Source: Prochlorococcus sp. AG-418-C09
Lineage (GTDB): Bacteria; Cyanobacteriota; Cyanobacteriia; PCC-6307; Cyanobiaceae
Assembly (NCBI GenBank): GCA_003214355.1
Contig: QCLS01000007.1
Location: 1-64,000 of the forward strand
DNA: 64,000 bases
Reading direction: 5' to 3'
Below the pieces are notes generated by a model. The model ran no database searches. It was given only the letters and a program-made list of their open reading frames with translations, and was not told the origin of the DNA. Both the position numbers and the translations under genes were made by a program. Shown piece after piece: positions 1 through 64,000 of the stretch. Each line of letters begins with the position of its first letter. Positions within the stretch are counted from its first letter, which is position 1.

Positions 1-1153
1 CAGCAAAAACTATGATGGTTTATTTTTAATGAGAAATTTTGATCCATTATTTAAAGAATCAATATTTAAAGTTGATTTACAGCCATATTTTCTTTTGCAA
101 AGATCTTTGATTGGTAACACTAATTCTTTTCGAGAAATAGATTCTTCCGTTACAAGTGATAATGTTAGAAATGATATAAATCTATTAGATTTATTTGCGA
201 TGGACATAAATATAGAAAGTGAATTCTCTAATTCTTTTTTAAATATAATGGCTAATTTCAGGACATTAAATCCTGATAAATTTTATGATTCAATCTCTTT
301 AAATGTTAATTTTTTAAGGAATCTATATTTCAAAAACATAGAAGACGGTCAAGTTCTGGAAGATGCTTGCGATTTTGATCCAAATAAATTTAATACATCT
401 ACTACATATAAATCCGACTTAGGAGTTTATGGCATTTTTGATCAAGACGGAATTTATTCTGCATATGGAGCCAAAATAATTAACGAATATAAGTATCTGG
501 ACAATAATTTATCAAGAAATTATTCTTTAATCTTAGATACAGGAAATTTTCAGGGCGAATCACTTTCAGACTCTAATGTGCTAATTTCTCTTGAAAGATA
601 TAGTTTAAGTTCTTCATTTACGCATAATTATAAGATCTTTAATTTTAAAGAATCTGAGTATAACGATAATTTTAATTATACCCCCAGTACGATTGATCAA
701 GGAATCTTTATAACAGCTAACATTTCCTCAGGTTTTAATTATTATAGTAATTCTACAAGTCAAAGCATTTTACAGGCAAGTATAGGACCTGTCTTTGTCT
801 ATGGTGATCTTAAAGATAGATTTTTGGATTACACTTATATTTCACTTCTTCCAGAATATTCTTATAAGAGAGGTGAAAGTCCTTTTGCTTTCGATGATTT
901 CAATAATGATTCGAGATTGATAATAAGTATAAAACAGCAGTTATTTGGACCATTATTGATAGGCTTTGAGTCAAATCTGAATTTGAATAGTGACTCTGAT
1001 AGTTATGGAAATCTAGAAAATGTTCAGTATAGTCTTGGCATAACAAGAAGAGCTTATTCAGTAGATTTTATATATGATAAAGATGATGAATATCTTTTGT
1101 TAAACTTTAATATTTATAATTTTGGATATGATAATTTTAGTTCTAGTTTCTAA
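1..1153 (+). CDS. LptD/OstA-like outer-membrane protein (DUF3769), 3' part
   Basis: The reading frame is open from the left edge (first whole codon at base 2), so the gene starts outside the window and only the last ~384 residues are visible. The first internal ATG, at 29, is not the true start. The visible part is rich in alternating aromatic/polar beta-strand segments and turns with N, D and S, and it ends on a terminal phenylalanine, as outer-membrane beta-barrels do. It resembles the C-terminal barrel of cyanobacterial DUF3769 proteins, which are related to LptD/OstA and are thought to insert LPS into the outer membrane. That role fits the surface-polysaccharide genes that follow. The family call is from recognition of the sequence; the barrel character is visible directly. 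It is followed by about 140 bases of AT-rich spacer before tRNA-Ala. Confidence 0.7.
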   Translation, partial: SKNYDGLFLMRNFDPLFKESIFKVDLQPYFLLQRSLIGNTNSFREIDSSVTSDNVRNDINLLDLFAMDINIESEFSNSFLNIMANFRTLNPDKFYDSISLNVNFLRNLYFKNIEDGQVLEDACDFDPNKFNTSTTYKSDLGVYGIFDQDGIYSAYGAKIINEYKYLDNNLSRNYSLILDTGNFQGESLSDSNVLISLERYSLSSSFTHNYKIFNFKESEYNDNFNYTPSTIDQGIFITANISSGFNYYSNSTSQSILQASIGPVFVYGDLKDRFLDYTYISLLPEYSYKRGESPFAFDDFNNDSRLIISIKQQLFGPLLIGFESNLNLNSDSDSYGNLENVQYSLGITRRAYSVDFIYDKDDEYLLLNFNIYNFGYDNFSSSF

Positions 1154-1296
1154 TTTAATTTAAGAAAAATAATAAACTTAAAATTATTATGAAATACCTG
1201 TTTATAAAGAGATATTGCAAAATCCTGATTTAATTATCTTAAATTAAATTTTAATCAATTTCTTTGAATCTATAGGCTTTGCTAAAATAATTAAGA

Positions 1297-1369
1297 GGGG
1301 CCATAGCTCAGCTGGTAGAGCACCTGCATGGCATGCAGGGGGTCAGGAGTTCGAGTCTCCTTGGCTCCA
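1297..1369 (+). tRNA. tRNA-Ala (anticodon GGC)
   Basis: A complete 73-nt cloverleaf. The acceptor stem is GGGGCCA/TGGCTCC with the G3:U70 pair that identifies alanine tRNAs. The D arm is GCTC...GAGC, the anticodon stem is CCTGC/GCAGG with loop ATGGCAT (anticodon GGC), and the T loop contains TTCGAGT. The discriminator is A73 and the CCA end is not encoded. A TAAAAT box at 1283-1288 is a possible -10. The gene lies at the left edge of the surface-polysaccharide region; tRNA genes often border islands in picocyanobacteria. I found no repeated copy of its 3' end further along. Confidence 0.97.
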
Positions 1370-1696
1370 CTTAATTTAACTATTAATATCAAAGCTTTTC
1401 AGACAGCGTTTAGTAATAACCTAACTTTTATCACAACTTGTCGAAGCTTGTTTATGCGATTATCCTCTAAAAAATTCTTAGAAGTATTTTTTTATTGCAG
1501 AAATGAAATCTCCATAATGGTTTGCTCCACCAAGGCAATTAATAAAATACAATCATGGCTTTGATTGGTCAATATCTGGTTGGAAAAAAATCGCTTTCTA
1601 TGGATCTTCCGATTGTATTCTCTGCATTTAACAAGTAACGGCTATTGTTATTAATGGATGATTCCTAATCGTGGGGGGGTTCTGAAATTTCGGATG
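1370..1696. other. Gene-poor stretch after tRNA-Ala
   Basis: These 327 bases carry no convincing intact gene. An open frame running out of tRNA-Ala (1328-1564) is an artefact of reading through the tRNA. The stretch contains a G7 run near 1671-1677 and a possible gene relic at 1503-1631, listed separately. I saw no clear terminator or promoter. Confidence 0.6.
1503..1631 (+). pseudogene. Possible relic of a small protein gene, interrupted by an in-frame TAA
   Basis: From ATG 1503 the frame reads four codons, then TAA, then 37 further codons to the next stop. The downstream part has an ordinary protein-like composition (it includes WFAPPRQ, HGFDW and SGWKKIAFYG), with more tryptophan and glycine than AT-rich noncoding sequence normally gives. 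No ATG, GTG or TTG restarts this frame after the stop. I do not recognise the family. It could equally be chance. Confidence 0.2.
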
Positions 1697-2557
1697 TCAT
1701 TTTTCGTCTAAATTGTTTCTAAGTAAAATATATGAAGTTCTATTTATTAATTCTTTGTCATTATAGATAGCAAAATCTTGATGCATTTTAGATCTCTGAA
1801 TTGGCAATTCAGGCCATTTTCCAAATGATTCTCTTTCAACTGAAAACCCTATTTTTCTAAAAATAGAATGCATCTTAACTGCTGGAATTCTATTCGTATA
1901 AAATCCTGATCTTACAAATAGCTTTGATTCCCAGATTCTCTCTTCAAATCTAAGATTGTTTAAAGAATGGTCAAGGTGGTCTTGAAAATCTATGCTATGT
2001 GAATTAATTCCATTGCATTTAGTAATTCTTTTTAGCTCTTTAACTATTTCACAAAATTGTTGCTTTCGTATATGCTCTAATACAGAATGAGACCAAATAA
2101 AGTCAATACTTTTTTCTTCAATGGTTTTTAAACTGGAAAGTCCATTAGGTAAATAAATTGCATTTGAAATCCTTAATAATTCATTAAATGATGATACGGC
2201 TGAAAGGTTAGGAGGATTTAATCCTTTAGATTTTAAAAGTAAGGCTAATTTTTTATAATAAGCAATATCTTGAGTAGCGAAATTATCAATATCTACCAAA
2301 TAAGTACAAGAGACCCCATAAGCATATCCAATTATTGCAGAGGCAGCACTATCCCCTGGTCCAAGCTCTAATATTTTTAAAGATGAAGGGATTTGATAAG
2401 GGAAAGCACGATTAAAATGTAGATTAAATATCTTTATTGCATATTCGCAGGAATCCATTGATCCATGCTTAAAGAAACCAATTAACTTCCAAAACCTATA
2501 AGGTAAAGGAAATCTACTAATAATTATCTTTATTAAAATTTTTAAGAACCATTTCAT
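1697..2557 (-). CDS. SAM-dependent methyltransferase (class I)
   Basis: A 286-residue protein with a basic, hydrophobic N-terminus (about residues 1-30) that may associate with membrane. It then has a class I SAM-binding motif, ILELGPGDS, at residues 62-70, an acidic residue closing strand 2 (LVDID, near 88-91), and the IDFIWSHSVLEH segment near 150-162 that is typical of Methyltransf_11/23 proteins. The substrate is unknown; in this context a sugar of the surface polysaccharide is likely. It is the first of four consecutive minus-strand methyltransferase genes, each separated from the next by long AT-rich gaps, so they are probably not one tight operon. Its ATG start at 2557 is the only good one. 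Confidence 0.75.
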   Translation of the reverse strand: MKWFLKILIKIIISRFPLPYRFWKLIGFFKHGSMDSCEYAIKIFNLHFNRAFPYQIPSSLKILELGPGDSAASAIIGYAYGVSCTYLVDIDNFATQDIAYYKKLALLLKSKGLNPPNLSAVSSFNELLRISNAIYLPNGLSSLKTIEEKSIDFIWSHSVLEHIRKQQFCEIVKELKRITKCNGINSHSIDFQDHLDHSLNNLRFEERIWESKLFVRSGFYTNRIPAVKMHSIFRKIGFSVERESFGKWPELPIQRSKMHQDFAIYNDKELINRTSYILLRNNLDEK

Positions 2558-2986
2558 AAATCTAATTTAATAAATAAATATTAAAATAAATTCGCTAGAT
2601 AGAGAATTCATATATTATTTCTAGTGTTTAATTTTATTATTTTATCTAGGAAAGAAAAATCTTAATATCTATATTAAGTTTTGGTAAAAAAAGATTAAAT
2701 GCCTGATATTAATAACTTAAAAAAAGAAATTGCAATAAATCTAGAAAAAAATATCTTAATAATAAAAACTATAAAAATTAAAATTTTAACTACCATATCA
2801 TTTAAAGTAGATTATATAAAAGATTTTTAATTAATTTTTTCTACTCAGATTGATAAACAAGTATCTCTACTCTATGTGCATTTTTATCAAAAAAAGTGAT
2901 TTTTGAAATCAATAAATAAAGATAAAAAGTAACTTTGCCTTAAGTCTTTCTTAATAATAAAAATAAAGAGTAGTTAAAACTTATTT
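2558..2986. other. 429-base AT-rich gap
   Basis: This very AT-rich gap separates two minus-strand methyltransferase genes. It contains a 43-codon open frame on the plus strand (2699-2830, lysine- and isoleucine-rich, without a ribosome binding site), which I take as chance. It also holds a likely minus-strand terminator at 2889-2911 for the upstream gene. No RNA gene is evident. Confidence 0.5.
2889..2911 (-). terminator. Possible rho-independent terminator
   Basis: Read on the minus strand, the stem TGATTT / AAATCA with loop CAA is followed by C and seven T residues. It lies 76 bases beyond the stop of the 2987-3943 methyltransferase. The stem has only two G:C pairs, so it would be weak, though this is usual for such an AT-rich genome. 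Confidence 0.4.
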
Positions 2987-3943
2987 TTAAATTAGCTTTG
3001 TTGCATGATAATACGGTAATGCTTTGGAAGAAAGTAGTATCGGGATAGAGTTTATTTCTGGATAACATGTGCCTGCCTTAGAAATCCAGAAATCATTATT
3101 TTTTGTTAAATTTATTTTTTCAATTGGACAACCGTATATACTATTTCTATTTTTATTGTTCAAATCACTTTTTGCCTTTATTTTAGCTATTATTAATGAA
3201 TTTCTATTAAGTGGATTTCCAACAATTTCGATAGGAAAAAGTGATTCATGAATCACTTCTATTAGATTATTTTCATAAAGTTCAGTTTTTAAACTTTTTA
3301 TATAATTAAATTCTCTCATTCTTTTTGCTTGTTCATTGTTAGCTGTTTCGTAAATTGGTTCTGCTAATACAATATAATTTTTCGTTACTCTTATTAATTC
3401 ATCTAAAATAATCTTCTCTTTCCCCCCATTGGGTTCAATAGCACCCATGGTAAAGCTTATCTCAATACTTTTATCTTGTAATGGGATGGATGTTAAATCT
3501 CCTAAGAACAATTCTGTTTTATTATTTTGACACTCTATTGATAAAAGATGTTTAGCTATTGTTAGTCTAGATAAGGATATATCCATACCATAAGGAAGTA
3601 AATTAAATCCTTTCTGAAGAAGAAAGTTAATTAATAGAGAATAATTTGTTGCCTCTCCAGTTCCAAAGTCGCAAATAGAGATATTTTCTGAATTTTCTTT
3701 TAAGTTATTTAGTAAATTAAGCTGTTCAATATGGTTAATTATGTAATCAATTCGTTTTGATAGGTTCTCATAATTTTTATAAAAAGATCTAATATAAGAT
3801 CCTGCTTGTAAGTCATAACTTAATGCAATTGCATCTGAAGATGTAATAAGAGAATTTGAAAATGAATTTTCATTTTCTTGAATATACTTGTTGATGTTTA
3901 GTCCTTTTTTGTAAGCATCATATAATTCTTTAAAAAATGCCAT
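2987..3943 (-). CDS. SAM-dependent methyltransferase with Trm112-like tail
   Basis: A 318-residue protein. Residues ~90-98 (ICDFGTGEA) are the SAM-binding motif I, and GMDIS at 119-123 gives the acidic ribose-binding residue. LFLGDLTSIPLQDKSIE is the motif II/post-II region. The last ~50 residues look like a worn Trm112/UPF0434-type zinc-ribbon domain: YGCPIEKI (Cys 272) then GTCYPEINSIPILL (Cys 293), where the usual CxxC pairs have become single cysteines. In many bacteria this 'CYP-IPILL' module is found with methyltransferases. Substrate unknown; a surface-glycan role is inferred from the neighbours. ATG start at 3943. Confidence 0.7.
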   Translation of the reverse strand: MAFFKELYDAYKKGLNINKYIQENENSFSNSLITSSDAIALSYDLQAGSYIRSFYKNYENLSKRIDYIINHIEQLNLLNNLKENSENISICDFGTGEATNYSLLINFLLQKGFNLLPYGMDISLSRLTIAKHLLSIECQNNKTELFLGDLTSIPLQDKSIEISFTMGAIEPNGGKEKIILDELIRVTKNYIVLAEPIYETANNEQAKRMREFNYIKSLKTELYENNLIEVIHESLFPIEIVGNPLNRNSLIIAKIKAKSDLNNKNRNSIYGCPIEKINLTKNNDFWISKAGTCYPEINSIPILLSSKALPYYHATKLI

Positions 3944-3983
3944 TGCAATAAAGATTTTCTATAATTTTATTATGAGTAACTAC

Positions 3984-4007
3984 AATTAATTAATTAATTA
4001 ATTAATT
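3984..4007. repeat. (AATT)6 microsatellite inside a perfect palindrome
   Basis: Six tandem AATT units lie at the centre of a perfect 28-base palindrome (3982-4009, flanked by AC and GT). It sits 39 bases upstream of the start of the 2987-3943 methyltransferase, in its probable promoter region. Such a tract can change length by slippage. Confidence 0.9.
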
Positions 4008-4129
4008 GTTCTTTTATAGAAATATTCTAATAAAAAATAAAGTACTTTTTAAAATCCATATCAAATCGATAACACTTAAAATTGATTATTTTAATTTAAG
4101 AAATCATAAAAGAATTTAGAAAATAAATT

Positions 4130-4921
4130 TTAATAAAACCTTACTTCCTCAACATTCTTTCTGACAACAAATAACCATGCATCTAACTTTCTCCCATTAT
4201 CTTTCTTTTGAACAGAGTGTTCTATGGTAATTTGCGAGCCAAACCACATCGTTAATACGTATGGCATTGATGTAGGTCTTACTCCAAATGGATCACTTTT
4301 AGATGCATTTACTGGAGCATGTGAATTTGTATGTTCAATTATTAGCATTCCATTTGGTTTTAATTGGGAAAACCAAGTTTGCAAGGCTACTTTTGGTTGC
4401 CATGATTGATCTAAAGAATTTGTATAAATAAAATTCTGGGATCCAGTCCAGTTTTCATTCATATCATGAAAATCCCAATTTACTGAATTCTCGTAGTTTT
4501 TAGCTGTTTCAGAAATATCTGTTCCTATACATTCAATTTTCTCAGAAAGATCTATAAGGAAGTTCTGCTCAAAGCCATTCCTTGAACCATGACAAATACC
4601 TTTTATATGGTGCTCATCCTTAAATTCATTAAGTATGATATTGGCAACTCTTTTCAAAGTCGTTTTGTCTGCAAAAACTTTATTAATTTTTCTTTTATTA
4701 TGAAAAATCTGCACTTTCTTATATTCTTCATATGAACTATATTCTCGTAAATAATAATCAGCTAGATTCTTTTCGGGAGATATAGTATAGCCAAATTTCT
4801 TTACTAGATTTATCAAAATATTCCTAAACATCTTTTGAATTCTAACTTTAAAGCGATAATATAAATTATAAAAAATTATTGAATAATTCTTTTTTAGTAT
4901 TTTATCAAGAAGTTTTTTCAT
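4130..4921 (-). CDS. Putative SAM-dependent methyltransferase with unusual motif I
   Basis: A 263-residue protein with a strongly basic N-terminus (residues 1-50). The Rossmann-like core starts near residue 106. Motif I reads GICHGSRNGFE (108-118), where most class I enzymes have a D/E-x-G-x-G-x-G loop; the acidic strand-2 residue is present (CIGTDIS, Asp 135). NSLDQSWQPKVALQTW followed by LKPNGMLIIEHTNSH is the usual post-motif 'candidate and commit' region of Methyltransf_11-like proteins. The methyltransferase call rests on overall order rather than a perfect signature. Substrate unknown. ATG start at 4921. Confidence 0.55.
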   Translation of the reverse strand: MKKLLDKILKKNYSIIFYNLYYRFKVRIQKMFRNILINLVKKFGYTISPEKNLADYYLREYSSYEEYKKVQIFHNKRKINKVFADKTTLKRVANIILNEFKDEHHIKGICHGSRNGFEQNFLIDLSEKIECIGTDISETAKNYENSVNWDFHDMNENWTGSQNFIYTNSLDQSWQPKVALQTWFSQLKPNGMLIIEHTNSHAPVNASKSDPFGVRPTSMPYVLTMWFGSQITIEHSVQKKDNGRKLDAWLFVVRKNVEEVRFY

Positions 4922-5107
4922 AAAGATGTTTTATATTCAAAGAATGTTAACTGTTCCTTGTAAATAAAGCAATCAATTATGAAATTGTTCTATTAATCAT
5001 TTTTAATATCATTAATTTCTTGATTTGCCTATTTATTGAATATTTATAGAATAATATTAAGCCCACTTTTTTGTTTTTTTAATTAGGTTTAATAACCTTT
5101 CAGTAAT

Positions 5108-6214
5108 CTATAAATATATAGCATAGAGCTGAGTTTCCAAACCCCAGTGACCCTCTTGTCTAATATAGAAGGAATAACTAGATTGACTGATCTTATCTAT
5201 GAACAAAGCCATATCCCATAAATCTTCTGGGTTGTGATAAATAGAAAGAAGAAGATTAGGCTTATTATCTTTTATATAATCGCCCATTTCTCTTAATGCT
5301 TTATTATCTGAACCTTCAATATCCATTTTAATCGTATCAGGCATTAGTTTACAAAGAATCGATTTTAGATCAAGAACTGGAACAATATTTTGATTTTCAT
5401 CTAAATCACCAGCATCATTGACTGATGAATTATTTTGGATTCTCGATGCAGAATCATTAGAGGTCATCTTAACTCCTTTTAATTGAGTATTGATTCCTAC
5501 AACCCCTTGAATAATATCAACATTACTAGGGAAGCTTTTTACTAATTTTCGAAGTTTTAAAATATTATTCTTTTCAGGTTCAATACAAATATAGTTTTTA
5601 ATGGTTTTTTTGCAAGATTTATAATGATTATAGAAATCCCTCATTGTATCTCCGTCGAAGGCTCCTATATCAAGTATTGTACAATCATTTTTTGTATATA
5701 ATTTACTAATTTCTTTTGGGAAGTACATAGGATAAATATTGGTTTCTCTTGGCTCAGGATAATTATATGCTGTTGGATTATTTCTAAAATCAATTATTTT
5801 ACTAAAAGTATCTCTTGAAACTTGATCAGCTAATAAACTTATAATCTTATTCTTTATATCGTTGGATGGAATAATTGTTATTTTATTTTTTTGTCTCCAC
5901 ATAAATCCATCTGCTATAAAATGTTTAAGCGAATTCGGATATTTTGTGAATAATTCTCTGGGTTCTATTATTTTTGTAAAACCTTTACTTAATAAATGGG
6001 TTTTAATACCTGGGTATCCAAGCACTGTTATAAGAATTTCATAATTCCTATGCCAATTATCTTGAATCTCATTAAATATTGGTATACCTAAATATTCTTT
6101 TTCCTTTGAGAATTTATCTAAAATTGCATATATATTAATTTTATCTATACTTTTAAGAAGTGATTTTGCATACATTCCCATACCATAAATTATCAAATTC
6201 TTAGTAGAGTTCAT
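5108..6214 (-). CDS. FkbM-family methyltransferase with N-terminal Rossmann-type domain
   Basis: A 368-residue, two-domain protein. Residues ~5-95 form a PglD-N/CoA-binding-like Rossmann unit (NLIIYGMGMYAKSLL, then AILDK and GIPIF), often fused to surface-glycan enzymes. Residues ~175-350 are an FkbM-type SAM methyltransferase: ILDIGAFDGDT (180-190), YICIEPEKNN (208-217), and the family hallmark IKMDIEGSD (295-303). FkbM proteins O-methylate sugars and antibiotics. It is the last of the four methyltransferases and is divergent from the oxidoreductase at 6524. ATG start at 6214. Confidence 0.85.
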   Translation of the reverse strand: MNSTKNLIIYGMGMYAKSLLKSIDKINIYAILDKFSKEKEYLGIPIFNEIQDNWHRNYEILITVLGYPGIKTHLLSKGFTKIIEPRELFTKYPNSLKHFIADGFMWRQKNKITIIPSNDIKNKIISLLADQVSRDTFSKIIDFRNNPTAYNYPEPRETNIYPMYFPKEISKLYTKNDCTILDIGAFDGDTMRDFYNHYKSCKKTIKNYICIEPEKNNILKLRKLVKSFPSNVDIIQGVVGINTQLKGVKMTSNDSASRIQNNSSVNDAGDLDENQNIVPVLDLKSILCKLMPDTIKMDIEGSDNKALREMGDYIKDNKPNLLLSIYHNPEDLWDMALFIDKISQSSYSFYIRQEGHWGLETQLYAIYL

Positions 6215-6523
6215 TTTTTATTAATCTCCCTTATGATGTAAATTCATTAAATGGTTCCATTATCTCAAGTTTATATCTGTTTTATTAAGATTATAAATTA
6301 ATTTATTATTCCTAAAATGAATATAGATATTTGTCTAGTATGAGAAACAATTTTTGACATTAATAAAAAGTCTAAAATTTTTCATTATGATAAAAAATGC
6401 GAATATTAATCTTATATTTAGAACTCTATAATTGTCAATGATCTTTAAGTTAAACAATTATTTTTTATAGTAAGCTTTTAAAGATATAATTAAATTAAAA
6501 TTATAAAAAATAGAATTTCTATA
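6215..6523. other. 309-base divergent intergenic region
   Basis: An AT-rich spacer between two divergent genes, so it must hold both promoters. A consensus-like TTGACA lies at 6354-6359 on the plus strand, but no -10 box sits at normal spacing after it. No small gene or RNA is evident. Confidence 0.5.
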
Positions 6524-7633
6524 ATGCAATCTTTAATCAGAGTCGGAATAATTGGTGGCGGTGAAAATTCAGCTGTAGGAAAAGTTCATCTAACAGCATT
6601 AAGAATGGATACAAGATTTGAAATTGGGCCATGTTTTTTTTCACATCTAGAAGAAGAAAATAAAAAAAGTCATTTTCTTTATTCTTTACCTTGGAAAGAA
6701 CATCCCTCAAATATTGATTATTGGCTAAAAAGTAATGAGCATTTATTAGATCTAGTTATATTGTTAACTCCTTCAACTCAGCATGCTAATCAAATACAAA
6801 AAATCATAAATAATAGAATTTCATTTGTAACAGAAAAACCAGTTGGATGCTCTTTAAATGAAATTAATGATATTTGTAATCATTTGGAAAATCATAAAAA
6901 TATAAATGCGAGATTTATTCATAATTATTCCGGATACCCGATGTATAGAGAAATGGTGTTGCGATTAAATAAAAAAGAAATAGGTAGGATTCATCATGTC
7001 AAGGCTCAAATGCCGAGCGATGGTTTTGCAAGAGAAATGATTACTGGTAAACCTCAAATATGGAGACAAACTGACCCAGAGATTCCAATGATCATGCTTG
7101 ACTTAGGCACTCATTTACATCATTTAGTTACTATGGCTATCGGACATTCTTCTGGCAAAGTTAGAGCACGAATGCATCAACTAATAAATAAGATGGGTGT
7201 TATTGATAATGTTGAAATCTGGGAAGAAAGATCTGATAATATCAAAGTTTCATACTGGATGTCCAAAGCTCATCTTGGGATTAAAAATGGACTATGTCTA
7301 GAATTCTATGGAGAAAAAGGTGGTTTTGTTTGGAATCAAATGGATCCAGATCATTTAATCAAATATGACTTAGAAAGCAACAAATTGAAAATTAATAGAG
7401 GATCCATTAATTCAGAAGCTGCATATAGAGATCGATTTAAAGCGGGACATCCTACAGGATTTGTTGATGCTTTCAGCTATTTTTATTCTGATTTAGCAGA
7501 TGATTTTATTTCAAGAAATAATGGATTAAAGGGTAGCTTTTGGATAAAAACTATAGATGATGCTTTTAAAGGTATTAAGTTCCTTTCGGCAGCAAAAGAA
7601 TCTTATATTAATGACCAATGGATAAATTTATAA
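6524..7633 (+). CDS. Gfo/Idh/MocA-family NAD(P)-dependent oxidoreductase
   Basis: A 369-residue protein. The N-terminal Rossmann motif is IGGGENSAVGKVH (residues 10-22), a Wlb/WbpB-like variant of the dinucleotide loop. The conserved EKP of the family, with its catalytic lysine, is at 104-106 (FVTEKPVG), and the second-domain motif DLGTHLHHL is at 193-201. Enzymes of this family oxidise sugar nucleotides or reduce keto sugars, for instance in making 3-amino or uronic sugars. It faces the 7644-9290 gene with only 10 bases between the stops. It may supply the keto-sugar acted on by the nearby acyltransferase and aminotransferase, which is inference. Confidence 0.85.
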   Translation: MQSLIRVGIIGGGENSAVGKVHLTALRMDTRFEIGPCFFSHLEEENKKSHFLYSLPWKEHPSNIDYWLKSNEHLLDLVILLTPSTQHANQIQKIINNRISFVTEKPVGCSLNEINDICNHLENHKNINARFIHNYSGYPMYREMVLRLNKKEIGRIHHVKAQMPSDGFAREMITGKPQIWRQTDPEIPMIMLDLGTHLHHLVTMAIGHSSGKVRARMHQLINKMGVIDNVEIWEERSDNIKVSYWMSKAHLGIKNGLCLEFYGEKGGFVWNQMDPDHLIKYDLESNKLKINRGSINSEAAYRDRFKAGHPTGFVDAFSYFYSDLADDFISRNNGLKGSFWIKTIDDAFKGIKFLSAAKESYINDQWINL

Positions 7634-7643
7634 TTATCTTTTT

Positions 7644-9290
7644 CTAAGTATTTATAAATTTAATACTGTTTTGGAAGAAATTATCTTTATTGCATGAGAT
7701 ATTAGGCCCATATCTTAGTCTAAATGACTTTAAAGTATCTCCATATATAAATTTAAAAGAACATTCTTTTGGGTCTAATTTATATATCTTACAAAAGCTA
7801 TGAAGAGCAAAATGTGTTGGCCCATAAATTATAATTTTACCTGATAAGATCATATTCTGAATAAGAGTTTTAAGATCTTTTTGTCTAATATCAAATATTA
7901 AGGAATCAATTATGATTATTTCATATATTTTATTAAAGTTTTTTGGCATTAAAGCAATAACTTCCATATGTGACAGACTATTTTCAACATCAAGAGAAAA
8001 AGAAATTTTCTCGTTTAATTTGAGAATCTTTTTCAATTGGCAAAAGTTACGCGTGTTAAGAGTAAACATAGGCTTATAAGAACTCTCAACAATTAAGTTG
8101 GATAATTGATCAAGAGTGTGATCTTCGAATTTATCTAATGAAATTTTAGAAATTGTTTTTGAATGAGGAATTACTAAATTTCTTATAATAGATTCATCAT
8201 CTGTATTAAAGATTTCTTCCTGTTTTTGAGATTTAATAGTTAAGTTTAAAGGAACCCAGGCTTCTGGCACTACATATCCACCACAATTAGATCCAGTTTT
8301 GACTTTAAAATAATCTATATAGGTTTCATATAAAAAAGATTCAAAAAGATTATATGTACTTTCTAAGGAGTTTCCAGTTATCGGTTTTATAGATTTAATC
8401 TCTGGATTAAATGAAAAATCTTTATAATTTAGATTTCTAGCAACAAAATTTTTCTTTGATCTAATTCTTTTTAATTCTCCCTCAAATATATTAACCTTTG
8501 GTCCTTTTGCAGTGCACCAATTATCGTATTTAATGTAATCTTTTGCAAAATTAAAATAATCACGATATTTACAAAGATATATAGAGCCTTTACCCAAATT
8601 TGTGGACTGCCATATTCCATTCTTTTCAGCTAGATATCCAAGCTTTTGACAGTTTCCCCTTGTGTTTTCTATACGAACCGGAACACTATAGTTCCAGATC
8701 TGCTTTTTAATATTGGATTCCTTAAACTTTATTTTGCCATAGAAGAGTTTATCATATCTATATTCAGAACTAACAATATAATCTAAATAGTGAATGAATG
8801 GCGTCCAATTTGGACCTAAACCAATGCTTAAACATTTGATTTCATGATCTAACATTCTTTCAAAGACAGAATTATGACCATAACTGCTATTAGAAATATC
8901 ATCAATTATTTCATCAGTTTTTGGGCCGCTACAACTTACTGAAACCATAGGATCTATACTTCTCTTAAAAGATTTTTCTCGTAAAACAAAATTTGGGAAA
9001 GGACCTATTTTAGATAAAGTATTTTTAACGTCAAAAAGGGCTAGTTTTTGAGAAGTTGATTCTCCAAAGGTATAACTATAAGTTGGTACAATTATAGTAC
9101 CAATTGAGCCTAATATTTCTTGAAGTGCTTCGAGATGTATGGCACAAAGACTATCTAAATTATATATATTTTCGCATGAACCTAGAAAACCAAGTCCTGT
9201 TGTCACAAATAAATTATCACCTTTTTTTATACCAAGTAATTTATATCTTTCAAGAATTTGTTGATAATTATAACTACTAAATTTATCCAT
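7644..9290 (-). CDS. AAC(3)-like acyltransferase fused to a degenerate DUF4910/DUF2172-like domain
   Basis: A 548-residue protein of two parts. Residues ~8-265 match the aminoglycoside 3-N-acetyltransferase (AAC(3)) family: KKGDNLFVTTGLGFLG (22-37), VPTYSYTFG (68-76), a YGHNSVFERML segment (137-147), and WTPFIHYLDY (162-171) with the family's catalytic-type His. Residues ~305-548 align by eye with the DUF4910/DUF2172 aminopeptidase-like protein at 13467-14786: KTGSNCGGYVVPEAW against KTGEKVGDWDIPYEW, and HMEVIALMP against KLTLIEALIP. The metal-binding SSYLCHPSMANNELSG of that family is replaced by IDSLIFDIRQ, so this half is probably not a peptidase. Its start overlaps the ACP gene by 8 bases, so the two are probably translated together. 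It may move an acyl group from the ACP to an amino sugar; this is inference. Confidence 0.75.
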   Translation of the reverse strand: MDKFSSYNYQQILERYKLLGIKKGDNLFVTTGLGFLGSCENIYNLDSLCAIHLEALQEILGSIGTIIVPTYSYTFGESTSQKLALFDVKNTLSKIGPFPNFVLREKSFKRSIDPMVSVSCSGPKTDEIIDDISNSSYGHNSVFERMLDHEIKCLSIGLGPNWTPFIHYLDYIVSSEYRYDKLFYGKIKFKESNIKKQIWNYSVPVRIENTRGNCQKLGYLAEKNGIWQSTNLGKGSIYLCKYRDYFNFAKDYIKYDNWCTAKGPKVNIFEGELKRIRSKKNFVARNLNYKDFSFNPEIKSIKPITGNSLESTYNLFESFLYETYIDYFKVKTGSNCGGYVVPEAWVPLNLTIKSQKQEEIFNTDDESIIRNLVIPHSKTISKISLDKFEDHTLDQLSNLIVESSYKPMFTLNTRNFCQLKKILKLNEKISFSLDVENSLSHMEVIALMPKNFNKIYEIIIIDSLIFDIRQKDLKTLIQNMILSGKIIIYGPTHFALHSFCKIYKLDPKECSFKFIYGDTLKSFRLRYGPNISCNKDNFFQNSIKFINT

Positions 9291-9558
9291 TATTCTTTGA
9301 TTTTATTTTATAAATTATTGAAGACATACCTTTGATTGTTCGGATTGTATCGCTATTTAAATATGAGTTGCCAATAGAAATTTCAAAATAATCTTCAATT
9401 ATTGCAATTAAAGAAACAATCCCAAATGAGTCAATATAGCCTGAATTAAAAATATCATTTTCTAGGATCTCTTTATTTTCTTCATCAATATCTAATGATG
9501 ATAATAATGCTATATTTTTTATTATGAATCTTTCTATATCTTGATGATTTAATACCAT
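9283..9558 (-). CDS. Acyl/peptidyl carrier protein
   Basis: A 91-residue acidic, four-helix-type carrier protein. The phosphopantetheine site is GYIDSFGIVSL with Ser 44 after Asp 43, matching the DS(L/F)xxV signature. It is too divergent and too isolated to be the fatty-acid ACP, and it sits between an AAC(3)-like acyltransferase (8-base overlap downstream) and a divergent adenylate-forming ligase. Those neighbours suggest it carries an activated amino or other acid for surface-sugar acylation. Its ATG (9556-9558) overlaps the ligase's ATG on the other strand in the palindrome CATG. No other start is available near the N-terminus. Confidence 0.88.
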   Translation of the reverse strand: MVLNHQDIERFIIKNIALLSSLDIDEENKEILENDIFNSGYIDSFGIVSLIAIIEDYFEISIGNSYLNSDTIRTIKGMSSIIYKIKSKNNG

Positions 9559-11107
9559 GCAAAAAGAATCTTTTAATTTACATTACAATAATATCACTGA
9601 GGCTATTGATTTTGCATGGAAGGGTAATGAAAAAAAAACCTCAGTCATTTTTAAGAATAAAAAATATACTTTTCAAGACTTAAAAAATAAGGCACAAATT
9701 TATCAATCAATAGTTAAAAAATTATCTAATAATAAAAATAATAAAAGAATTGTTATAATCTCTCGAAATTCTCCCGAAATTATATCTCTATTTCTGGCTT
9801 GCGGAAAAGAAGGATGGTTTTGTTGCCCTTTAAATAACGAGCTTAAATACTTTCAGTTATCAATACAAATCAAATTAATCAATCCTATTTTTATTTTTTA
9901 TGATCAAGAAATAATCAAAAAGAGCCTCTTAAAGGATGAAGATTTTCATGAGAATTTGTTTATTAAATTAGACTCATCAGAAGATAATATTTCTTTAGAA
10001 AAATCTAAAATTGTTGATTCTGAGATCTTAAATGAAGACTTTTTGCTTACTTGCAGTTCCGGTAGTACAGGTAATCCAAAGCCAATAGTGTTTACACAAA
10101 AAACTAAATTAATTAGATCATTAATGGCTATAGAAACTTGGAATTTAAAACCAAAGGATGTCTTCATTAACGCTTCTCCTCTTCATCATTCTTTGGGACA
10201 AAGATTAACTTTTATACCTTTGTTAACAGGCTCAAAAAGTATTTTATTAGAAAAGTTTACTGTTGAAGAGTGGCTGAGAGAATCTATTCTACATAAAGTT
10301 TCATTTACAATTCCCGTAATTTCTCATCTACAAAAACTAATTCAAGAAAAGGAATTTTGGGATTTAATATCAAGTAAGTTTTTTAATTGTATAGTAGCAA
10401 GTTCTTCAAAACTGGATGGAGATTTAAGAAATAAGATTTTAAGGCATGATAATAATATTTTTTATGAAATGTATGGAACCTCAGAAGTAGGCACAGCGAC
10501 TGTACTTAATACTAAGTTAATGAATGATGGTTTAGATTCGGTTGGAAAATCTGTTAAAAATGTAAATTTAAAAATTATCAATCCAAAAACAAAGAAACAA
10601 TTAAAATGCGGTGAAATTGGAGAAATTGCCATAGATTCAATATATAGATTTAAAGAATATTTAAATGACAAAGAACTTACAAGAAAATGCATGCATGGTT
10701 CCTATTTCCTAACTGGAGATTTAGGTTATATAGATAAAAAAGGTTTTTTATACTACAAAGGAAGAAAAGATGATTGTTTTAATGTGGGAGGAATTAAAAC
10801 CTATAGTGTAGATATTGAAAATTTTGTTCTTGAGAATTTTGAATTAATAGACTGTAAAGTATTTGGTTTAAAACATAATTATTTTGGCACTATTCCAATT
10901 GCTGCTTGTGTAACTAAAGAAAAAGATGCAAAAACTCGATCAGCTCTAGAAAGAAAGATTAGACATTTATGCGCGCTTCATCTTGCACCATTTCAAGTTC
11001 CACATTTAGTGGTTAGTTTTTTAGATTTTCCAAAATTAAATAATGGAAAACTAAATAGAGTAAAGCTAATATCGGATTTAGAGAAAAGATATTTAGAGAA
11101 TAATTAG
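9557..11107 (+). CDS. AMP-dependent synthetase/ligase (adenylation domain protein)
   Basis: A 516-residue stand-alone adenylate-forming enzyme with the usual core motifs: A3 CSSGSTGNPKP (166-176), A5 YEMYGTSE (303-310), A7 YFLTGDLGYID (383-393), A8 YKGRKDDCFNVGGIK (400-414) and A10 NNGKLNR (495-501, catalytic Lys 498). It would adenylate a carboxylic or amino acid and load it on a pantetheine thiol, most simply that of the divergent ACP. I cannot name the substrate from the sequence. Its start codon overlaps that of the ACP gene, so its promoter must lie inside the ACP coding sequence. Confidence 0.88.
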   Translation: MQKESFNLHYNNITEAIDFAWKGNEKKTSVIFKNKKYTFQDLKNKAQIYQSIVKKLSNNKNNKRIVIISRNSPEIISLFLACGKEGWFCCPLNNELKYFQLSIQIKLINPIFIFYDQEIIKKSLLKDEDFHENLFIKLDSSEDNISLEKSKIVDSEILNEDFLLTCSSGSTGNPKPIVFTQKTKLIRSLMAIETWNLKPKDVFINASPLHHSLGQRLTFIPLLTGSKSILLEKFTVEEWLRESILHKVSFTIPVISHLQKLIQEKEFWDLISSKFFNCIVASSSKLDGDLRNKILRHDNNIFYEMYGTSEVGTATVLNTKLMNDGLDSVGKSVKNVNLKIINPKTKKQLKCGEIGEIAIDSIYRFKEYLNDKELTRKCMHGSYFLTGDLGYIDKKGFLYYKGRKDDCFNVGGIKTYSVDIENFVLENFELIDCKVFGLKHNYFGTIPIAACVTKEKDAKTRSALERKIRHLCALHLAPFQVPHLVVSFLDFPKLNNGKLNRVKLISDLEKRYLENN

Positions 11108-11330
11108 ATTTTTAAAAGACTTAATTAAAACATTTTGATTCTAATTATTCTATAAATAACATAATTCAAATAGAAACCTTGTTGTAATAAAAACTATAAA
11201 TTATTATTTTCTATTTTATTATTAATAATAAATATGTTATTAAATCAAAAAAGATTCGACAAATATATTTCGTAGGAAAACTAATTTTTAAAAATAATAC
11301 TAGACATTTTTATAAATATTAAATAGTAAA

Positions 11331-11960
11331 TTATTGATAACAAATAATGATATTTTCTTCTTTAATTAATTTATTAGACACTATAGAAAAATACCAATCA
11401 ATAAACTTAAAGGCATTCAAATATAAAGTTAAATTTTTTTTGTAATTTATCATTTTATTTAATTTAAAATTACATTCCCATGATTTAATATCATCAAAGA
11501 GTCTTCCTTTGTGAAATTTAATAGAAGCCTCCTTAGAGGTCCATAATTGTAAGGTTAGTTTTCTTTTTTCTATATTATTTAGACTATTTAAAAGCTTTAT
11601 TTCTTTATCAGAGTAGAATCTTTCAATAATTCTTTCACTGATAATCTCTCTATCAGATGGTTCTAGGTCTATACCAAAATTAATTTGCGAGTATCCGAAT
11701 AAAAGATAATCTTTACTATGACTAATACCTAAATGACCTCCATCTTCAATATTTATAATTGGGGTCTTTTCTGGAGGCGCGTATAAAGGTAAATCTAAAG
11801 GGTGAAAACCTAGTATAGAACTTAAGGCTTGCCTAATATATCCCCTTGAATGGAAATATTCTTTTTTCTTATGCCCAGATAAATAATTACCCCATTTTAT
11901 TTCTTGATCCGAAACTGGAAGAATAGGTAATTTCTTAGGTATCATCCATAATTTAATCAT
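11331..11960 (-). CDS. 4'-phosphopantetheinyl transferase (Sfp type)
   Basis: A 209-residue protein of the usual Sfp/Gsp length. Conserved motifs are LGISHSKDYLLFGYS (77-91), FGIDLEP (95-101; Mg2+-binding Asp 98 and Glu 100) and WTSKEASIKFHKG (140-152; Lys 143, Glu 144). It converts apo carrier proteins to the holo form by transferring phosphopantetheine from CoA, and the ACP at 9283 is an obvious partner. If the genome has another such enzyme for fatty-acid ACP, this one is dedicated to the module; otherwise it serves both, which cannot be told from this window. ATG start at 11960. Confidence 0.88.
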   Translation of the reverse strand: MIKLWMIPKKLPILPVSDQEIKWGNYLSGHKKKEYFHSRGYIRQALSSILGFHPLDLPLYAPPEKTPIINIEDGGHLGISHSKDYLLFGYSQINFGIDLEPSDREIISERIIERFYSDKEIKLLNSLNNIEKRKLTLQLWTSKEASIKFHKGRLFDDIKSWECNFKLNKMINYKKNLTLYLNAFKFIDWYFSIVSNKLIKEENIIICYQ

Positions 11961-11993
11961 ATATATTAAGAAATTTTCTTGCGTTCTTAATTA

Positions 11994-13349
11994 TTAAGTT
12001 TCGATTCTTACTAAATTATCAAATGGCTCTTCAAAATTATATTTAATTTTAGGATGCATTAATGATAAGAAATATTTACACTCTGATAAACTTATTCCAT
12101 TTTGCATTTTATTTGTTTTAGGTAACTTTGGAAGATAATTTGGTTTTTTATATATTTTATTCTTTACCTTAGTAAAAAATAATTTTAAAGCTTTTTTGAT
12201 GTTAAATACCTTTTTGAAATCATGAGATGGTTGAACTGCTTCTCCAGATATACAAGAAAGATCTTTTGCTATTTTGTAAGCGGCATTTTTATTTGCAAAT
12301 GTTATATGTTCCTCTAATAAACCATAAAATTCAGATTCCTGAACTGGAACAGGATTACCTTGCTTTATCCATTCTTTTAATGTCTTTAGATCTTTTATTT
12401 TTTTTGAGATTTTTATTGATATTAAATTTGTGTCTAAAGAAAAATTTACAAGTGATGCCAATTTTTTCCCAGAAACCGCGGCCTCTAAAGCAGTAGTACA
12501 TCCCCTATGCAATAGTCCTTGACTGGCTAGCAGCCATGGATTGACATCACTTTCGTAAACAATATGTATATCAGACATATTTTTTGTATCTTCCTCCCAT
12601 TGTGAATGATTTTCCCCAGGATGAGGTCTAATTATAATTTGAGGAATATCAGGATCAGAATCTAGTAATTTCAAAAAACTAATAAATTCATTATAGTTTT
12701 TAAAATTCTTTTCAAGGTTTCTTCTCCAATAAGCCACCTCTTTTTTCGTCTTCTTTTTACCCCTTTTTTCAACAGAAATTGATCTTTTCTCAAGAAGTTC
12801 AATAGTGTTACATCCAAAATTTGAAGAAAACAAAATAAACGGTTCTGGAAATCTTTTTTTTATCTTTTTTATTTGATCATTCCAAATATGGTGAAGGGAA
12901 GGATCCCATAGATCTACTCTTGGCCAACCAAAAGCTTGAATATTAATTGGATCAATATCATCAAGAACTTTCTTAGCAGTTTTTTGAGCTTTTGGTCCAA
13001 TATAATAAAGTCTTGAGACATATTTCAAACAACCTTTTACAAATCGATTGTTTATTGAAATATCATAATTTGACAAATTTGGTGAAATCTCTTGATCAAG
13101 AACTGCAATAGACTTTACTTGTTTTGATAAATCTTTAAATTTATTGATTGATCCTCCTCCCCCTTTATATAGATATGCACCTGTTTTGTTGTTTTTATTT
13201 TCCATTAGGATATCAATGGATTTTTTCGAACCTAAATAAACTCTAAGACCAATTTTTGCTAACTCACCACTTAGTAAAAGTTGCGAAACGAATTCTCGAG
13301 GTTTAATCTCGATTGGAATATAAACTTCTTTCTTTATGGATGCAATCAT
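11994..13349 (-). CDS. Surface carbohydrate biosynthesis protein (TIGR04396-like)
   Basis: A 451-residue soluble protein. It resembles the 'surface carbohydrate biosynthesis' family related to the CDP-glycerol:poly-glycerophosphate transferases and GT-B enzymes. Visible features are KGGGGS near residue 63, a mid-region FGWPRVDLWDP, an IIRPHPGE segment (the RPHP of the capsule/CDP-glycerol transferase group), and GLLHRGCTTALEAAVSGK, the nucleotide-sugar-binding-type loop of the second GT-B domain. The precise reaction is not known for the family. It lies between the PPTase and the DUF4910 gene on the same strand, 33 bases from the PPTase start, so these three may be co-transcribed. Confidence 0.65.
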   Translation of the reverse strand: MIASIKKEVYIPIEIKPREFVSQLLLSGELAKIGLRVYLGSKKSIDILMENKNNKTGAYLYKGGGGSINKFKDLSKQVKSIAVLDQEISPNLSNYDISINNRFVKGCLKYVSRLYYIGPKAQKTAKKVLDDIDPINIQAFGWPRVDLWDPSLHHIWNDQIKKIKKRFPEPFILFSSNFGCNTIELLEKRSISVEKRGKKKTKKEVAYWRRNLEKNFKNYNEFISFLKLLDSDPDIPQIIIRPHPGENHSQWEEDTKNMSDIHIVYESDVNPWLLASQGLLHRGCTTALEAAVSGKKLASLVNFSLDTNLISIKISKKIKDLKTLKEWIKQGNPVPVQESEFYGLLEEHITFANKNAAYKIAKDLSCISGEAVQPSHDFKKVFNIKKALKLFFTKVKNKIYKKPNYLPKLPKTNKMQNGISLSECKYFLSLMHPKIKYNFEEPFDNLVRIET

Positions 13350-13466
13350 TAAACTTTTAAAAAGGCAATAAGAATTATTTTATATATTAAATCTTGGAGA
13401 ATTTGATTTGTAATTTCTTATTCTTTATTTATAAAGATAATAGAAGGAGAAATTTTAGATACAATC

Positions 13467-14786
13467 TTAAATTAGTTTAATTAATTTAAAATTTAACAAT
13501 ATTTTTAATTCTTCAATCAAAGTATTTAATGGAACTTCAGTCAAAATAGCGATTTCAAATATTGATCGTTTACCATCACAATAAGCAATAATATCGCTTC
13601 TAATCCCGCATGCCCTTTTTTGCCCTGCTACATGATATGAAAGATTTTTATATAAACCTCTTTTCCCAAGCTGTGGTTCACCCAGAGTAATTGTCATTGG
13701 ATAAATGCCAAATTCAAAAGCATCGATTATATTCTTGATCACATTAAAAGATCCTAGGAGACCTTCTTGGGAAATAAAGTTAAGATTATCTAAACTTGTA
13801 TGATATTCTTTATATTCTCCAAACTTAGATCTACTAAAGCTACATAAAGGAAGATTAACTTGTGGCGAACAGTATTGTCTTTCATCTGAACCTCTTTCTA
13901 GAAAACTTTTCGAATAAACATTTTTTTTTCCTATTAGAGCAGCTTTAAGCGCTAAATCTGCTAAGTTATTGCCATTAGGACTTTGAATATGAGTATATTG
14001 GTTATTATCTCCACAGCAAGTTAGGTTAAATCCACAAATAACCTTTTCAATTAACTTCTTTGATTTTCTTGATAAATATGCAATTGAACCAATAGTTTCT
14101 GGCAGTAAAACAAATCTGTAATTGTATTTTCTACTTGAGTTCTGCTTAACATATTTAATTATTTCATTTAAGACTACAGGTCCGCTTAGCTCATTATTTG
14201 CCATCGATGGATGGCAAAGATAACTAGAAAAGAAGATATCTTTTTTTAATCCTTTCTTAGATGGGATTAGAGCTTCAATTAATGTAAGCTTTCCAGGCTT
14301 TAATGTGGAATTAATAACGCATTTATATTCTTCATCTTTTTTCAGGGTTTTGAATAAATTGTATTCAAGGCAAAATCCCCAATACTTTTTATAATATGAA
14401 GTTACATAAGGGATAGCATTAGGAAGATCCTCCCTGTAATGTAAATGTTCAACTAATTCATCAAATGAAAGGGTTTTATTAATTGGAATTGAGTAGCCAA
14501 CTACAGATAAATTACATTTAGAAAACTCACATATTCTTTCCCCATTTTGAAGCTCAATATAAGCATTTGAGATATTCCATTCATATGGAATATCCCAATC
14601 TCCTACTTTCTCCCCTGTTTTAAAAATTATTTTTTTAAATTCTTCATGGATCTCACAAAAAAAATCAAAACTCTTTTTTATACCATCTCCTGTTAAGGAT
14701 CTATTTATTGGAAAAAGCATCTCTGCTAATTCATACATTGATTTATTGCAAATTTCTTTCTTATTCAGATTACTATTTGTTTGCAT
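13467..14786 (-). CDS. DUF4910/DUF2172 aminopeptidase-like protein with winged-helix tail
   Basis: A 439-residue protein of a family found in surface-glycan loci, with an M28-like zinc peptidase fold. The N-terminal signature is LFPINRSLTGDG. Metal-site segments are SSYLCHPSMANNELSGP, LLPETIGS (catalytic-type Glu), GSDERQYC and EYHTSLDN. The last ~60 residues (CDGKRSIFEIAILTEVPL) form the winged helix usual in the family. The role is undefined; deacylation or hydrolysis of an acylated sugar has been imagined but is not shown here. I chose the ATG at 14786, which has AAGGA upstream, rather than the in-frame GTG at 14834, which adds 16 unconserved residues. The degenerate half of the 7644-9290 protein belongs to the same family. 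Confidence 0.8.
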   Translation of the reverse strand: MQTNSNLNKKEICNKSMYELAEMLFPINRSLTGDGIKKSFDFFCEIHEEFKKIIFKTGEKVGDWDIPYEWNISNAYIELQNGERICEFSKCNLSVVGYSIPINKTLSFDELVEHLHYREDLPNAIPYVTSYYKKYWGFCLEYNLFKTLKKDEEYKCVINSTLKPGKLTLIEALIPSKKGLKKDIFFSSYLCHPSMANNELSGPVVLNEIIKYVKQNSSRKYNYRFVLLPETIGSIAYLSRKSKKLIEKVICGFNLTCCGDNNQYTHIQSPNGNNLADLALKAALIGKKNVYSKSFLERGSDERQYCSPQVNLPLCSFSRSKFGEYKEYHTSLDNLNFISQEGLLGSFNVIKNIIDAFEFGIYPMTITLGEPQLGKRGLYKNLSYHVAGQKRACGIRSDIIAYCDGKRSIFEIAILTEVPLNTLIEELKILLNFKLIKLI

Positions 14787-15030
14787 GAAATTCTTATCCT
14801 TATTTATTTTAACTAGAAGAACATAAAAATTCACTAATATAGATACAAAAAAATACCTTACTGTTATATGACTTTAGTTAAGCCTTTTATTTACACCGAT
14901 ATTTTATAAATTTGATTGATTATTTTCTATCAAAAAAAAAACTTTATTTTAGACGATTATAAAATTACTTTTAAAGAGAGTTTACTAAGAATAAAAACAT
15001 ATATAATGATTTAAATAAAAATGATTTTAA

Positions 15031-16077
15031 ATGAGTGTTTTAGTTACGGGTGCAGCCGGGTTTATTGGCTTTCACCTGTGTAAAAGATTGTTAAGTGAAG
15101 GCTATAAAGTAATAGGAATTGATAATTTAAATAATTATTACGATAAGAGCTTGAAAAACGATAGGATAAATCAATTGAATAAGATTTCATCTATTGCGGA
15201 TGGAAATTTCTCTTTCTTTGAAATAGATATTTCTAAATCTATTGATTTAAAGAAAATATTTAATGCAAATGATCATTCTCATTCAAAAATTTCTGTAGTC
15301 GTTAATCTGGCTGCCCAAGCTGGAGTTAGATATTCAATTGAAAACCCAGCAGCTTATGTTGAATCAAATTTAGTGGGCTTTAACAATATTATTGAAGAAT
15401 GCAGAAAAAATAAAATTGATCATTTTATCTATGCAAGTAGTAGTTCAGTTTATGGTGCTAATAAAAAAATGCCATTTAGTGAAAAAGATAATGTTGATCA
15501 TCCTGTAAGTTTATATGCGGCTACAAAAAAATCTAATGAATTAGTAGCTCATACATATAGTCACCTTTTTGATTTGCCAACAACAGGATTGAGGTTTTTT
15601 ACAGTTTATGGACCATGGGGTAGACCAGATATGGCATATTCTATTTTCACAAAACTAATCTTACAGGGTAAGCCAATAAGGGTATTTAATTATGGGAAAA
15701 TGATCAGAGATTTTACTTATATTGATGATGTTATTGAATCATTATTTAGATTATTAAATAAACCTCCTGTTAGGCAAAAAGATTTGAATATGGATAATTT
15801 AAATCCATCCAACAGCTGGGCACCATATAAAATTTTTAATGTTGGTAATTCGAAGCCAACTAATTTGGGTGACTATATTTTTGCTATAGAGAAGAATTTA
15901 AATAGAAAGGCAGAAATTATTTATGAAGAAATCCAACCTGGAGATGTAGAAGCAACTTTTGCGGATACAAAATATTTAGAGGAATGGGTTGAATTTAGCC
16001 CAAATACTTCCATTGATGAAGGTATTAAAAAATATGTGGATTGGTATTTAAAATATTACAAAGTTAATAATATTTAA
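15031..16077 (+). CDS. UDP-glucuronate epimerase-like SDR
   Basis: A 348-residue extended short-chain dehydrogenase. The NAD motif is GAAGFIG (7-13), the catalytic pair is Tyr 162/Lys 166 (YAATK) with SSSSVYG just upstream, and the C-terminal region contains RDFTYIDDV. The sequence is of the CapI/LpsL/WcvA type, which epimerises UDP-glucuronate to UDP-galacturonate. The segment NYYDKSLKNDR after the cofactor site is characteristic of that group. Its substrate would come from the UDP-glucose dehydrogenase at ~37.7-39.1 kb. It runs against the flow of its neighbours and ends 46 bases from the convergent glycosyltransferase at 16124. Confidence 0.85.
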   Translation: MSVLVTGAAGFIGFHLCKRLLSEGYKVIGIDNLNNYYDKSLKNDRINQLNKISSIADGNFSFFEIDISKSIDLKKIFNANDHSHSKISVVVNLAAQAGVRYSIENPAAYVESNLVGFNNIIEECRKNKIDHFIYASSSSVYGANKKMPFSEKDNVDHPVSLYAATKKSNELVAHTYSHLFDLPTTGLRFFTVYGPWGRPDMAYSIFTKLILQGKPIRVFNYGKMIRDFTYIDDVIESLFRLLNKPPVRQKDLNMDNLNPSNSWAPYKIFNVGNSKPTNLGDYIFAIEKNLNRKAEIIYEEIQPGDVEATFADTKYLEEWVEFSPNTSIDEGIKKYVDWYLKYYKVNNI

Positions 16078-16123
16078 ATTAATCAAATCTTAGATTATAA
16101 TTCTTATCTTCTTTTAAACAGGC

Positions 16124-17257
16124 TTATTTGATTTTTGCAAGATAATTGTATATATCAATATGAGTTCTTACAATTTTGTTTATATCGAAAATCTTTTCGG
16201 CTCTTTTTCTAGAGGCTATAGACATTGATTTAAGCTTATCCTTATCCTGAAGAAGTAATAAAATGGCATTTGCTAAGACATTTGATTCTTTTGGAGGTAT
16301 AACTAAACCAGTGACATTTTCTTCTATTGCATCTCTACATCCTGGCTTGTCCGATGTAATAATCGCTCTTCCACATGCTGCTGCTTCACTAAGCACTTTT
16401 GGAAGTCCCTCTGGATAGTAAGATGGCAAAACTACTATATGTGAATTTGGTATTAATTTATGAATATCATTTCGAAAACCTAGATATTCAATATCACCAT
16501 TTGATATCCAATTTCTAATCTCTTTATTTTTGATCGCAAGGGGATTAGATTCGTCAGGTTTCCCTATTAGCTGAAATCTTACTGAATAACCTTTTTCTTT
16601 AATTATTCTGGCAGAATTAACAAACTCTCTAACACCTTTTGAAATGATTAATCTTGATGCCATTATTATTATGGGAATACCATCAGGTAAATCTTTATGT
16701 TTGAATTTATCTAAATCCACTCCTGATCCGGGTATTAGTTTAGTCTCAGATTCATTTATTGCGCAAAATTTACATAATAGGAATTTGTCATTTGGATTCT
16801 GAAAAATTATTATTCTATTTTTACCGGACAAAGAAAAACGATACAAATAGAGGAACAGTTTCTTTCTTAATTTAGAAATTAATGTTGGAGATATAAATAT
16901 ATGACCCAATCCGGAAATCGCATAAATTATTTTATTTATTTTTAAAATTCTTGCTGAGATCCCTCCAAAAAGAATTGGTTGAAATGTAACAAGATGTAGA
17001 ATATCAGGTTTTATATTTCTTAAGAGATTGAATATCTGAAAGAAACCTCTAATTATGCTAAAAAGATTTTTCCCACTTCTATCTAAAAAAATTTTATGTA
17101 TTTTGAAACCTTTTGAAATTAGTTTTTTTTCTAATGCAGGATTAGTTATTGTAGTAGCTATGTGCACCTCATAGCCTTTTTTTAAAGCTTCAATAGCAAT
17201 TGGCAATCTATGAGAAATAAAGAACCAATCTACATTAACAATAATTAAAAGCTTCAA
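16124..17257 (-). CDS. Glycosyltransferase family 4
   Basis: A 377-residue GT-B enzyme. The N-terminal domain begins LLIIVNVDWFFISHRLP, a start seen in PglA/WbpH-like transferases. The C-terminal domain has the retaining GT4 signature SYYPEGLPKVLSEAAACG with its EX7E-type spacing, followed by GLVIPP. It transfers a sugar to the growing lipid-linked glycan at the inner membrane. The start is TTG (17257), the only plausible codon ahead of the conserved strand. It is separated from asnB upstream by the 196-base gap 17258-17453. Donor and acceptor sugars cannot be read from the sequence. Confidence 0.82.
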   Translation of the reverse strand: MKLLIIVNVDWFFISHRLPIAIEALKKGYEVHIATTITNPALEKKLISKGFKIHKIFLDRSGKNLFSIIRGFFQIFNLLRNIKPDILHLVTFQPILFGGISARILKINKIIYAISGLGHIFISPTLISKLRKKLFLYLYRFSLSGKNRIIIFQNPNDKFLLCKFCAINESETKLIPGSGVDLDKFKHKDLPDGIPIIIMASRLIISKGVREFVNSARIIKEKGYSVRFQLIGKPDESNPLAIKNKEIRNWISNGDIEYLGFRNDIHKLIPNSHIVVLPSYYPEGLPKVLSEAAACGRAIITSDKPGCRDAIEENVTGLVIPPKESNVLANAILLLLQDKDKLKSMSIASRKRAEKIFDINKIVRTHIDIYNYLAKIK

Positions 17258-17453
17258 AGTTTTATGCCTATATTAAAAATTAAATTTAATTCTAAAATAA
17301 GTCTAGGTAAATAATATATAAATAGGCAGAAAGAAATAAAAATCTGTGAAATCAATCAGAAATTAGAAAGATATTTATTATCAAATATTAGAAAAAATTA
17401 GTTAATTATATTTCCCTAAAAAAATTATAAGAATTTTATTAGTTAAATAATAT

Positions 17454-19418
17454 TTAATAGTTGTTTTTTTTATTCTCAATAAGCCAAGATTGGAACATGA
17501 GAATTGTCCAGAGCTGAGAAGACCAATCCCTTTTACCAGAAATGTGCTCTTTCCATTTCTTATTTATATGTTCTGAATGAAAGAAATTTTGAGAGTAAAT
17601 TAAATTTGGATCAATAAGATCCTCGGCCCATTCTCGCAAAGGTCCTCTTAACCAATCGCCTATGGGTACTGCAAAACCAGATTTAGGACCTTGATAAATT
17701 TTCTTAGGTAAATATTTGTTTAGGACTTGTCTCAATATCCATTTACTTCGATTCCCTCGCATTTTCATAGAAAGTGGAATACTCCATGCAAATTCTATAA
17801 GTTTATGATTTAGCATTGGCATTCGAGTCTCCAGAGAACTACTCATCGAGGCTCTATCAGTTTTTACAAGGATATCATTTGGCAAATACCCTTTGGCATC
17901 CATCAACATCATTTGATGTTGGAGATCCATTTTTTCTTTGGATGTAAAAAGAAATTGTGCCTGATTAAATTTATCCCTTTTATCTATAAGAATCTCATTA
18001 GAATCTTGCCATGATGAAATAACACACAAATATAGTTCATAAATAGTTTCTGCGTTTAAAATGTTAGATATCTTGTGGATTTTTATTCCTGGATTATTGA
18101 TTTGCAAATAATTTGGAATAACAGCCTTGAAGAATTTATAGAAATTATCCCAAGAGGAAATTGGGAAATAATAAATGAATCTTGATATGAATTTTCTTAA
18201 AATAGGAGGAAGAATCTTAATTAACTTCCAAATCTTTGGTCCAGCTAAATATCTATTATATCCACAAAATAATTCATCACCGCCATCACCAGAAAGACAT
18301 ACTTTTACACTTCTTGATGAAAATTCACTTATTAAAGTAGTCGGTATTTGGGATTCATCTGCAAAAGGCTCATCATAAATTGTTGGGATTTTGGGTATTA
18401 TTTGAAGGGCATCATTTGATGAAAAAATTATTTCATTGTGACTTGTCCCGAGGTAATTCGCTATACTCCGGGCTTTAAAAGATTCATCATAATCATGTTC
18501 ATTGAATCCCACAGTAAATGTTTTAATTGGATTTGAAGATAAATTTTGCATTATAGATACTATTGATGATGAATCAATGCCTCCTGATAAAAAAGCACCT
18601 ATTGGAACATCGCCTAACAATTGCTCAGAAATTGTTTTTTTCAAAAGCAGATCAAGGAATTCAATGGCATCAGAATCCGAACTCACAAAAGGATTGATTT
18701 TTCGTTCGTAGGCAATAGAGTTAATATCCCAATAATTTGTTGGCTTTGGTATCGATTTTTTTGATATGTCATTCATATGGAATTCTAAGTACATCCCAGG
18801 TTCTAGCTTATAAATTTCTTTATAAATAGAATATGGGGCTGGGATATTTCCAAATCTTAAGTAAGTACCAAGAATCGTTTTATCAATTTCAGCTGAGAAA
18901 CTGGGGAATGCATTCAGAGCTTTAAGCTCGGAACTAAAAAGTAAAGAAGAATTACTAAAACCATAATAAAGAGGCTTCTCTCCCATACGATCCCTAGCCA
19001 AAGTCAATTTTCTTTCCTTTCTATCCCATAATGCAAAAGCATACATTCCAACTATTTTTTCTAGGGTTTTCTGGATACCCCAATGAGCAATAGCATTAAT
19101 TATGGTTTCGGTATCTGAATGTCCTTTCCATTTAAGAGATTTTGGAAGTTGTTTCCTTATTGAAATATGATTATATATCTCACCATTTAAAATAATACAA
19201 AATCTTTTACATATAGAGAACATTGGCTGATGTCCTGCAGAAGATAAATCTACAATTGCTAAACGTCTATGTGAGAGGGCAATTCCAACTTCATAATCAA
19301 TCCATAATCCATCATCATCAGGACCTCTATGAATAAGCTTTTTTGACATTGATATTATGGTCTTCTTTATAGATTCATTATCTAAATCAAAAGAGATAAA
19401 ACCCGTGATACCGCACAT
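17454..19418 (-). CDS. asnB: Asparagine synthetase (glutamine-hydrolysing)
   Basis: A 654-residue protein with the full AsnB plan. Cys 2 starts a class II glutamine amidotransferase domain (MCGITGF, then RGPDD at 31-35 and LNGEIYN at 78-84), followed by the ATP-pyrophosphatase synthetase domain with SGGIDSSS (278-285) and LSGDGGDE. AsnB paralogues are common inside O-antigen clusters, where they may amidate uronic or other acid sugars; WbpS in Pseudomonas is an example. Its position between glycosyltransferases, near UDP-uronate genes, favours this over amino-acid supply, but both remain possible. ATG start at 19418, 19 bases after the preceding GT4 stop. Confidence 0.9.
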   Translation of the reverse strand: MCGITGFISFDLDNESIKKTIISMSKKLIHRGPDDDGLWIDYEVGIALSHRRLAIVDLSSAGHQPMFSICKRFCIILNGEIYNHISIRKQLPKSLKWKGHSDTETIINAIAHWGIQKTLEKIVGMYAFALWDRKERKLTLARDRMGEKPLYYGFSNSSLLFSSELKALNAFPSFSAEIDKTILGTYLRFGNIPAPYSIYKEIYKLEPGMYLEFHMNDISKKSIPKPTNYWDINSIAYERKINPFVSSDSDAIEFLDLLLKKTISEQLLGDVPIGAFLSGGIDSSSIVSIMQNLSSNPIKTFTVGFNEHDYDESFKARSIANYLGTSHNEIIFSSNDALQIIPKIPTIYDEPFADESQIPTTLISEFSSRSVKVCLSGDGGDELFCGYNRYLAGPKIWKLIKILPPILRKFISRFIYYFPISSWDNFYKFFKAVIPNYLQINNPGIKIHKISNILNAETIYELYLCVISSWQDSNEILIDKRDKFNQAQFLFTSKEKMDLQHQMMLMDAKGYLPNDILVKTDRASMSSSLETRMPMLNHKLIEFAWSIPLSMKMRGNRSKWILRQVLNKYLPKKIYQGPKSGFAVPIGDWLRGPLREWAEDLIDPNLIYSQNFFHSEHINKKWKEHISGKRDWSSQLWTILMFQSWLIENKKNNY

Positions 19419-19437
19419 GAATTTATTTAACTATAAA

Positions 19438-20550
19438 TCACCCTTTATCTTCCACAATACTATAAAAAAGTTCCGCCCACTCATTTATAATCTCTTTTTC
19501 AGAAAAAGTTCTTTGAATTTCTTTCTTACCATTGGCGCCAAGGAAACCTCTAAGTTCACTGTCTGACATGATATTTTGTAAACCATTGGCTAATGATTCT
19601 GAGCGATTCTGGCTGCCATCAACTAATAAGCCAGTTTTTTTATGAATTATCAATTCATTTGTGCCTGGACAATTTGCGAATCCAACACAAGGTAAACCAT
19701 AAGTCATTGCCTCGGCTGTAACTAGTCCATAGGATTCGTAATGTGAAGAAATCACAAAGATGTCAGCATTGATATATTCTTTTTCTATCTGATTAGTAAC
19801 GCTTTTTATCAAAATTCGATTATTTAAATCTAGTTCTTTGATACTATCTTCAAGTCTTTTCTTAAGAAATCCACTACCAATAATTCTTAATTCCCAATCT
19901 TGAAATTGATTACATATCTTAGAAAAGGCCTTAATTAGTGTAATTTGGTCTTTCTGCGGATCTAATCTACCAATATTAAGAATTGTTTTTCTATTTTTTG
20001 AAGTTAATTGAAGTCTCTTTTGATTTTCTATTGAAATGGGATTCGCTATTATTTTCATTTTATTAGAGATAATTAAAGGATATTTTCTTTTAATACTCTT
20101 TGATAAAACTGTAAATTTATTAATTCTGAAAGATGAAATTAATAATAAGAGAAATTGGATAGGGCGACTTTTATAATGATCGATTGTAATATGTTCGCTA
20201 GCGATAATGGGTATAGATTTGTTTAGAAGCGCAAATGCAAGAGGTATATAAATAGAATGCATAAAGCCTACAATTAGGTCTGGTTTATTATTTGTGATAT
20301 ATGACTTTAGGAAATGTATTCTTCGAAAAAACTCAATAATATTTGACTTAGAAGATGAATCTCCAATAGATATATTTATTCTTTTTACTCTTGGATCTAT
20401 AGGATAAAAACTATTAGCCCCTTTTTTGTCAAATGTAATTACGTAAATATCAAAACCTTTTTCAACTAGTGCAGAAGTTATTCTGCAAAAAACTCTTTCA
20501 GCTCCTCCTACAGAGTTGGAAAGATTCTTTATAGCAAAAAAGATTTTCAA
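19438..20550 (-). CDS. Glycosyltransferase family 4
   Basis: A 370-residue GT-B enzyme. The N-terminal region SVGGAERVFCRITSALVEKG is the nucleotide-fold start typical of GT4 proteins such as PglJ/PglH-like enzymes. NIGRLDPQKDQITLIKAF opens the donor-binding domain, and SHYESYGLVTAEAMTYGLP gives the EX7E motif. The start is a TTG at 20550 that shares the tetramer TTGA with the stop of the upstream glycosyltransferase, indicating translational coupling. It shows the same plan as that neighbour, so the two are probably ancient paralogues acting in consecutive steps. Confidence 0.85.
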   Translation of the reverse strand: MKIFFAIKNLSNSVGGAERVFCRITSALVEKGFDIYVITFDKKGANSFYPIDPRVKRINISIGDSSSKSNIIEFFRRIHFLKSYITNNKPDLIVGFMHSIYIPLAFALLNKSIPIIASEHITIDHYKSRPIQFLLLLISSFRINKFTVLSKSIKRKYPLIISNKMKIIANPISIENQKRLQLTSKNRKTILNIGRLDPQKDQITLIKAFSKICNQFQDWELRIIGSGFLKKRLEDSIKELDLNNRILIKSVTNQIEKEYINADIFVISSHYESYGLVTAEAMTYGLPCVGFANCPGTNELIIHKKTGLLVDGSQNRSESLANGLQNIMSDSELRGFLGANGKKEIQRTFSEKEIINEWAELFYSIVEDKG

Positions 20551-21662
20551 GATCTATTTCTCGCGATTTCCAAAAATAAACTTTCCCATTCATTAAAAAT
20601 AAGATTTGGTTGGTATTTTTTAATTGATAAGTTGGCGATTCTTCCAGCTTCCTTTCGAAATTTGCTATTGTCAATCATTTCTTGAAGTGCTAATGAATAT
20701 GCCTTTTCATTATATTCAGATAAAATCCCATTTCTTTTATGAATCAAAAGCTCATTAACACCTGAAGTATTGTAAAGCCCTACGGCAGGTAGTCCCTGTC
20801 TAAATGCTTCAGTTAGCACATTTGGAAAACCTTCCCATAAAGATGGGAAAGCTAAGAATGAGCTTTCCCTGTACCAAATGTCTACATCTTTAACCCTGCC
20901 AATAATTTCTACTCTATTATTTAAAGATTTTTCATATATTAAATCTTCAATTAGCTTGCGATATTCTCCTTCTCCAACAAGTGTTAAGACCCATTCGGGA
21001 TTATTTTTTGCTATTAGTGAAAATGAATTTATTAGAAAAAGTTGATTCTTTTGTAAAGATAGTCTTCCAATATTTAGGATTCTTTTTGGGCATGAATTTT
21101 GCTCATTTGGAAAGAAAGGATCTATGGATGGTTTGACAGGGTTTTGAATCGTATGAATCTTTGATCTTAGAAAATGGGGATATTTAAATTTATAACTATC
21201 AAATTGAACAGTAATGCAATCAGAAAAAAATAGAGCTAGGCAAGATAAAAAACGATTCTTTTTACTATTCTTTGTGAATTTGAATAAATCTGGAGAATTC
21301 CTTTCGGCAGCAATTATTGGTATTGATAAACCAATCAGAGCTGTACGAATGGCAATAAATGTACCCACCTGAAACCCAATTACTAATGATGGCCTAAGTT
21401 TTTTTAAATAATTCCTTATATATAACTGACGTTTGAATCTTACATTCCAACTTGCCTTTATGTCTGGTGCTCCTAAATTAAGTTTTATCCATTTTATATT
21501 AGGATTTAGATCATAGTGAGGTTCGGCATTCAACTCATCCCAGGTCAATAATATTACTTTATGTCCACGAATGACCATCTCATTCATTATCCAACTGGCT
21601 ATCCGCTCAATACCTCCAGCCATATTGTTGAAATTGCGACAAGCGAATACCAATGTAAGCAT
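20547..21662 (-). CDS. Glycosyltransferase family 4
   Basis: A 371-residue GT-B enzyme. NMAGGIERIASWIMNEMVIRG at the N-terminus, NIGRLSLQKNQLFLINSF at the start of the second domain and SLWEGFPNVLTEAFRQGLP as the donor-site EX7E motif mark family GT4. It is paralogous to the next gene downstream and overlaps it by four bases. The ATG start at 21662 follows the methyltransferase gene stop by 27 bases. It lies in a minus-strand run that reaches from 26.3 kb down to 16.1 kb and looks like one surface-glycan operon. Sugar specificity is unknown. Confidence 0.85.
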   Translation of the reverse strand: MLTLVFACRNFNNMAGGIERIASWIMNEMVIRGHKVILLTWDELNAEPHYDLNPNIKWIKLNLGAPDIKASWNVRFKRQLYIRNYLKKLRPSLVIGFQVGTFIAIRTALIGLSIPIIAAERNSPDLFKFTKNSKKNRFLSCLALFFSDCITVQFDSYKFKYPHFLRSKIHTIQNPVKPSIDPFFPNEQNSCPKRILNIGRLSLQKNQLFLINSFSLIAKNNPEWVLTLVGEGEYRKLIEDLIYEKSLNNRVEIIGRVKDVDIWYRESSFLAFPSLWEGFPNVLTEAFRQGLPAVGLYNTSGVNELLIHKRNGILSEYNEKAYSLALQEMIDNSKFRKEAGRIANLSIKKYQPNLIFNEWESLFLEIARNRS

Positions 21663-21689
21663 AATTTAAATTAAAAATAAATAATTTAT

Positions 21690-22463
21690 TTAGTATTTAG
21701 TTACATCTATAAGGAAGCTTTTATTACTGACCTTACTATGTTTGTATTGTCTTCTTCTGAAAAAAATATTTTTAATTTTCCATAAAAAAATATTATATCT
21801 TTGTTTTAAAAAAATAGGATCATTAAGGGGTTCTTTTTTAGAAGAGACTTTACATATTTTAGCAAGACCTGTTGATCCCCGCATAAATGAGAGGTCAATA
21901 ATATTTAAATTAGAATTAAAAATAGCTTCTATAAGTTGATGAATTTTTCTATTAGAAATCTCTATACTTATATTGTCCTTTCTTTGACCTTCTAAATAGG
22001 GCCCTGAATCTACATCATCTAGAAAAATCATACCTCCTTTTTTTAAATAGGGAAACCAACCATATATTTCTTTATAAACATGCTGGGGAGTATGTAATGA
22101 ATCGATATAAATTACGTCAATTCCTTTTCTTAAAATCGGAGCATATTCGATAATCTTTTCTACATTTGTAGAATCTATTTGAATAAATTTCCATTGTTTA
22201 GAGTTAGAAATATTTGAGCAATCTCTTATGTCAACTGATACTAAATTAGCATTAGGTTTGGGAAGAATTGCATTAAGGAAGACTTTTGTACTTTGGCCTC
22301 GATCTACCCCTAACTCAAGAATAGTAGGAGATGATCTTCTGGAAACTTCTTCATGCAATTCTAATAGTTGCCTTGCGGCAAATCTAGTTTCATTCTCTTT
22401 ATGGGAGAAATCTTTTAAAACATTTATGTATTCTTGAAAAGATGAACTTTTATCAGTATTCAT
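21690..22463 (-). CDS. Class I SAM methyltransferase (Methyltransf_24 / CmcI-like)
   Basis: A 257-residue protein. TILELGVDRGQST is the SAM loop, LVSVDIRD gives the ribose-binding acidic residue, and IDVIYIDSLHTPQHVYKEI followed by GGMIFLDDVDSGPY is the signature of the Methyltransf_24/CmcI-like group, where the DDV/D residues and the His may bind a metal. Members methylate hydroxyls, including on glycans. The last ~55 residues are basic. It sits between GT2 and GT4 genes on the same strand, 10 bases after the upstream GT2 stop, so it is part of the operon. Substrate unknown. Confidence 0.72.
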   Translation of the reverse strand: MNTDKSSSFQEYINVLKDFSHKENETRFAARQLLELHEEVSRRSSPTILELGVDRGQSTKVFLNAILPKPNANLVSVDIRDCSNISNSKQWKFIQIDSTNVEKIIEYAPILRKGIDVIYIDSLHTPQHVYKEIYGWFPYLKKGGMIFLDDVDSGPYLEGQRKDNISIEISNRKIHQLIEAIFNSNLNIIDLSFMRGSTGLAKICKVSSKKEPLNDPIFLKQRYNIFLWKIKNIFFRRRQYKHSKVSNKSFLIDVTKY

Positions 22464-22473
22464 TTATATTCAA

Positions 22474-23526
22474 TCACCTAAGTAATTTTTTAAGAAATTT
22501 AACACATTTCAGCCGATAATTAAGACTGCTAGGGTCAGAATAAATTAATTGTTCATGCAAGAAACGATTCGATGCGGAATATAGGAAATGTTTTGTAGTT
22601 CTAAAAGGATATTTCAGAAATATTTTTATTAGTGTATAAATTGATCCTAATCCATCCGAGTTGAAGTGTTTATATCTGAGCTCTATCCACATTCTCATAT
22701 AATGATATAACCCTTTAGAGCATAAGTATTCAAAGTGCTTATTTATTAATAATAAAGAGCTTTCAAATTCAATGAGATGACTCTTGTCTCCAGTATTAGT
22801 TGCATATTGAGTTAGTACAGGCTCAGGTATGCCTATAAAATGACCCCCTTCCAGCGCTAAGCGAATTCCAAAATCTACGTCTTCTTGTCTACGCATTTTC
22901 GTATCAAAACCTCCAATATTTTCGAAGACAGACTTTCTTGCGAAGAGTGCACAAGTAGGAACTCCAGCACCATAAAAGACTCCAGATAGACGTTCAAAAA
23001 ATAATAAATAATTAGCCATCTGTTTTCCTACCGGTGGATTCCCATAAATGCCAACAGAATGAAAATGTTTTGTATATCCATTTTCGTATTTTTTTTCTCC
23101 AGATGCAAAACAAGCTACTAAATTAGTCGAATTTATTCTTTCATAAGAAACTAATTTCGCATATTGCAATTTAATTCGATCTGCTCTACTGAAATCATCA
23201 TCATCAAAGAATGCTATAAATTCTCCCTTTGCATTTGATATAATTAAGTTTCTTGAGTACGCACATCCCATATTTCTGGAATTCTTGATCACTCTAAGAT
23301 TTCTTTGTCTTGAAGAAAATGCGCTTAAAATTTTAGTTGAGTTATCAGTTGAACAGTCATCTACAACTATTATTTCATAATTATCCCATTCTTGGGATTT
23401 GGCACTAATTATTGCTTTTTCTATTGTCTCTTCTGAATTATAACAAGTTATTCCTATTGTAATAAGGGGATTTTCAGATAAATCTACTTGACTAATTTTT
23501 TTATATTTGTATTTACTATTATTCAT
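22474..23526 (-). CDS. Glycosyltransferase family 2 (first of three tandem paralogues)
   Basis: A 350-residue GT-A enzyme. ITIGITCYNSEETIEKAI starts the fold, EIIVVDDCSTDNS is the nucleotide-binding strand, and FIAFFDDDDFSRADRIKLQ carries an extended DxD metal site. GGFDTKMRRQEDVDFGIRL contains the ED acceptor/catalytic motif. The last ~100 residues are basic and hydrophobic and probably touch the membrane. The next two genes upstream share this order, including the run of four aspartates followed by an RI(K/N/S)xQ stretch, which points to tandem duplication. Its start is 3 bases after the upstream gene's stop. Confidence 0.87.
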   Translation of the reverse strand: MNNSKYKYKKISQVDLSENPLITIGITCYNSEETIEKAIISAKSQEWDNYEIIVVDDCSTDNSTKILSAFSSRQRNLRVIKNSRNMGCAYSRNLIISNAKGEFIAFFDDDDFSRADRIKLQYAKLVSYERINSTNLVACFASGEKKYENGYTKHFHSVGIYGNPPVGKQMANYLLFFERLSGVFYGAGVPTCALFARKSVFENIGGFDTKMRRQEDVDFGIRLALEGGHFIGIPEPVLTQYATNTGDKSHLIEFESSLLLINKHFEYLCSKGLYHYMRMWIELRYKHFNSDGLGSIYTLIKIFLKYPFRTTKHFLYSASNRFLHEQLIYSDPSSLNYRLKCVKFLKKLLR

Positions 23527-23529
23527 TTT

Positions 23530-24513
23530 CTAGAGTTCATCATCTTTTTTATTAGAAATAATATTATGGTAGAAAGCAAAATCAATGTTTACATTTGCTG
23601 AAGGTAAGGAAATAATCAAACGGTGCAATGTTTCTAAAGGAAAAATGATTATGAGAGTAATTAATTTAAATGTCATTTTTAAGAAATACCTTTTTGAAAA
23701 ATAGTATTTAACTTTTAACCACTTTGTACAAAATAAATAATTTCCATATTGATCTATAAAACATTTAAACTTCTTCAAAAGTAAGAAATAGTATTTGAAT
23801 TCATTTTCTTTTGTTTTGTCAACTGTAAAAGTCATTTTTTGTTTGACTAGAGGTTCCTTAATGCCTACAAAATGCGCTCCATTTAAAGATAATCTTATAC
23901 ATAATTCAGTATCTTCAGAACGTCTAAATGTAGAATCAAAACCACCAATATTTTTATATGTTTTCAAACGTGCCATTTGACTACAGGTTGGGCAAGATCC
24001 ATATCCATCTTTTAAATGTTTACCTAGTAATATTCTTTTGGCAACTTCTATTCCTGCGGGAGCAGGGGAATCGTTTCTAGTACCCATTGTTGGCCTAATT
24101 CTAGTCCTCCCATTGGGATATATAACTTCACGACTACTATGGCAAATTATTGGTTTATTAGAATTGTAATTCATTTCATATTCTATTATCCTTCTGTATT
24201 GAATATTTATTCGATTTCTATTACTTAAGTCATCATCATCAAAGAATGCAAGAAATTGTCCCTTTGATTCTTCAATTATTTTGTTTCTGACAAAACCTAT
24301 TCCATAGTTATTTTTATTTCTAAAGTATCTAATTTCCTTATTTCTTAGAGCCAAATTTTTGATTATTTCAAATGTCTGATCGTTAGAGTAATCATCTACG
24401 ATAACAATCTCTATTGGCCTCCAGGTTTGATTTAAAGCAGAATAGATTGAATCTTTAATACTTTCAGCAGCATTAAAACTTGCAATTCCAATTGTGATAA
24501 GTGGTTTAGGCAT
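23530..24513 (-). CDS. Glycosyltransferase family 2 (second tandem paralogue)
   Basis: A 327-residue GT-A enzyme. LITIGIASFNAAESIKDSI, EIVIVDDYSNDQT and FLAFFDDDDLSNRNRINIQ match the neighbouring GT2 proteins segment by segment, and GGFDSTFRRSEDTELCIRL provides the catalytic ED. A hydrophobic stretch near residues 275-295 suggests membrane association. A difference from its sisters is a cysteine-containing segment before the acceptor loop (GSCPTCSQMARL), in which two cysteines stand three apart; this could bind metal or be incidental. Its start follows the upstream GT2 stop by five bases. Confidence 0.87.
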   Translation of the reverse strand: MPKPLITIGIASFNAAESIKDSIYSALNQTWRPIEIVIVDDYSNDQTFEIIKNLALRNKEIRYFRNKNNYGIGFVRNKIIEESKGQFLAFFDDDDLSNRNRINIQYRRIIEYEMNYNSNKPIICHSSREVIYPNGRTRIRPTMGTRNDSPAPAGIEVAKRILLGKHLKDGYGSCPTCSQMARLKTYKNIGGFDSTFRRSEDTELCIRLSLNGAHFVGIKEPLVKQKMTFTVDKTKENEFKYYFLLLKKFKCFIDQYGNYLFCTKWLKVKYYFSKRYFLKMTFKLITLIIIFPLETLHRLIISLPSANVNIDFAFYHNIISNKKDDEL

Positions 24514-24518
24514 GGGAA

Positions 24519-25448
24519 TTATTTTTTGATTAGCTTTTTAATTAAAGATATTTTTTTTAAGAAATTTATCAATAAAATTGGAGATAATAATAGTGCCAAA
24601 ATTCGATAATAAATCCCAATAATTTTTTGCTTTTTATTAATATAAAAATTAGATTTTGCGATCTGTCTAGAGGCATAATAAAAGCGACGTTTTTTTAGGA
24701 ATTTTTTATATTTCTCTCTTAATTTCAGAGAATAAATTAATGGGATTTTTCCTGCCTTATCAGAACCTGAAGTTTTATACATATTAACGAGAGGTTCATC
24801 TACTGCTATAAAATAAGCACCTTTAAAAGAAGCTCTTATAGCAAAATCCCATTCAGATGTTCTTCTGAATTTTTCATCAAAAAAACCTATTTTATTTATC
24901 ATATTTCTCCTAAACATTAAGGTGCAACTGCCAAACATACCCCATGCCTTATTAATATTTACTGGCATTCCTAAGATGAACTCTGCTACTTCTATTCCTT
25001 TTGGCACTGGTTCTTTTCTTCCAATAGCAAAAGCTGTATGATCTGATTTTAATTCTCCTCGTTTATATATATTACGATTTGAGTAACAAAGGGTAATTGA
25101 GTTCTTATTCTTTCTTTCAAATTCAATAATTCTACTTACTTGCTTTGAAATGCGATTATTTTTATTTTCATCATCATCGTCGAAGATAGCAATGAATTCA
25201 CCCTTGGCGTTTCTTATACCTGTATTTAATGCAGCAGGATATCCTAAATTAGAATCATGCCTATATAGAGATATTCTTGAATCTTTGTTAGAAATTTCTG
25301 ATAATATTTTAAAAGAAGAGTCAGTTGAACAATCATCAATTATTATTATTTCCAAATCCTCCCAATTTTGTCTTAAAGCACTTTTAACGGCTCTTTTGAT
25401 AGTCTCCTGAGAGTTAAAACATGTAATAATTACTGAAACTAAACTCAT
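24519..25448 (-). CDS. Glycosyltransferase family 2 (third tandem paralogue)
   Basis: A 309-residue GT-A enzyme and the first of the three in transcription order. VSVIITCFNSQETIKRAV, EIIIIDDCSTDSS and FIAIFDDDDENKNNRISKQ give the donor and metal sites; GFFDEKFRRTSEWDFAIR replaces the ED of its sisters with EW-D, a small change at the acceptor/catalytic motif. The C-terminus ends in a hydrophobic helix and a lysine-rich tail (about 280-309). Its sugar specificity is unknown. ATG at 25448, 29 bases after the stop of the kinase-like gene upstream. Confidence 0.87.
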   Translation of the reverse strand: MSLVSVIITCFNSQETIKRAVKSALRQNWEDLEIIIIDDCSTDSSFKILSEISNKDSRISLYRHDSNLGYPAALNTGIRNAKGEFIAIFDDDDENKNNRISKQVSRIIEFERKNKNSITLCYSNRNIYKRGELKSDHTAFAIGRKEPVPKGIEVAEFILGMPVNINKAWGMFGSCTLMFRRNMINKIGFFDEKFRRTSEWDFAIRASFKGAYFIAVDEPLVNMYKTSGSDKAGKIPLIYSLKLREKYKKFLKKRRFYYASRQIAKSNFYINKKQKIIGIYYRILALLLSPILLINFLKKISLIKKLIKK

Positions 25449-25477
25449 AAATTTAATTATAAAATTGAAAGTTCATA

Positions 25478-26317
25478 TTAAAATTCTCTAATTTTAGCTA
25501 GTCTCTCCGCTCTACTAAAATCCCCATGGTCAATAGCAGATCCAACTAGTCTAAGTTGCCATGAAAGGTTGTAAAAATTGTTTATCATAGGTTCTTTTTC
25601 AGAAATACTTTTTTTGTTTCTAAAGAAACTATTTCTATGATCTAGGATCCATCCTTTTCCTGCACCAACTAATTCATTATCAATAATATAAATACTTTTA
25701 TTTGCATTGAAAATAATGTTATTAAGAGAAAGATCTGGATGGGATATTGCCTTATTAATAATGTTATTAGTTTCAGAATCAGATTTAATCCATTCGGCTA
25801 ATAATGTTTCCACAGGTTCCCATTTTTCCCATGGTTTTAATCTTAATAATAAATAATCTTTTAAGTAGCAAAAGCAGTTTTTATATTTTCCAGCAAGAGT
25901 TAAAAAGTCTTTATCAAAATGAATCTTTTCTAGGAAATTTATAAGTTCAGTCGAATGTTTTTTTACTTCATTTGACTTTAGTTTTGCAAGGGTTTGACCT
26001 TCTATCCACTTTTCAACTACCAGATGATCGTCTCTTCCTATGACTTCTGGCAATAAAACTTTTTTTGATTTCAAATATTCTCCTAAATCTAGCCTAAGAT
26101 CAATTTGACTACTATTGAATGCCTCATAAACTTTAACTTTCGTCCCGTTTTCTAATTTGCCCGATAATGAAAGTCTTCCAGCTTTAGTTATACCAGGTTT
26201 AAACATGCCTCCAAGAGGTTCTAGGCTGTTGATAATAATTTCTCCTACTCTTATTTTTGAAGGAATGTTTTTTTTATTCCTTTCTTTAAATAGATTCAAT
26301 CTAGATATTAATGTCAA
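25478..26317 (-). CDS. Kinase-like phosphotransferase (APH/LPS-kinase type)
   Basis: A 279-residue protein with the protein-kinase/APH core. The catalytic loop is HPDLSLNN (193-200; His-x-Asp with Asn 200), and IDNE (212-215) takes the place of DFG. VVEKWIEGQTL (100-110) is the hinge region. The N-lobe has a glycine-rich stretch, EPLGGMFKPGITKAG (33-47). Such enzymes phosphorylate aminoglycosides, choline or LPS-core sugars (WaaP type); within a glycosyltransferase operon, phosphorylation of a glycan residue is likely. The start is TTG at 26317, eight bases after the preceding stop, with no ATG available before the N-lobe. Confidence 0.72.
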   Translation of the reverse strand: MTLISRLNLFKERNKKNIPSKIRVGEIIINSLEPLGGMFKPGITKAGRLSLSGKLENGTKVKVYEAFNSSQIDLRLDLGEYLKSKKVLLPEVIGRDDHLVVEKWIEGQTLAKLKSNEVKKHSTELINFLEKIHFDKDFLTLAGKYKNCFCYLKDYLLLRLKPWEKWEPVETLLAEWIKSDSETNNIINKAISHPDLSLNNIIFNANKSIYIIDNELVGAGKGWILDHRNSFFRNKKSISEKEPMINNFYNLSWQLRLVGSAIDHGDFSRAERLAKIREF

Positions 26318-26325
26318 TTTTAAAT

Positions 26326-27189
26326 TTAATTATCAAGGTTAAGTTTTCTTTTCTCATATTTATAATTTATTACCCATAAAATGCATAATTTTAACCATTC
26401 TAGTCTACCAATCTTTAAACGCCTTTCTTTTCTTCTTTTAGATATTTTCTCTTTTATGGATAGTGTATTAATTTCAATTAATTTGGCAATACTAAGAAGT
26501 TCATTTTCTAAAACATAAGATATACGATTTGTATAATGAAATATTATGGGATTTCTTTTCCCTCCTTTGTAATAATTCAAATCAGGGAAAAAGTTCCATT
26601 CGGATGTTAATGGTAATATTCGAACATTTGATCTAAATAAAGCTTCATTTAGACTTATCTGATCATATTGTGAGTTATGGTTTTTGAAACCATCATTCCA
26701 CATTTCGAAAAAATCATTTGATCTCTTTGATTTCCTGAAAAAGAATACACCACCATTAAAATGTGGAAGTTGATCAACTCTATATTTTTTATCTAAGATA
26801 TATACATTTCCTTTGCCAGGTTTTTTTTGTCGAAAAGGGTTGAATTTGAAGCAAACATCAAAATAATCTAAGAAACCCCAAGCAAGATCTAATTTTGATA
26901 GAACAATAGTATCGCTATCTATGTAAGCAACTTTATCTGCATTAATGTATTTATTAATATTAGTTTTGTAATTTCTATTTTTAGTCATAGATTCTTTTAC
27001 AAATTTAACTTCAGTTTTATTATTCCAGAATTCAATTTTCTTGTAGTCAAATTCAATATTAGTAATAATGAGAATTTTTATATCTTTATCAAGCTTCCTT
27101 ATTGATTTTATTGATAGTAATGCTTGTGCAAGATATAAATCGCCAAATCCCACATAACATATAGCATTCTTACTGGCAAGTGATTTCAT
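26326..27189 (-). CDS. GT8-like nucleotide-diphospho-sugar transferase
   Basis: A 287-residue GT-A enzyme. KVAYIDSDTIV (86-96) contains the DxD metal site, HFNGGVFFF (143-151) is the acceptor-side motif and QYDQISLNEAL (174-184) carries the DQ pair characteristic of GT8/nucleotide-diphospho-sugar transferases. The N-terminus (NAICYVGFGDLYLAQALLSI) fits the family. It probably adds a hexose to the same glycan as the following GT2 and GT4 enzymes. It begins the minus-strand run that extends to 16.1 kb; the 191-base gap upstream is a likely promoter region. Confidence 0.75.
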   Translation of the reverse strand: MKSLASKNAICYVGFGDLYLAQALLSIKSIRKLDKDIKILIITNIEFDYKKIEFWNNKTEVKFVKESMTKNRNYKTNINKYINADKVAYIDSDTIVLSKLDLAWGFLDYFDVCFKFNPFRQKKPGKGNVYILDKKYRVDQLPHFNGGVFFFRKSKRSNDFFEMWNDGFKNHNSQYDQISLNEALFRSNVRILPLTSEWNFFPDLNYYKGGKRNPIIFHYTNRISYVLENELLSIAKLIEINTLSIKEKISKRRKERRLKIGRLEWLKLCILWVINYKYEKRKLNLDN

Positions 27190-27380
27190 ATTATTTATTG
27201 TAGATGATATTTATTTGTTAATTCATTTTTATTACATTTTTATCATGTAAAGTTAGAAAAATAAAGGGTAAATGAGATTAATATTAAGAATTTGAAGAGT
27301 TGAATTGATTTGATTTTTATTGTTCTAAATAAAATTAAAATCTTAAAATGTAATTCTTGTAATTAAACAAATAATATCTT

Positions 27381-29174
27381 CTAAGTGTTGGTTGTCATAT
27401 CTTTAAAAATCGAATCATCTTTTGAAAGATTTTCATAATTGCCCTTATTTATTAATTTACCTTTTTCAATGTGGAAAATAGTATCACATTCTTTAATGGT
27501 TGATAATCTATGTGCAATCATTATTATTGTGATTGATTTTTTTAAGCTCTGAATAGCTTTCATTATCGTTCGTTCAGTTATATTATCAAGAGCACTGGTT
27601 GCTTCATCAAATATAAGAACCTCAGGCTTATGGTAAAGTGCCCTTGCAATTCCAAGTCTCTGTCTTTGTCCTCCTGATAATTTTACTCCAGCTTCACCTA
27701 CTTTTGTTTCGTATCCATAAGGCAATTCTTCAATTATAAATTTATCGAGATTTGCAATGTTTGCGACATATCGAACTCTTTCATAATCAATATTATTTTG
27801 CTTGGAACCAAGTGCAATATTCTGGGCGACTGTATCGTCTGCTATAAAAATTGATTGAGGTACATAACCTATTATTTGTTGCCAACTTTTAATATTACTA
27901 CTATTCAATATTGTTTTATCTACTTTAATATAACCTTGATTTGCATGAAGCAATCCCAAAATAATATCAATTATTGTTGATTTACCTGCACCAGTAGATC
28001 CTACAAAACCAACACTGGTTTTGGCTTTTATGGTTAATGATAAATTATTTATGGTCAAGGACTTTGATTCAGGATAAGCAAAAGAGATTTTATTTAGACT
28101 TATTTGGTTTTTTAGAAAAAGAGGAATATTTTCTTTGGGTATTTTTGGTTCTCTCTTTGACTGGACTAATTCTTTGTAAAGCAAATTAAGAGCTGGTTTT
28201 CCTGATCGAATAGATGTTAAATTCCTAAAAATACCTTGAACTACAGGCATAATACGCATGCCAGCAAAAGCATATAATGCTATCAATGGTATTATTTCGT
28301 TATAGTTGCCCTCAACCTGCGTAAGTAAGACAAGAATTACTAACAATAATCCTCCACTAACAGCAACCTGAATGAAAAGGGTAGGGATCAGTTTCGCTAA
28401 AGATGTTTTTATCCTTAATCTATGATAAATATCAGTTGCTTTTTTGAAGTTATCTAAATAAACATCAATTGCATTTCTTACTTTGATTTCTTTTATTCCT
28501 ACTAGAACCTCCTGGGAAATCATAAAACGATTTTTATTAGCCTCAATTCTTGCGGCCGCTTTACGAAGTAAATATCTTCTTATTAGTAAATATATAATTC
28601 CGTAGCTTAAAGATAAACTAAAAAGTGCAATTAAGGCTGCTTTTGGCTCTGCTAGAAATATAGCAGAAAGAACAAATGTTGAAATTATTAATCTTGAAAT
28701 TAGTTCTAAAGAAGGGAGCAGACTTCCATAAATTACTCCTTCCACTTCTGAAAGTACTGTCTTACTCATATCAGCACTATGTCTGCTCAAGAAATATATA
28801 TATGGTCTATTTAAATATGAATTTAGTAATCTAGTACTCATTGCTTTGTTCCTCATTTGTGTATATCGCAATATGCAGTGATTAAAGAAACCATTGAATA
28901 AAGTTCTTGTAATAGTAATAAAAAAAACAAAGCTTGTTAATGCAATTAGAAATTCATCATTAGATTGAAAATTAAAATATGTGTATATGGAGTTTAAATA
29001 TTTATTTGTATTAATTAATTCTGGATCAGACAATACCGAAACTAAAGGGAAAATAGAAAAAATATTAAATGTCTCAATTGCACCAAATACAATCATTAAG
29101 ATAAGAAGTATTAGAGCAAGCTTTCTTTCTTGAGTTAAAAGTAAATCCCAAAGTTTTTTATATGTTTTGAACAT
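27381..29174 (-). CDS. ABC exporter, fused permease and ATPase (MsbA/PglK type)
   Basis: A 597-residue half-transporter. The N-terminal ~320 residues contain about six membrane spans (strong ones near 20-45, 75-95, 155-205 and 265-310). The ATPase domain has Walker A GSTGAGKST (392-400), Q-loop YVPQ (437-440), signature LSGGQ (499-503), Walker B with DEATSALD (523-530) and the H-loop His 555. The organisation is that of lipid A/lipid-linked oligosaccharide flippases such as MsbA and PglK. Placed right after the nonulosonate genes and near the initiating transferase, it may flip the lipid-linked glycan to the periplasm. I see no Wzx-type flippase in this window, which supports that. Confidence 0.9.
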   Translation of the reverse strand: MFKTYKKLWDLLLTQERKLALILLILMIVFGAIETFNIFSIFPLVSVLSDPELINTNKYLNSIYTYFNFQSNDEFLIALTSFVFFITITRTLFNGFFNHCILRYTQMRNKAMSTRLLNSYLNRPYIYFLSRHSADMSKTVLSEVEGVIYGSLLPSLELISRLIISTFVLSAIFLAEPKAALIALFSLSLSYGIIYLLIRRYLLRKAAARIEANKNRFMISQEVLVGIKEIKVRNAIDVYLDNFKKATDIYHRLRIKTSLAKLIPTLFIQVAVSGGLLLVILVLLTQVEGNYNEIIPLIALYAFAGMRIMPVVQGIFRNLTSIRSGKPALNLLYKELVQSKREPKIPKENIPLFLKNQISLNKISFAYPESKSLTINNLSLTIKAKTSVGFVGSTGAGKSTIIDIILGLLHANQGYIKVDKTILNSSNIKSWQQIIGYVPQSIFIADDTVAQNIALGSKQNNIDYERVRYVANIANLDKFIIEELPYGYETKVGEAGVKLSGGQRQRLGIARALYHKPEVLIFDEATSALDNITERTIMKAIQSLKKSITIIMIAHRLSTIKECDTIFHIEKGKLINKGNYENLSKDDSIFKDMTTNT

Positions 29175-29279
29175 TTATTTGCTAGAGAAATTAATATCTA
29201 AATAGTGTGATTTCCTCACCAAAGAATATTTTAAAACAAAATCAATTTAATTAGTTTAAACCATTTGTATTTATATAAT

Positions 29280-29978
29280 CTATTTAACTTTTGTTATGCA
29301 AGTTTTTCCAAAAATAAATTCTGCATATTCCCAATCTTCAATTGTATCGATATCTATAGCTCTCATTCTTGGGAGAATATATGGGATACTGCGTTCAAGT
29401 AAATTTGATTTTTTTAGCCATGTATTTTTCGAGGCAATGTAAAATTGTCCTGCATCATGATATGCAGTTTCTAAATCTTGAGTCCTTGATGAAAAGTTGT
29501 CTGGAAAAATCATTTTCGAAAAGCCTTTTTTATCAATAGAGAATGATCTTTTTATAGGATGAGGAAATTTTGTTGCAGAAAAAATATATGTCTCAATTGA
29601 TTCATTTTTTAATTTCCTAAATGATTCAGAAATATCTTTTTCACTAATAAATAAGGCTGTTGGATAAATACAGCAAATGGTATCAATTTCAATTCCTTTA
29701 TCTTTGAAGAAATTAATTGTATGAAGAACAACATCTCTTGTAGAGGCGTAATCTCCTGAAAGATTATCAGGACGAATAAAAGGTATTTCAGCACCGGCAT
29801 CAAGAGCAATGTTTGCTATCTCCTTATCATCTGTACTAACAACTACCATTTCAAAGTCATCTAATTTCTTGGCTTCAGAAATAACCCACTCTATAATTGG
29901 CCGTCCTTTAATTTCTTTTATGTTTTTTCTAGGAATCCTTTTGCTTCCGCCTCTAGCTGGAATTAAGATAATATTCAT
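29280..29978 (-). CDS. pseF: Pseudaminic acid (CMP-nonulosonate) cytidylyltransferase
   Basis: A 232-residue enzyme with the nucleotidyltransferase signature IPARGGSKRIPRKNIKE (6-22), VVVSTDDKEIA and IPFIRPDNLSGDYAST. It activates a nonulosonic acid with CTP before transfer to the glycan. The length and the HDAGQFYIASK segment match PseF better than NeuA or LegF. Its ATG overlaps the stop of pseC (TGATG), so the two are translationally coupled. The gene order pseI-pseB-pseC-pseF on the minus strand supports the assignment. Confidence 0.85.
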   Translation of the reverse strand: MNIILIPARGGSKRIPRKNIKEIKGRPIIEWVISEAKKLDDFEMVVVSTDDKEIANIALDAGAEIPFIRPDNLSGDYASTRDVVLHTINFFKDKGIEIDTICCIYPTALFISEKDISESFRKLKNESIETYIFSATKFPHPIKRSFSIDKKGFSKMIFPDNFSSRTQDLETAYHDAGQFYIASKNTWLKKSNLLERSIPYILPRMRAIDIDTIEDWEYAEFIFGKTCITKVK

Positions 29979-31165
29979 CAGATAAATAACTTTAGGGCAT
30001 TTTTAACTCTTATTTGTTGATCAATTGTTAGACCAGGGAATAAAGGGATGCTTATTGCTGAAGAAGCATAAATTTCAGAACCGGTGAAATTCTTTTTATC
30101 AAAATTAAATTTTTTGTAATATGGATGCTTGTAAATAGGCTTGTAATGTAATTGGACTCCAATTTCTTCTGATCTTAATCCTTCAAAAACTTTTAGATAA
30201 TATTTTTCATTTAATCTATTTAGTCTTATTACAGCTAAATGGACCGAAGAATATACATCAGGTGGAATTTCAAGAAAAGTAAGAGGCAAGTCACTAAGTA
30301 TCTCATAATAAAAGACTAATTGCCTATTTCTTTCTTTTACTATCTCTTCAAGCCTTTTAAGCTGGCTTAATCCCAAAGCCGCTTGGATATCTGTAATTCG
30401 GTAGTTAAAGCCAAGATTTTGTTGTTCATATTGCCAGCCTCCAATTAGTGGTTCAACAAATTTTTCAGGATCTTTTTCAATACCATGAGATCTTAAGTTC
30501 ATCATTTTATCTGCAAATAATTTACTATTTGTAGTAGCAACACCACCTTCTCCAGAAGTGATTATTTTTACAGGATGAAAGCTAAATACTGTTATTTCAC
30601 TGTACTTACAGCTACCTACTAATGAGTCTTGGTATTTACCTCCAATGGCATGACTAGCGTCTTCAATTACTGAGAAGTTATATTTTTTGGATAATTCGTT
30701 TATTTCCTTCATTTCACATGAACTACCAGCTAAATGAACAGGAATAAGGACTTTTGGCAAAGAATTATTTTTTTGAGCTTGTAAAAGCTTGTTCTTAAGT
30801 TTTTGTATATCGATTAAACCTGTATTAGGATTTATATCTACGAAATCAATCCATGCATTGCAGTATAGAGCACAATTTGAAGATGCCACAAAAGAGATTG
30901 GTGATGTCCAAACAATATCATTTTTTGTAACTCCCAATGCAAGGCAGGCAAGATGAAGGGCACTTGTGGCACTATTTACTGCAACAGAAAATTTTGATCC
31001 AACTTCCCTTGAAATTGCATTTTCAAATTCTATGATTTTCTGACCCTGTGTAAGTCTGGAACCTTTCAAGACTTTATTGACTTCCTTTATATCCTGTTCC
31101 GAAATATAATGCATTCCATATGGCAAAAATTCTTGCTTCGAATTTTTATCAAAATTTAAATTCAT
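29978..31165 (-). CDS. pseC: UDP-4-amino-4,6-dideoxy-N-acetyl-beta-L-altrosamine transaminase
   Basis: A 395-residue PLP-dependent aminotransferase of the DegT/DnrJ/EryC1/StrS family. GSRLTQGQKIIEFENAI and NSATSALHLACLALGV open the fold, VIEDASHAIGGKY binds PLP, and FSFHPVKIITSGEGG holds the Schiff-base lysine. WTSPISFVASSNCALYC is typical of the PseC subgroup. It aminates the 4-keto sugar made by PseB in the pseudaminic acid route. It is followed by pseF with a one-base overlap and preceded by pseB 16 bases upstream. Confidence 0.9.
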   Translation of the reverse strand: MNLNFDKNSKQEFLPYGMHYISEQDIKEVNKVLKGSRLTQGQKIIEFENAISREVGSKFSVAVNSATSALHLACLALGVTKNDIVWTSPISFVASSNCALYCNAWIDFVDINPNTGLIDIQKLKNKLLQAQKNNSLPKVLIPVHLAGSSCEMKEINELSKKYNFSVIEDASHAIGGKYQDSLVGSCKYSEITVFSFHPVKIITSGEGGVATTNSKLFADKMMNLRSHGIEKDPEKFVEPLIGGWQYEQQNLGFNYRITDIQAALGLSQLKRLEEIVKERNRQLVFYYEILSDLPLTFLEIPPDVYSSVHLAVIRLNRLNEKYYLKVFEGLRSEEIGVQLHYKPIYKHPYYKKFNFDKKNFTGSEIYASSAISIPLFPGLTIDQQIRVKNALKLFI

Positions 31166-31181
31166 AACTTATCAATTAACA

Positions 31182-32180
31182 TTAGAAATTATTTATAGAT
31201 GGCAAGTTTTTTTTGATCCATAGATTTAATTCTTCTTTGGTCATCCAATCTTTATTAATATCAGAAGAATATGAAAAATCTGGAGGAACTAATTTTCCTT
31301 TTTTAATTCTTTTCTCATCTTCACTCCAGCCGTTGATTGCAGGGAGTATCTTAAAATAGTCACCATATTCATAAGTATGTGGGGCGTCATCGGAGTTAAT
31401 CATATGTTCATGGAGCTTCTCGCCTGGCCTTATCCCAATGATTGAAAATTCTGCGGAGGGATTTATTGTTTTGGCAATATCTACAATCTTCATGGATTTT
31501 ATTTTTTTTACATATATCTCACCTCCGCACATATCTTCAAATGCGTTCCATACCATTCTTACAGCTTCATTTAGAGTGATCATGAATCTTGTCATTCTCT
31601 CATCTGTAATAGGTAATATATTTTTATTTGCTTTGCTAAGGAAAAGAGGAATGACTGATCCCCTTGAACCCATAACATTACCATATCTTACAATCGAGAA
31701 AGTTGTATCTGAATTTCCAGAATAAGAATTGCTTGATATGAATACCTTATCAGATATGAGCTTAGTCGCTCCATATAAATTTGTTGGGCTACATGCTTTA
31801 TCAGTCGATAGGGCAATTACTCTCTTTATACCTCTATCAATTGCAATATCAATTAAATTCATTGCACCATTTACGTTGGTTCTAATACATTCAAAAGGAT
31901 CATATTCAGCTTTTGGGACAATTTTCAAGGCTGCGGCATGAACCACATAATCAATACCACTTAAAGCTCTCCATAAACGATCTTTATCTCTAACATCTCC
32001 AATAAAGAATCTAACCCTTTTATCATTTTCGTAAGTTTTAGCCATCTCCCATTGTTTCATTTCATCTCTAGAAAAAATAACAACCTTTTTGGGATTGTAT
32101 TTCTTCAAAGTCATTGGAATAAATGTTTTGCCGAATGAACCAGTACCTCCAGTGATTAATATTGATGAATTTTCTAACAC
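31182..32180 (-). CDS. pseB: UDP-N-acetylglucosamine 4,6-dehydratase (inverting)
   Basis: A 332-residue SDR enzyme. GGTGSFG (11-17) binds NADP, STDKACSPTNLYGATK carries the catalytic Tyr/Lys pair, and VIFSRDEMKQWEM after strand 2 is the PseB/FlaA1 hallmark. It dehydrates and inverts C5 of UDP-GlcNAc as the first step of pseudaminic acid synthesis. The start is GTG (32180), directly ahead of the first strand (LENSSILITGGTG). It lies 96 bases downstream of pseI and 16 bases before pseC on the same strand. The long soluble form, without membrane spans, separates it from the WbpM/PglF type at 33587. Confidence 0.92.
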   Translation of the reverse strand: MLENSSILITGGTGSFGKTFIPMTLKKYNPKKVVIFSRDEMKQWEMAKTYENDKRVRFFIGDVRDKDRLWRALSGIDYVVHAAALKIVPKAEYDPFECIRTNVNGAMNLIDIAIDRGIKRVIALSTDKACSPTNLYGATKLISDKVFISSNSYSGNSDTTFSIVRYGNVMGSRGSVIPLFLSKANKNILPITDERMTRFMITLNEAVRMVWNAFEDMCGGEIYVKKIKSMKIVDIAKTINPSAEFSIIGIRPGEKLHEHMINSDDAPHTYEYGDYFKILPAINGWSEDEKRIKKGKLVPPDFSYSSDINKDWMTKEELNLWIKKNLPSINNF

Positions 32181-32276
32181 TTTTAAATTTGATATTTTAT
32201 TGTATTAATTCTATCAGTAATGATTGATAATTCTTTATAAATAAAATTAATCATCAGAAATAAATGAAATTAATAT

Positions 32277-33317
32277 CTATTCAATTGCATCCCATGAAAC
32301 TCTATCTCCTTTTTTTATAGCCTTTTTTAATTTCTTGTTTAAGAAATTATCATAATATTTTGGAGGTAAACCATACCCAGGTCTAATTCTTCTAATGTCT
32401 TTTGGAGTTATAGTTTGACCAGGTTCCTTATCAGTTACAAAATAAAGAGATCTCCTGAAAACTATGTTTTCTGTTTCTGAATCAGATCTTTTAAAACTTC
32501 CACATCCTAAAGCTTCCCAACATTCAGTTGTTTCTTCTTTTAATTTTTTCAATTGATAAGGAAGAATCGAAAAAGAACTGTCAGGCCCGTTTTTATGCTT
32601 ATCTAAAATATAATGCTTTTCTATTGCACAACCTCCTAAAGCTACTGATGCTAAAGCAGCAGTATTATTAAGTGTATGGTCAGATAAACCCACATCAAGT
32701 CCATACTTTGTTCTTAAACTTGTAATCATTTGGACATTAGAATCTGAAGTAGGTGCAGGATAACTACTAATACAGTGAAATAATAATATTTCACCGTTAC
32801 CGTATTTACGCGCCACTTCAACTGCTTCATCTATCTCATCTTCGGAAGCCATCCCGGTAGACATTAGGATAGGTTTATTTTTACTAGCAATGTATTTAAT
32901 CAGTTGTAGATCAAGGATTTCAAATGAAGCTATTTTGAATGCTGGTGTCTTTAGTTCCTCAAGGAAATCAACTGCCTCCTCATCAAAAGGGGATGAAAAA
33001 ATTGTAATGCCAATATGATCTGCATACTCGAATAATTTCTTATGCCACTCATAAGGAGTAGAAGCTTCCTGGTATAAATCGAACAACTTGTATCCTTTCC
33101 ATGTCCCTTTTTTGATAAGGAAGTCATCTTTATCGGAATTTAAAGTCATGGAATTGGCTGTGTACGTCTGTAACTTAATAGCATCAGCACCACATTCTTT
33201 TGCAGACTTTATGGTTCTTAAAGCTCTATCCAATGATCCGCAATGATTAGCAGATAATTCAGCTATGATATAGGGATTTTTTTTATTGCAAATTTCTCTC
33301 TTATTTATCTCTATCAT
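32277..33317 (-). CDS. pseI: Pseudaminic acid synthase
   Basis: A 346-residue sialic-acid-synthase-type enzyme: a TIM-barrel NeuB domain (AELSANHCGSLDRA, then AIKLQTYT; GLSDHTLN; CAIEKHYILD) followed by a C-terminal SAF/antifreeze-like domain (DIRRIRPGYGLPPK). It condenses phosphoenolpyruvate with a 6-deoxy-di-N-acetyl-altrose to give the nine-carbon acid. The PseI rather than NeuB or LegI assignment follows from the neighbouring pseB and pseC. ATG at 33317. The gene is first in the pse run; the 269-base gap upstream is shared with the divergent 33587 gene. Confidence 0.9.
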   Translation of the reverse strand: MIEINKREICNKKNPYIIAELSANHCGSLDRALRTIKSAKECGADAIKLQTYTANSMTLNSDKDDFLIKKGTWKGYKLFDLYQEASTPYEWHKKLFEYADHIGITIFSSPFDEEAVDFLEELKTPAFKIASFEILDLQLIKYIASKNKPILMSTGMASEDEIDEAVEVARKYGNGEILLFHCISSYPAPTSDSNVQMITSLRTKYGLDVGLSDHTLNNTAALASVALGGCAIEKHYILDKHKNGPDSSFSILPYQLKKLKEETTECWEALGCGSFKRSDSETENIVFRRSLYFVTDKEPGQTITPKDIRRIRPGYGLPPKYYDNFLNKKLKKAIKKGDRVSWDAIE

Positions 33318-33516
33318 TTAAGTTTCAACTAACGAATTCCATCAATTATAACAATATTTAAATTTACATCTATATTCAGCCATCACCAACTTTACATAAA
33401 TAGGAGCTTTCAATGTGTTTGAAATTTAAATGTTTTAATGCTTCAAGTAAATAATAAAAATTGATGTGTTCATGTAAAATGTATTTTTAAAATATCTCCA
33501 GGTTTTATCTAACTCT

Positions 33517-33522
33517 TATAAT
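33517..33522 (+). promoter_or_regulatory. Candidate -10 box upstream of the WbpM/PglF-type gene
   Basis: A consensus TATAAT stands 65 bases before the ATG at 33587. The matching -35 region (near 33494-33499) is poor. An inverted repeat, AATTGAT / ATCAATT with a 6-base loop (33527-33546), lies at the expected transcription start, where a repressor could act. Suggestive only. Confidence 0.35.
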
Positions 33523-33586
33523 CATTAATTGATATATTAATCAATTCAATCAAAATCAATCCTAGTTTGAAAAGAAGACAAACAAA

Positions 33587-35518
33587 ATGGTAATTAAAAT
33601 TAAAAAATCATTAAATAATATTTTAAATCTGCCTAGGTCAGTCAAAACTTTAATAGCAATTTCATTTGATTTTACATCCTGCGTAGTTTCTTTATGGCTT
33701 GCTTATTTTCTGCGCCTTGGTGAAGTTGTTTCTTTATCAGAAAGAGGAGTTGAGGCATTATTTTTTGCTTTAATAATATCTTTACCTATTTTCTTTGTAT
33801 TTGGATTATACAGAGCCATATTCAGATATTCGGGATTATATGCCTTGTTAATAGTCTGTAGAGCTATTTTTGTTTATGCAATATTTTATTCTACGATAAT
33901 CTGTTTAATTGGCATTGAAGGAGTACCAAGAACAGTTGGTATAATCCAGCCACTAATTTTATTTTTATTAACTTGTTCGTGGCGACTCCTTTTAAGGTTC
34001 TTAATTAGCAAAATAAATGCTAAGGACAATATGAGAAAGAATCTGTCAAAAGCATTGGTATATGGATCTGGCTCAGCGGGAAGGCAATTAGTTAAAGCAA
34101 TGCAAGATAGCTCAGAAATCCTAATTAAGGGGTTTTTAGATGATGATATTCATCAACAAGGTCGAATGATTGATGGCAAGCTAATTTATGCTCCTGAAAA
34201 ATTAAAGAAAATAATTGCCAAGAAGAAAATCAGCCTAATCTTACTTGCATTACCATCAATTGAAAGAAAAAGAAGAAATGAAATAATTAAGAATCTTGCA
34301 CAATTTAAAGTAGCTGTTAGGTCTATACCGGGGATATCTGAGTTGGCCAGAGGAGAAAGTTCCATAACTGATTTTTTAGACTTAGATATTGATGACTTGC
34401 TTGGCAGAAATGAAGTAGAACCATTTCAATCATTGATGTCAAGGAATATCTTCTCTAAAACTATTTTAGTTACAGGAGCTGGAGGTTCAATAGGCAGTGA
34501 ATTGTGTAGGCAAATTATTAAATTAAAACCTAAAAAGTTGCTACTTGTTGAGATTAGCGAATACGCGCTTTATTCAATACACTCTGAATTAGAACAATTA
34601 AAGAATAAAGGAGTTAATGTTGTCCCATTATTGGGTTCCGTTCAAGACGAAAAAAGAATGAATGAGATTATATCTATATGGAAGCCTGCATCTATATATC
34701 ATACCGCCGCTTATAAACATGTCCCAATAGTTGAACATAACTTGATAGAAGGGATAAAAAATAATGTGATGGGAACATATCAATTAGCAAAAATCTCTTT
34801 AGAGAATGCTGTATCTAATTTTGTTTTTGTTTCCACTGATAAAGCCGTCAGGCCAACTAATATTATGGGAGCTTCAAAAAGAATGGCTGAACTTTGTTTG
34901 CAAGCTTTCAATGATGAGGTTTCAAATAATCAAGATATTAAAGTTAAAACTAAATTTTCTATTGTTCGCTTTGGAAATGTTCTTGATTCATCAGGATCTG
35001 TTATTCCCAAATTTAGGTCTCAAATAAAGCATGGTGGTCCAGTCACGCTTACTCATAAAGAAATAACTAGATATTTTATGACTATTACAGAAGCTGCTCA
35101 ATTAGTTATTCAATCTGGAGCATTAGCTGAGGGAGGTGATGTTTTTGTTTTGGATATGGGTACTCCAATTAAAATTTTTGATTTAGCCGTAAGAATGATT
35201 GAATTATCTGGTTTTTCTTTAAAAACCATCCATAATCCCCAGGGTGATATAGAAATTACTATTACAGGTTTAAGACCCGGTGAAAAATTGTATGAAGAAC
35301 TACTCTTATCAGAAAATCCTATTAAAACAATTCATCCAAAAATATTTAGATCAAAAGAACCTTTTAAAAATCTAAATGAGCTAAAAAATGACATTCAAAT
35401 GCTTGAGGATCTTATGCAAAATAATGATTTTAGAAATATATTAATTAAATTGAAAAGTATTATTATTGACTATAATCCTAATACTAAAATCATAGATCAT
35501 ACTTTCATGGATAATTAG
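33587..35518 (+). CDS. Membrane-bound NDP-sugar 4,6-dehydratase (WbpM/PglF/CapD type)
   Basis: A 643-residue protein with four predicted membrane spans in the first ~140 residues, a linker Rossmann-like domain (VYGSGSAGRQL, 158-168), and a C-terminal SDR domain. The SDR domain has TGAGGSIG (296-303) and STDKAVRPTNIMGASK, where the usual catalytic Tyr is Met (M427) with Lys 431, as in the WbpM/PglF group. It makes UDP-4-keto-6-deoxy sugars from UDP-GlcNAc for bacillosamine- or FucNAc-type initiating sugars. It is followed 49 bases later by the initiating sugar-phosphate transferase, so they are likely one operon that starts the glycan chain. Confidence 0.92.
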   Translation: MVIKIKKSLNNILNLPRSVKTLIAISFDFTSCVVSLWLAYFLRLGEVVSLSERGVEALFFALIISLPIFFVFGLYRAIFRYSGLYALLIVCRAIFVYAIFYSTIICLIGIEGVPRTVGIIQPLILFLLTCSWRLLLRFLISKINAKDNMRKNLSKALVYGSGSAGRQLVKAMQDSSEILIKGFLDDDIHQQGRMIDGKLIYAPEKLKKIIAKKKISLILLALPSIERKRRNEIIKNLAQFKVAVRSIPGISELARGESSITDFLDLDIDDLLGRNEVEPFQSLMSRNIFSKTILVTGAGGSIGSELCRQIIKLKPKKLLLVEISEYALYSIHSELEQLKNKGVNVVPLLGSVQDEKRMNEIISIWKPASIYHTAAYKHVPIVEHNLIEGIKNNVMGTYQLAKISLENAVSNFVFVSTDKAVRPTNIMGASKRMAELCLQAFNDEVSNNQDIKVKTKFSIVRFGNVLDSSGSVIPKFRSQIKHGGPVTLTHKEITRYFMTITEAAQLVIQSGALAEGGDVFVLDMGTPIKIFDLAVRMIELSGFSLKTIHNPQGDIEITITGLRPGEKLYEELLLSENPIKTIHPKIFRSKEPFKNLNELKNDIQMLEDLMQNNDFRNILIKLKSIIIDYNPNTKIIDHTFMDN

Positions 35519-35567
35519 TTTCAGATAACTTAAAATCTATATTATGGCTCAGTATGAGGACTGATTT

Positions 35568-36137
35568 TTGAATAATAAGCTGATTAGATTTCTTGACATA
35601 GTTATATCTATGTTTATGTTATGTTTTTTGAGTCCTCTAATTGTTTTAGTATTGATTATTGCTTGGGCTGAATTAGGGGAACCTATATTTATTCAGAATA
35701 GAGTAGGAAAGAATAAAAGACCTTTCACTCTTCTTAAATTTAGAACAATGCATATAAATACACCCTCAGTTGCTTCTCATTTAGTAAGTAATAAATATGT
35801 ATCGCGATTTGGAAGGATTATAAGAGCACTTAAATTTGATGAATTACCTCAATTAATTAACGTGATAAAGGGAGATATGAGCCTTGTTGGCCCAAGACCC
35901 TGCCTTTTTAATCAAATTGAACTTATCAAACAAAGGGAATTATATAATGTATTCTCAGTAAAGCCTGGGATTACAGGTTTAGGACAAATAAAAGGTATTG
36001 ACATGTCTGAACCTGAAAAACTGGCATTAACCGAGAATTTCATGATTGAAAATTTTAATAATTTTAGATACTTTAGATATTTATTTCAAACTCTTTACGG
36101 CAAGGGTATGGGTGATAATTTAAAGAGAAATTTCTAA
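35568..36137 (+). CDS. Initiating sugar-phosphate transferase (PglC/WbaP-type PHPT)
   Basis: A 189-residue membrane enzyme with one N-terminal hydrophobic helix (~10-32) that matches the re-entrant helix of the monotopic phosphoglycosyltransferases. FTLLKFRTM, then LKFDELPQLINVIKGDMSLVGPRP, is the catalytic core (Asp-Glu pair in FDELPQ; PRP motif). It links a sugar-1-phosphate to undecaprenyl phosphate. The start is TTG 35568: GAGGA at 35556-35560 is properly spaced and an in-frame TGA stands just upstream at 35562, ruling out anything earlier. Shorter than WbaP and close to PglC length. Confidence 0.92.
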   Translation: MNNKLIRFLDIVISMFMLCFLSPLIVLVLIIAWAELGEPIFIQNRVGKNKRPFTLLKFRTMHINTPSVASHLVSNKYVSRFGRIIRALKFDELPQLINVIKGDMSLVGPRPCLFNQIELIKQRELYNVFSVKPGITGLGQIKGIDMSEPEKLALTENFMIENFNNFRYFRYLFQTLYGKGMGDNLKRNF

Positions 36138-36164
36138 ACTATAAGTTTGTAAGCTTTAGAGTTA

Positions 36165-37469
36165 TTAATTAGTTATTTCTCTGAAGGTATTTCTTAGTCC
36201 TGCTAATAATATCCATATTAATATACTTATTCTTAAATCAAAGTAAAGTATATCTAGGGTGTTTGAAAAAAGAATAACAAAACTTGAAGCAAGCCAGGCC
36301 CTTTCAAAATAATTATTTTTAGAAAAATTCATTAATTTATTATTTGAATCAATAAAGATTCTTCTTGAACTTTTAATTAGGATATATAAAATCAGACCTG
36401 TCAAAAGTATTGAAGTTAATAAACCATACTGTATTGATAGTTCAATAGGAATACTATGCGAGTGAGCAAAATAGAGTGTATTTTCACTATTCCATAGCGA
36501 TGAAAAACTGTTCCCCCCCCAGCCAAAAATTGGTTTTTCTGCAATGTAATGCAAAGCACTTTTCCAAATATCAATTCTAGGTTCATTTATTAATTCATGA
36601 TATTGAAATTTTCCTATAAGTTTTATTGGAATTAAGGGAAAATTAAAAAGATTATTCAAAATAGTTTTAAAAATTATGATTGATGTGAAAGTGATTATGC
36701 TTAAAGGAAATAACTTAATTTTCATTGGAAATAATAGAATAATAGTTCCGATAAATAAACCCAATAAACCATTTCTTGAAGATGTTAAGATCGTACAAAG
36801 AACTATTAAAATGATTAGTATTAAACTAATTATCTTTTTTACTTTTAATTTTTTTATGTTAAGGAATGATGCATAAAAAAAAGGGTATACAGTTGCCAGT
36901 GCACAACTTAAATAATTTTGGTTATTAAACATTGCTGTCATGCCAGTTGCATCCTCTCTCTGGTACCAAATAATTAATCCATTGAGAAAATCAAGAGGTC
37001 CATACCAGTTAAAAAAGTATTGTCCAAAACCACTTATTATTAATGGAACTGAACCGAAAATTAGACAATAACCAAATAAAATGCGATTCTCTTTTGATTT
37101 TAAATAATGTTGAAAGCCCATATAAAATAGGAATAAAGGTATCCAATTAATTAAGCTGATCAGAGGATGGGTATTAAAGTTGTAATTTTTATCTATAAGA
37201 ATTTGTTGACTATTAGAATTAAAAAATATACAAGTTGATATCATTATTGAACTAATGATAATCAAGAGAATATTAATCTTATCTTTTAGTAAATTATCCC
37301 TTGAGATTGTGAAGCTTATAATCAACGCTATTAATAGAAATAGGCTTGATATTACCGGTGCTGAAAATAATAAAAAGACTCCTAAGTAGAAACTAAAAAA
37401 ACCGATTGTTGAAAAGTCTAATTTAAATATATGTTTTGGAATATTCTTAATGTTAAATTCAATCATCAT
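36165..37469 (-). CDS. O-antigen ligase/polymerase family membrane protein
   Basis: A 434-residue polytopic protein, about 11-12 hydrophobic spans. The Wzy_C/WaaL signature is near residues 285-310: EPRIDIWKSALHYIAEKP followed by GWGGNSF, then HSHSIPIELSIQYGLL, containing the periplasmic His/Arg residues of the family. It would join the finished lipid-linked glycan to lipid A core (WaaL role) or polymerise repeat units (Wzy role); these two are not separable by eye. It lies between the initiating transferase (convergent, 27 bases apart) and the UDP-glucose dehydrogenase (divergent). Start is one of two adjacent ATGs (37469 or 37466). Confidence 0.85.
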   Translation of the reverse strand: MMIEFNIKNIPKHIFKLDFSTIGFFSFYLGVFLLFSAPVISSLFLLIALIISFTISRDNLLKDKINILLIIISSIMISTCIFFNSNSQQILIDKNYNFNTHPLISLINWIPLFLFYMGFQHYLKSKENRILFGYCLIFGSVPLIISGFGQYFFNWYGPLDFLNGLIIWYQREDATGMTAMFNNQNYLSCALATVYPFFYASFLNIKKLKVKKIISLILIILIVLCTILTSSRNGLLGLFIGTIILLFPMKIKLFPLSIITFTSIIIFKTILNNLFNFPLIPIKLIGKFQYHELINEPRIDIWKSALHYIAEKPIFGWGGNSFSSLWNSENTLYFAHSHSIPIELSIQYGLLTSILLTGLILYILIKSSRRIFIDSNNKLMNFSKNNYFERAWLASSFVILFSNTLDILYFDLRISILIWILLAGLRNTFREITN

Positions 37470-37539
37470 GTAAAGATTAATTCAATTAAAAAATAATAAT
37501 TTAGAATTTAAAATTATATTCTTTAAGTTATGTTTATAA

Positions 37540-37560
37540 TTTGCCATATTTTTTGGCAAA
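37540..37560. repeat. Perfect inverted repeat in divergent intergenic region
   Basis: TTTGCCA (37540-37546) and TGGCAAA (37554-37560) form a 7-bp hairpin with a 7-base T-rich loop, about 70 bases upstream of the O-antigen ligase gene start. No T run follows on either strand, so it is not an ordinary terminator. It is a candidate operator. Confidence 0.6.
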
Positions 37561-37682
37561 GAAGAATCATTTCTTAAATACTTTTAACTTGAACTTTTTA
37601 AAATGAATTATTTTTCTTTATCAAATTAAAGACTTTTTAAAACTTTTTGTTTTAAATACTTTTTTAAAGTAAAATAACATGA

Positions 37683-39125
37683 GTTTTTATCTCAAGAAAA
37701 ATCTCTAATAAAATCAAGAAAATATGTTGTATTGGCGCAGGCTATGTAGGAGGACCTACAATGGCTGTCATAGCTGATAAATGTCCGGATATCATTGTTA
37801 CCTTAGTAGATATTGATCAAAACAGAATTGATTCCTGGAATAATAAAGATCTCAATAAGTTGCCTGTTTATGAACCAGGTCTTAAAGAAATTATTTCCAG
37901 AATAAGGAATAAGAACTTATTTTTTTCATGTGAAATTGAATCTGCCATAAAAGATTCTGATATGGTATTTATCTCCGTTAATACTCCTACTAAAAAGAGT
38001 GGCTTTGGAGCGGGTTATGCAAGTGACTTGAAATGGGTTGAATCGAGTGCTCGACAAGTTGCTGAATTTTCAGTTGGACATACTATTGTTGTGGAAAAAA
38101 GTACTGTGCCAGTAAAGACAGCAGAGCTAATACAACATATCCTTAATGATGCAGAGAAGAATAGCCGTAATTCATCCAATTTAAAGAGTTTCTCAGTTTT
38201 ATCAAGTCCAGAATTTTTAGCTGAAGGAACTGCTATAGATGATTTAGAAAATCCAGATAGAGTTTTAATTGGAGGTGAAGATGCTTTAGCTGTTAGGAGT
38301 TTAAGTAGCATATATGAAAGATGGATCTCTTCTGAGAAGATTCTTTTTACTAATCTTTGGAGTAGTGAGTTATCTAAATTAACCGCAAATGCTTTCTTAG
38401 CCCAAAGAATAAGCTCAATAAATTCGATTTCTGCTTTATGTGAATCAACTGGAGCGGAAATTAATGAAGTAGCAAATGCTATAGGTGCTGATCGCAGGAT
38501 AGGACAAAAATTCCTTAGCGCAGGTCCAGGTTTTGGTGGGAGCTGTTTTCAAAAAGATATATTAAATCTGGTTTATCTATGTAAATATTATGGTCTTTAT
38601 GAGGTTGCAAAGTATTGGGAAGGAGTATTAAGTATTAATTCCTGGCAGAAAGAAAGGATTGCATCTCTAATAGTTGAAAAACTTTTTGGAACAGTTACTA
38701 ATAAGAAAATAGCAATATTTGGTTTTGCCTTCAAAGCTAGTACTAATGATACTAGAGAGTCTCCAGCGATTTCAATTGCCAAATATTTAATTGAGAATGG
38801 TGCAAACCTTATTATCACAGATCCGCAAGTTACCCCTATTCAAATTGAGATGGAATTAAGCCTATCCGAATCGCAGCAATGTAAATTAGGAGGTGGAAAA
38901 TGGGCTTATTCAAAAGATCATAAATATTGTGTAAAGAATGCAGACGCTGTTATATTATTAACAGCATGGGATGAATTTAAAGAGTTAGATTGGAAAGATT
39001 TAATTTGCCTAATGCGTAAACCATCATGGATTTTTGATAACAGAAAAATAATTTGTATCGATGATCTCAAAGGCACAGATGTAAACTTCTGGCAAATAGG
39101 TTTAGGAACTATACACTCAATGTAA
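37683..39125 (+). CDS. UDP-glucose 6-dehydrogenase, start codon missing or frameshifted
   Basis: The frame codes for a full UDP-glucose/GDP-mannose dehydrogenase. The NAD motif KKICCIGAGYVGGPT precedes the first in-frame ATG (37761), which would delete it. Downstream are EKSTVPVKT, SSPEFLAEG and the catalytic-cysteine motif GPGFGGSCFQKD, so the enzyme body is intact. It oxidises UDP-glucose to UDP-glucuronate, feeding the epimerase at 15031. The odd point is the start: between the in-frame TGA (37680-37682) and the NAD motif no ATG, GTG or TTG exists. An ATG at 37679 in another frame reaches a stop after nine codons, but one fewer A in the A5 run (37697-37701) would join it smoothly to this frame. 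A sequencing error, a real frameshift or a rare start (ATC/ATT/ATA) are the options. Coordinates give the open frame. Confidence 0.85.
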   Translation, partial: VFISRKISNKIKKICCIGAGYVGGPTMAVIADKCPDIIVTLVDIDQNRIDSWNNKDLNKLPVYEPGLKEIISRIRNKNLFFSCEIESAIKDSDMVFISVNTPTKKSGFGAGYASDLKWVESSARQVAEFSVGHTIVVEKSTVPVKTAELIQHILNDAEKNSRNSSNLKSFSVLSSPEFLAEGTAIDDLENPDRVLIGGEDALAVRSLSSIYERWISSEKILFTNLWSSELSKLTANAFLAQRISSINSISALCESTGAEINEVANAIGADRRIGQKFLSAGPGFGGSCFQKDILNLVYLCKYYGLYEVAKYWEGVLSINSWQKERIASLIVEKLFGTVTNKKIAIFGFAFKASTNDTRESPAISIAKYLIENGANLIITDPQVTPIQIEMELSLSESQQCKLGGGKWAYSKDHKYCVKNADAVILLTAWDEFKELDWKDLICLMRKPSWIFDNRKIICIDDLKGTDVNFWQIGLGTIHSM

Positions 39126-39174
39126 TTAATATTTTTTGGAATTAACTTAATATTTAAAATCTAAGAATTTTAAA

Positions 39175-39248
<74 letters not shown>

Positions 39249-39279
39249 TTAATGGATCATTTAGTAATAGAGATCAATA

Positions 39280-39300
39280 CTATCTATCTATCTATCTATC
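39280..39300. repeat. (CTAT)5 tetranucleotide microsatellite
   Basis: Five tandem CTAT units plus one base lie 31 bases upstream of tRNA-Arg (minus strand), near where its -35 region is expected. Slippage could alter promoter spacing. Confidence 0.9.
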
Positions 39301-39358
39301 TTATTCTAGTTTGAATGATTTAGTTCAGACAAGAATCTATATATAGAAATAGATTAAG

Positions 39359-39389
39359 GTCAAAGGTAGTTACCCTTTTGGCTTTTTTT
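39359..39389 (+). terminator. Rho-independent terminator on the plus strand
   Basis: GTCAAAGG pairs with CC(T)TTTGGC, with one bulged T and a short loop, and is followed by seven T residues (39383-39389). It lies 234 bases past the UDP-glucose dehydrogenase stop and beyond the oppositely oriented tRNA-Arg. It may end the dehydrogenase transcript, which would run antisense across the tRNA, or a small plus-strand RNA. Confidence 0.5.
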
Positions 39390-39473
39390 ATTTTACTGTT
39401 GGAAAGTCAATTATAAAAGTATTTCACATTAAAATAAAAATAAAAATTAATTTTCTAAAATAATAAAAATTTT

Positions 39474-40475
39474 TTAAGGGTTTTCATCATTAAAGGATTT
39501 CCTATAGCTTTCAATTGTCTTTCTAATACCTTCATCTAAATTAGTCCTTGCGGTCCACCCTAGATTATTAATTCTAGAAGAGTCTAATTTCTTTCTAGGA
39601 GTTCCATCTGGTTTCGATTTATCCCAAATTATTTTTCCTTTATAACCGACAATCTCGGAAATCATAAATGCAAGATCTTTTATAGAGATCTCATAATCAC
39701 TCCCTATATTTAGCCAGTTTAAAAATTCCCCACTTGTATTTCTTGGAGCATCATTATTACCAGGAAACCATTTTTCTAAAGAAAACAAACATGCCTCAGC
39801 TAGGTCATCTACAAATAAGAATTCTCTTAATGGCGATCCAGTACCCCAACATACAACTTCACTCGTATTATTTTTTTTAGCTTCATGGAACTTACTAATT
39901 AGAGATCCTATTACATGCCCACTGTTGATATCATGGTTATCATCTGGTCCATAAAGATTAGTTGGCATTAAAGATATAGCATCAAAATTAAATTGTTTTC
40001 TATAGGCCTCGCAAAGTTTCATACCTGCAATCTTTGCAATCGCGTACCATTGATTTGTCTCTTCAAGAGCTTTAGTTAGTAAATATTCTTCTTTAATAGG
40101 TTGCAAACAGTTTCTTGGATATATACAACTGCTTCCCAAAAATAATAATCTTTTTACTTTATGTTTCCAAGAGTTCTCTATGAGATTATTCTGTATTCTT
40201 AAATTTTCTAGTAGAAAATTTACAGGATAGTTTCTATTAGCCAGGATACCGCCAACTTTTGCAGCGGCAATGATAACTATATCTGGCTTATTCTTTGAAA
40301 ACCATTCATCAACACTTAAGTCATCTTTTAAATCTAAGTCTTTTTTGGCGATTGTAAGTAAATTATTGTTTTTATAGGAAAAACCTTTTTTGTTAAGTAA
40401 TCTGCATATGGCACTCCCAACCATTCCAGTTGAACCCGCAACATAAATTTTGTGAGTTTTGGAGAGAAGGGACAT
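39474..40475 (-). CDS. fcl: GDP-L-fucose synthase
   Basis: A 333-residue SDR epimerase/reductase. VAGSTGMVGSAICR binds NADP; SSCIYPRNCLQPIKE and EETNQWYAIAKIAG include the conserved Ser, Cys and the YxxxK pair; GTGSPLREFLFVDD is the family's GDP-sugar region. It converts GDP-4-keto-6-deoxymannose into GDP-L-fucose, the last step after gmd. It lies directly downstream of gmd (3 bases apart) and is the last gene of a manC-gmd-fcl run on the minus strand. Confidence 0.95.
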   Translation of the reverse strand: MSLLSKTHKIYVAGSTGMVGSAICRLLNKKGFSYKNNNLLTIAKKDLDLKDDLSVDEWFSKNKPDIVIIAAAKVGGILANRNYPVNFLLENLRIQNNLIENSWKHKVKRLLFLGSSCIYPRNCLQPIKEEYLLTKALEETNQWYAIAKIAGMKLCEAYRKQFNFDAISLMPTNLYGPDDNHDINSGHVIGSLISKFHEAKKNNTSEVVCWGTGSPLREFLFVDDLAEACLFSLEKWFPGNNDAPRNTSGEFLNWLNIGSDYEISIKDLAFMISEIVGYKGKIIWDKSKPDGTPRKKLDSSRINNLGWTARTNLDEGIRKTIESYRKSFNDENP

Positions 40476-40478
40476 TAT

Positions 40479-41624
40479 TTAAGTGTTCTTATTCATTATT
40501 TGGGGGATGCTTTCAAGGGAATTAGAAGAAGTGAACCCCTCATTTGCTAATATTATTTCTTTTCTAGCCTCTTGATCATCATTAAGAATCATTTCAGAGA
40601 TGATCTCTTCTAATGTTATTTTAGGTTCCCAGCCAAGTTCAATCTGAGCTTTAGTAGAGTCGCCAAGAAGTTCTTCTACTTCAGTAGGTCTGAAATATCT
40701 TGGATCAATACTAACTACAGTCTTTCCATTATCAGCTCTAATACCTACTTCATTAATTCCTTCGCCTTTCCATATTATTCCAGGACTATCTTTTTTATTA
40801 TTCCATCCAACTTCGAGGGCACATTTTTCTATGAAATGCCTTACTGTTTCATTTCTGCCAGTTGCAATCACATAATCTTTTGGTTTATCTTGCTGTAACA
40901 TAAGCCATTGCATTTCGACATAATCTTTTGCGTGGCCCCAGTCCCTTTTCGCATCCAAGTTACCTAGAAAAAGACATTCCTCAAGACCAAGGTTAATTCT
41001 CGAAATACCTCTTGTGATTTTTCTTGTTACGAAAGTTTCTCCTCTCCTTTTAGATTCATGGTTAAACAAAATCCCATTACATGCAAATATTCCATAAGCC
41101 TCTCGATAATTAACTGTTATCCAATAAGCATAAAGTTTTGCAGCAGCATATGGACTTCTTGGATAGAAAGGTGTTGTTTCTCTTTGAGGTATCTCTTTAG
41201 AGGCTCCAAAAAGCTCACTAGTGCTAGCTTGATAGACTCTAGTCTTTTTACTAAGATCTAATAATCTTACTGCATCAACAATTCTCAAAGCTCCCAGTGC
41301 ATCACAATTAGCTGTGTATTCAGGTGATTCGAAACTTACAGCTACATGACTTTGGGCTCCAAGATTATATATTTCATCAGGAGCAATTTTTTCTATAATC
41401 CTAATTATATTACTGCTGTCAGTTAGATCACCATAATGAAGAATTAAATTCAAGTCTTCTTTATGAGGATCTTGATAAAGATGATCAATTCTTTGAGTAT
41501 TAAAGTTACTTGATCTTCTCTTTAAACCATGAACTTCATAACCTTTTTGAAGCAAGAATTCGGCAAGATAACTTCCATCTTGTCCAGTAATGCCAGTTAT
41601 TAATGCTTTCTTTGGTTCTTTCAT
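40479..41624 (-). CDS. gmd: GDP-mannose 4,6-dehydratase
   Basis: A 381-residue SDR enzyme of the usual length. [16 protein letters not shown] is the NADP site; [19 protein letters not shown] binds cofactor; [19 protein letters not shown] and [16 protein letters not shown] carry the catalytic Thr-Glu-Tyr-Lys set; [19 protein letters not shown] closes the site. It makes GDP-4-keto-6-deoxymannose, the substrate of Fcl next door. ATG at 41624. A 100-base gap separates it from manC upstream, so it may share manC's transcript. Confidence 0.97.
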
Positions 41625-41724
41625 TTATTTTATAGACTATAGAGATAATACCTTAATAATTATAGGCCCTTGATATTAGCTAGAAAATAAATAGAATTTT
41701 CTTTTTTTTAGTTTTCGAAATAAA

Positions 41725-43164
41725 TTAATTAGTAATTCTCCCGTAGTTATCATCAAATCTAACAATATCGTCCTCCTCAAGATATTCTCCACTTTGGACT
41801 TCAATTAACGTAAGAACTTCCTTCCCAGGATTTGAAAGTCTATGTTTCGAACCAAGCGGTACATAAATACTTTGATTCTTAAAAAGTTTTGAAATTATTC
41901 CATCTATTTCCACTTTCGCTATCCCATTTACTACTACCCAATGCTCAGAACGTTTTTTATGTAATTGAAGAGATATACTTTCACCTGGGTTGATTTCCAA
42001 TCTCTTTACTTTCCAACTCTTACCCTCACTAATAGACTTATAATTTCCCCAAGGTCTATGGATTTTTCTTGAATTCTTAGATTCTTCAAAATTTTTATCT
42101 GACAATTCTTTCACTAAATCTTTAATAGATTCAGTTGAGTTTTTATTCGCAACTAAAACAGCATCATCAGTTTCTATTACTAAGAGGTCGTTTATCCCAA
42201 CACATGCAATTAGCCTGCTTTCACTTCGTATGTATGAGTTCTTTACATTTTTTATATAAGCTTTGCCTTGGAGGGTGTTTTTATTGATGTCAAATTTAGA
42301 GTTTTCTGATATGCTTTTCCAACTTCCAAGATCACTCCATTCGCAATTAAGCCTTACTACAGTTGCTAAATTTGTCTTTTCCATAATAGATACATCTATT
42401 GAGGAAGAAGGGCATTTTTTAAACAATTCAATATCTACTCTTCGAAAATCATGATCTTTTGAGCCTCCTAAAAGTGCATCTTTGCAAATGTTAAGAATGT
42501 CTGGATGATAAGTATTTAGTTCTTTTATTAAAGTTGAAGCTTTAAACATAAAAATTCCACTATTCCATGAAAAATGTTTGTTGCTTAGAAACTTCTTTGC
42601 TTTTGCAAGATCTGGCTTCTCTTCAAAACTTTTAACATTGCTTACTGGGTATTCTTTTGATAGTTCTTGCAAAGACTCGATATATCCATATCCAGTCTCT
42701 GGGGCAGTAGGGCATACTCCAAAAACAATTATTCTGCCTTGGACTGCATTAATTAATCCCTGATTAATTGCATTTATAAAGTTATGATTATTTTTAATCT
42801 TATGATCAGAAGCAAGAACTAGTAATATAGGGTCATCACCATCTTCTTGAGCAATAAGAGATGCTAATGCAACCGATGGACATGTATTCCTTGCATAGGG
42901 TTCTAGCAAAATTGACTTTGTCCTAATTTTTAAAGCTCTCATTTGTTCAGCTACTATAAATCTCTGCTCTTCATTAGTAACTATTATTGGATCATCTTTA
43001 TAATTTATATTTTCTAATCTTAGAAAAGTGTTCTGGAGGAGAGAATACTCACTTTCTTCGTCTAATGATAAATATTGTTTAGGGAAAGATTCTCTTGATA
43101 AAGGCCAAAGTCTAGATCCCTTTCCTCCCGATAGGATTACTGGTATAATTCTTTTTTTTATCAA
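41725..43164 (-). CDS. manC: Mannose-1-phosphate guanylyltransferase / mannose-6-phosphate isomerase
   Basis: A 479-residue bifunctional enzyme. The N-terminal nucleotidyltransferase begins IPVILSGGKGSRLWPLSRE and contains SFEEKPDLAKAK and WNSGIFMF. The C-terminal ~120 residues are a type II PMI cupin: RPWGNYKSI, SLQLHKKRSEHWVVV and PLGSKHRLSNPG hold the metal-binding His residues. It supplies GDP-mannose to gmd. The start is TTG at 43164, with AAGGA about ten bases upstream and no ATG ahead of the first strand. Alternative use: GDP-mannose also feeds any mannosyltransferase here. Confidence 0.95.
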   Translation of the reverse strand: MIKKRIIPVILSGGKGSRLWPLSRESFPKQYLSLDEESEYSLLQNTFLRLENINYKDDPIIVTNEEQRFIVAEQMRALKIRTKSILLEPYARNTCPSVALASLIAQEDGDDPILLVLASDHKIKNNHNFINAINQGLINAVQGRIIVFGVCPTAPETGYGYIESLQELSKEYPVSNVKSFEEKPDLAKAKKFLSNKHFSWNSGIFMFKASTLIKELNTYHPDILNICKDALLGGSKDHDFRRVDIELFKKCPSSSIDVSIMEKTNLATVVRLNCEWSDLGSWKSISENSKFDINKNTLQGKAYIKNVKNSYIRSESRLIACVGINDLLVIETDDAVLVANKNSTESIKDLVKELSDKNFEESKNSRKIHRPWGNYKSISEGKSWKVKRLEINPGESISLQLHKKRSEHWVVVNGIAKVEIDGIISKLFKNQSIYVPLGSKHRLSNPGKEVLTLIEVQSGEYLEEDDIVRFDDNYGRITN

Positions 43165-43287
43165 TTAGCTTAATTCCTTTTCCTTTTTATTTGATCATAG
43201 ATTAATACCTATTAAAGCAATAAGCAAAATTAATAGGAATTTTTGCATATAGTTTAGTTATAATGAAACCTAGAAGAAAATTTTATT

Positions 43288-43956
43288 TTGCCTAAAAGAT
43301 TATCCGAGTCGCAAAAAAAGGATATTGTACAAGCTTTTGTTAACGGTCAAGATATCAAGGAAATTGCGATGGGTTATAACTTCTCAACTCAAACTATCAT
43401 TAAACAAATAAAAAACATCATTGGAAATGAGGAATTTAAAAATGTAAAAGCTTCTAACTCAAAAGAAACAAAAGAAAATAAATCTTCAGATCTTATGAGA
43501 AATGAAGTTGGAGAAGGATTTAATCTTAATAGCCTTAAATCGGGGAATATTAAGCAATCTCAAGATAAATATAAGGAAATTTCTAACTCTGCAGATTTTT
43601 TCGAGGTAATCCCTCTTACGGAGGATGTGGAATTAAATAATCAAAAAGATATGGCTTCAATACCAATATCGGATATTGAATTACCTGAAGTGGTTTATAT
43701 TTTGGTAGATAAAAAAACTGAATTAGAGCCAAAAATGCTGAAAGAATTTCCAGACTGGAGTTTTCTACCCCAAGAAGATTTAGAGAGAATGACTTTAGAA
43801 ATATATTCAGACCAAAAGAAAGCAAGACAAATATGCTCAAAGGATCAGAAATTAATTAAAATACCAAACTCTCAGGTACTTTTAATTACATCAGAACACT
43901 TAAAAGCAAGAGGTATATCTAGAATTATCTTTAAAGACTCATTGCTTTCAATATAG
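43288..43956 (+). CDS. Marine-cyanobacterial HTH-containing conserved protein
   Basis: A 222-residue protein. Residues ~4-45 form a helix-turn-helix of the transposase/recombinase-like type: LSESQKKDIVQAFVNGQDIKEIAMGYNFSTQTIIKQI. A disordered, lysine- and serine-rich linker follows (~50-120), then a compact C-terminal domain (VVYILVDKKTELEPKMLKEFPDW ... KIPNSQVLLITSEHLKARGISR). I take it as a picocyanobacterial conserved hypothetical, possibly DNA-binding; no function is established here. It starts with TTG (43288); no ATG is in frame. It is divergent from manC and ends six bases from the convergent aminotransferase gene, with no clear terminator between. Confidence 0.6.
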   Translation: MPKRLSESQKKDIVQAFVNGQDIKEIAMGYNFSTQTIIKQIKNIIGNEEFKNVKASNSKETKENKSSDLMRNEVGEGFNLNSLKSGNIKQSQDKYKEISNSADFFEVIPLTEDVELNNQKDMASIPISDIELPEVVYILVDKKTELEPKMLKEFPDWSFLPQEDLERMTLEIYSDQKKARQICSKDQKLIKIPNSQVLLITSEHLKARGISRIIFKDSLLSI

Positions 43957-43962
43957 AACTAA

Positions 43963-45126
43963 TCAATTAATTGATTTATTAATATCTATTAAACTATTAA
44001 TAACCAAATTTTGATCATCTTGAGTTAATAAAGGATGCATAGGCAAACTTAAAACTTCTTTTGTAGCATAATTGGCCTGATCTAAACTATAAGCTTTATA
44101 TACCTCTCTTTGAAATATTTTGGGGAGAATTAGTTTATTTGTTTTTTTTAATGCTTTCTGGTCTGACAGTAGTATTGGATAGTGTATTGAAGTCGGAATC
44201 CCTTTATCTTTAAGAAGATCTACAATTCTAGATCTGTTTTGTACCTTAACCGTATATTGAGCATAAACACTAGTGTTCTCTTGAGAAATAAACGGAGTTT
44301 CTGAAAATCCTTTTTCTTGAAGTAAATTTGTATATTTCTTGCCAATCCTTTCCCTAGCAATAACTTCTTTTTCAAAGAATTTTAATTTAGCTAATAGAAT
44401 AGTTGCTTGGATTGTATCTAATCTTCCATTTAGCCCTATCTGATTATGTGCATAACGCTGATTCTGTCCATGTATGGAAATCTCGCGCATTCTCTTAGCT
44501 AATAAATCATCATTTGTGAAGCATGCACCGCCATCTCCATAGCATCCTAACGGTTTTGAAGGAAAGAAGCTTGTTGTCCCAATGGTTGATAAGGAACAAC
44601 TTCTTTCTCCATGATGTCTTGAACCAAACGATTGAGCACCGTCTTCAATAATTGGTATTTTATAACTATTTCCAAACTTATTTATTTCTTTAAAGTCTGA
44701 TGGTTGTCCATATAAGCTAACAGGAATAATAGCTTTTGTTTTCTTTGATATAGCAGATTCTATATTTTGAGGATCTATATTGTAGGTTTTCTTATCAATA
44801 TCTATAAAAACAGGTTTTGCTCCCAAAAGTAAAATTGCTTCTACAGTTGAAAAAAAAGAGAAAGGTGTTGTAATAATCTCATCTCCTGGCTGAATACCTA
44901 ATGCCATTAGGGCAATAATTAAAGCATCAGTTCCGCTTGATACTCCTATGCAATGCTTGACCCCTACATAAGCAGCTAATTTTTCTTCCAGTTCTCCTAC
45001 TTCTGGACCTAATATATATCTTCCATGATCTAAAACTAGTCTTATTCTTTTATCTATATCTTGTCTAAGGGTAATACCCTCTTCATCCATTTGATGTTGT
45101 TGAGCCTTGAGATCGATGAATTCCAT
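43963..45126 (-). CDS. DegT/DnrJ/EryC1/StrS-family aminotransferase
   Basis: A 387-residue PLP-dependent sugar aminotransferase. FIDLKAQQHQMDEEG at the start and GPEVGELEEKLAAYVGVKHC are the WecE/WbpE/FdtB-like opening; SSGTDALIIALMALG, PIIEDGAQSFGSRH and TTSFFPSKPLGCYGDGG (Schiff-base Lys) mark the active site. It would aminate a 3-keto or 4-keto nucleotide sugar for the surface glycan; QuiNAc/FucNAc-type 3-amino or GlcNAc3N-type products are typical. The keto sugar could come from the oxidoreductase at 6524. The start is ATG at 45126; a TTG four codons further upstream is less likely. Confidence 0.88.
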   Translation of the reverse strand: MEFIDLKAQQHQMDEEGITLRQDIDKRIRLVLDHGRYILGPEVGELEEKLAAYVGVKHCIGVSSGTDALIIALMALGIQPGDEIITTPFSFFSTVEAILLLGAKPVFIDIDKKTYNIDPQNIESAISKKTKAIIPVSLYGQPSDFKEINKFGNSYKIPIIEDGAQSFGSRHHGERSCSLSTIGTTSFFPSKPLGCYGDGGACFTNDDLLAKRMREISIHGQNQRYAHNQIGLNGRLDTIQATILLAKLKFFEKEVIARERIGKKYTNLLQEKGFSETPFISQENTSVYAQYTVKVQNRSRIVDLLKDKGIPTSIHYPILLSDQKALKKTNKLILPKIFQREVYKAYSLDQANYATKEVLSLPMHPLLTQDDQNLVINSLIDINKSIN

Positions 45127-45367
45127 TCTTAAAATCAACTAGTCTCTAGTATGCATTATTTTCGCTGCTTTTAGTTTATTTGTGTCTCCAGTATTTGTCC
45201 ATTCCTACTTCTTTAAGTTAGATAAAAGTAAAGGGATTCCTTCTTAATTGAAATAGGGGAATTATTAAGATTTTAGATTTAGGAAAAAAATGATAAATTT
45301 AAATGATTTAACTTAAAAAGGAAAAGATACCAAAAATTTCAAAAATAATAATTACTCTCGATCTAGA

Positions 45368-45592
45368 TTATTTCTTATTTCTTTTTAAAATCAAGAAAAG
45401 AAGATTTCCATAAAATGATCCAAAAACAAAACTAGAGCCTGCGATAAAGCCAACTGGCAACTCAACTGTATTAATTAAATAAAAATCTACACTTTTTTTA
45501 TCATGATTATTTTGAATACCTATAAGTAATATAAATAATAAAGTTAAATTAAATATCAGGGAAAATAGATTGGAAACGAGAAACTTATTCAT
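45368..45592 (-). CDS. LapA-domain (DUF1049)-like small membrane protein
   Basis: A 74-residue protein with two hydrophobic spans (about 4-25 and 42-66), a short polar link with VDFYLINTVELPVGF, then a glycine-containing second helix and a basic tail (KRNKK). The link and second helix match the LapA/DUF1049 pattern (short beta-like strand, 'LP', then G-rich helix). LapA proteins assist LPS assembly in proteobacteria, which would suit the locus, but the match is short. The gene ends 5 bases upstream of rsmI's end region and starts 5 bases before it. Confidence 0.5.
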   Translation of the reverse strand: MNKFLVSNLFSLIFNLTLLFILLIGIQNNHDKKSVDFYLINTVELPVGFIAGSSFVFGSFYGNLLFLILKRNKK

Positions 45593-45597
45593 ACAAT

Positions 45598-46494
45598 TTA
45601 TATCAAATTTTTGGAACCATTTTTTATTATCAAATTATAAATCTCTTTTTTAGACTTGCCTGACTTTTTGGACAAATAATTTGAGGCGGAAGAGTGACTT
45701 AAACCTGCATTCATCAAATTTATTAGATCATTTTTAAGAGAATGATGTGAACTTTCATTATGCTTTACTGAAGCCTCTTTAGCACCTATAACTACAGTAA
45801 ATTCCCCTTTAGGATCATTATCTGTAAAATGATTAATAACTTGATCAAAATCATAACCAATATGCTGCTCAAACCTTTTTGTCATCTCTTTCATGACAAC
45901 GATGTTTCTATTATGTTCACATATTTTCTTTAAATCAACTAATAACTTTAAAATTCTCTTTGGTGATTCATACAAAACTGATGCATAATTACTATTTGAG
46001 ATTTTTTCTAATTTATTCTTTCTTTCTTTTCCTGTTTTGGGAATAAAGCCATAGAATGTAAACTCAGCAGTGCCAAGACCGCTGCTTACTAGAGCATTAA
46101 TCGCAGCACAAGGACCAGGGATGCAAATTACGTCAAAATTGTTTTCTCTCGCCTTCTTTACTAGGTTTTCTCCAGGATCACTAATTAAAGGCATGCCAGC
46201 ATCAGAAACAAGCGCGATTGAATTTCCATTACTTAATTTCTCTATTAAGAAATCTACTTTTTTATTTAAATTAAATTTATGAAAGCTTGTAAGTTGATTT
46301 GCTATCTTTAGGTGACTCATTAATTTACCAGTAATCCTAGTATCTTCACAAGCAATCATGGATACTTTTTTCAGGATATTGATAGCTCTAAATGAGATGT
46401 CATTTAGATTTCCGATGGGGGTACCAACAATATAAAGTACACTCTCTTCAGGTTCAGGTCTTCTATGAGAGAATAGTTCTGTAATATCATTCAT
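45598..46494 (-). CDS. rsmI: 16S rRNA (cytidine-1402-2'-O)-methyltransferase
   Basis: A 298-residue tetrapyrrole-methylase-fold enzyme. LYIVGTPIGNLNDISFRA, ACEDTRITGKL, LVSDAGMPLISDPGENLV and PGPCAAINALVSSGL are the RsmI hallmarks. It 2'-O-methylates C1402 in the decoding centre of 16S rRNA. The ATG at 46494 is four bases from the ATG of the divergent cysQ, so their promoters must lie inside each other's coding sequences. Followed five bases later by the LapA-like gene. Confidence 0.95.
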   Translation of the reverse strand: MNDITELFSHRRPEPEESVLYIVGTPIGNLNDISFRAINILKKVSMIACEDTRITGKLMSHLKIANQLTSFHKFNLNKKVDFLIEKLSNGNSIALVSDAGMPLISDPGENLVKKARENNFDVICIPGPCAAINALVSSGLGTAEFTFYGFIPKTGKERKNKLEKISNSNYASVLYESPKRILKLLVDLKKICEHNRNIVVMKEMTKRFEQHIGYDFDQVINHFTDNDPKGEFTVVIGAKEASVKHNESSHHSLKNDLINLMNAGLSHSSASNYLSKKSGKSKKEIYNLIIKNGSKNLI

Positions 46495-46498
46495 AAAA

Positions 46499-47386
46499 AT
46501 GGTTTGTTTACCTCATGGTATTAAACAAGAAGAATTAATTAAGCTTCTCAAGAAGATTGGTTGGGAAGTTTCAAAGAATTTGAAAGCTTATAATCAAAAT
46601 ACAGAAGATAATGATGAATTTCAAAGAAAATTAAAGATTATAAATCTTGAAAGTGGACCAGTTACTGCAGCTGATATAGAAATAAGCGAACTTATTAAGA
46701 CAAGAATCAAAGCTCAATATCCAGAAATAAACTGGGACTTTCTTTCTGAGGAGGATGTAAAAAATAATCAGAAGTTAGAATTTAAAAGTAAATGGGTATG
46801 GATTATCGATCCAATTGATGGGACAAAGGACTTTATAAAACAAACAGGTCAATATGCCATGCATTTAGCCCTAACTTATGAAAGAGAAATAATTTTAGGT
46901 ATTGTTCCTATTCCTAGTAAGGATCAATTGTGGATATATTTTCAAGGTAGAGGTACATGGTATGAGACCCTTGATACAGAAGAAACTATCATTATCCCAA
47001 CTCCTTCAACAGATATTAGTGATCTAACAATTCTTACTAGCAAAAGTCATATAACCCCCGAATTCCAAGCTCTATTAGAGAAATTACGCCCTAAAAAAGT
47101 CATTGGGTTAGGGAGTGTAGGTTTTAAAATAGTCTCCCTTCTAAGAGGAGAGGCGGACCTTTATATCTCTTATTCTTCTTTAAATGGTTCATGCCCTAGA
47201 GATTGGGATATGGCAGCTCCTTTTGCTTTAATGAAAGGAGCTGGTGGATACTTTACAGATATAAATTCTAGGGATTTAAGCTTTTTAAAAGATGATGACT
47301 TTGAGCAGAGAGGAATTCTAGTGGCATCTACTAATCTTAACCATCAAAAGATTTGTAGGAAAATATTTGAATTAGTTAACAATTAG
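46499..47386 (+). CDS. cysQ: 3'(2'),5'-bisphosphate nucleotidase (CysQ)
   Basis: A 295-residue inositol-monophosphatase-superfamily enzyme. GPVTAADIEISELI, SEEDVKN (metal ligand Glu pair), WIIDPIDGTKDF and CPRDWDMAAPFALM are the lithium-sensitive phosphatase motifs. It hydrolyses PAP, the by-product of sulfate assimilation and sulfotransferases. The ATG at 46499 starts four bases from the divergent rsmI ATG. It ends six bases from the convergent pnp stop. Confidence 0.92.
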   Translation: MVCLPHGIKQEELIKLLKKIGWEVSKNLKAYNQNTEDNDEFQRKLKIINLESGPVTAADIEISELIKTRIKAQYPEINWDFLSEEDVKNNQKLEFKSKWVWIIDPIDGTKDFIKQTGQYAMHLALTYEREIILGIVPIPSKDQLWIYFQGRGTWYETLDTEETIIIPTPSTDISDLTILTSKSHITPEFQALLEKLRPKKVIGLGSVGFKIVSLLRGEADLYISYSSLNGSCPRDWDMAAPFALMKGAGGYFTDINSRDLSFLKDDDFEQRGILVASTNLNHQKICRKIFELVNN

Positions 47387-47392
47387 TACTTA

Positions 47393-49558
47393 TTAAGTTA
47401 GAGGAGCAACTGGTGTTGGTGTAGGTTCTGGGTAATTCATACCATTATTTTGGGAAACCCCTCTTAAAGTAAGATTTATTCTACCTCTGCTATCAATTTC
47501 TCTAACTCTTACTGTAACATCATCACCTTGTCTTACAACGTCCTCCACTCTTTCTACTCTGGCCTCAGAAAGTTGTGATATATGAATCATTCCCTCTTTC
47601 CCTGGAAGTATTTCAACAAAAGCTCCAATAGGAATAATTCTGGTAACTACACCTGAGAATATCTCACCTTCGTGAACTTTCCTGGTTAAGCCTTCAATTA
47701 TCTTTTGAGCCTCTTCAGCTGCTGCGCCATCATGAGAAGCAATGGTTACAATACCTCCATCTTCTATATCTATCTTAGTATTTGTCCTTTCAGTAATACC
47801 TTTAATAGTTCTACCCCCTGGACCAATTACTGTGCCAATTAGCTCTGGATCTATTCTGAAGCTTAGTAGTCTTGGGGCATGTGGTGAAAGTGCTTCTTGG
47901 GGTTTATCAATAGCATCTTGCATTTTCTTTAGAATGTGAATCCTAGCAGGTAAAGCTTTGTTAATAGCCTCAGCGATAATCTTGACTGGTAATCCTGTAA
48001 TCTTCATATCCATTTGTAATGCAGTGATACCTTTTTCGGTTCCTGCAACCTTAAAATCCATATCACCGAGGAAATCTTCAATCCCTTGTATGTCTGTCAA
48101 GATCCTTACTTCTTTTCCTTCTTTTATTAATCCCATTGCAGTTCCACTTACAGGGGCCTTTAATGGGACACCAGCATCTAATAATGAAAGGGTACTTCCA
48201 CAGACTGAACCCATTGAAGTGGATCCATTTGAACTTAAAACTTCACTTACAACTCTCAATACATATGGAAATGTTTCTTTCCCTGGTAATACAGGAATAA
48301 TAGCTCTTTCTGCTAATGCCCCATGACCTATTTCTCTCCTGCCTGGTGTTCTCATTGGTCTTGTCTCTCCGACTGAATATGGAGGGAAGTTGTAATGATG
48401 AATATAAGTCTTTTCTGTACTTGGATTAAGATCATCCATTTCTTGAGCATCACTAGGGGTACCCAAAGTTGTAGTTGATAAAACCTGAGTTAAACCTCTT
48501 TGGAATAATGCCGAACCATGAACCCTCTTGGGGAGTATCCCTGCAGCAGCTGAGATTTTTCTAACTTCATCTAAGTCTCTTCCATCTACTCTTTTACCTT
48601 CCTCTAGAATTTGAGATCGCATTAATTTCTTTGTTAATGACTTGAACTCAGATGAAAGTTGATTTTCATTTTCAGAGATAATTTCTTTTACAGGATTATC
48701 ACCTTTCAATGATTCGATTGAAGTGGCTAAATCTTTTTTGATTTTCTCCAGTTCTAAATCTCTCTCTTCTTTTGAAAAGTCAAACTTTTTAAGAGTCTCA
48801 TTTATTTTTTTAGTACAGCTTTTCTCAATAAATTTGAATAGAGTATCATCTACTTTTGGTGCTGTTGGCTTTGCCTGCTTAATTCCTAATTCCTTCAATA
48901 ATGATTCTTGGGCTTTAATAAGTTCAGTGACAGCTTCGTATCCAAAATCTATAGCCTCAATGGTATCTTGTTCGGATAATTGATTAGCACCAGCTTCTAC
49001 CATTACAACCCCATCTGGAGAGCCAGCAACTACTATATCTAAGTCTCCTTTTTCTATCTCTCTGTAACTAGGGTTTAAGATGAAATCATCTCCCAAAAGG
49101 CCAACTCTTACAGCTGCCATTGGTCCATAAAAGGGAATCTCAGCTAACAAAGTTGCAAATGAAGCTCCGGTTACTGCAAGCACGTCTGCTGGTACTCTTT
49201 CGTCGAGTGAAAGACAAGATGCAACGATTTGAATTTCGTCTCTTATCCAACTAGGGAAAAGAGGTCTCATCGGTCTATCTATTAATCTTGCTATTAGTGT
49301 GGCGCGTTCAGGTGGTCTACCCTCCCTTCTCATAAAGCCACCAGGAATCCTCCCGGCTGCATATAGTTTTTCTTCGTAGTCGCATATTAAAGGGAGAAAA
49401 TCAGCACTCTCTTTTTTTGTCGTTTTTGTCGCAGTAACTAAAAGCGATGTGTCTCCACATTCAATCATTATTGCTCCATTAGCTTGAGGAGCGTATAGCC
49501 CTGTAGTTAGTCGTATCTCTCGTCCGTCAAACGTGATCGACTTATTTTGTCCTTCCAC
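47393..49558 (-). CDS. pnp: Polyribonucleotide nucleotidyltransferase
   Basis: A 721-residue exoribonuclease with the complete PNPase plan: two RNase PH domains ([20 protein letters not shown] in the first, [16 protein letters not shown] in the second), an alpha-helical linker, KH ([18 protein letters not shown]) and S1 ([19 protein letters not shown]) near the C-terminus. It degrades mRNA processively from the 3' end. I chose GTG 49558 ([11 protein letters not shown]) as the start, which is the usual N-terminus in picocyanobacteria as I recall; an in-frame GTG nine codons upstream (SIEYINQK...) and an ATG-independent longer frame also exist. Confidence 0.95.
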
Positions 49559-49723
49559 TTTTTGATTTATGTATTCTATACTCACTTTATTCTTACATTT
49601 TATAGGGACATATTGAGGAATTATTTTCAATAACACTTAAAAAACTTTTTAAAAAATCGACTTTTCGTTTGAAATCGCTTGTAAATACTGACTTTATTGA
49701 TTTATAAGAATTTCATTATTAAA

Positions 49724-50026
49724 TTACCAACTTGATTTTACAACTCCTGGTAATTCTCCATTATGTGCTCTTTGTCTTAATTGGTTTCGGCAAAGACCAA
49801 AATCTCTGTATACACCCCTAGGTTTCCCAGTTGCCCAACATCTGTTCCTAATTCTATTAGGAGCTGAGTTTCTTGGTAAAGACTGGATCTTTCTATGTAT
49901 TGCTAATCTTTCCATTGGATCTTTTGCAGAATTAAATTCTTCTAATAACGATTTTCTCTTCGCAGCATACTTCTTAACTAATTTTTTTCGCTTTTCCTCT
50001 CGGGCGATCATTGATTTCTTTGCCAT
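49724..50026 (-). CDS. rpsN: 30S ribosomal protein S14
   Basis: A 100-residue protein that matches bacterial/plastid S14 along its length, with the C-terminal signature [20 protein letters not shown] and the typical end [10 protein letters not shown]. It is the long, zinc-free form with one cysteine pair incomplete, as in cyanobacteria and plastids. It binds 16S rRNA in the head of the small subunit. The ATG at 50026 ([13 protein letters not shown]) is preferred over a TTG one codon earlier. It stands alone, downstream of rseP in the same direction. Confidence 0.97.
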
Positions 50027-50086
50027 CAAATAAAATGTAAATCATTATAATAATAACAGGTTGACTGACCTGATTTAAAGAAAAAA

Positions 50087-51166
50087 TTATTGATTAAATA
50101 ATTTCTGAATTACCAACAATTGACTTGTATCCCTAATAATAAGCACTACACTTAAACCCACTAAAAGTAAAAAGCTTGATTGAGTAATGGCAATTTGGAT
50201 TTTTTCAGGAATTGGTTTCCCCCTTAATCCTTCTATTAATGTAAAAACTAGCTGACCGCCATCTAGTAAGGGTAAAGGCAGAGAATTTAATACCGCTAGA
50301 TTTATTGATATCAATGCAGCAAATAATAATATTCCGGTACCTCCTTGCTCTGATAATTGAGCACCTATTTCTACAATCTTGACGGGACCACTTAATTGTT
50401 GAGCTGTGGATGCAAAATTAGTAATTAGACCTTTATAGCCTTCGATGGTTTTAATTAATAATGAAAAGAATTCTTTATTAGCAAAATTAAATAGTTCTGG
50501 AATATTTTTTGTCTTGTAAGTTTCTTTTCTTATATTTGGTTGTAACTGTGCACCAATAGTACCTTTCCCATTGATATTCTTAGGAGTTACATATAAATCT
50601 ATATAGGTATCATCCCTTTGAATAGTAATTGGAATTCCCTCTAATTGGGTCTTCTGAATTTCCGTGACCAGCTGAGAAACTGCTTCGTCTCCAGCTCCAA
50701 GTTCATTACCTTTTATTTTCAGGATTTTGTCGCCTGCCTCTAGGCCAGATTGAGATGCTGGTTTATCAGGTTGAACAGCCAGAATGAGTATGCCTGGCTC
50801 AGGATCATAAGGAATACCTACAGTTGATACATTGAATATTAGGATTAAGTAAGCCAGTAAAAGATTAGCTATGACGCCTGCAGAAATAACGATTATTCTT
50901 TGAATGATAGGTCTATTCTTTAGTAAATTTGGGTTGTCCTTATTTATTTCGCTATTCCCCTCATCTGGGAAAGATACAAATCCACCTAATGGAAATGCTC
51001 TTAAAGAGTAAGTAATGTTTTTGTATTGCTTTTTAAGTATTGATGGCCCAAATCCAATAGAAAATCCATCTACTGATATTCCTTGAAGAATAGCTGCTAG
51101 GAAGTGACCAAGTTCATGAAAGAAAATAAGTAGACCTAAAACTGTAATTGAGGTTAAAACATTCAT
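50087..51166 (-). CDS. rseP: Site-2 (RIP) membrane zinc metalloprotease, RseP type
   Basis: A 359-residue polytopic protease. FFHELGHFLAA (HExxH, in the first span) and NSLPLPLLDGGQL (the LDG zinc ligand) make the active site. Between them is a PDZ domain (AVQPDKPASQSGLEAGDKIL). It cuts membrane-bound anti-sigma factors or signal peptides within the membrane. The length is somewhat short for RseP with one PDZ domain, as usual in cyanobacteria. The gene is followed at a nine-base distance by the serS end. Confidence 0.93.
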   Translation of the reverse strand: MNVLTSITVLGLLIFFHELGHFLAAILQGISVDGFSIGFGPSILKKQYKNITYSLRAFPLGGFVSFPDEGNSEINKDNPNLLKNRPIIQRIIVISAGVIANLLLAYLILIFNVSTVGIPYDPEPGILILAVQPDKPASQSGLEAGDKILKIKGNELGAGDEAVSQLVTEIQKTQLEGIPITIQRDDTYIDLYVTPKNINGKGTIGAQLQPNIRKETYKTKNIPELFNFANKEFFSLLIKTIEGYKGLITNFASTAQQLSGPVKIVEIGAQLSEQGGTGILLFAALISINLAVLNSLPLPLLDGGQLVFTLIEGLRGKPIPEKIQIAITQSSFLLLVGLSVVLIIRDTSQLLVIQKLFNQ

Positions 51167-51175
51167 TATTTTATT

Positions 51176-52453
51176 TTAGTTATTATTTATGTAAGCTGAA
51201 CCAAAATACGGAACTAGTGCATCAGGGATTCTTACACGCCCATCCTCAATTTGATAATTCTCAAGAATTGCAGCCATAGTTCTTCCAATCGCTAGTCCGC
51301 TACCATTTAATGTATGAACATAACAATTTCTGTTGTTTATTCTCGTTCTTATTGATGACCGACGAGCTTGAAAGTCATTGCAATTACTACAACTAGAGAT
51401 TTCTCTATAGCAATTGCTGCTAGGTAGCCAGACCTCTAGATCATATGTTCTATTTGATGAGAATCCTAAATCACCTGTACAAATATCAACAACTCTATAA
51501 GGAAGATTAAGCTTTTGTAAAATATTCTCTGCGTCCTTTGTGATCTCTTTATGAGCATGGTCGGATTGATCTGGATCAGAGTACCAATAGAGTTCAACTT
51601 TATTGAATTGGTGCAACCTTATTAAACCTTTAGTGTCCCGACCATAGCTTCCTGCCTCTCTCCTGAAGCATGGGCTGTATGCTACATATTTTAATGGTAA
51701 TAAGCTATTATCAATAATTTCATTTTTATGAAATGCTGTCAGTGGCACTTCAGCTGTAGGAGAGAGCCATAGGTCATCATCACTACACCTAAAACTTTCA
51801 TTAGAGAATTTGGGTAGTTGCCCAGAACCCTGCAAACTTTCTGTATTAACTAATGCAGGTGGCATTATTTCTAAATAACCTCTCTCTAAGTGTGTATCTA
51901 GCATGAAATTAATTAAGGCTCTTTCAAGTCTTGCGCCATTGCCAATTAAAGTAATAAAACGACTTTTTGAAATCATTGATGATCTCTTTGTGTCGAATAA
52001 ATTTAGACTTTCGCCAATCTCTAAGTGATTTCTAGGTTGATTTATATTAAAAATATCTCCCCATTTTCTTATCTCAACATTTTGAGTCTCATCATTACCT
52101 ATAGGTGTCTTTTCGCTGGGTAAATTTGGTAATTTAAGGATCTCTTTTTTGATCTGTATATTAAGACTTCTGCTTTGTTCTTCTAAATATGAAATATCAG
52201 ATTTGAGTCTATTGCCTTTGCTTTTTAATTCACTTAGATTTTCTATTATTTTTTCTTTGGGATTTTGGTAATGATTACCAATTTTCTTACTTAACTTTTT
52301 ACTTTCTGATTGCAGTTCAGATAACTTGATATCTATTTCTTTGATTTCTAAAGTGAGTTTGTTTAAATTGGATAAGTCAATTGATTTACCCCTTAGGGAT
52401 AAATTCTTTTCAACATATTCTGGATTTTCTCTTATTAATTTTTGGTCTAGCAC
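51176..52453 (-). CDS. serS: Seryl-tRNA synthetase
   Basis: A 425-residue class II synthetase. The N-terminal ~100 residues are the antiparallel coiled-coil arm that holds tRNA-Ser (lysine, glutamate and leucine rich). [19 protein letters not shown] is motif 2 and [18 protein letters not shown] is motif 3. [16 protein letters not shown] binds the substrate. The start is GTG 52453 ([13 protein letters not shown]), ahead of the conserved RENPE segment. It is followed in the same direction by rseP. Confidence 0.97.
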
Positions 52454-52562
52454 AAATTCTTTTTTTTATATCCTAATAAAATAAACGATAGAAGTGTCTT
52501 ATAAGATTGTATTTCGTGAAAATTAAATAAATTAATGTTCATTATTGAATTAACGGCCTTAA

Positions 52563-54029
52563 TTATGAAGCAAAACGAGCTCTGCCTGTTGAAGCCCATC
52601 CCTTTAATTGGTCAATTTGCTCTTTTGCTGTTCGAGAAAGAGGTATAAGCTCCGATACTGCTTTTATTAAGTCTCTTTCGGAAATCTCTCTTCTTTCTGA
52701 GAAAGCGAAGTGCATAGCTTCAATAACGGCTTGCTCCAGTTCAGCTCCTGAATAATCTTGAGTTCTGTCTACAATCGTTTCAAGTGGAAAGTCATAGTTT
52801 GGGCGCCTTTTCTTAATATGTAGATTAAGAATTTTAGACCTTTCGTTGGCATTAGGTAAGTTCAGGAAGAAAATCTCATCAAATCTACCTTTCCTTAGTA
52901 ACTCTGGTGGTAATTTATCAATGGCATTCGCGGTGGCTATTACAAATACAGCTGATTCTTTTTCGGCCATCCAAGTCAGGAGACTTGCAAGCACTCTTTG
53001 ACTTGTTCCTCCATCACTTCTTGCATCTCCTCCAAACCCCTTATCAATTTCATCTATCCAAAGAATGCATGGTGACATTGCTTCTGTTTTGGTTATGGCC
53101 TCTCTTGTTCTTGCTTCGCTTGATCCAACTAAGCCAGAAAATAATCTACCTACATCAAGTCTTAAAAGTGGCATGCACCATGATTTAGCGATCGATTTGG
53201 CTATTAATGACTTGCCTGTTCCTTGAGGCCCAACTAACAAAACACCTTTAGGCAATGGCAGCCCATATTCCCTGGCTTCTGAAGAAAAGGCTTGATATCT
53301 TTGATTTAGCCAATCTTTAAGTATTTTTAATCCCCCAATGTCATTTTGACTTGACTGACTTTCAAAGAATTCTAAAATTTCACTTCTTGCAATGACTTGC
53401 TTCTTTTCTTCAATTATTTCTTTAATATCAGAACTACTTATTTTACCTCTTTGAGTGAGAGCTTTTGCAGCAACTTGTCTTACTCTTGCCTCGCTTAAGC
53501 CACTTGATGCTATTGCAAGATCAATTAAATCATTTCTCTTTAGATCTGAATTCGTTTTTTTAGCGATATTTTCTAATAAATTTATCAACTCATTTTGATC
53601 TGGTAAGGGAAGTTCAATAATTGTCATCAGGTCATCAAATTCATTGGAAGTTGGATATACATGTGAATTGAAAATCAAATTATGAGATGTTTCTCTAAGA
53701 TAAACTGATAACTCTTTTAAAGTTCTTCCTATAGTTGGATCTTCATAAAATCTATGAAAATCTTTTAATAGTAATAGTGTGGATTGGTTTGCCTTTTGTT
53801 CCTTGATCCAATTAAGAATACCAATTGGATTATTTTTAAACTTATTTTCTTCATTTAATACACCTCTTATTCCATTTACACAATCCCATGAAACCAGTTT
53901 GGTAATATTCAATCTCTCGCAAGTAGCTTTTAAGATACTCTGAAGTCTTTCTTCTTCATTAGTTTTGATCCATATTAGTGGGGTTCTGGATCTTATAATT
54001 AATTCTAAATTCTGACGAAAAGTTTCCAT
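52563..54029 (-). CDS. Ycf46-like AAA ATPase
   Basis: A 488-residue AAA protein. The N-terminal ~230 residues are the Ycf46 family domain (RSRTPLIWIKTNEEERL at the start). The AAA module has Walker A GPQGTGKS, Walker B CILWIDEIDK, sensor-1-type FVIATANAIDKLPPELLRKG with the arginine-finger RFDEI, and sensor 2 SGAELEQAVIEA. Ycf46 homologues are found in cyanobacteria and red-algal plastids; the job is not settled, with a link to CO2 response or photosynthesis suggested in one cyanobacterium. ATG at 54029. Confidence 0.9.
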   Translation of the reverse strand: METFRQNLELIIRSRTPLIWIKTNEEERLQSILKATCERLNITKLVSWDCVNGIRGVLNEENKFKNNPIGILNWIKEQKANQSTLLLLKDFHRFYEDPTIGRTLKELSVYLRETSHNLIFNSHVYPTSNEFDDLMTIIELPLPDQNELINLLENIAKKTNSDLKRNDLIDLAIASSGLSEARVRQVAAKALTQRGKISSSDIKEIIEEKKQVIARSEILEFFESQSSQNDIGGLKILKDWLNQRYQAFSSEAREYGLPLPKGVLLVGPQGTGKSLIAKSIAKSWCMPLLRLDVGRLFSGLVGSSEARTREAITKTEAMSPCILWIDEIDKGFGGDARSDGGTSQRVLASLLTWMAEKESAVFVIATANAIDKLPPELLRKGRFDEIFFLNLPNANERSKILNLHIKKRRPNYDFPLETIVDRTQDYSGAELEQAVIEAMHFAFSERREISERDLIKAVSELIPLSRTAKEQIDQLKGWASTGRARFAS

Positions 54030-54073
54030 TTTAATTTTACTAATTAAATTTAGAAAAGATTTAAGATAGCTAA

Positions 54074-55213
54074 CTATTTCTTGCTGTTAGGTTCAAAAGG
54101 TAATCTCTTTTCACTAATAGATGGTGAAGTGGAAACTATATCATTTGCATTGGTAAGTTGTTCATCAAGTATCTTTTGAAGATTATCTGGCAGTGATTCT
54201 TTGTTTAGGAGAAAGGTTTGAAAAGCTTGAAAGATATTTGCAACTACCATGTATAGTAAAACTCCTGCAGGAAGTGGAAAGAATAGAAACATTCCTGTGA
54301 TCATTACAGGAGTAATCTTGTTAGCAGTTGATTGCTGTGGATTAGCAGGCATCCCCTGACCTGAAAGAAGTTGAGATAAAAGTAGTGTTAAACCAAATGC
54401 TCCAACTAGTGCAGCAATATCCCAATTTATAGATCCATCAACATAAAAACCAACTTGACCTAATGCTTTTATAAAAAGAAATCCACTTTTAGCTGCTAAG
54501 CCAGGTATTTTTGCCTCAATAGTCGCATCTCCTGGCTTGATAGCAGTTACAGTTCCATCCTGTGAGACCTTTATATTTTCTGATCCTTTTGAAACTGTCC
54601 AAGATGGGAGAAAATTATCTCCATTTTTAAACCCAGAAAGAACATCAGAGTAACTCTTTCCATTAGTGGTTTGTAAATTTATTTTAACTGAGTCCTGATC
54701 TCCAATCTTTGTTCCATTTGGAAGTGAAGCAACTATTGGAAAATGGGTTTTGGAGTTAACAAATATTGAGTGCCTTGGAGATAAATATGGTTTCGGATCA
54801 ATTGCAGCTACTTGTTCTTGTGGTAGAACCTTTAAATTAATATTGTAAGGCACATCGGCAAAAGGAGAGCCTCTTAAGGTCGCAAACAAAGCAAATAACA
54901 CAGGCATCTGAACTATTAGAGGTAAGCAACCTGCAAGTGGACTTCCAAATTCGTTCATTAGTTTCCCAAGTTCTTCCTGTTGTTTTTTGGGATTTCCAGA
55001 AAACTTGGATTTTATTTCTGCCTGTCTTTTTTGCATAACAGGCTGAGCTATTTTCATTCTTCTAGCACTTCTAATTGACCCAGCACTGAGAGGAAAGAGT
55101 GCAATTCTTATTACAACAGTTAAAGCTACTATGGCTAGACCATAACTTGGTACTAGACCATAAAAGAAATCCAGAATCGGGATTAGTAATTTTTCGGAAA
55201 TGAACCCGATCAC
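54074..55213 (-). CDS. yidC: Membrane protein insertase YidC with Ig-like insertion
   Basis: A 379-residue Oxa1/YidC/Alb3 insertase. Spans near residues 10-35, 95-115, 265-285 and 295-330 surround [17 protein letters not shown] (the C1 coiled-coil region) and [24 protein letters not shown]. Between the second and third spans is an extracytoplasmic insert that ends in a BIG2-like segment ([20 protein letters not shown]), which binds nothing known. It inserts proteins into the cytoplasmic and thylakoid membranes. The start is GTG at 55213. It is in the conserved rpmH-rnpA-(PH)-yidC order. Confidence 0.93.
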
Positions 55214-55286
55214 GATAAATAAAAAATAATAAACTTAATAATGTCTCATTTTACAGGATTAAGGGAACTTATGTGTTTAAAAAATT

Positions 55287-55694
55287 TTATTTTGCAAATC
55301 CTTGTACTTCATTTAATACTTCGGGTTTAGTGGCTTTTGAGATATTCTCTTCAATAAATTTTTGCTTGTCTCTAAATAGGGGTAAAGATTTCATTTCAAC
55401 TTTTGAGCCGTCCTTTAGAATTATTACCATATCACCGTATGAACCAAAACCTCTTGGAACTGATCTAATCTCAGAGATATTACTTAGGGAAATTTGACTC
55501 TTAGTTCTTCCAAACCAACCACCAGTTATGGTGATTCTTTTATTTGTTAATTTATAGCGTAGCCAAAAAGCTCTTACCAAAGCCGCGAAAGTAAATGGTA
55601 ATCCTAATATCGTTGGAGCTGCTAAAAGGTTAATAATAAGATCACTTTTAGCTGGACCTCCTTCATAAAAAGTGTTTTCATTAATCTTAATCAT
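55287..55694 (-). CDS. PH-domain membrane-associated protein (bPH type)
   Basis: A 135-residue protein. A hydrophobic segment (about 22-48) is followed by KLTNKRITITGGWFGRTKSQISLSNISEI, the bacterial pleckstrin-homology-like fold (bPH2/YdbT-like), ending with a phosphoinositide-unlike basic strand. It shares the tetramer ATGA with rnpA's stop (55691-55694), so they are coupled, and lies between rnpA and yidC as in other picocyanobacteria. Role unknown; proximity suggests a link to membrane insertion. Confidence 0.75.
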   Translation of the reverse strand: MIKINENTFYEGGPAKSDLIINLLAAPTILGLPFTFAALVRAFWLRYKLTNKRITITGGWFGRTKSQISLSNISEIRSVPRGFGSYGDMVIILKDGSKVEMKSLPLFRDKQKFIEENISKATKPEVLNEVQGFAK

Positions 55695-56077
55695 TTTAAA
55701 ATTCCAGTTTTATAAATAAGTAATTGAAATTCCTTCCATAATTCATTTTCATAATTGGTAAAATTTCCTCCTTTTAGGTTAACAAGCACCCAGTAAGGAA
55801 CGTGATTATTTTGTTGTGAGAAATTTTTTATAAAATTAAAATGTAGGTATCTTTTGATTTTGTTTCTTATGTAAGCTTTTTTAGAGACTTTCTTACTAAC
55901 CGTAATAGCTAACTTAAAATTTGAAATATAATTTTTTTGACCATGCGAATATAATATTTTAGGATTCGATTTTGCTACTTTAAGTACCATGTACTTGCCA
56001 TGGAATTTCCTTGAATTCTTATGAATATATTCAAAGGTTCTGTGGCCTTTCAAGCGCATACCTTGAGGTAAAACCAT
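55691..56077 (-). CDS. rnpA: Ribonuclease P protein component
   Basis: A 128-residue basic protein of RnpA length. The conserved core is KLAITVSKKVSKKAYIRNKIKRYLH (shortened here to its key part KKAYIRNKIKRYL), matching the RNR motif (RNKIKR) that contacts the pre-tRNA leader and RNase P RNA. The N-terminus GMRLKGHRTFEYIHKNSRK is also typical. It cofactors 5'-end maturation of tRNAs. It starts eight bases after the rpmH stop and overlaps the PH-domain gene by four. Confidence 0.92.
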   Translation of the reverse strand: MVLPQGMRLKGHRTFEYIHKNSRKFHGKYMVLKVAKSNPKILYSHGQKNYISNFKLAITVSKKVSKKAYIRNKIKRYLHFNFIKNFSQQNNHVPYWVLVNLKGGNFTNYENELWKEFQLLIYKTGILK

Positions 56078-56085
56078 TGAAAGTA

Positions 56086-56223
56086 TTAAACGGCTATGCG
56101 ATCCCGACCTCTTTTCCTTCTATTCTTTATGACTCTTCTTCCAGTATGAGAACGCATTCTAACTCTGAATCCTGAAACGCGCTTTCTTTTTCTCGATGTA
56201 CCACCTAATGTTCTCTTAGTCAT
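56086..56223 (-). CDS. rpmH: 50S ribosomal protein L34
   Basis: A 45-residue, very basic protein: [20 protein letters not shown] at the start, then [18 protein letters not shown], which is L34 from end to end. It is followed directly by rnpA, the near-universal bacterial order. ATG at 56223; stop TAA at 56086-56088. It binds 23S rRNA in the large subunit. Confidence 0.95.
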
Positions 56224-56253
56224 TGTTTTGTCTAACTTATACTAATTTATCAT

Positions 56254-56826
56254 TTAATCTATCACTATAGTCCAACTTCCTAAATAACTTGTTATTGGAA
56301 TATCTCCTGCTATTTGACCATAACCATGAAACTGATATAAGCCTCCTTTCCTGGGATTGTTAACTTTAAAAACGATTGCGTAACTATCTTTATCAGAAGG
56401 AATTGGCTTTAAGGGGTATATGGTTAATAATTTCTTGTCTTCAGAAATTTCAATGTCTGCAGGAATATCTTCTATACAAGAGGTCCTACTCTCGAAACCT
56501 CCAATATTAACTTGACAGAGTTGTATTTTGTTTTCATTAAGCTTAACTTTAAATGTTTCTGGAATTTGAATTTCTATTTTTAAAAGTCCAGTTTTCCTAT
56601 CACTTGGCCTAAGAAAGAAGTATATTGTATTTCTAAATGATCTTCTGTCGGTTTTCTGAAACCATTTTAGCCTTCTATAGTTTTCGTTATCTTCCCATTG
56701 GAATTCTAGCCCTGCTCTTAAGGGTTCTATTTTATTAAGAGAGACAAATGTAAATAAGAAAGGAGATAATATAGCTAATTTTAAAAGTGATAATTTAAAA
56801 AAATTTTTATTTAATTTGTTAAACAT
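56254..56826 (-). CDS. DUF2808 domain secreted protein
   Basis: A 190-residue protein. A hydrophobic signal-like segment at residues ~12-30 (KLAILSPFLFTFVSL) precedes the DUF2808 region: YRRLKWFQKTDRRSFRNTIY, FLRPSDRKTGLL and IPETFKVKLNENKIQLC, ending YLGSWTIVID. The family is cyanobacterial and of unknown function, probably extracytoplasmic. No lipobox is evident. It is minus-strand between rpmH and aroH. Confidence 0.82.
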   Translation of the reverse strand: MFNKLNKNFFKLSLLKLAILSPFLFTFVSLNKIEPLRAGLEFQWEDNENYRRLKWFQKTDRRSFRNTIYFFLRPSDRKTGLLKIEIQIPETFKVKLNENKIQLCQVNIGGFESRTSCIEDIPADIEISEDKKLLTIYPLKPIPSDKDSYAIVFKVNNPRKGGLYQFHGYGQIAGDIPITSYLGSWTIVID

Positions 56827-56890
56827 GGATTTGAAAAAGATAATAAGTTTACGTTGAACCTTTAGATTTTACTTAATTTTAATTAGCTTA

Positions 56891-57271
56891 TCATCTATCG
56901 GGTCTCAAATTTGAGGCCCCCTTTAAATAGGGATGATTATTAATTGCTTCAGATGGCAAAACAAGCATTGCCATTAATCTTATGCAATATTGAATATCAT
57001 CTGGAACAAACATCTGCTGGCAATCCAGAAAGGCAATCGAGTCCAAGCCAAAATATTGCCGAGCAATAGAGGCGGGGAAGCAAGCATTTAAATCTTTTGT
57101 GACAGTGAAAGTTATGGACAAGATATCTTCAGGAGTTATCTTATTGCGGGTAATTAACTCTTTAATAAGTTCAATTACAGCTTTTTCCATATCTGATTTG
57201 GTATTCCCATCGGAAGTAGTTGCTCCTCTAATAACAACCGTTTTGGTATTAGCTAGTATTTTTTCACTCAT
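56891..57271 (-). CDS. aroH: Chorismate mutase, AroH class
   Basis: A 126-residue protein of the beta-barrel trimer AroH type. VVIRGATTSDGNT is the N-terminal strand with the catalytic Arg, DILSITFTVTKDLNACFPA the core, and CIRLMAMLV the C-terminal strand with the second conserved Arg. It rearranges chorismate to prephenate for Phe/Tyr synthesis. The ATG (57271) is eight bases after the sppA stop, with AGAGG nearby, so the two may be one transcript. Confidence 0.92.
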   Translation of the reverse strand: MSEKILANTKTVVIRGATTSDGNTKSDMEKAVIELIKELITRNKITPEDILSITFTVTKDLNACFPASIARQYFGLDSIAFLDCQQMFVPDDIQYCIRLMAMLVLPSEAINNHPYLKGASNLRPDR

Positions 57272-57279
57272 ACCTCTTA

Positions 57280-58089
57280 CTAAGGCTCATATATCCATAG
57301 TAATTTATTTGAAGACTCTATTTCAAATAAAAATTTCTTGAAAAAACTTTCTGCAATACTTCCTCCTGGTATGATACCGAAGATCTTCTTTTTCTTCTTT
57401 CCAAAAGTTAAAGGTTCGATCTTTTTATCAATGTTTGCCATCTTCGCGGCTAATTCTCTAGCTGTAATTTCATCACCAATTTCATCAACTAATCTGAGCT
57501 CTTTAGCTTGAGTACCAGTAAATATTCTTCCATCTGCAAATTTTCTAACATCTTCAATAGAGATATTTCTCCCTTCCGAAACTGCCCCAATAAATTGACC
57601 ATAACTTTCATCAATTAAACTTTGTAGAAGAACTCTCCCTTCTTCACTTAACGGCTTGTCAGGAGAAAGAATATCTTTGTAAAGGCCACTTTTTACGGTC
57701 TCAAATTTAATTCCAATCTTTTCTAGTAATTCTGAGAAGTTATTACCTCTAATAATTACACCAATCGAACCTGTAATAGTACCAGGATTAGCTACTATTT
57801 TATCCGCTGCCACACCGATATAAACGCCACCCGATGCTGAAATATTACCAAAACTGGCAACAACTTTACATCCTTTCTCTTTTAATCTCTTAATAGCAGA
57901 ATAAATCTCCTGACTATCTCCAACAGTTCCTCCAGGGCTGTCTATTCTTAAAATCAAGGCGGGAAATTCTCTATCCTCAATTTGTTTTAGAGATTTAAGG
58001 ACTGAAGTTCTTGTTGAACTTGTTATTGGCTCATCTATTACAATACGAGCCATTCTTCTTTTTGATTTTCGTCTAAAAGGCCAAATCAT
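57280..58089 (-). CDS. sppA: Signal peptide peptidase SppA, 36K type
   Basis: A 269-residue S49 serine protease of the short bacterial type. LILRIDSPGGTVGDSQEIY, the Ser nucleophile region VASFGNISASGGVYIG, and FETVKSGLYKD with the general-base Lys form the Ser-Lys dyad. It cleaves leftover signal peptides in the membrane. It lacks a clear N-terminal membrane span, being preceded only by the basic stretch MIWPFRRKSKRR. ATG at 58089. Divergent from the DMT transporter, 51 bases away. Confidence 0.9.
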   Translation of the reverse strand: MIWPFRRKSKRRMARIVIDEPITSSTRTSVLKSLKQIEDREFPALILRIDSPGGTVGDSQEIYSAIKRLKEKGCKVVASFGNISASGGVYIGVAADKIVANPGTITGSIGVIIRGNNFSELLEKIGIKFETVKSGLYKDILSPDKPLSEEGRVLLQSLIDESYGQFIGAVSEGRNISIEDVRKFADGRIFTGTQAKELRLVDEIGDEITARELAAKMANIDKKIEPLTFGKKKKKIFGIIPGGSIAESFFKKFLFEIESSNKLLWIYEP

Positions 58090-58140
58090 TCTTTTTAGTA
58101 TTAATCTAAAACTACTGTAGAAAGCTTATCAGCAGAGTTA

Positions 58141-59082
58141 ATGAATGTATTTCTAAACTGGGTATTAATGATACTTCCATTCGCATTATGGGGTACCTCA
58201 ATGGCTGCGATGACTCCGCTTGTATCAAGTGGTGGACCGGAATTAGTCGCTTCATTGAGACTTCTGCCAGCAGGGATTCTTGTTCTGATAACAACATATT
58301 TCTTTAAGAGGGACTTAAGAATATATAAGTGCGATATGAAATGGTTTTTTGTTTTTACATTTGTTGATGCAACTTGCTTCCAGCTTTTTCTTACTTATGG
58401 ACTTTCAAAAACAGGTGCAGGATTAGGCTCGGTTTTAATTGATTCTCAGCCATTGCTTGTAGCAGTTCTTGCTAGAGCTATCTTTGGTAATTTGATAAAT
58501 CCTATAGGATGGCTCGGTTTGTTATTTGGACTTGGCGGTATTATTTTCTTGGGATTTCCTCAAGAGTTTCTTGAGAAATGGTGGTTTATGACTGATACCA
58601 GTCTTACAGATATCCAATTTAATATTGGTGAGGCCTGGATGCTGGGAGCTGCTTTATCTATGGCTATTGGCACAATATTAATTAAATTTACTTGCACTAA
58701 GAGTGATCCAGTTGCAGTGACAGGTTGGCATATGGTCATTGGAAGTTTCCCTTTGCTAATAAAATATTTATTTACAGATAATTCTCACCTACTTCCTGAT
58801 TGGTCCATTTATGAATGGGGACTTATGTCTTTTACGAGTATTTTTGGTGGAGCAGTTGCTTACGGGTTATTTTTTTATTATGCCAATAATAAAGAAATCA
58901 CAGGTTTTAGTACACTTGCATTTTTAACCCCAGTATTTGCTTTATTAAGTGGAGGGGTTTGGTTGAATGAAAGGTTAACATTTTTACAATGGATCGGAGT
59001 AGGATTCGTATTAATATCTGTTTTCTTTGTCAGCCAGAGAAAATTGATATGGGAATTAAATAATACTGATAGTAGAATTTAA
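58141..59082 (+). CDS. EamA/DMT-family transporter
   Basis: A 313-residue protein with about ten hydrophobic spans in two EamA repeats (~5-140 and ~165-300). PFALWGTSMAAM at the first span and AGLGSVLIDSQPLLVAVLA before the repeat boundary, with GWLGLLFGLGGIIFLG and LTPVFALLSGGVWLNE in the second, are typical. Likely a drug/metabolite exporter of unknown substrate. Its neighbour at 59112 starts 29 bases later on the same strand, and the arrangement with an ArnT-like gene may mean it moves a sugar lipid or pteridine; this is inference only. Confidence 0.85.
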   Translation: MNVFLNWVLMILPFALWGTSMAAMTPLVSSGGPELVASLRLLPAGILVLITTYFFKRDLRIYKCDMKWFFVFTFVDATCFQLFLTYGLSKTGAGLGSVLIDSQPLLVAVLARAIFGNLINPIGWLGLLFGLGGIIFLGFPQEFLEKWWFMTDTSLTDIQFNIGEAWMLGAALSMAIGTILIKFTCTKSDPVAVTGWHMVIGSFPLLIKYLFTDNSHLLPDWSIYEWGLMSFTSIFGGAVAYGLFFYYANNKEITGFSTLAFLTPVFALLSGGVWLNERLTFLQWIGVGFVLISVFFVSQRKLIWELNNTDSRI

Positions 59083-59111
59083 AATAAGTTATACATAGAA
59101 ATATATAAAAC

Positions 59112-60188
59112 ATGCGTTTGATCTTGATAAGTACTCCGATAGGTTTTTTAGGAAGTGGAAGAGGGGGAGGCGTTGAACTGACTTTGAATTCTCTTGTTGC
59201 TGGATTAGTTGAATTGGGACATTCTGTAATAGTTGTGGCGCCATTAGAATCAAAATTATCTTCAAATTGCAATGGAGCAGAGTTATCTATTGTTGGAGGA
59301 CAGGAACAAAAGAGTTGGCAACATCAGGATTATGATTCGCAAATAAAAATCCCAAGAAATTCCTTACTTGTAGCTATGGTTGAAAAAGCAATCTCATTAA
59401 GTAAGAATGCAGACTTAATATTAAATTTTTCTTATGACTGGTTACCTATTTGGATGACTTTGAATATTGATATACCAATATTTCATTTAATAAGTATGGC
59501 CAATGAAAGTGGAGCTATAAATGACGTTATATCTAATGTATATTCTAATTTCCCAAATAATTTCGCTTTTCATTCAAAAGTTCAGGCCTCTGATTATTCG
59601 TTTATTAAAAAACCAAATATTGTTGGTAATGGCTTTGAGTTAAATAATTATAAGTATCAAAGTCTTGGAGGTGGTCCTTTAGGTTGGGTTGGAAGAGTTG
59701 CTCCAGAAAAGGGATTAGAAGATGCTGTTCAGGTCGCTAATCAGCTTGGGGAGAAATTAAATGTATGGGGAATAATTGAGAACAAGAATTATGCTTCTGC
59801 CATAGAGGAAAAATCTTCGTCAAACTCAATATCTTGGAGAGGTTTTCTAGAGACATCTCACTTGCAAAAAGAACTTGGACAATGTAGAGCTTTAATAAAT
59901 ACACCCAAATGGAATGAGGCTTATGGAAATGTAGTTGTGGAAGCTTTAGCTTGTGGAGTACCCGTAATTTCGTACAAAAGAGGGGGGCCAAGTGAAATTA
60001 TCAAACATGGAGAAACTGGTTTCTTAGTTAAACCAGATGATAAGGAAGATTTGTTATTTCATATAAGAAAAATTAAATTTATCGAGCGCAAAAACTGTAG
60101 AAAGTGGGTTGAAGAAAATGCTTCCCATCTAATATTTGCAAATAAGGTTATTAATTGGCTTGAGATGGCTATCAAAGAATACAAATGA
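59112..60188 (+). CDS. GT4 glycosyltransferase, UDP-glucose:tetrahydrobiopterin glucosyltransferase-like
   Basis: A 358-residue GT-B enzyme. The N-terminus STPIGFLGSGRGGGVELTL, the middle ILNFSYDWLPIW and LGWVGRVAPEKGLEDA, and the C-terminal EAYGNVVVEALACGVPVIS resemble, from memory, the Synechococcus BGluT that glucosylates tetrahydrobiopterin. If so, the gene makes a pteridine glycoside (e.g. of biopterin or cyanopterin type), not a cell-surface sugar. The identification is from recall of that sequence and is the best fit, but other GT4 roles are possible. It overlaps the next gene by four bases (ATGA). Confidence 0.6.
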   Translation: MRLILISTPIGFLGSGRGGGVELTLNSLVAGLVELGHSVIVVAPLESKLSSNCNGAELSIVGGQEQKSWQHQDYDSQIKIPRNSLLVAMVEKAISLSKNADLILNFSYDWLPIWMTLNIDIPIFHLISMANESGAINDVISNVYSNFPNNFAFHSKVQASDYSFIKKPNIVGNGFELNNYKYQSLGGGPLGWVGRVAPEKGLEDAVQVANQLGEKLNVWGIIENKNYASAIEEKSSSNSISWRGFLETSHLQKELGQCRALINTPKWNEAYGNVVVEALACGVPVISYKRGGPSEIIKHGETGFLVKPDDKEDLLFHIRKIKFIERKNCRKWVEENASHLIFANKVINWLEMAIKEYK

Positions 60189-62005
60189 AAAAAGAAATAA
60201 TAAATTTAATCAATTCTCATAAGAGATTAACTTTATGGCTGACTTTGTTAGTTATTGGAAGTTTAGTTTTTATTTTAGGGATTGGATCAACAGGATTGGT
60301 TGATGAGACCCCTCCTCTTTTTGCTGCTTCAGCAAGATCAATGCCTTTATCTGGAGATTGGATAACTCCAAAAGTTAATGGAATTTTTCGTTTCGATAAA
60401 CCACCATTGATATATTGGCTGATGGGATTTTTCTATTCTCTTCCCGGTAATGAAATATGGGACAAGTTTGGAACGATTTCTGCAAGATTACCTTCAGCTC
60501 TTTCTGCTGTTGTGATGATGATTATGATAGGGGATACTATTTTTTGCTGGCCTCAGAAAAATAATAAAAAGGTAGAACTTGCTTTAGTCGCTTCAATCTC
60601 ATTTGCATTATCTCCTTTAGTAATAATTTGGAGCAGAACAGCAGTAAGTGACTCATTATTATGTGGAACTATAGGTATGTCTCTTCTTCTCTTCTGGAGG
60701 AGAATGGCAAGCGCAAATGATAGGAATTGTACTTCTGCCTGGATCTTTTTGGGCTTAGCGATTCTTACAAAAGGACCTGTCGCATTTGTAATAGTGTTCT
60801 TAACATTAATATTATTTTTGGCTTCCCAAAAGAACTGGAAGCCTTTATTAAAAAAAATAAACCCATTCAGGGGGTTTTTGATAACTTTATTAATTAGTCT
60901 TCCTTGGTATGTTGTTGTATTAATTAAAGAGGGGAGTCCTTTTTGGGATAGTTTTTTTGGATATCACAATATACAAAGATATACTTCTGTAGTAAATAAT
61001 CATGCCGAGCCTTGGTGGTTTTTTATTTTCATAATGATTATCAGCTCACTCCCTTTCTCTGCTTTCTTATTAGATGGAATTTATAAAGCTTCAAAGGAAA
61101 TAATTCTAGACTATAGGCAAGAAACAGATATTTCAGACACCCTTTATATCTTTTCTCTATGTTGGTTATTAGGAATCTTTGTTTTTTTTGGTATTTCCGC
61201 TACTAAATTACCAAGCTATTGGTTACCAGCTATTCCTGCTGCAGCAATCTTAATTTCTAAAAGTGCTTTATCTCTTAAAGAGGATCTTAGGAAAACATCG
61301 TTTTTATGGTTGATAACTACTTTGATTTTGTTTGGCCTATGTTTGCCGTTTTACTTCTCAAACAATTGGCTGGATTTAATAAATGATCCGGAAATACCAA
61401 ATTTGGCTAAGCATATTGAAGAATCTGGATTATTAATAAGATCAAGAATTTTATTTTCGATAATGACAATTATTTCTTTAAGTTTATTAATCTTAAAGTC
61501 ATCAAAATCAATAATATATTTGCAAAGTATTTTTTTGTTAGGAGTATTTTTAATAATGCCTCCTGTAAGAAAACTGACAGATATTTCAAGACAGCTTCCT
61601 ATTAGAGAAATCTCAATTGAGATAACTTCTTTGCGTAAAGACGAAGAACCTTTAGTAATGATTGGGATAAGAAAACCATCATTACATTTTTATTCTAAAC
61701 AAATAGTTTTCTTTGAATCAAATACTCCTGAAGGGATGATAAACCTATCTGAAAGATTTCAACTAGATAGAAGAAGTAACATATTGGATACGCCTAATTA
61801 TGAATCAGATACCTTTCTTGTTGTAATAGATAAATATTCCAATAGTAAAGAAGAGTGGAATTTAATTTCTTATGAAACCTTGGGAAAATATGGAATCTAT
61901 AATCTAATAAGAGTTGAGAGAAGTGAATTTGAGAATTATGTTGATTACTTGCGGATGGAAGGATACTTACCGACTTGGGAAACTGATGAATCTGAGAAAT
62001 TTTAA
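60185..62005 (+). CDS. ArnT-like membrane glycosyltransferase (PMT/GT83 family)
   Basis: A 606-residue polytopic protein with ~12 spans. VDETPPLFAASARSMPLSG (DETP at 40-43, the catalytic-type acidic pair) and FRFDKPPLIYWL (DKPPL at 71-75) are the GT39/GT83 loop motifs. The C-terminal ~110 residues are a soluble periplasmic domain. Such enzymes transfer a sugar from polyprenyl phosphate to lipid A or protein, as ArnT does with aminoarabinose. The ATGA overlap couples it to the GT4 gene. It ends overlapping the convergent gene at 62002 by four bases. Confidence 0.88.
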   Translation: MKKEIINLINSHKRLTLWLTLLVIGSLVFILGIGSTGLVDETPPLFAASARSMPLSGDWITPKVNGIFRFDKPPLIYWLMGFFYSLPGNEIWDKFGTISARLPSALSAVVMMIMIGDTIFCWPQKNNKKVELALVASISFALSPLVIIWSRTAVSDSLLCGTIGMSLLLFWRRMASANDRNCTSAWIFLGLAILTKGPVAFVIVFLTLILFLASQKNWKPLLKKINPFRGFLITLLISLPWYVVVLIKEGSPFWDSFFGYHNIQRYTSVVNNHAEPWWFFIFIMIISSLPFSAFLLDGIYKASKEIILDYRQETDISDTLYIFSLCWLLGIFVFFGISATKLPSYWLPAIPAAAILISKSALSLKEDLRKTSFLWLITTLILFGLCLPFYFSNNWLDLINDPEIPNLAKHIEESGLLIRSRILFSIMTIISLSLLILKSSKSIIYLQSIFLLGVFLIMPPVRKLTDISRQLPIREISIEITSLRKDEEPLVMIGIRKPSLHFYSKQIVFFESNTPEGMINLSERFQLDRRSNILDTPNYESDTFLVVIDKYSNSKEEWNLISYETLGKYGIYNLIRVERSEFENYVDYLRMEGYLPTWETDESEKF

Positions 62006-62253
62006 ATTATTTTTCTCTTCATAATTGCATCCTTTAGTTCGTCTAAGCTGCATTTATCAGGGATTTCTATTTCTTTTAGCTCTTCATCTAATTCAAGATC
62101 AATTACAGAATCTTCTGCTAGAAAGCTCAGGACCTCATTTATACTTATCCCCATATCTGAAGCAATTTGGTAGAGAAGTCTAAGCGTATCTCTTCTTAGG
62201 GAGATATTTATGCTTAGAGGTACATATTCATTTTTAGGATTAATGGAGTTCAT
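62002..62253 (-). CDS. Small RHH/CopG-like conserved protein
   Basis: An 83-residue acidic protein. VPLSINISLRRDTLRLLYQIASDMGISINEVL has a beta strand followed by two helices, the ribbon-helix-helix/CopG pattern with a GISxNE turn. The C-terminal half is acidic, then basic at the end (MKRKII). It could regulate transcription, but no target is visible. It overlaps the convergent ArnT-like gene by four bases. A small picocyanobacterial conserved protein; identity uncertain. Confidence 0.5.
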   Translation of the reverse strand: MNSINPKNEYVPLSINISLRRDTLRLLYQIASDMGISINEVLSFLAEDSVIDLELDEELKEIEIPDKCSLDELKDAIMKRKII

Positions 62254-62344
62254 AAAGAAAATCTTAAGACATTATGTGGATCTCTGCATCTATTATTTAC
62301 AATATTTACTTTTCATGCTCATGATGCCAGATCGTGGAGCTTTT

Positions 62345-63271
62345 CTATTGAGTTAAATTATTAAAAAAAATAAATCTGATGAATGGGATTGTAAGAATTG
62401 AAATTATTGTCGCAAAGAAAAGTAATTTTGCGGAAATGTCCTGATTGATTTTATAGGCTTCAGCCATTAATATCGTTGAGATTGCTGTTGGTGTAGCAGC
62501 TTGAAGTATTAGAGCCGCCGATTCAGCTTGGGAAAAATTTAATAATATACAGATGAATAAAATAGCTATTGGAAAAACTATTAGTTTCAATATTAATGAA
62601 TATTGTATTTTCCCTGAAAAATCAAAAATCTTATTTCCTCTCTCAATTATTATCCCAAGCCTAGTTCCAACTACAATTATTGCGAGGAAAATTATTATCA
62701 TCGCTGGTATCCATAATATTTCTCCCAAGTAGGTCTCTATGCCTAATTGATATGTAATTAAAACACCAATAATTCCTTTTGAAGCTGGACTGTTGAGGAT
62801 ACCAATTAAAATTTTTTTTATATTAAAGACTTTGTTATTTCTATTTCTATTTTGTAAAAGATAAGGGCCAAATAACCATGCAAAGAATGTAGTCCCCAAA
62901 TCAAATCCTATAGTCAAGTCAATTGTATTAGTTGGTAAAAGGGCCATGGCAATGGGAATACCAAGAAAAGAAGTATTTCCTATAAGACCTCCTAATTGAA
63001 GTGTATAGTTTGGAAATATCTTTTTTAGTTTTGGGAAACAATTTATAAGCACTATCAAAAAAGAGATTGTAAAGAATGCCATAATTGCAGCCTTTAATAA
63101 ATCTTTATCTACACCATTTTTCAACAATAGGCCCATCACACTTATAGGTATTCCAAACTTTATAAGAGGAATTGAAATTATTTCTGATGCAATTGGTTTA
63201 TTTTTACCTATCAGAAAACCTATTAATAAAAAAGGTACAATCGAAAATAATAAGATTTGCTCTAGCTGCAT
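62345..63271 (-). CDS. AEC-family transporter (auxin-efflux carrier / malate permease type)
   Basis: A 308-residue protein with ten hydrophobic spans in two five-span halves. LGGLIGNTSFLGIPIAMALL in the first half and LILQAATPTAISTILMAEAY in the second are the AEC signature loops (N-terminal helix-breaking N-x-x-F-x-G-x-P and the PTA/T motif). Bacterial members are mostly uncharacterised and move dicarboxylates or similar anions. ATG at 63271. Confidence 0.88.
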   Translation of the reverse strand: MQLEQILLFSIVPFLLIGFLIGKNKPIASEIISIPLIKFGIPISVMGLLLKNGVDKDLLKAAIMAFFTISFLIVLINCFPKLKKIFPNYTLQLGGLIGNTSFLGIPIAMALLPTNTIDLTIGFDLGTTFFAWLFGPYLLQNRNRNNKVFNIKKILIGILNSPASKGIIGVLITYQLGIETYLGEILWIPAMIIIFLAIIVVGTRLGIIIERGNKIFDFSGKIQYSLILKLIVFPIAILFICILLNFSQAESAALILQAATPTAISTILMAEAYKINQDISAKLLFFATIISILTIPFIRFIFFNNLTQ

Positions 63272-63324
63272 TATTTCCTTGCTTCAAAATTTAAATTTAT
63301 TTTTCGAAAAATTAACTTCATAAT

Positions 63325-63549
63325 TTAAAGGATTTTCCAAATTGCGTTATCAGGAATTTCTGGACCCTTTGACATATCTGCCGGTTCTGAAGTCGACACT
63401 CTCCAATTGGGGACTCTACATGATACGTACGCTGGACTCTCAATAAGAATTCCTGGTTTCTCGTCAAATGTGCATGTAAATCCTTCTTTCCAATAACCGC
63501 TACCGTTGAAATTACCTTTAAACCAGACCCAACATTTAGATGTTCTCAA
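63325..63549 (-). CDS. Conserved hypothetical small protein
   Basis: A 74-residue protein that I do not assign. It is tryptophan-, glycine- and cysteine-rich (KCWVWFKGNFNGSGYWKEG, then four cysteines in all) and has no membrane span. Its composition and the even spread of aromatic residues look like a real, small beta-rich protein rather than chance. It begins with TTG immediately downstream of an in-frame TAA, with no ATG in frame, so the start is not certain. It lies on the minus strand between an AEC transporter and a SemiSWEET gene. Confidence 0.45.
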   Translation of the reverse strand: MRTSKCWVWFKGNFNGSGYWKEGFTCTFDEKPGILIESPAYVSCRVPNWRVSTSEPADMSKGPEIPDNAIWKIL

Positions 63550-63635
63550 AATTTATAATTTAATTATCTTTGATAATAGTCAATGAGTGAAGAAATATCC
63601 TACTAAAACTTATTTTTTAAACACTTATAAAATTT

Positions 63636-63908
63636 TTATAATTGCTTCTTTGAGAAATAAACTTTCGAAATTAATATAAATAGATTTAGTAAGAAAGTAA
63701 TCAAATTAGCTATTACTATAGGCATAGAAGAGATTTCTAAACCATAAATTATCCATGAAAATACTCCTGTTAAAAACATTATTAAAGTAATCAAGGAAAC
63801 GTCTTCTGCTTTTTTTGTTTTAATTGTTTTGATTAATTGTGGGAGGAAAGCTAATGTGGTTAGTATCGCAGCCAAGTATCCAAAAAATTTTACGCTTAGA
63901 TCAGACAT
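63636..63908 (-). CDS. SemiSWEET / PQ-loop sugar transporter
   Basis: A 90-residue protein of three membrane spans. LAAILTTLAFLPQLIKTIK contains the PQ loop, and FSWIIYGL plus MPIVIANLITFLLNLFIL complete the triple-helix bundle. SemiSWEETs work as dimers and let sugars cross the membrane. The start ATG (63908) overlaps the stop of the gene upstream (TAATG), which is cut by the window edge, so the two are translationally coupled. Confidence 0.9.
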   Translation of the reverse strand: MSDLSVKFFGYLAAILTTLAFLPQLIKTIKTKKAEDVSLITLIMFLTGVFSWIIYGLEISSMPIVIANLITFLLNLFILISKVYFSKKQL

Positions 63909-64000
63909 TAACTTATTTTATCTAATAAAAATTTCAGTGGATCTCTCATGTCTTTTGAATAGGAAAGTATATCTTTCGCAAAGTATTCGTAGATTAATTT
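63908..64000 (-). CDS. C-terminal end of an unidentified protein, cut by the window edge
   Basis: On the minus strand the frame is open from the right edge to a TAA at 63908-63910, giving ~30 visible residues (YEYFAKDILSYSKDMRDPL near the end). It is acidic/basic mixed and helical in look. The TAA overlaps the ATG of the SemiSWEET gene by one base, which supports it being a true gene end. Nothing more can be said of its family. Confidence 0.5.
   Translation of the reverse strand, partial: KLIYEYFAKDILSYSKDMRDPLKFLLDKIS

Follow-up and report, generated by a model that had tools for sequence, protein, structure and literature searches.

A probable carrier-protein-dependent amino sugar acylation gene set in a polysaccharide locus of Prochlorococcus

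A polysaccharide locus of Prochlorococcus hosts a compact gene set with a probable role in decorating the cell coat, in which an unusual acid would be activated, bound to a small carrier protein and passed on to an amino sugar. Sets related to it occur in the gene clusters of many unrelated bacteria. The set lies in a 64,000-nucleotide stretch of DNA, here called the window, where open reading frames for an AAC(3)-fold fusion protein, an acyl carrier protein (ACP), an AMP-forming ligase and an Sfp-type phosphopantetheinyl transferase (PPTase) stand side by side at positions 7644-11960. The clustering of these genes is not a product of chance. A dedicated ACP and a putative loading enzyme are found beside an acyltransferase within a glycan locus, the arrangement that marks ACP-dependent sugar N-acylation, and we consider it likely that an amino sugar of the coat is N-acylated in this ACP-dependent way. 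Acylation of this kind is known from other bacteria, and the set in the window would be a further version of it.

Gene content and neighbourhood

The ORF calls place the four genes where a first-pass annotation of this DNA had put them, and the families that it had named were matched in Pfam (Antibiotic_NAT, AMP-binding together with AMP-binding_C, and ACPS). The AAC(3) fusion (7644-9290, reverse strand, 548 aa) overlaps at its start by 8 bases with the ACP gene (9283-9558, reverse strand, 91 aa), and these are followed by the ligase (9557-11107, forward strand, 516 aa) and the PPTase (11331-11960, reverse strand, 209 aa). On either side the module is flanked by sugar genes, namely glycosyltransferase, sugar-transferase, GDP-mannose and pse genes. 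A scan for promoters and terminators returned no more sites than shuffled sequences did, and a search of viral contigs and phage records found no relative.

The acyltransferase domain occupies residues 1-262 of the fusion (8505..9290, reverse strand), with residues 53-253 matching Antibiotic_NAT (PF02522) at 3.7e-25 and 89.3 bits, against a cut-off of 25. It is confidently modelled by AlphaFold, and its best fold matches in the PDB are AAC(3), FrbF, BA2930 and YokD, the match to AAC(3)-IVa reaching 1.5e-16. In the alignment, H167 corresponds to the His of the TxxHxAE motif of canonical AAC(3) members, which we take to be the catalytic His of the family, while the canonical N-terminal VHSSL His has no counterpart, Thr or Ser taking its place in the window, L062, L063, L064 and L081. 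The C-terminal part of the fusion (7644..8504, reverse strand) is, by profile comparison, a decayed DUF2172/DUF4910 domain (1.8e-7 by hmmsearch against the DUF4910 profile, with three sequences searched; 69.8% by hhalign), and it is probably non-catalytic, as the alignment is restricted to the DUF2172-like part and the zinc-ligand motif is absent. Most of this tail is modelled with pLDDT below 50, and its assignment therefore rests on sequence profiles. AAC(3)-DUF4910 fusions of 629-740 aa occur in other genomes as well.

The ACP scores below the Pfam cut-off (18.6 versus 20.8 bits) and below that of DltC in NCBIfam (31.7 versus 68 bits). Despite these scores its identification as a carrier protein with Ser44 holds, this residue being invariant across six aligned ACPs, the fatty-acid ACP of the genome included. 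The ligase matches AMP-binding at 3.7e-39 and AMP-binding_C at 1.8e-6, and DltA is not among its best 25 of 99 NCBIfam families. Its fold matches spread alike over MenE, feruloyl-CoA synthetase, MatB, amide synthetases, NRPS domains and other ANL enzymes, so that the fold does not name a substrate.

The PPTase (ACPS match 1.7e-11) is the second, accessory copy in its genome. We considered it as the sole housekeeping copy, since the Pfam ACPS profile found only this one, until a further search recovered another at G000:C6; that copy has conserved neighbours, and the window copy as a core gene was therefore rejected. An ACP, KAS III or ligase gene lies in the stretch taken around accessory PPTases at 7/9 Prochlorococcus loci (5/7 without the window and L019, which entered through AAC(3), the remaining seven being high-scoring matches rather than a random draw) versus 0/6 for core PPTases, a set that does not include the core copy of G027. 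Membership of the PPTase in the module, as first proposed, is plausible for the window, where it lies beside the ACP and ligase; it is not a general part, being encountered at 0/27 of the related loci described below.

The original list of four genes proved correct and incomplete, as comparison with the neighbours at the three closest loci extends the module beyond 7644-11960 by genes for DUF4910, Gfo/Idh and FkbM proteins. The first (13467..14834, reverse strand) encodes a full aminopeptidase-like DUF4910-DUF2172-HTH_47 protein, homologous to CA_C2195/3k9t, and has a counterpart at all three loci. Of the CA_C2195 zinc ligands His189, Asp195 and His324, both His are kept and Asp is replaced by Asn, the usual residue at this position among the DUF4910 proteins aligned here; the classical M28 catalytic residues are absent from DUF4910 (Das 2014, PMC4000134). 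The Gfo/Idh/MocA oxidoreductase (6524..7633, forward strand, by Pfam) has homologues adjoining ligase and ACP at two of the three loci (L062 and L064; 31% identity, 1e-59 and 6e-60), and the FkbM-family methyltransferase (5108..6214, reverse strand, by Pfam) has one in the L062 cluster, one of the three (29% identity, 1e-39); neither was found at L063. The oxidoreductase was also considered as WbpB, and its five PDB sequence matches bear general names only.

Recurrence across genomes

An AAC(3) of the module type is encoded in 3/266 Prochlorococcus genomes, each time with ACP and ligase alongside. The combination recurs in G562, in G266 and in a plasmid record from Paenibacillus. A genome-wide scan yielded 27 related AAC(3) loci, with an ACP near 23, a ligase near 18 and a DUF4910 gene near 14; ACP plus a loader occurred at 18/27 and ACP or a loader at 25/27, while four gave no ACP match and one (L084) had no partner at the thresholds used. 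Two of these loci helped build the query (L070, identical in position to G101/L018, and L066, which shares a contig with L052), and without them the counts are 22/25 for ACP and 17/25 for ligase. The ACP profile was built from seven sequences, all of them from outside the 27 loci; the ligase and DUF4910 profiles draw in part on the L018 proteins, which are found again in L070. The clusters L075, L076, L078 and L079 are near-equal, and the ACP match at L065 is doubtful, overlapping another ORF.

Canonical AAC(3) control loci (L061 and L110-L118) had an ACP, ligase or DUF4910 gene nearby in 0/10 cases at a laxer threshold of 0.01, with six of the ten stretches shorter than 11 kb and three controls (L061, L115, L117) also matching the AAC(3) alignment weakly. 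Three middle cases were counted neither as scan loci nor as controls: L060 has an ACP at 2.7 kb, itself a training sequence of the control ACP profile, L058 has part of a ligase at about 9 kb, and L059 has nothing. The expectation of the first-pass annotation that AAC(3) and its partners would co-occur elsewhere is thus borne out for ACP and ligase. In both the AAC(3) tree (23/27 scan loci, leaving out L078, L082, L084 and L086) and the ligase tree (14/18 loci, leaving out L068, L078, L082 and L086), the window and the same three loci form a four-member clade, with 100/99 support.

Closest described systems

The window differs from the Campylobacter jejuni Cj1295 locus in its AMP ligase, in its accessory PPTase and in showing no HAD-IIIC or KAS III match, at 1e-10 and with profiles from one and two sequences. 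The Cj1295 locus, for its part, presumably also holds ACP, HAD-IIIC and fabH2 genes. The tetronate set of Vibrio cholerae O1 holds an ACP and an AMP ligase, and its transferase is not known to be AAC(3)-like.

With these systems in view, to call the module undescribed, as was done at first, is too strong, given the work of Das (2014; PMC4000134) and Hitchen (2010; PMC3068675), the V. cholerae tetronate genes and the Pseudomonas syringae viosamine island. In PMC3068675, Cj1295 is linked by experiment to the Pse5-(2,3-di-O-methylglyceroyl) modification and is assigned to a family of aminopeptidase-like proteins that also has a member in C. acetobutylicum, a placement suggesting that Cj1295 is a DUF4910 protein. 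The same paper describes an adjoining N-acetyltransferase gene, Cj1296/7. C. jejuni resembles the window in combining an aminopeptidase-like protein with pse genes, and its amino sugar carries an acyl amide of an unusual sort, as we propose for the window likewise. A second relative is the CA_C2195 neighbourhood of Clostridium acetobutylicum, a nonulosonic acid locus that shares DUF4910, an aminosugar N-acetyltransferase and an ACP with the window (PMC4000134, Table 2). Unlike in the window, an N-acetyltransferase-HAD fusion lies there beside the ACP and an ATP-grasp ligase further off, and AMP ligase and PPTase, both present in the window, are absent from Table 2. The authors suggest that an amino sugar is transacylated or deacylated and name cyanobacteria among the taxa; their main text nowhere uses the word aminoglycoside (PMC4000134).

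In V. cholerae O1, according to PMC3441752, genes VC0248-VC0252 (wbeL and others) likewise provide an acyl group from within a surface-polysaccharide locus, that of the O-antigen, with the acyl on the amine of perosamine; sugar and acid differ from those envisaged for the window. The P. syringae viosamine island (vioS, vioR, acp, vioB, vioM) serves an N-(3-hydroxybutyryl) group on a 4-amino sugar, by a pathway termed putative in PMC3927599, where vioR and vioM mutants were examined by mass spectrometry. Its acp and methyltransferase genes have equivalents in the window; it follows instead a KAS III/reductase route with the VioB transferase, and the gene table contains no AMP ligase, AAC(3) or DUF4910. 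Among the literature matches listed, judged by titles and abstract openings, no AAC(3)-ACP module is described apart from PMC7874193, which presents an Aeromonas group II flagellin glycosylation island with an ACP, a 3-oxoacyl-ACP reductase and an AMP-dependent synthetase between pse genes, differing from the window in the LuxC/LuxE genes alongside; neither aminoglycoside nor DUF appears in that text.

Proposed reaction, acceptor and alternatives

We propose that the PPTase (11331) would attach phosphopantetheine to Ser44 of the ACP (9283), and that the ligase (9557) would adenylate a non-amino carboxylic acid and load it onto this carrier. The oxidoreductase and the FkbM protein may act in the synthesis or finishing of the acyl group, an O-methylated hydroxy acid for instance, or of the sugar, FkbM being the candidate O-methylating enzyme for either. 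The AAC(3)-fold domain would then pass the acyl group from the ACP, rather than from acetyl-CoA, onto an unsubstituted amino group of the sugar. The DUF4910 protein (13467), a proposed N-deacylase or acyl-exchange partner, might strip a resident N-acetyl group or otherwise aid the exchange, and the decayed tail of the fusion could dock it.

Possible sources of the acceptor are the pse genes, all reverse-strand and all over their NCBIfam equivalog cut-offs: pseF (29280-29978), pseC (29978-31165), pseB (31182-32180) and pseI (32277-33317). To the full model, an ACP-dependent N-acylation module whose surface amino sugar is probably pseudaminic acid or a precursor, we assign an even chance. A NeuB-family synthase is encoded on the AAC(3) contig in all three genus modules, about 4, 12 and 23 kb away, and in three of six distant genomes, 11-39 kb away, the contigs of the other three giving no NeuB-family match over 1e-60; the background frequency is 9/14 control genomes and 77/265 genus genomes. 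The link to nonulosonic acids is weakened by PF03102 being common and by the position of a WbpE-like gene, which is not outside the low-GC part.

That gene raises the alternative of the same chemistry on another acceptor, such as an amino sugar made by the aminotransferase at 43963-45138. Its closest solved structure is WbpE (1.9e-119), a 3-amino-sugar-acid enzyme, a UDP-sugar dehydrogenase lies at 37761, and the L063 and L065 genomes have NeuB on contigs other than that of AAC(3). Against it, the gene starts 33 kb from the ligase, past a tRNA-Arg, versus 18 kb for the pse genes, and Cj1295, a DUF4910 protein if its placement is read correctly, is tied by experiment to Pse (PMC3068675), and we consider this version unlikely.

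In a less probable alternative, the AAC(3)-like protein works as a conventional N-acetyltransferase with acetyl-CoA as its donor and might stand in for PseH, ACP and ligase serving a separate reaction in the locus. Several of the solved AAC(3)-fold relatives among its best matches are, by their PDB titles, CoA or acetyl-CoA complexes, and no experiment with an AAC(3)-fold enzyme using acyl-ACP was found among the literature matches listed (titles and abstract openings). PseH reaches at best 44.3 bits in the 95% complete genome of the window (cut-off 93.1), as PseG reaches 29.4 (cut-off 153.55). We examined AAC(3) as the missing PseH and rejected it, since PseH exceeds its cut-off in 0/265 genus genomes and its absence here does not point to AAC(3); among the 26 with PseI over the cut-off, none has PseH and only G000 and G027 have a module-type AAC(3). 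The contrast between branch and canonical loci (25/27 versus 0/10) and the tree pattern common to AAC(3) and ligase also count against this alternative.

We think it very improbable that the set is a minimal NRPS-like path to a small metabolite, acylated or peptide-like, instead of modifying a polysaccharide: natural-product loading modules are likewise built from ligase, ACP and PPTase, and 11/16 other aligned ligases carry FD as in amino-acid-activating domains, but the pocket of the window ligase lacks it, the module sits among the sugar genes listed above, and several related AAC(3)s have NeuB- or PseF-like genes nearby. That AAC(3) is an aminoglycoside resistance gene present by chance is scarcely credible, its Pfam family being Antibiotic_NAT but its AAC_3 resistance equivalog score 36 bits versus a cut-off of 270 in NCBIfam, with neighbours that recur across loci.

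Returning to ACP-dependent acylation, we tentatively extend it, at slightly less than an even chance, to a broad AAC(3)-fold branch that would be natively ACP-dependent and, with DUF4910, would swap N-acyl groups on nonulosonic acids or other coat sugars, with AMP ligases, HAD-IIIC and KAS III/reductase sets as interchangeable loaders and with DUF4910 decayed in some lineages to a non-catalytic transferase tail. The AAC(3) fold is known mainly from CoA-dependent antibiotic resistance. If the proposal is correct, the fold gains a native function apart from resistance, in the biosynthesis of coat sugars, the orphan DUF4910 family gains a likely partner, and unusual acyl amides, which may matter for recognition by phages and grazers, are predicted on the coats of an abundant ocean phototroph. 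The signature of AAC(3), ACP and loader is easy to search for.

Recurrence of the module

ORF and Pfam searches recovered, at the coordinates first claimed, an AAC(3)-like fusion (7644-9290, minus strand), an acyl carrier protein (ACP; 9283-9558, minus), a ligase (9557-11107, plus) and a phosphopantetheinyl transferase (PPTase; 11331-11960, minus), all in the window (G000:C7:1-64000) of a genome of 1.6 Mb. Relatives of the AAC(3) protein are found in 3 of the 266 genus genomes, own genome counted (G000, G101 and G027), and each of the three has ACP and AMP ligase genes no more than about 3 kb from the AAC(3) gene. The order in G101 is DUF4910, AAC(3), ACP, aminotransferase, ligase, and in G027 it is PPTase, formyltransferase, AAC(3), glyoxalase-like, ACP, ligase, thioesterase-like. 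As the three AAC(3) proteins are not each other's nearest relatives in the tree, that of G027 being on a long branch and of unsure position, their genes were likely gained separately.

A wider scan of one genome per species, with neighbors scored by profiles, yielded 27 loci from many phyla, of which 23 possess an ACP and 18 a ligase near AAC(3); the co-occurrence set beforehand as a check on the first-pass annotation is thus observed in the genus and beyond. DUF4910, fused or separate, is present in 14 of these loci, KAS III in 8 and HAD-IIIC in 2. The controls were ten PF02522 loci of canonical type from the cyanobacterial phylum. Neither ACP nor DUF4910 was found in them (0/10 each), nor was a ligase, bar one weak match (0.0024); six of the ten are represented by short stretches, and three intermediate cases were counted on neither side. 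The module is real and recurrent, beyond chance.

It also extends past 7644-11960. The window groups with L062 (Riflebacteria), L063 (Stygiobacter) and L064 (bacterium ADurb.Bin157) in both the AAC(3) and the ligase trees (100/99 each). The order in L062 is ligase, Gfo/Idh, FkbM methyltransferase, ACP, AAC(3) fusion, with DUF4910 upstream, and in L064 it is ligase, Gfo/Idh, ACP, AAC(3) fusion, with DUF4910 downstream; L063 contains ACP, fusion, ligase and DUF4910, with neither Gfo/Idh nor FkbM found there. Left of the four genes, the window encodes a Gfo/Idh protein (at 6524, immediately adjacent; 31% identity to the L062 and L064 counterparts) and an FkbM protein (at 5108; 29% to that of L062).

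Carrier protein, accessory PPTase and ligase

The ACP is short and scores weakly against the profile, and it can be aligned with other carrier proteins, with Ser44, the residue originally singled out, invariant in all six sequences. It represents an extra copy, since a fatty-acid ACP adjoining a fabF-like gene is encoded on another contig. By first-ATG calls, a single CATG (9556-9559) provides the start codons of both divergent genes, ACP and ligase, therefore leaving zero intergenic room for promoters.

The genome encodes two PPTases. The copy on contig C6 shares 9-12 of its 12 neighbor genes with the core loci L027, L029, L030, L032 and L033, and none of the 12 with eight accessory loci; core copies group together in the tree (92/94), and the window copy falls outside, with that of G058 (81/86). 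In G058, G061 and G069 no second PPTase was seen, so the label accessory follows from neighbors and tree. ACP, KAS III or ligase genes are present in the stretches of seven of nine accessory loci (the window, L019, L021, L022, L023, L026 and L028), and in none of L024, L025 or the six core loci. The PPTase assigned to the module by the first-pass annotation is thus an accessory copy, but the profile search detected none near AAC(3) in the 27 scan loci, so that a dedicated PPTase is a Prochlorococcus habit rather than a module part there. The gene sets beside the accessory PPTases of L019, L021, L022, L023, L026 and L028 vary (KAS III, ACP and SDR; ACP, ligase and luciferase-like monooxygenase; KAS III and ACP; KAS III and SDR; others).

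The ligase retains the ANL core motifs, as initially described. At the A4 motif, an Arg is present in all four ligases of the window clade and in none of 16 other aligned ligases, 11 of which have FD, as in amino-acid-activating domains. With Arg in place of the FD pattern, the substrate of the window ligase is probably not an amino acid, while ligases of other modules may use amino acids. Fold comparison indicated no substrate.

AAC(3) fusion and DUF4910

AAC(3)-DUF4910 fusions of 629-740 residues are encoded in G386, G609, L065, L069 and L085. The tail of the window fusion retains a DUF2172-like stretch alone, the zinc motif being absent, and the tails in L062, L063 and L064 are likewise altered; all four clade members possess a separate full DUF4910 gene (13467-14834, minus strand, in the window). 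The tail would thus be a leftover, perhaps a docking part. In DUF4910 of 14 loci including the window (HPSMANNELSG and alike), Asn occupies the position of zinc ligand Asp195 of CA_C2195, a Clostridium acetobutylicum protein; Asp is retained in L065, L066, L069 and L074.

The AAC(3) domain gives a good predicted model, with AAC(3), FrbF, BA2930 and YokD as top fold matches. In the alignment, the AAC(3) motif His is retained (H167), and the His of the canonical N-terminal VHSSL is replaced by Thr or Ser in the window clade and L081. On a Rahnella sikkimica plasmid (L035, 9818-12331), an AAC(3)-like domain lies within a protein annotated as a HAD-IIIC family phosphatase, neighbored by MaoC, SDR and ATP-grasp genes.

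Precedents and the possible acceptor sugar

The system was originally proposed to be undescribed; judging from five reports, its kind is already known, and the window module is a variant of it. Cj1295 has been linked to a 2,3-di-O-methylglyceroyl amide at N5 of pseudaminic acid (Pse), with N-acetyl removal as its proposed role, and Cj1296/7 is listed in Table 1 as an N-acetyltransferase (Hitchen 2010, PMC3068675). The solved structure of CA_C2195 was reported along with neighborhoods that are conserved in cyanobacteria as well as in other phyla; the genes listed near it include those of an ACP and an aminosugar N-acetyltransferase (Das 2014, PMC4000134). Acyl genes within glycan loci are also described for Aeromonas (PMC7874193), P. 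syringae (PMC3927599) and V. cholerae O1 (PMC3441752). The literature searched yielded no statement of an AAC(3)-fold enzyme using ACP. The module is best read as serving ACP-dependent N-acylation of an amino sugar of the coat, a fairly probable reading whose chance drops to about even once Pse is named as the acceptor.

PseB, PseC, PseF and PseI of the window (29280-33317, minus strand) each score above their own cut-off, and neither PseH nor PseG does in this genome. Across 265 genus genomes, PseI is above cut-off in 26 and PseH in none. PseH-like matches at 1e-14 occur in five, and in four of these the match is less than 2 kb from PseI. Each of the three genus modules shares its contig with a NeuB-family synthase, at distances from AAC(3) of about 4, 12 and 23 kb; in three of six distant genomes such a synthase is also on the AAC(3) contig (11-39 kb away). 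As the family is present in 9 of 14 control genomes, this tie to a nonulosonic-acid synthase is suggestive only. A possible second amine source is the aminotransferase at 43963-45138, whose closest solved structure is WbpE, with GDP-mannose pathway genes nearby. The stretch 1297-39248, between tRNA-Ala and tRNA-Arg, is island-like, with a GC content of 25-33%, versus 32-37% at 46-62 kb.
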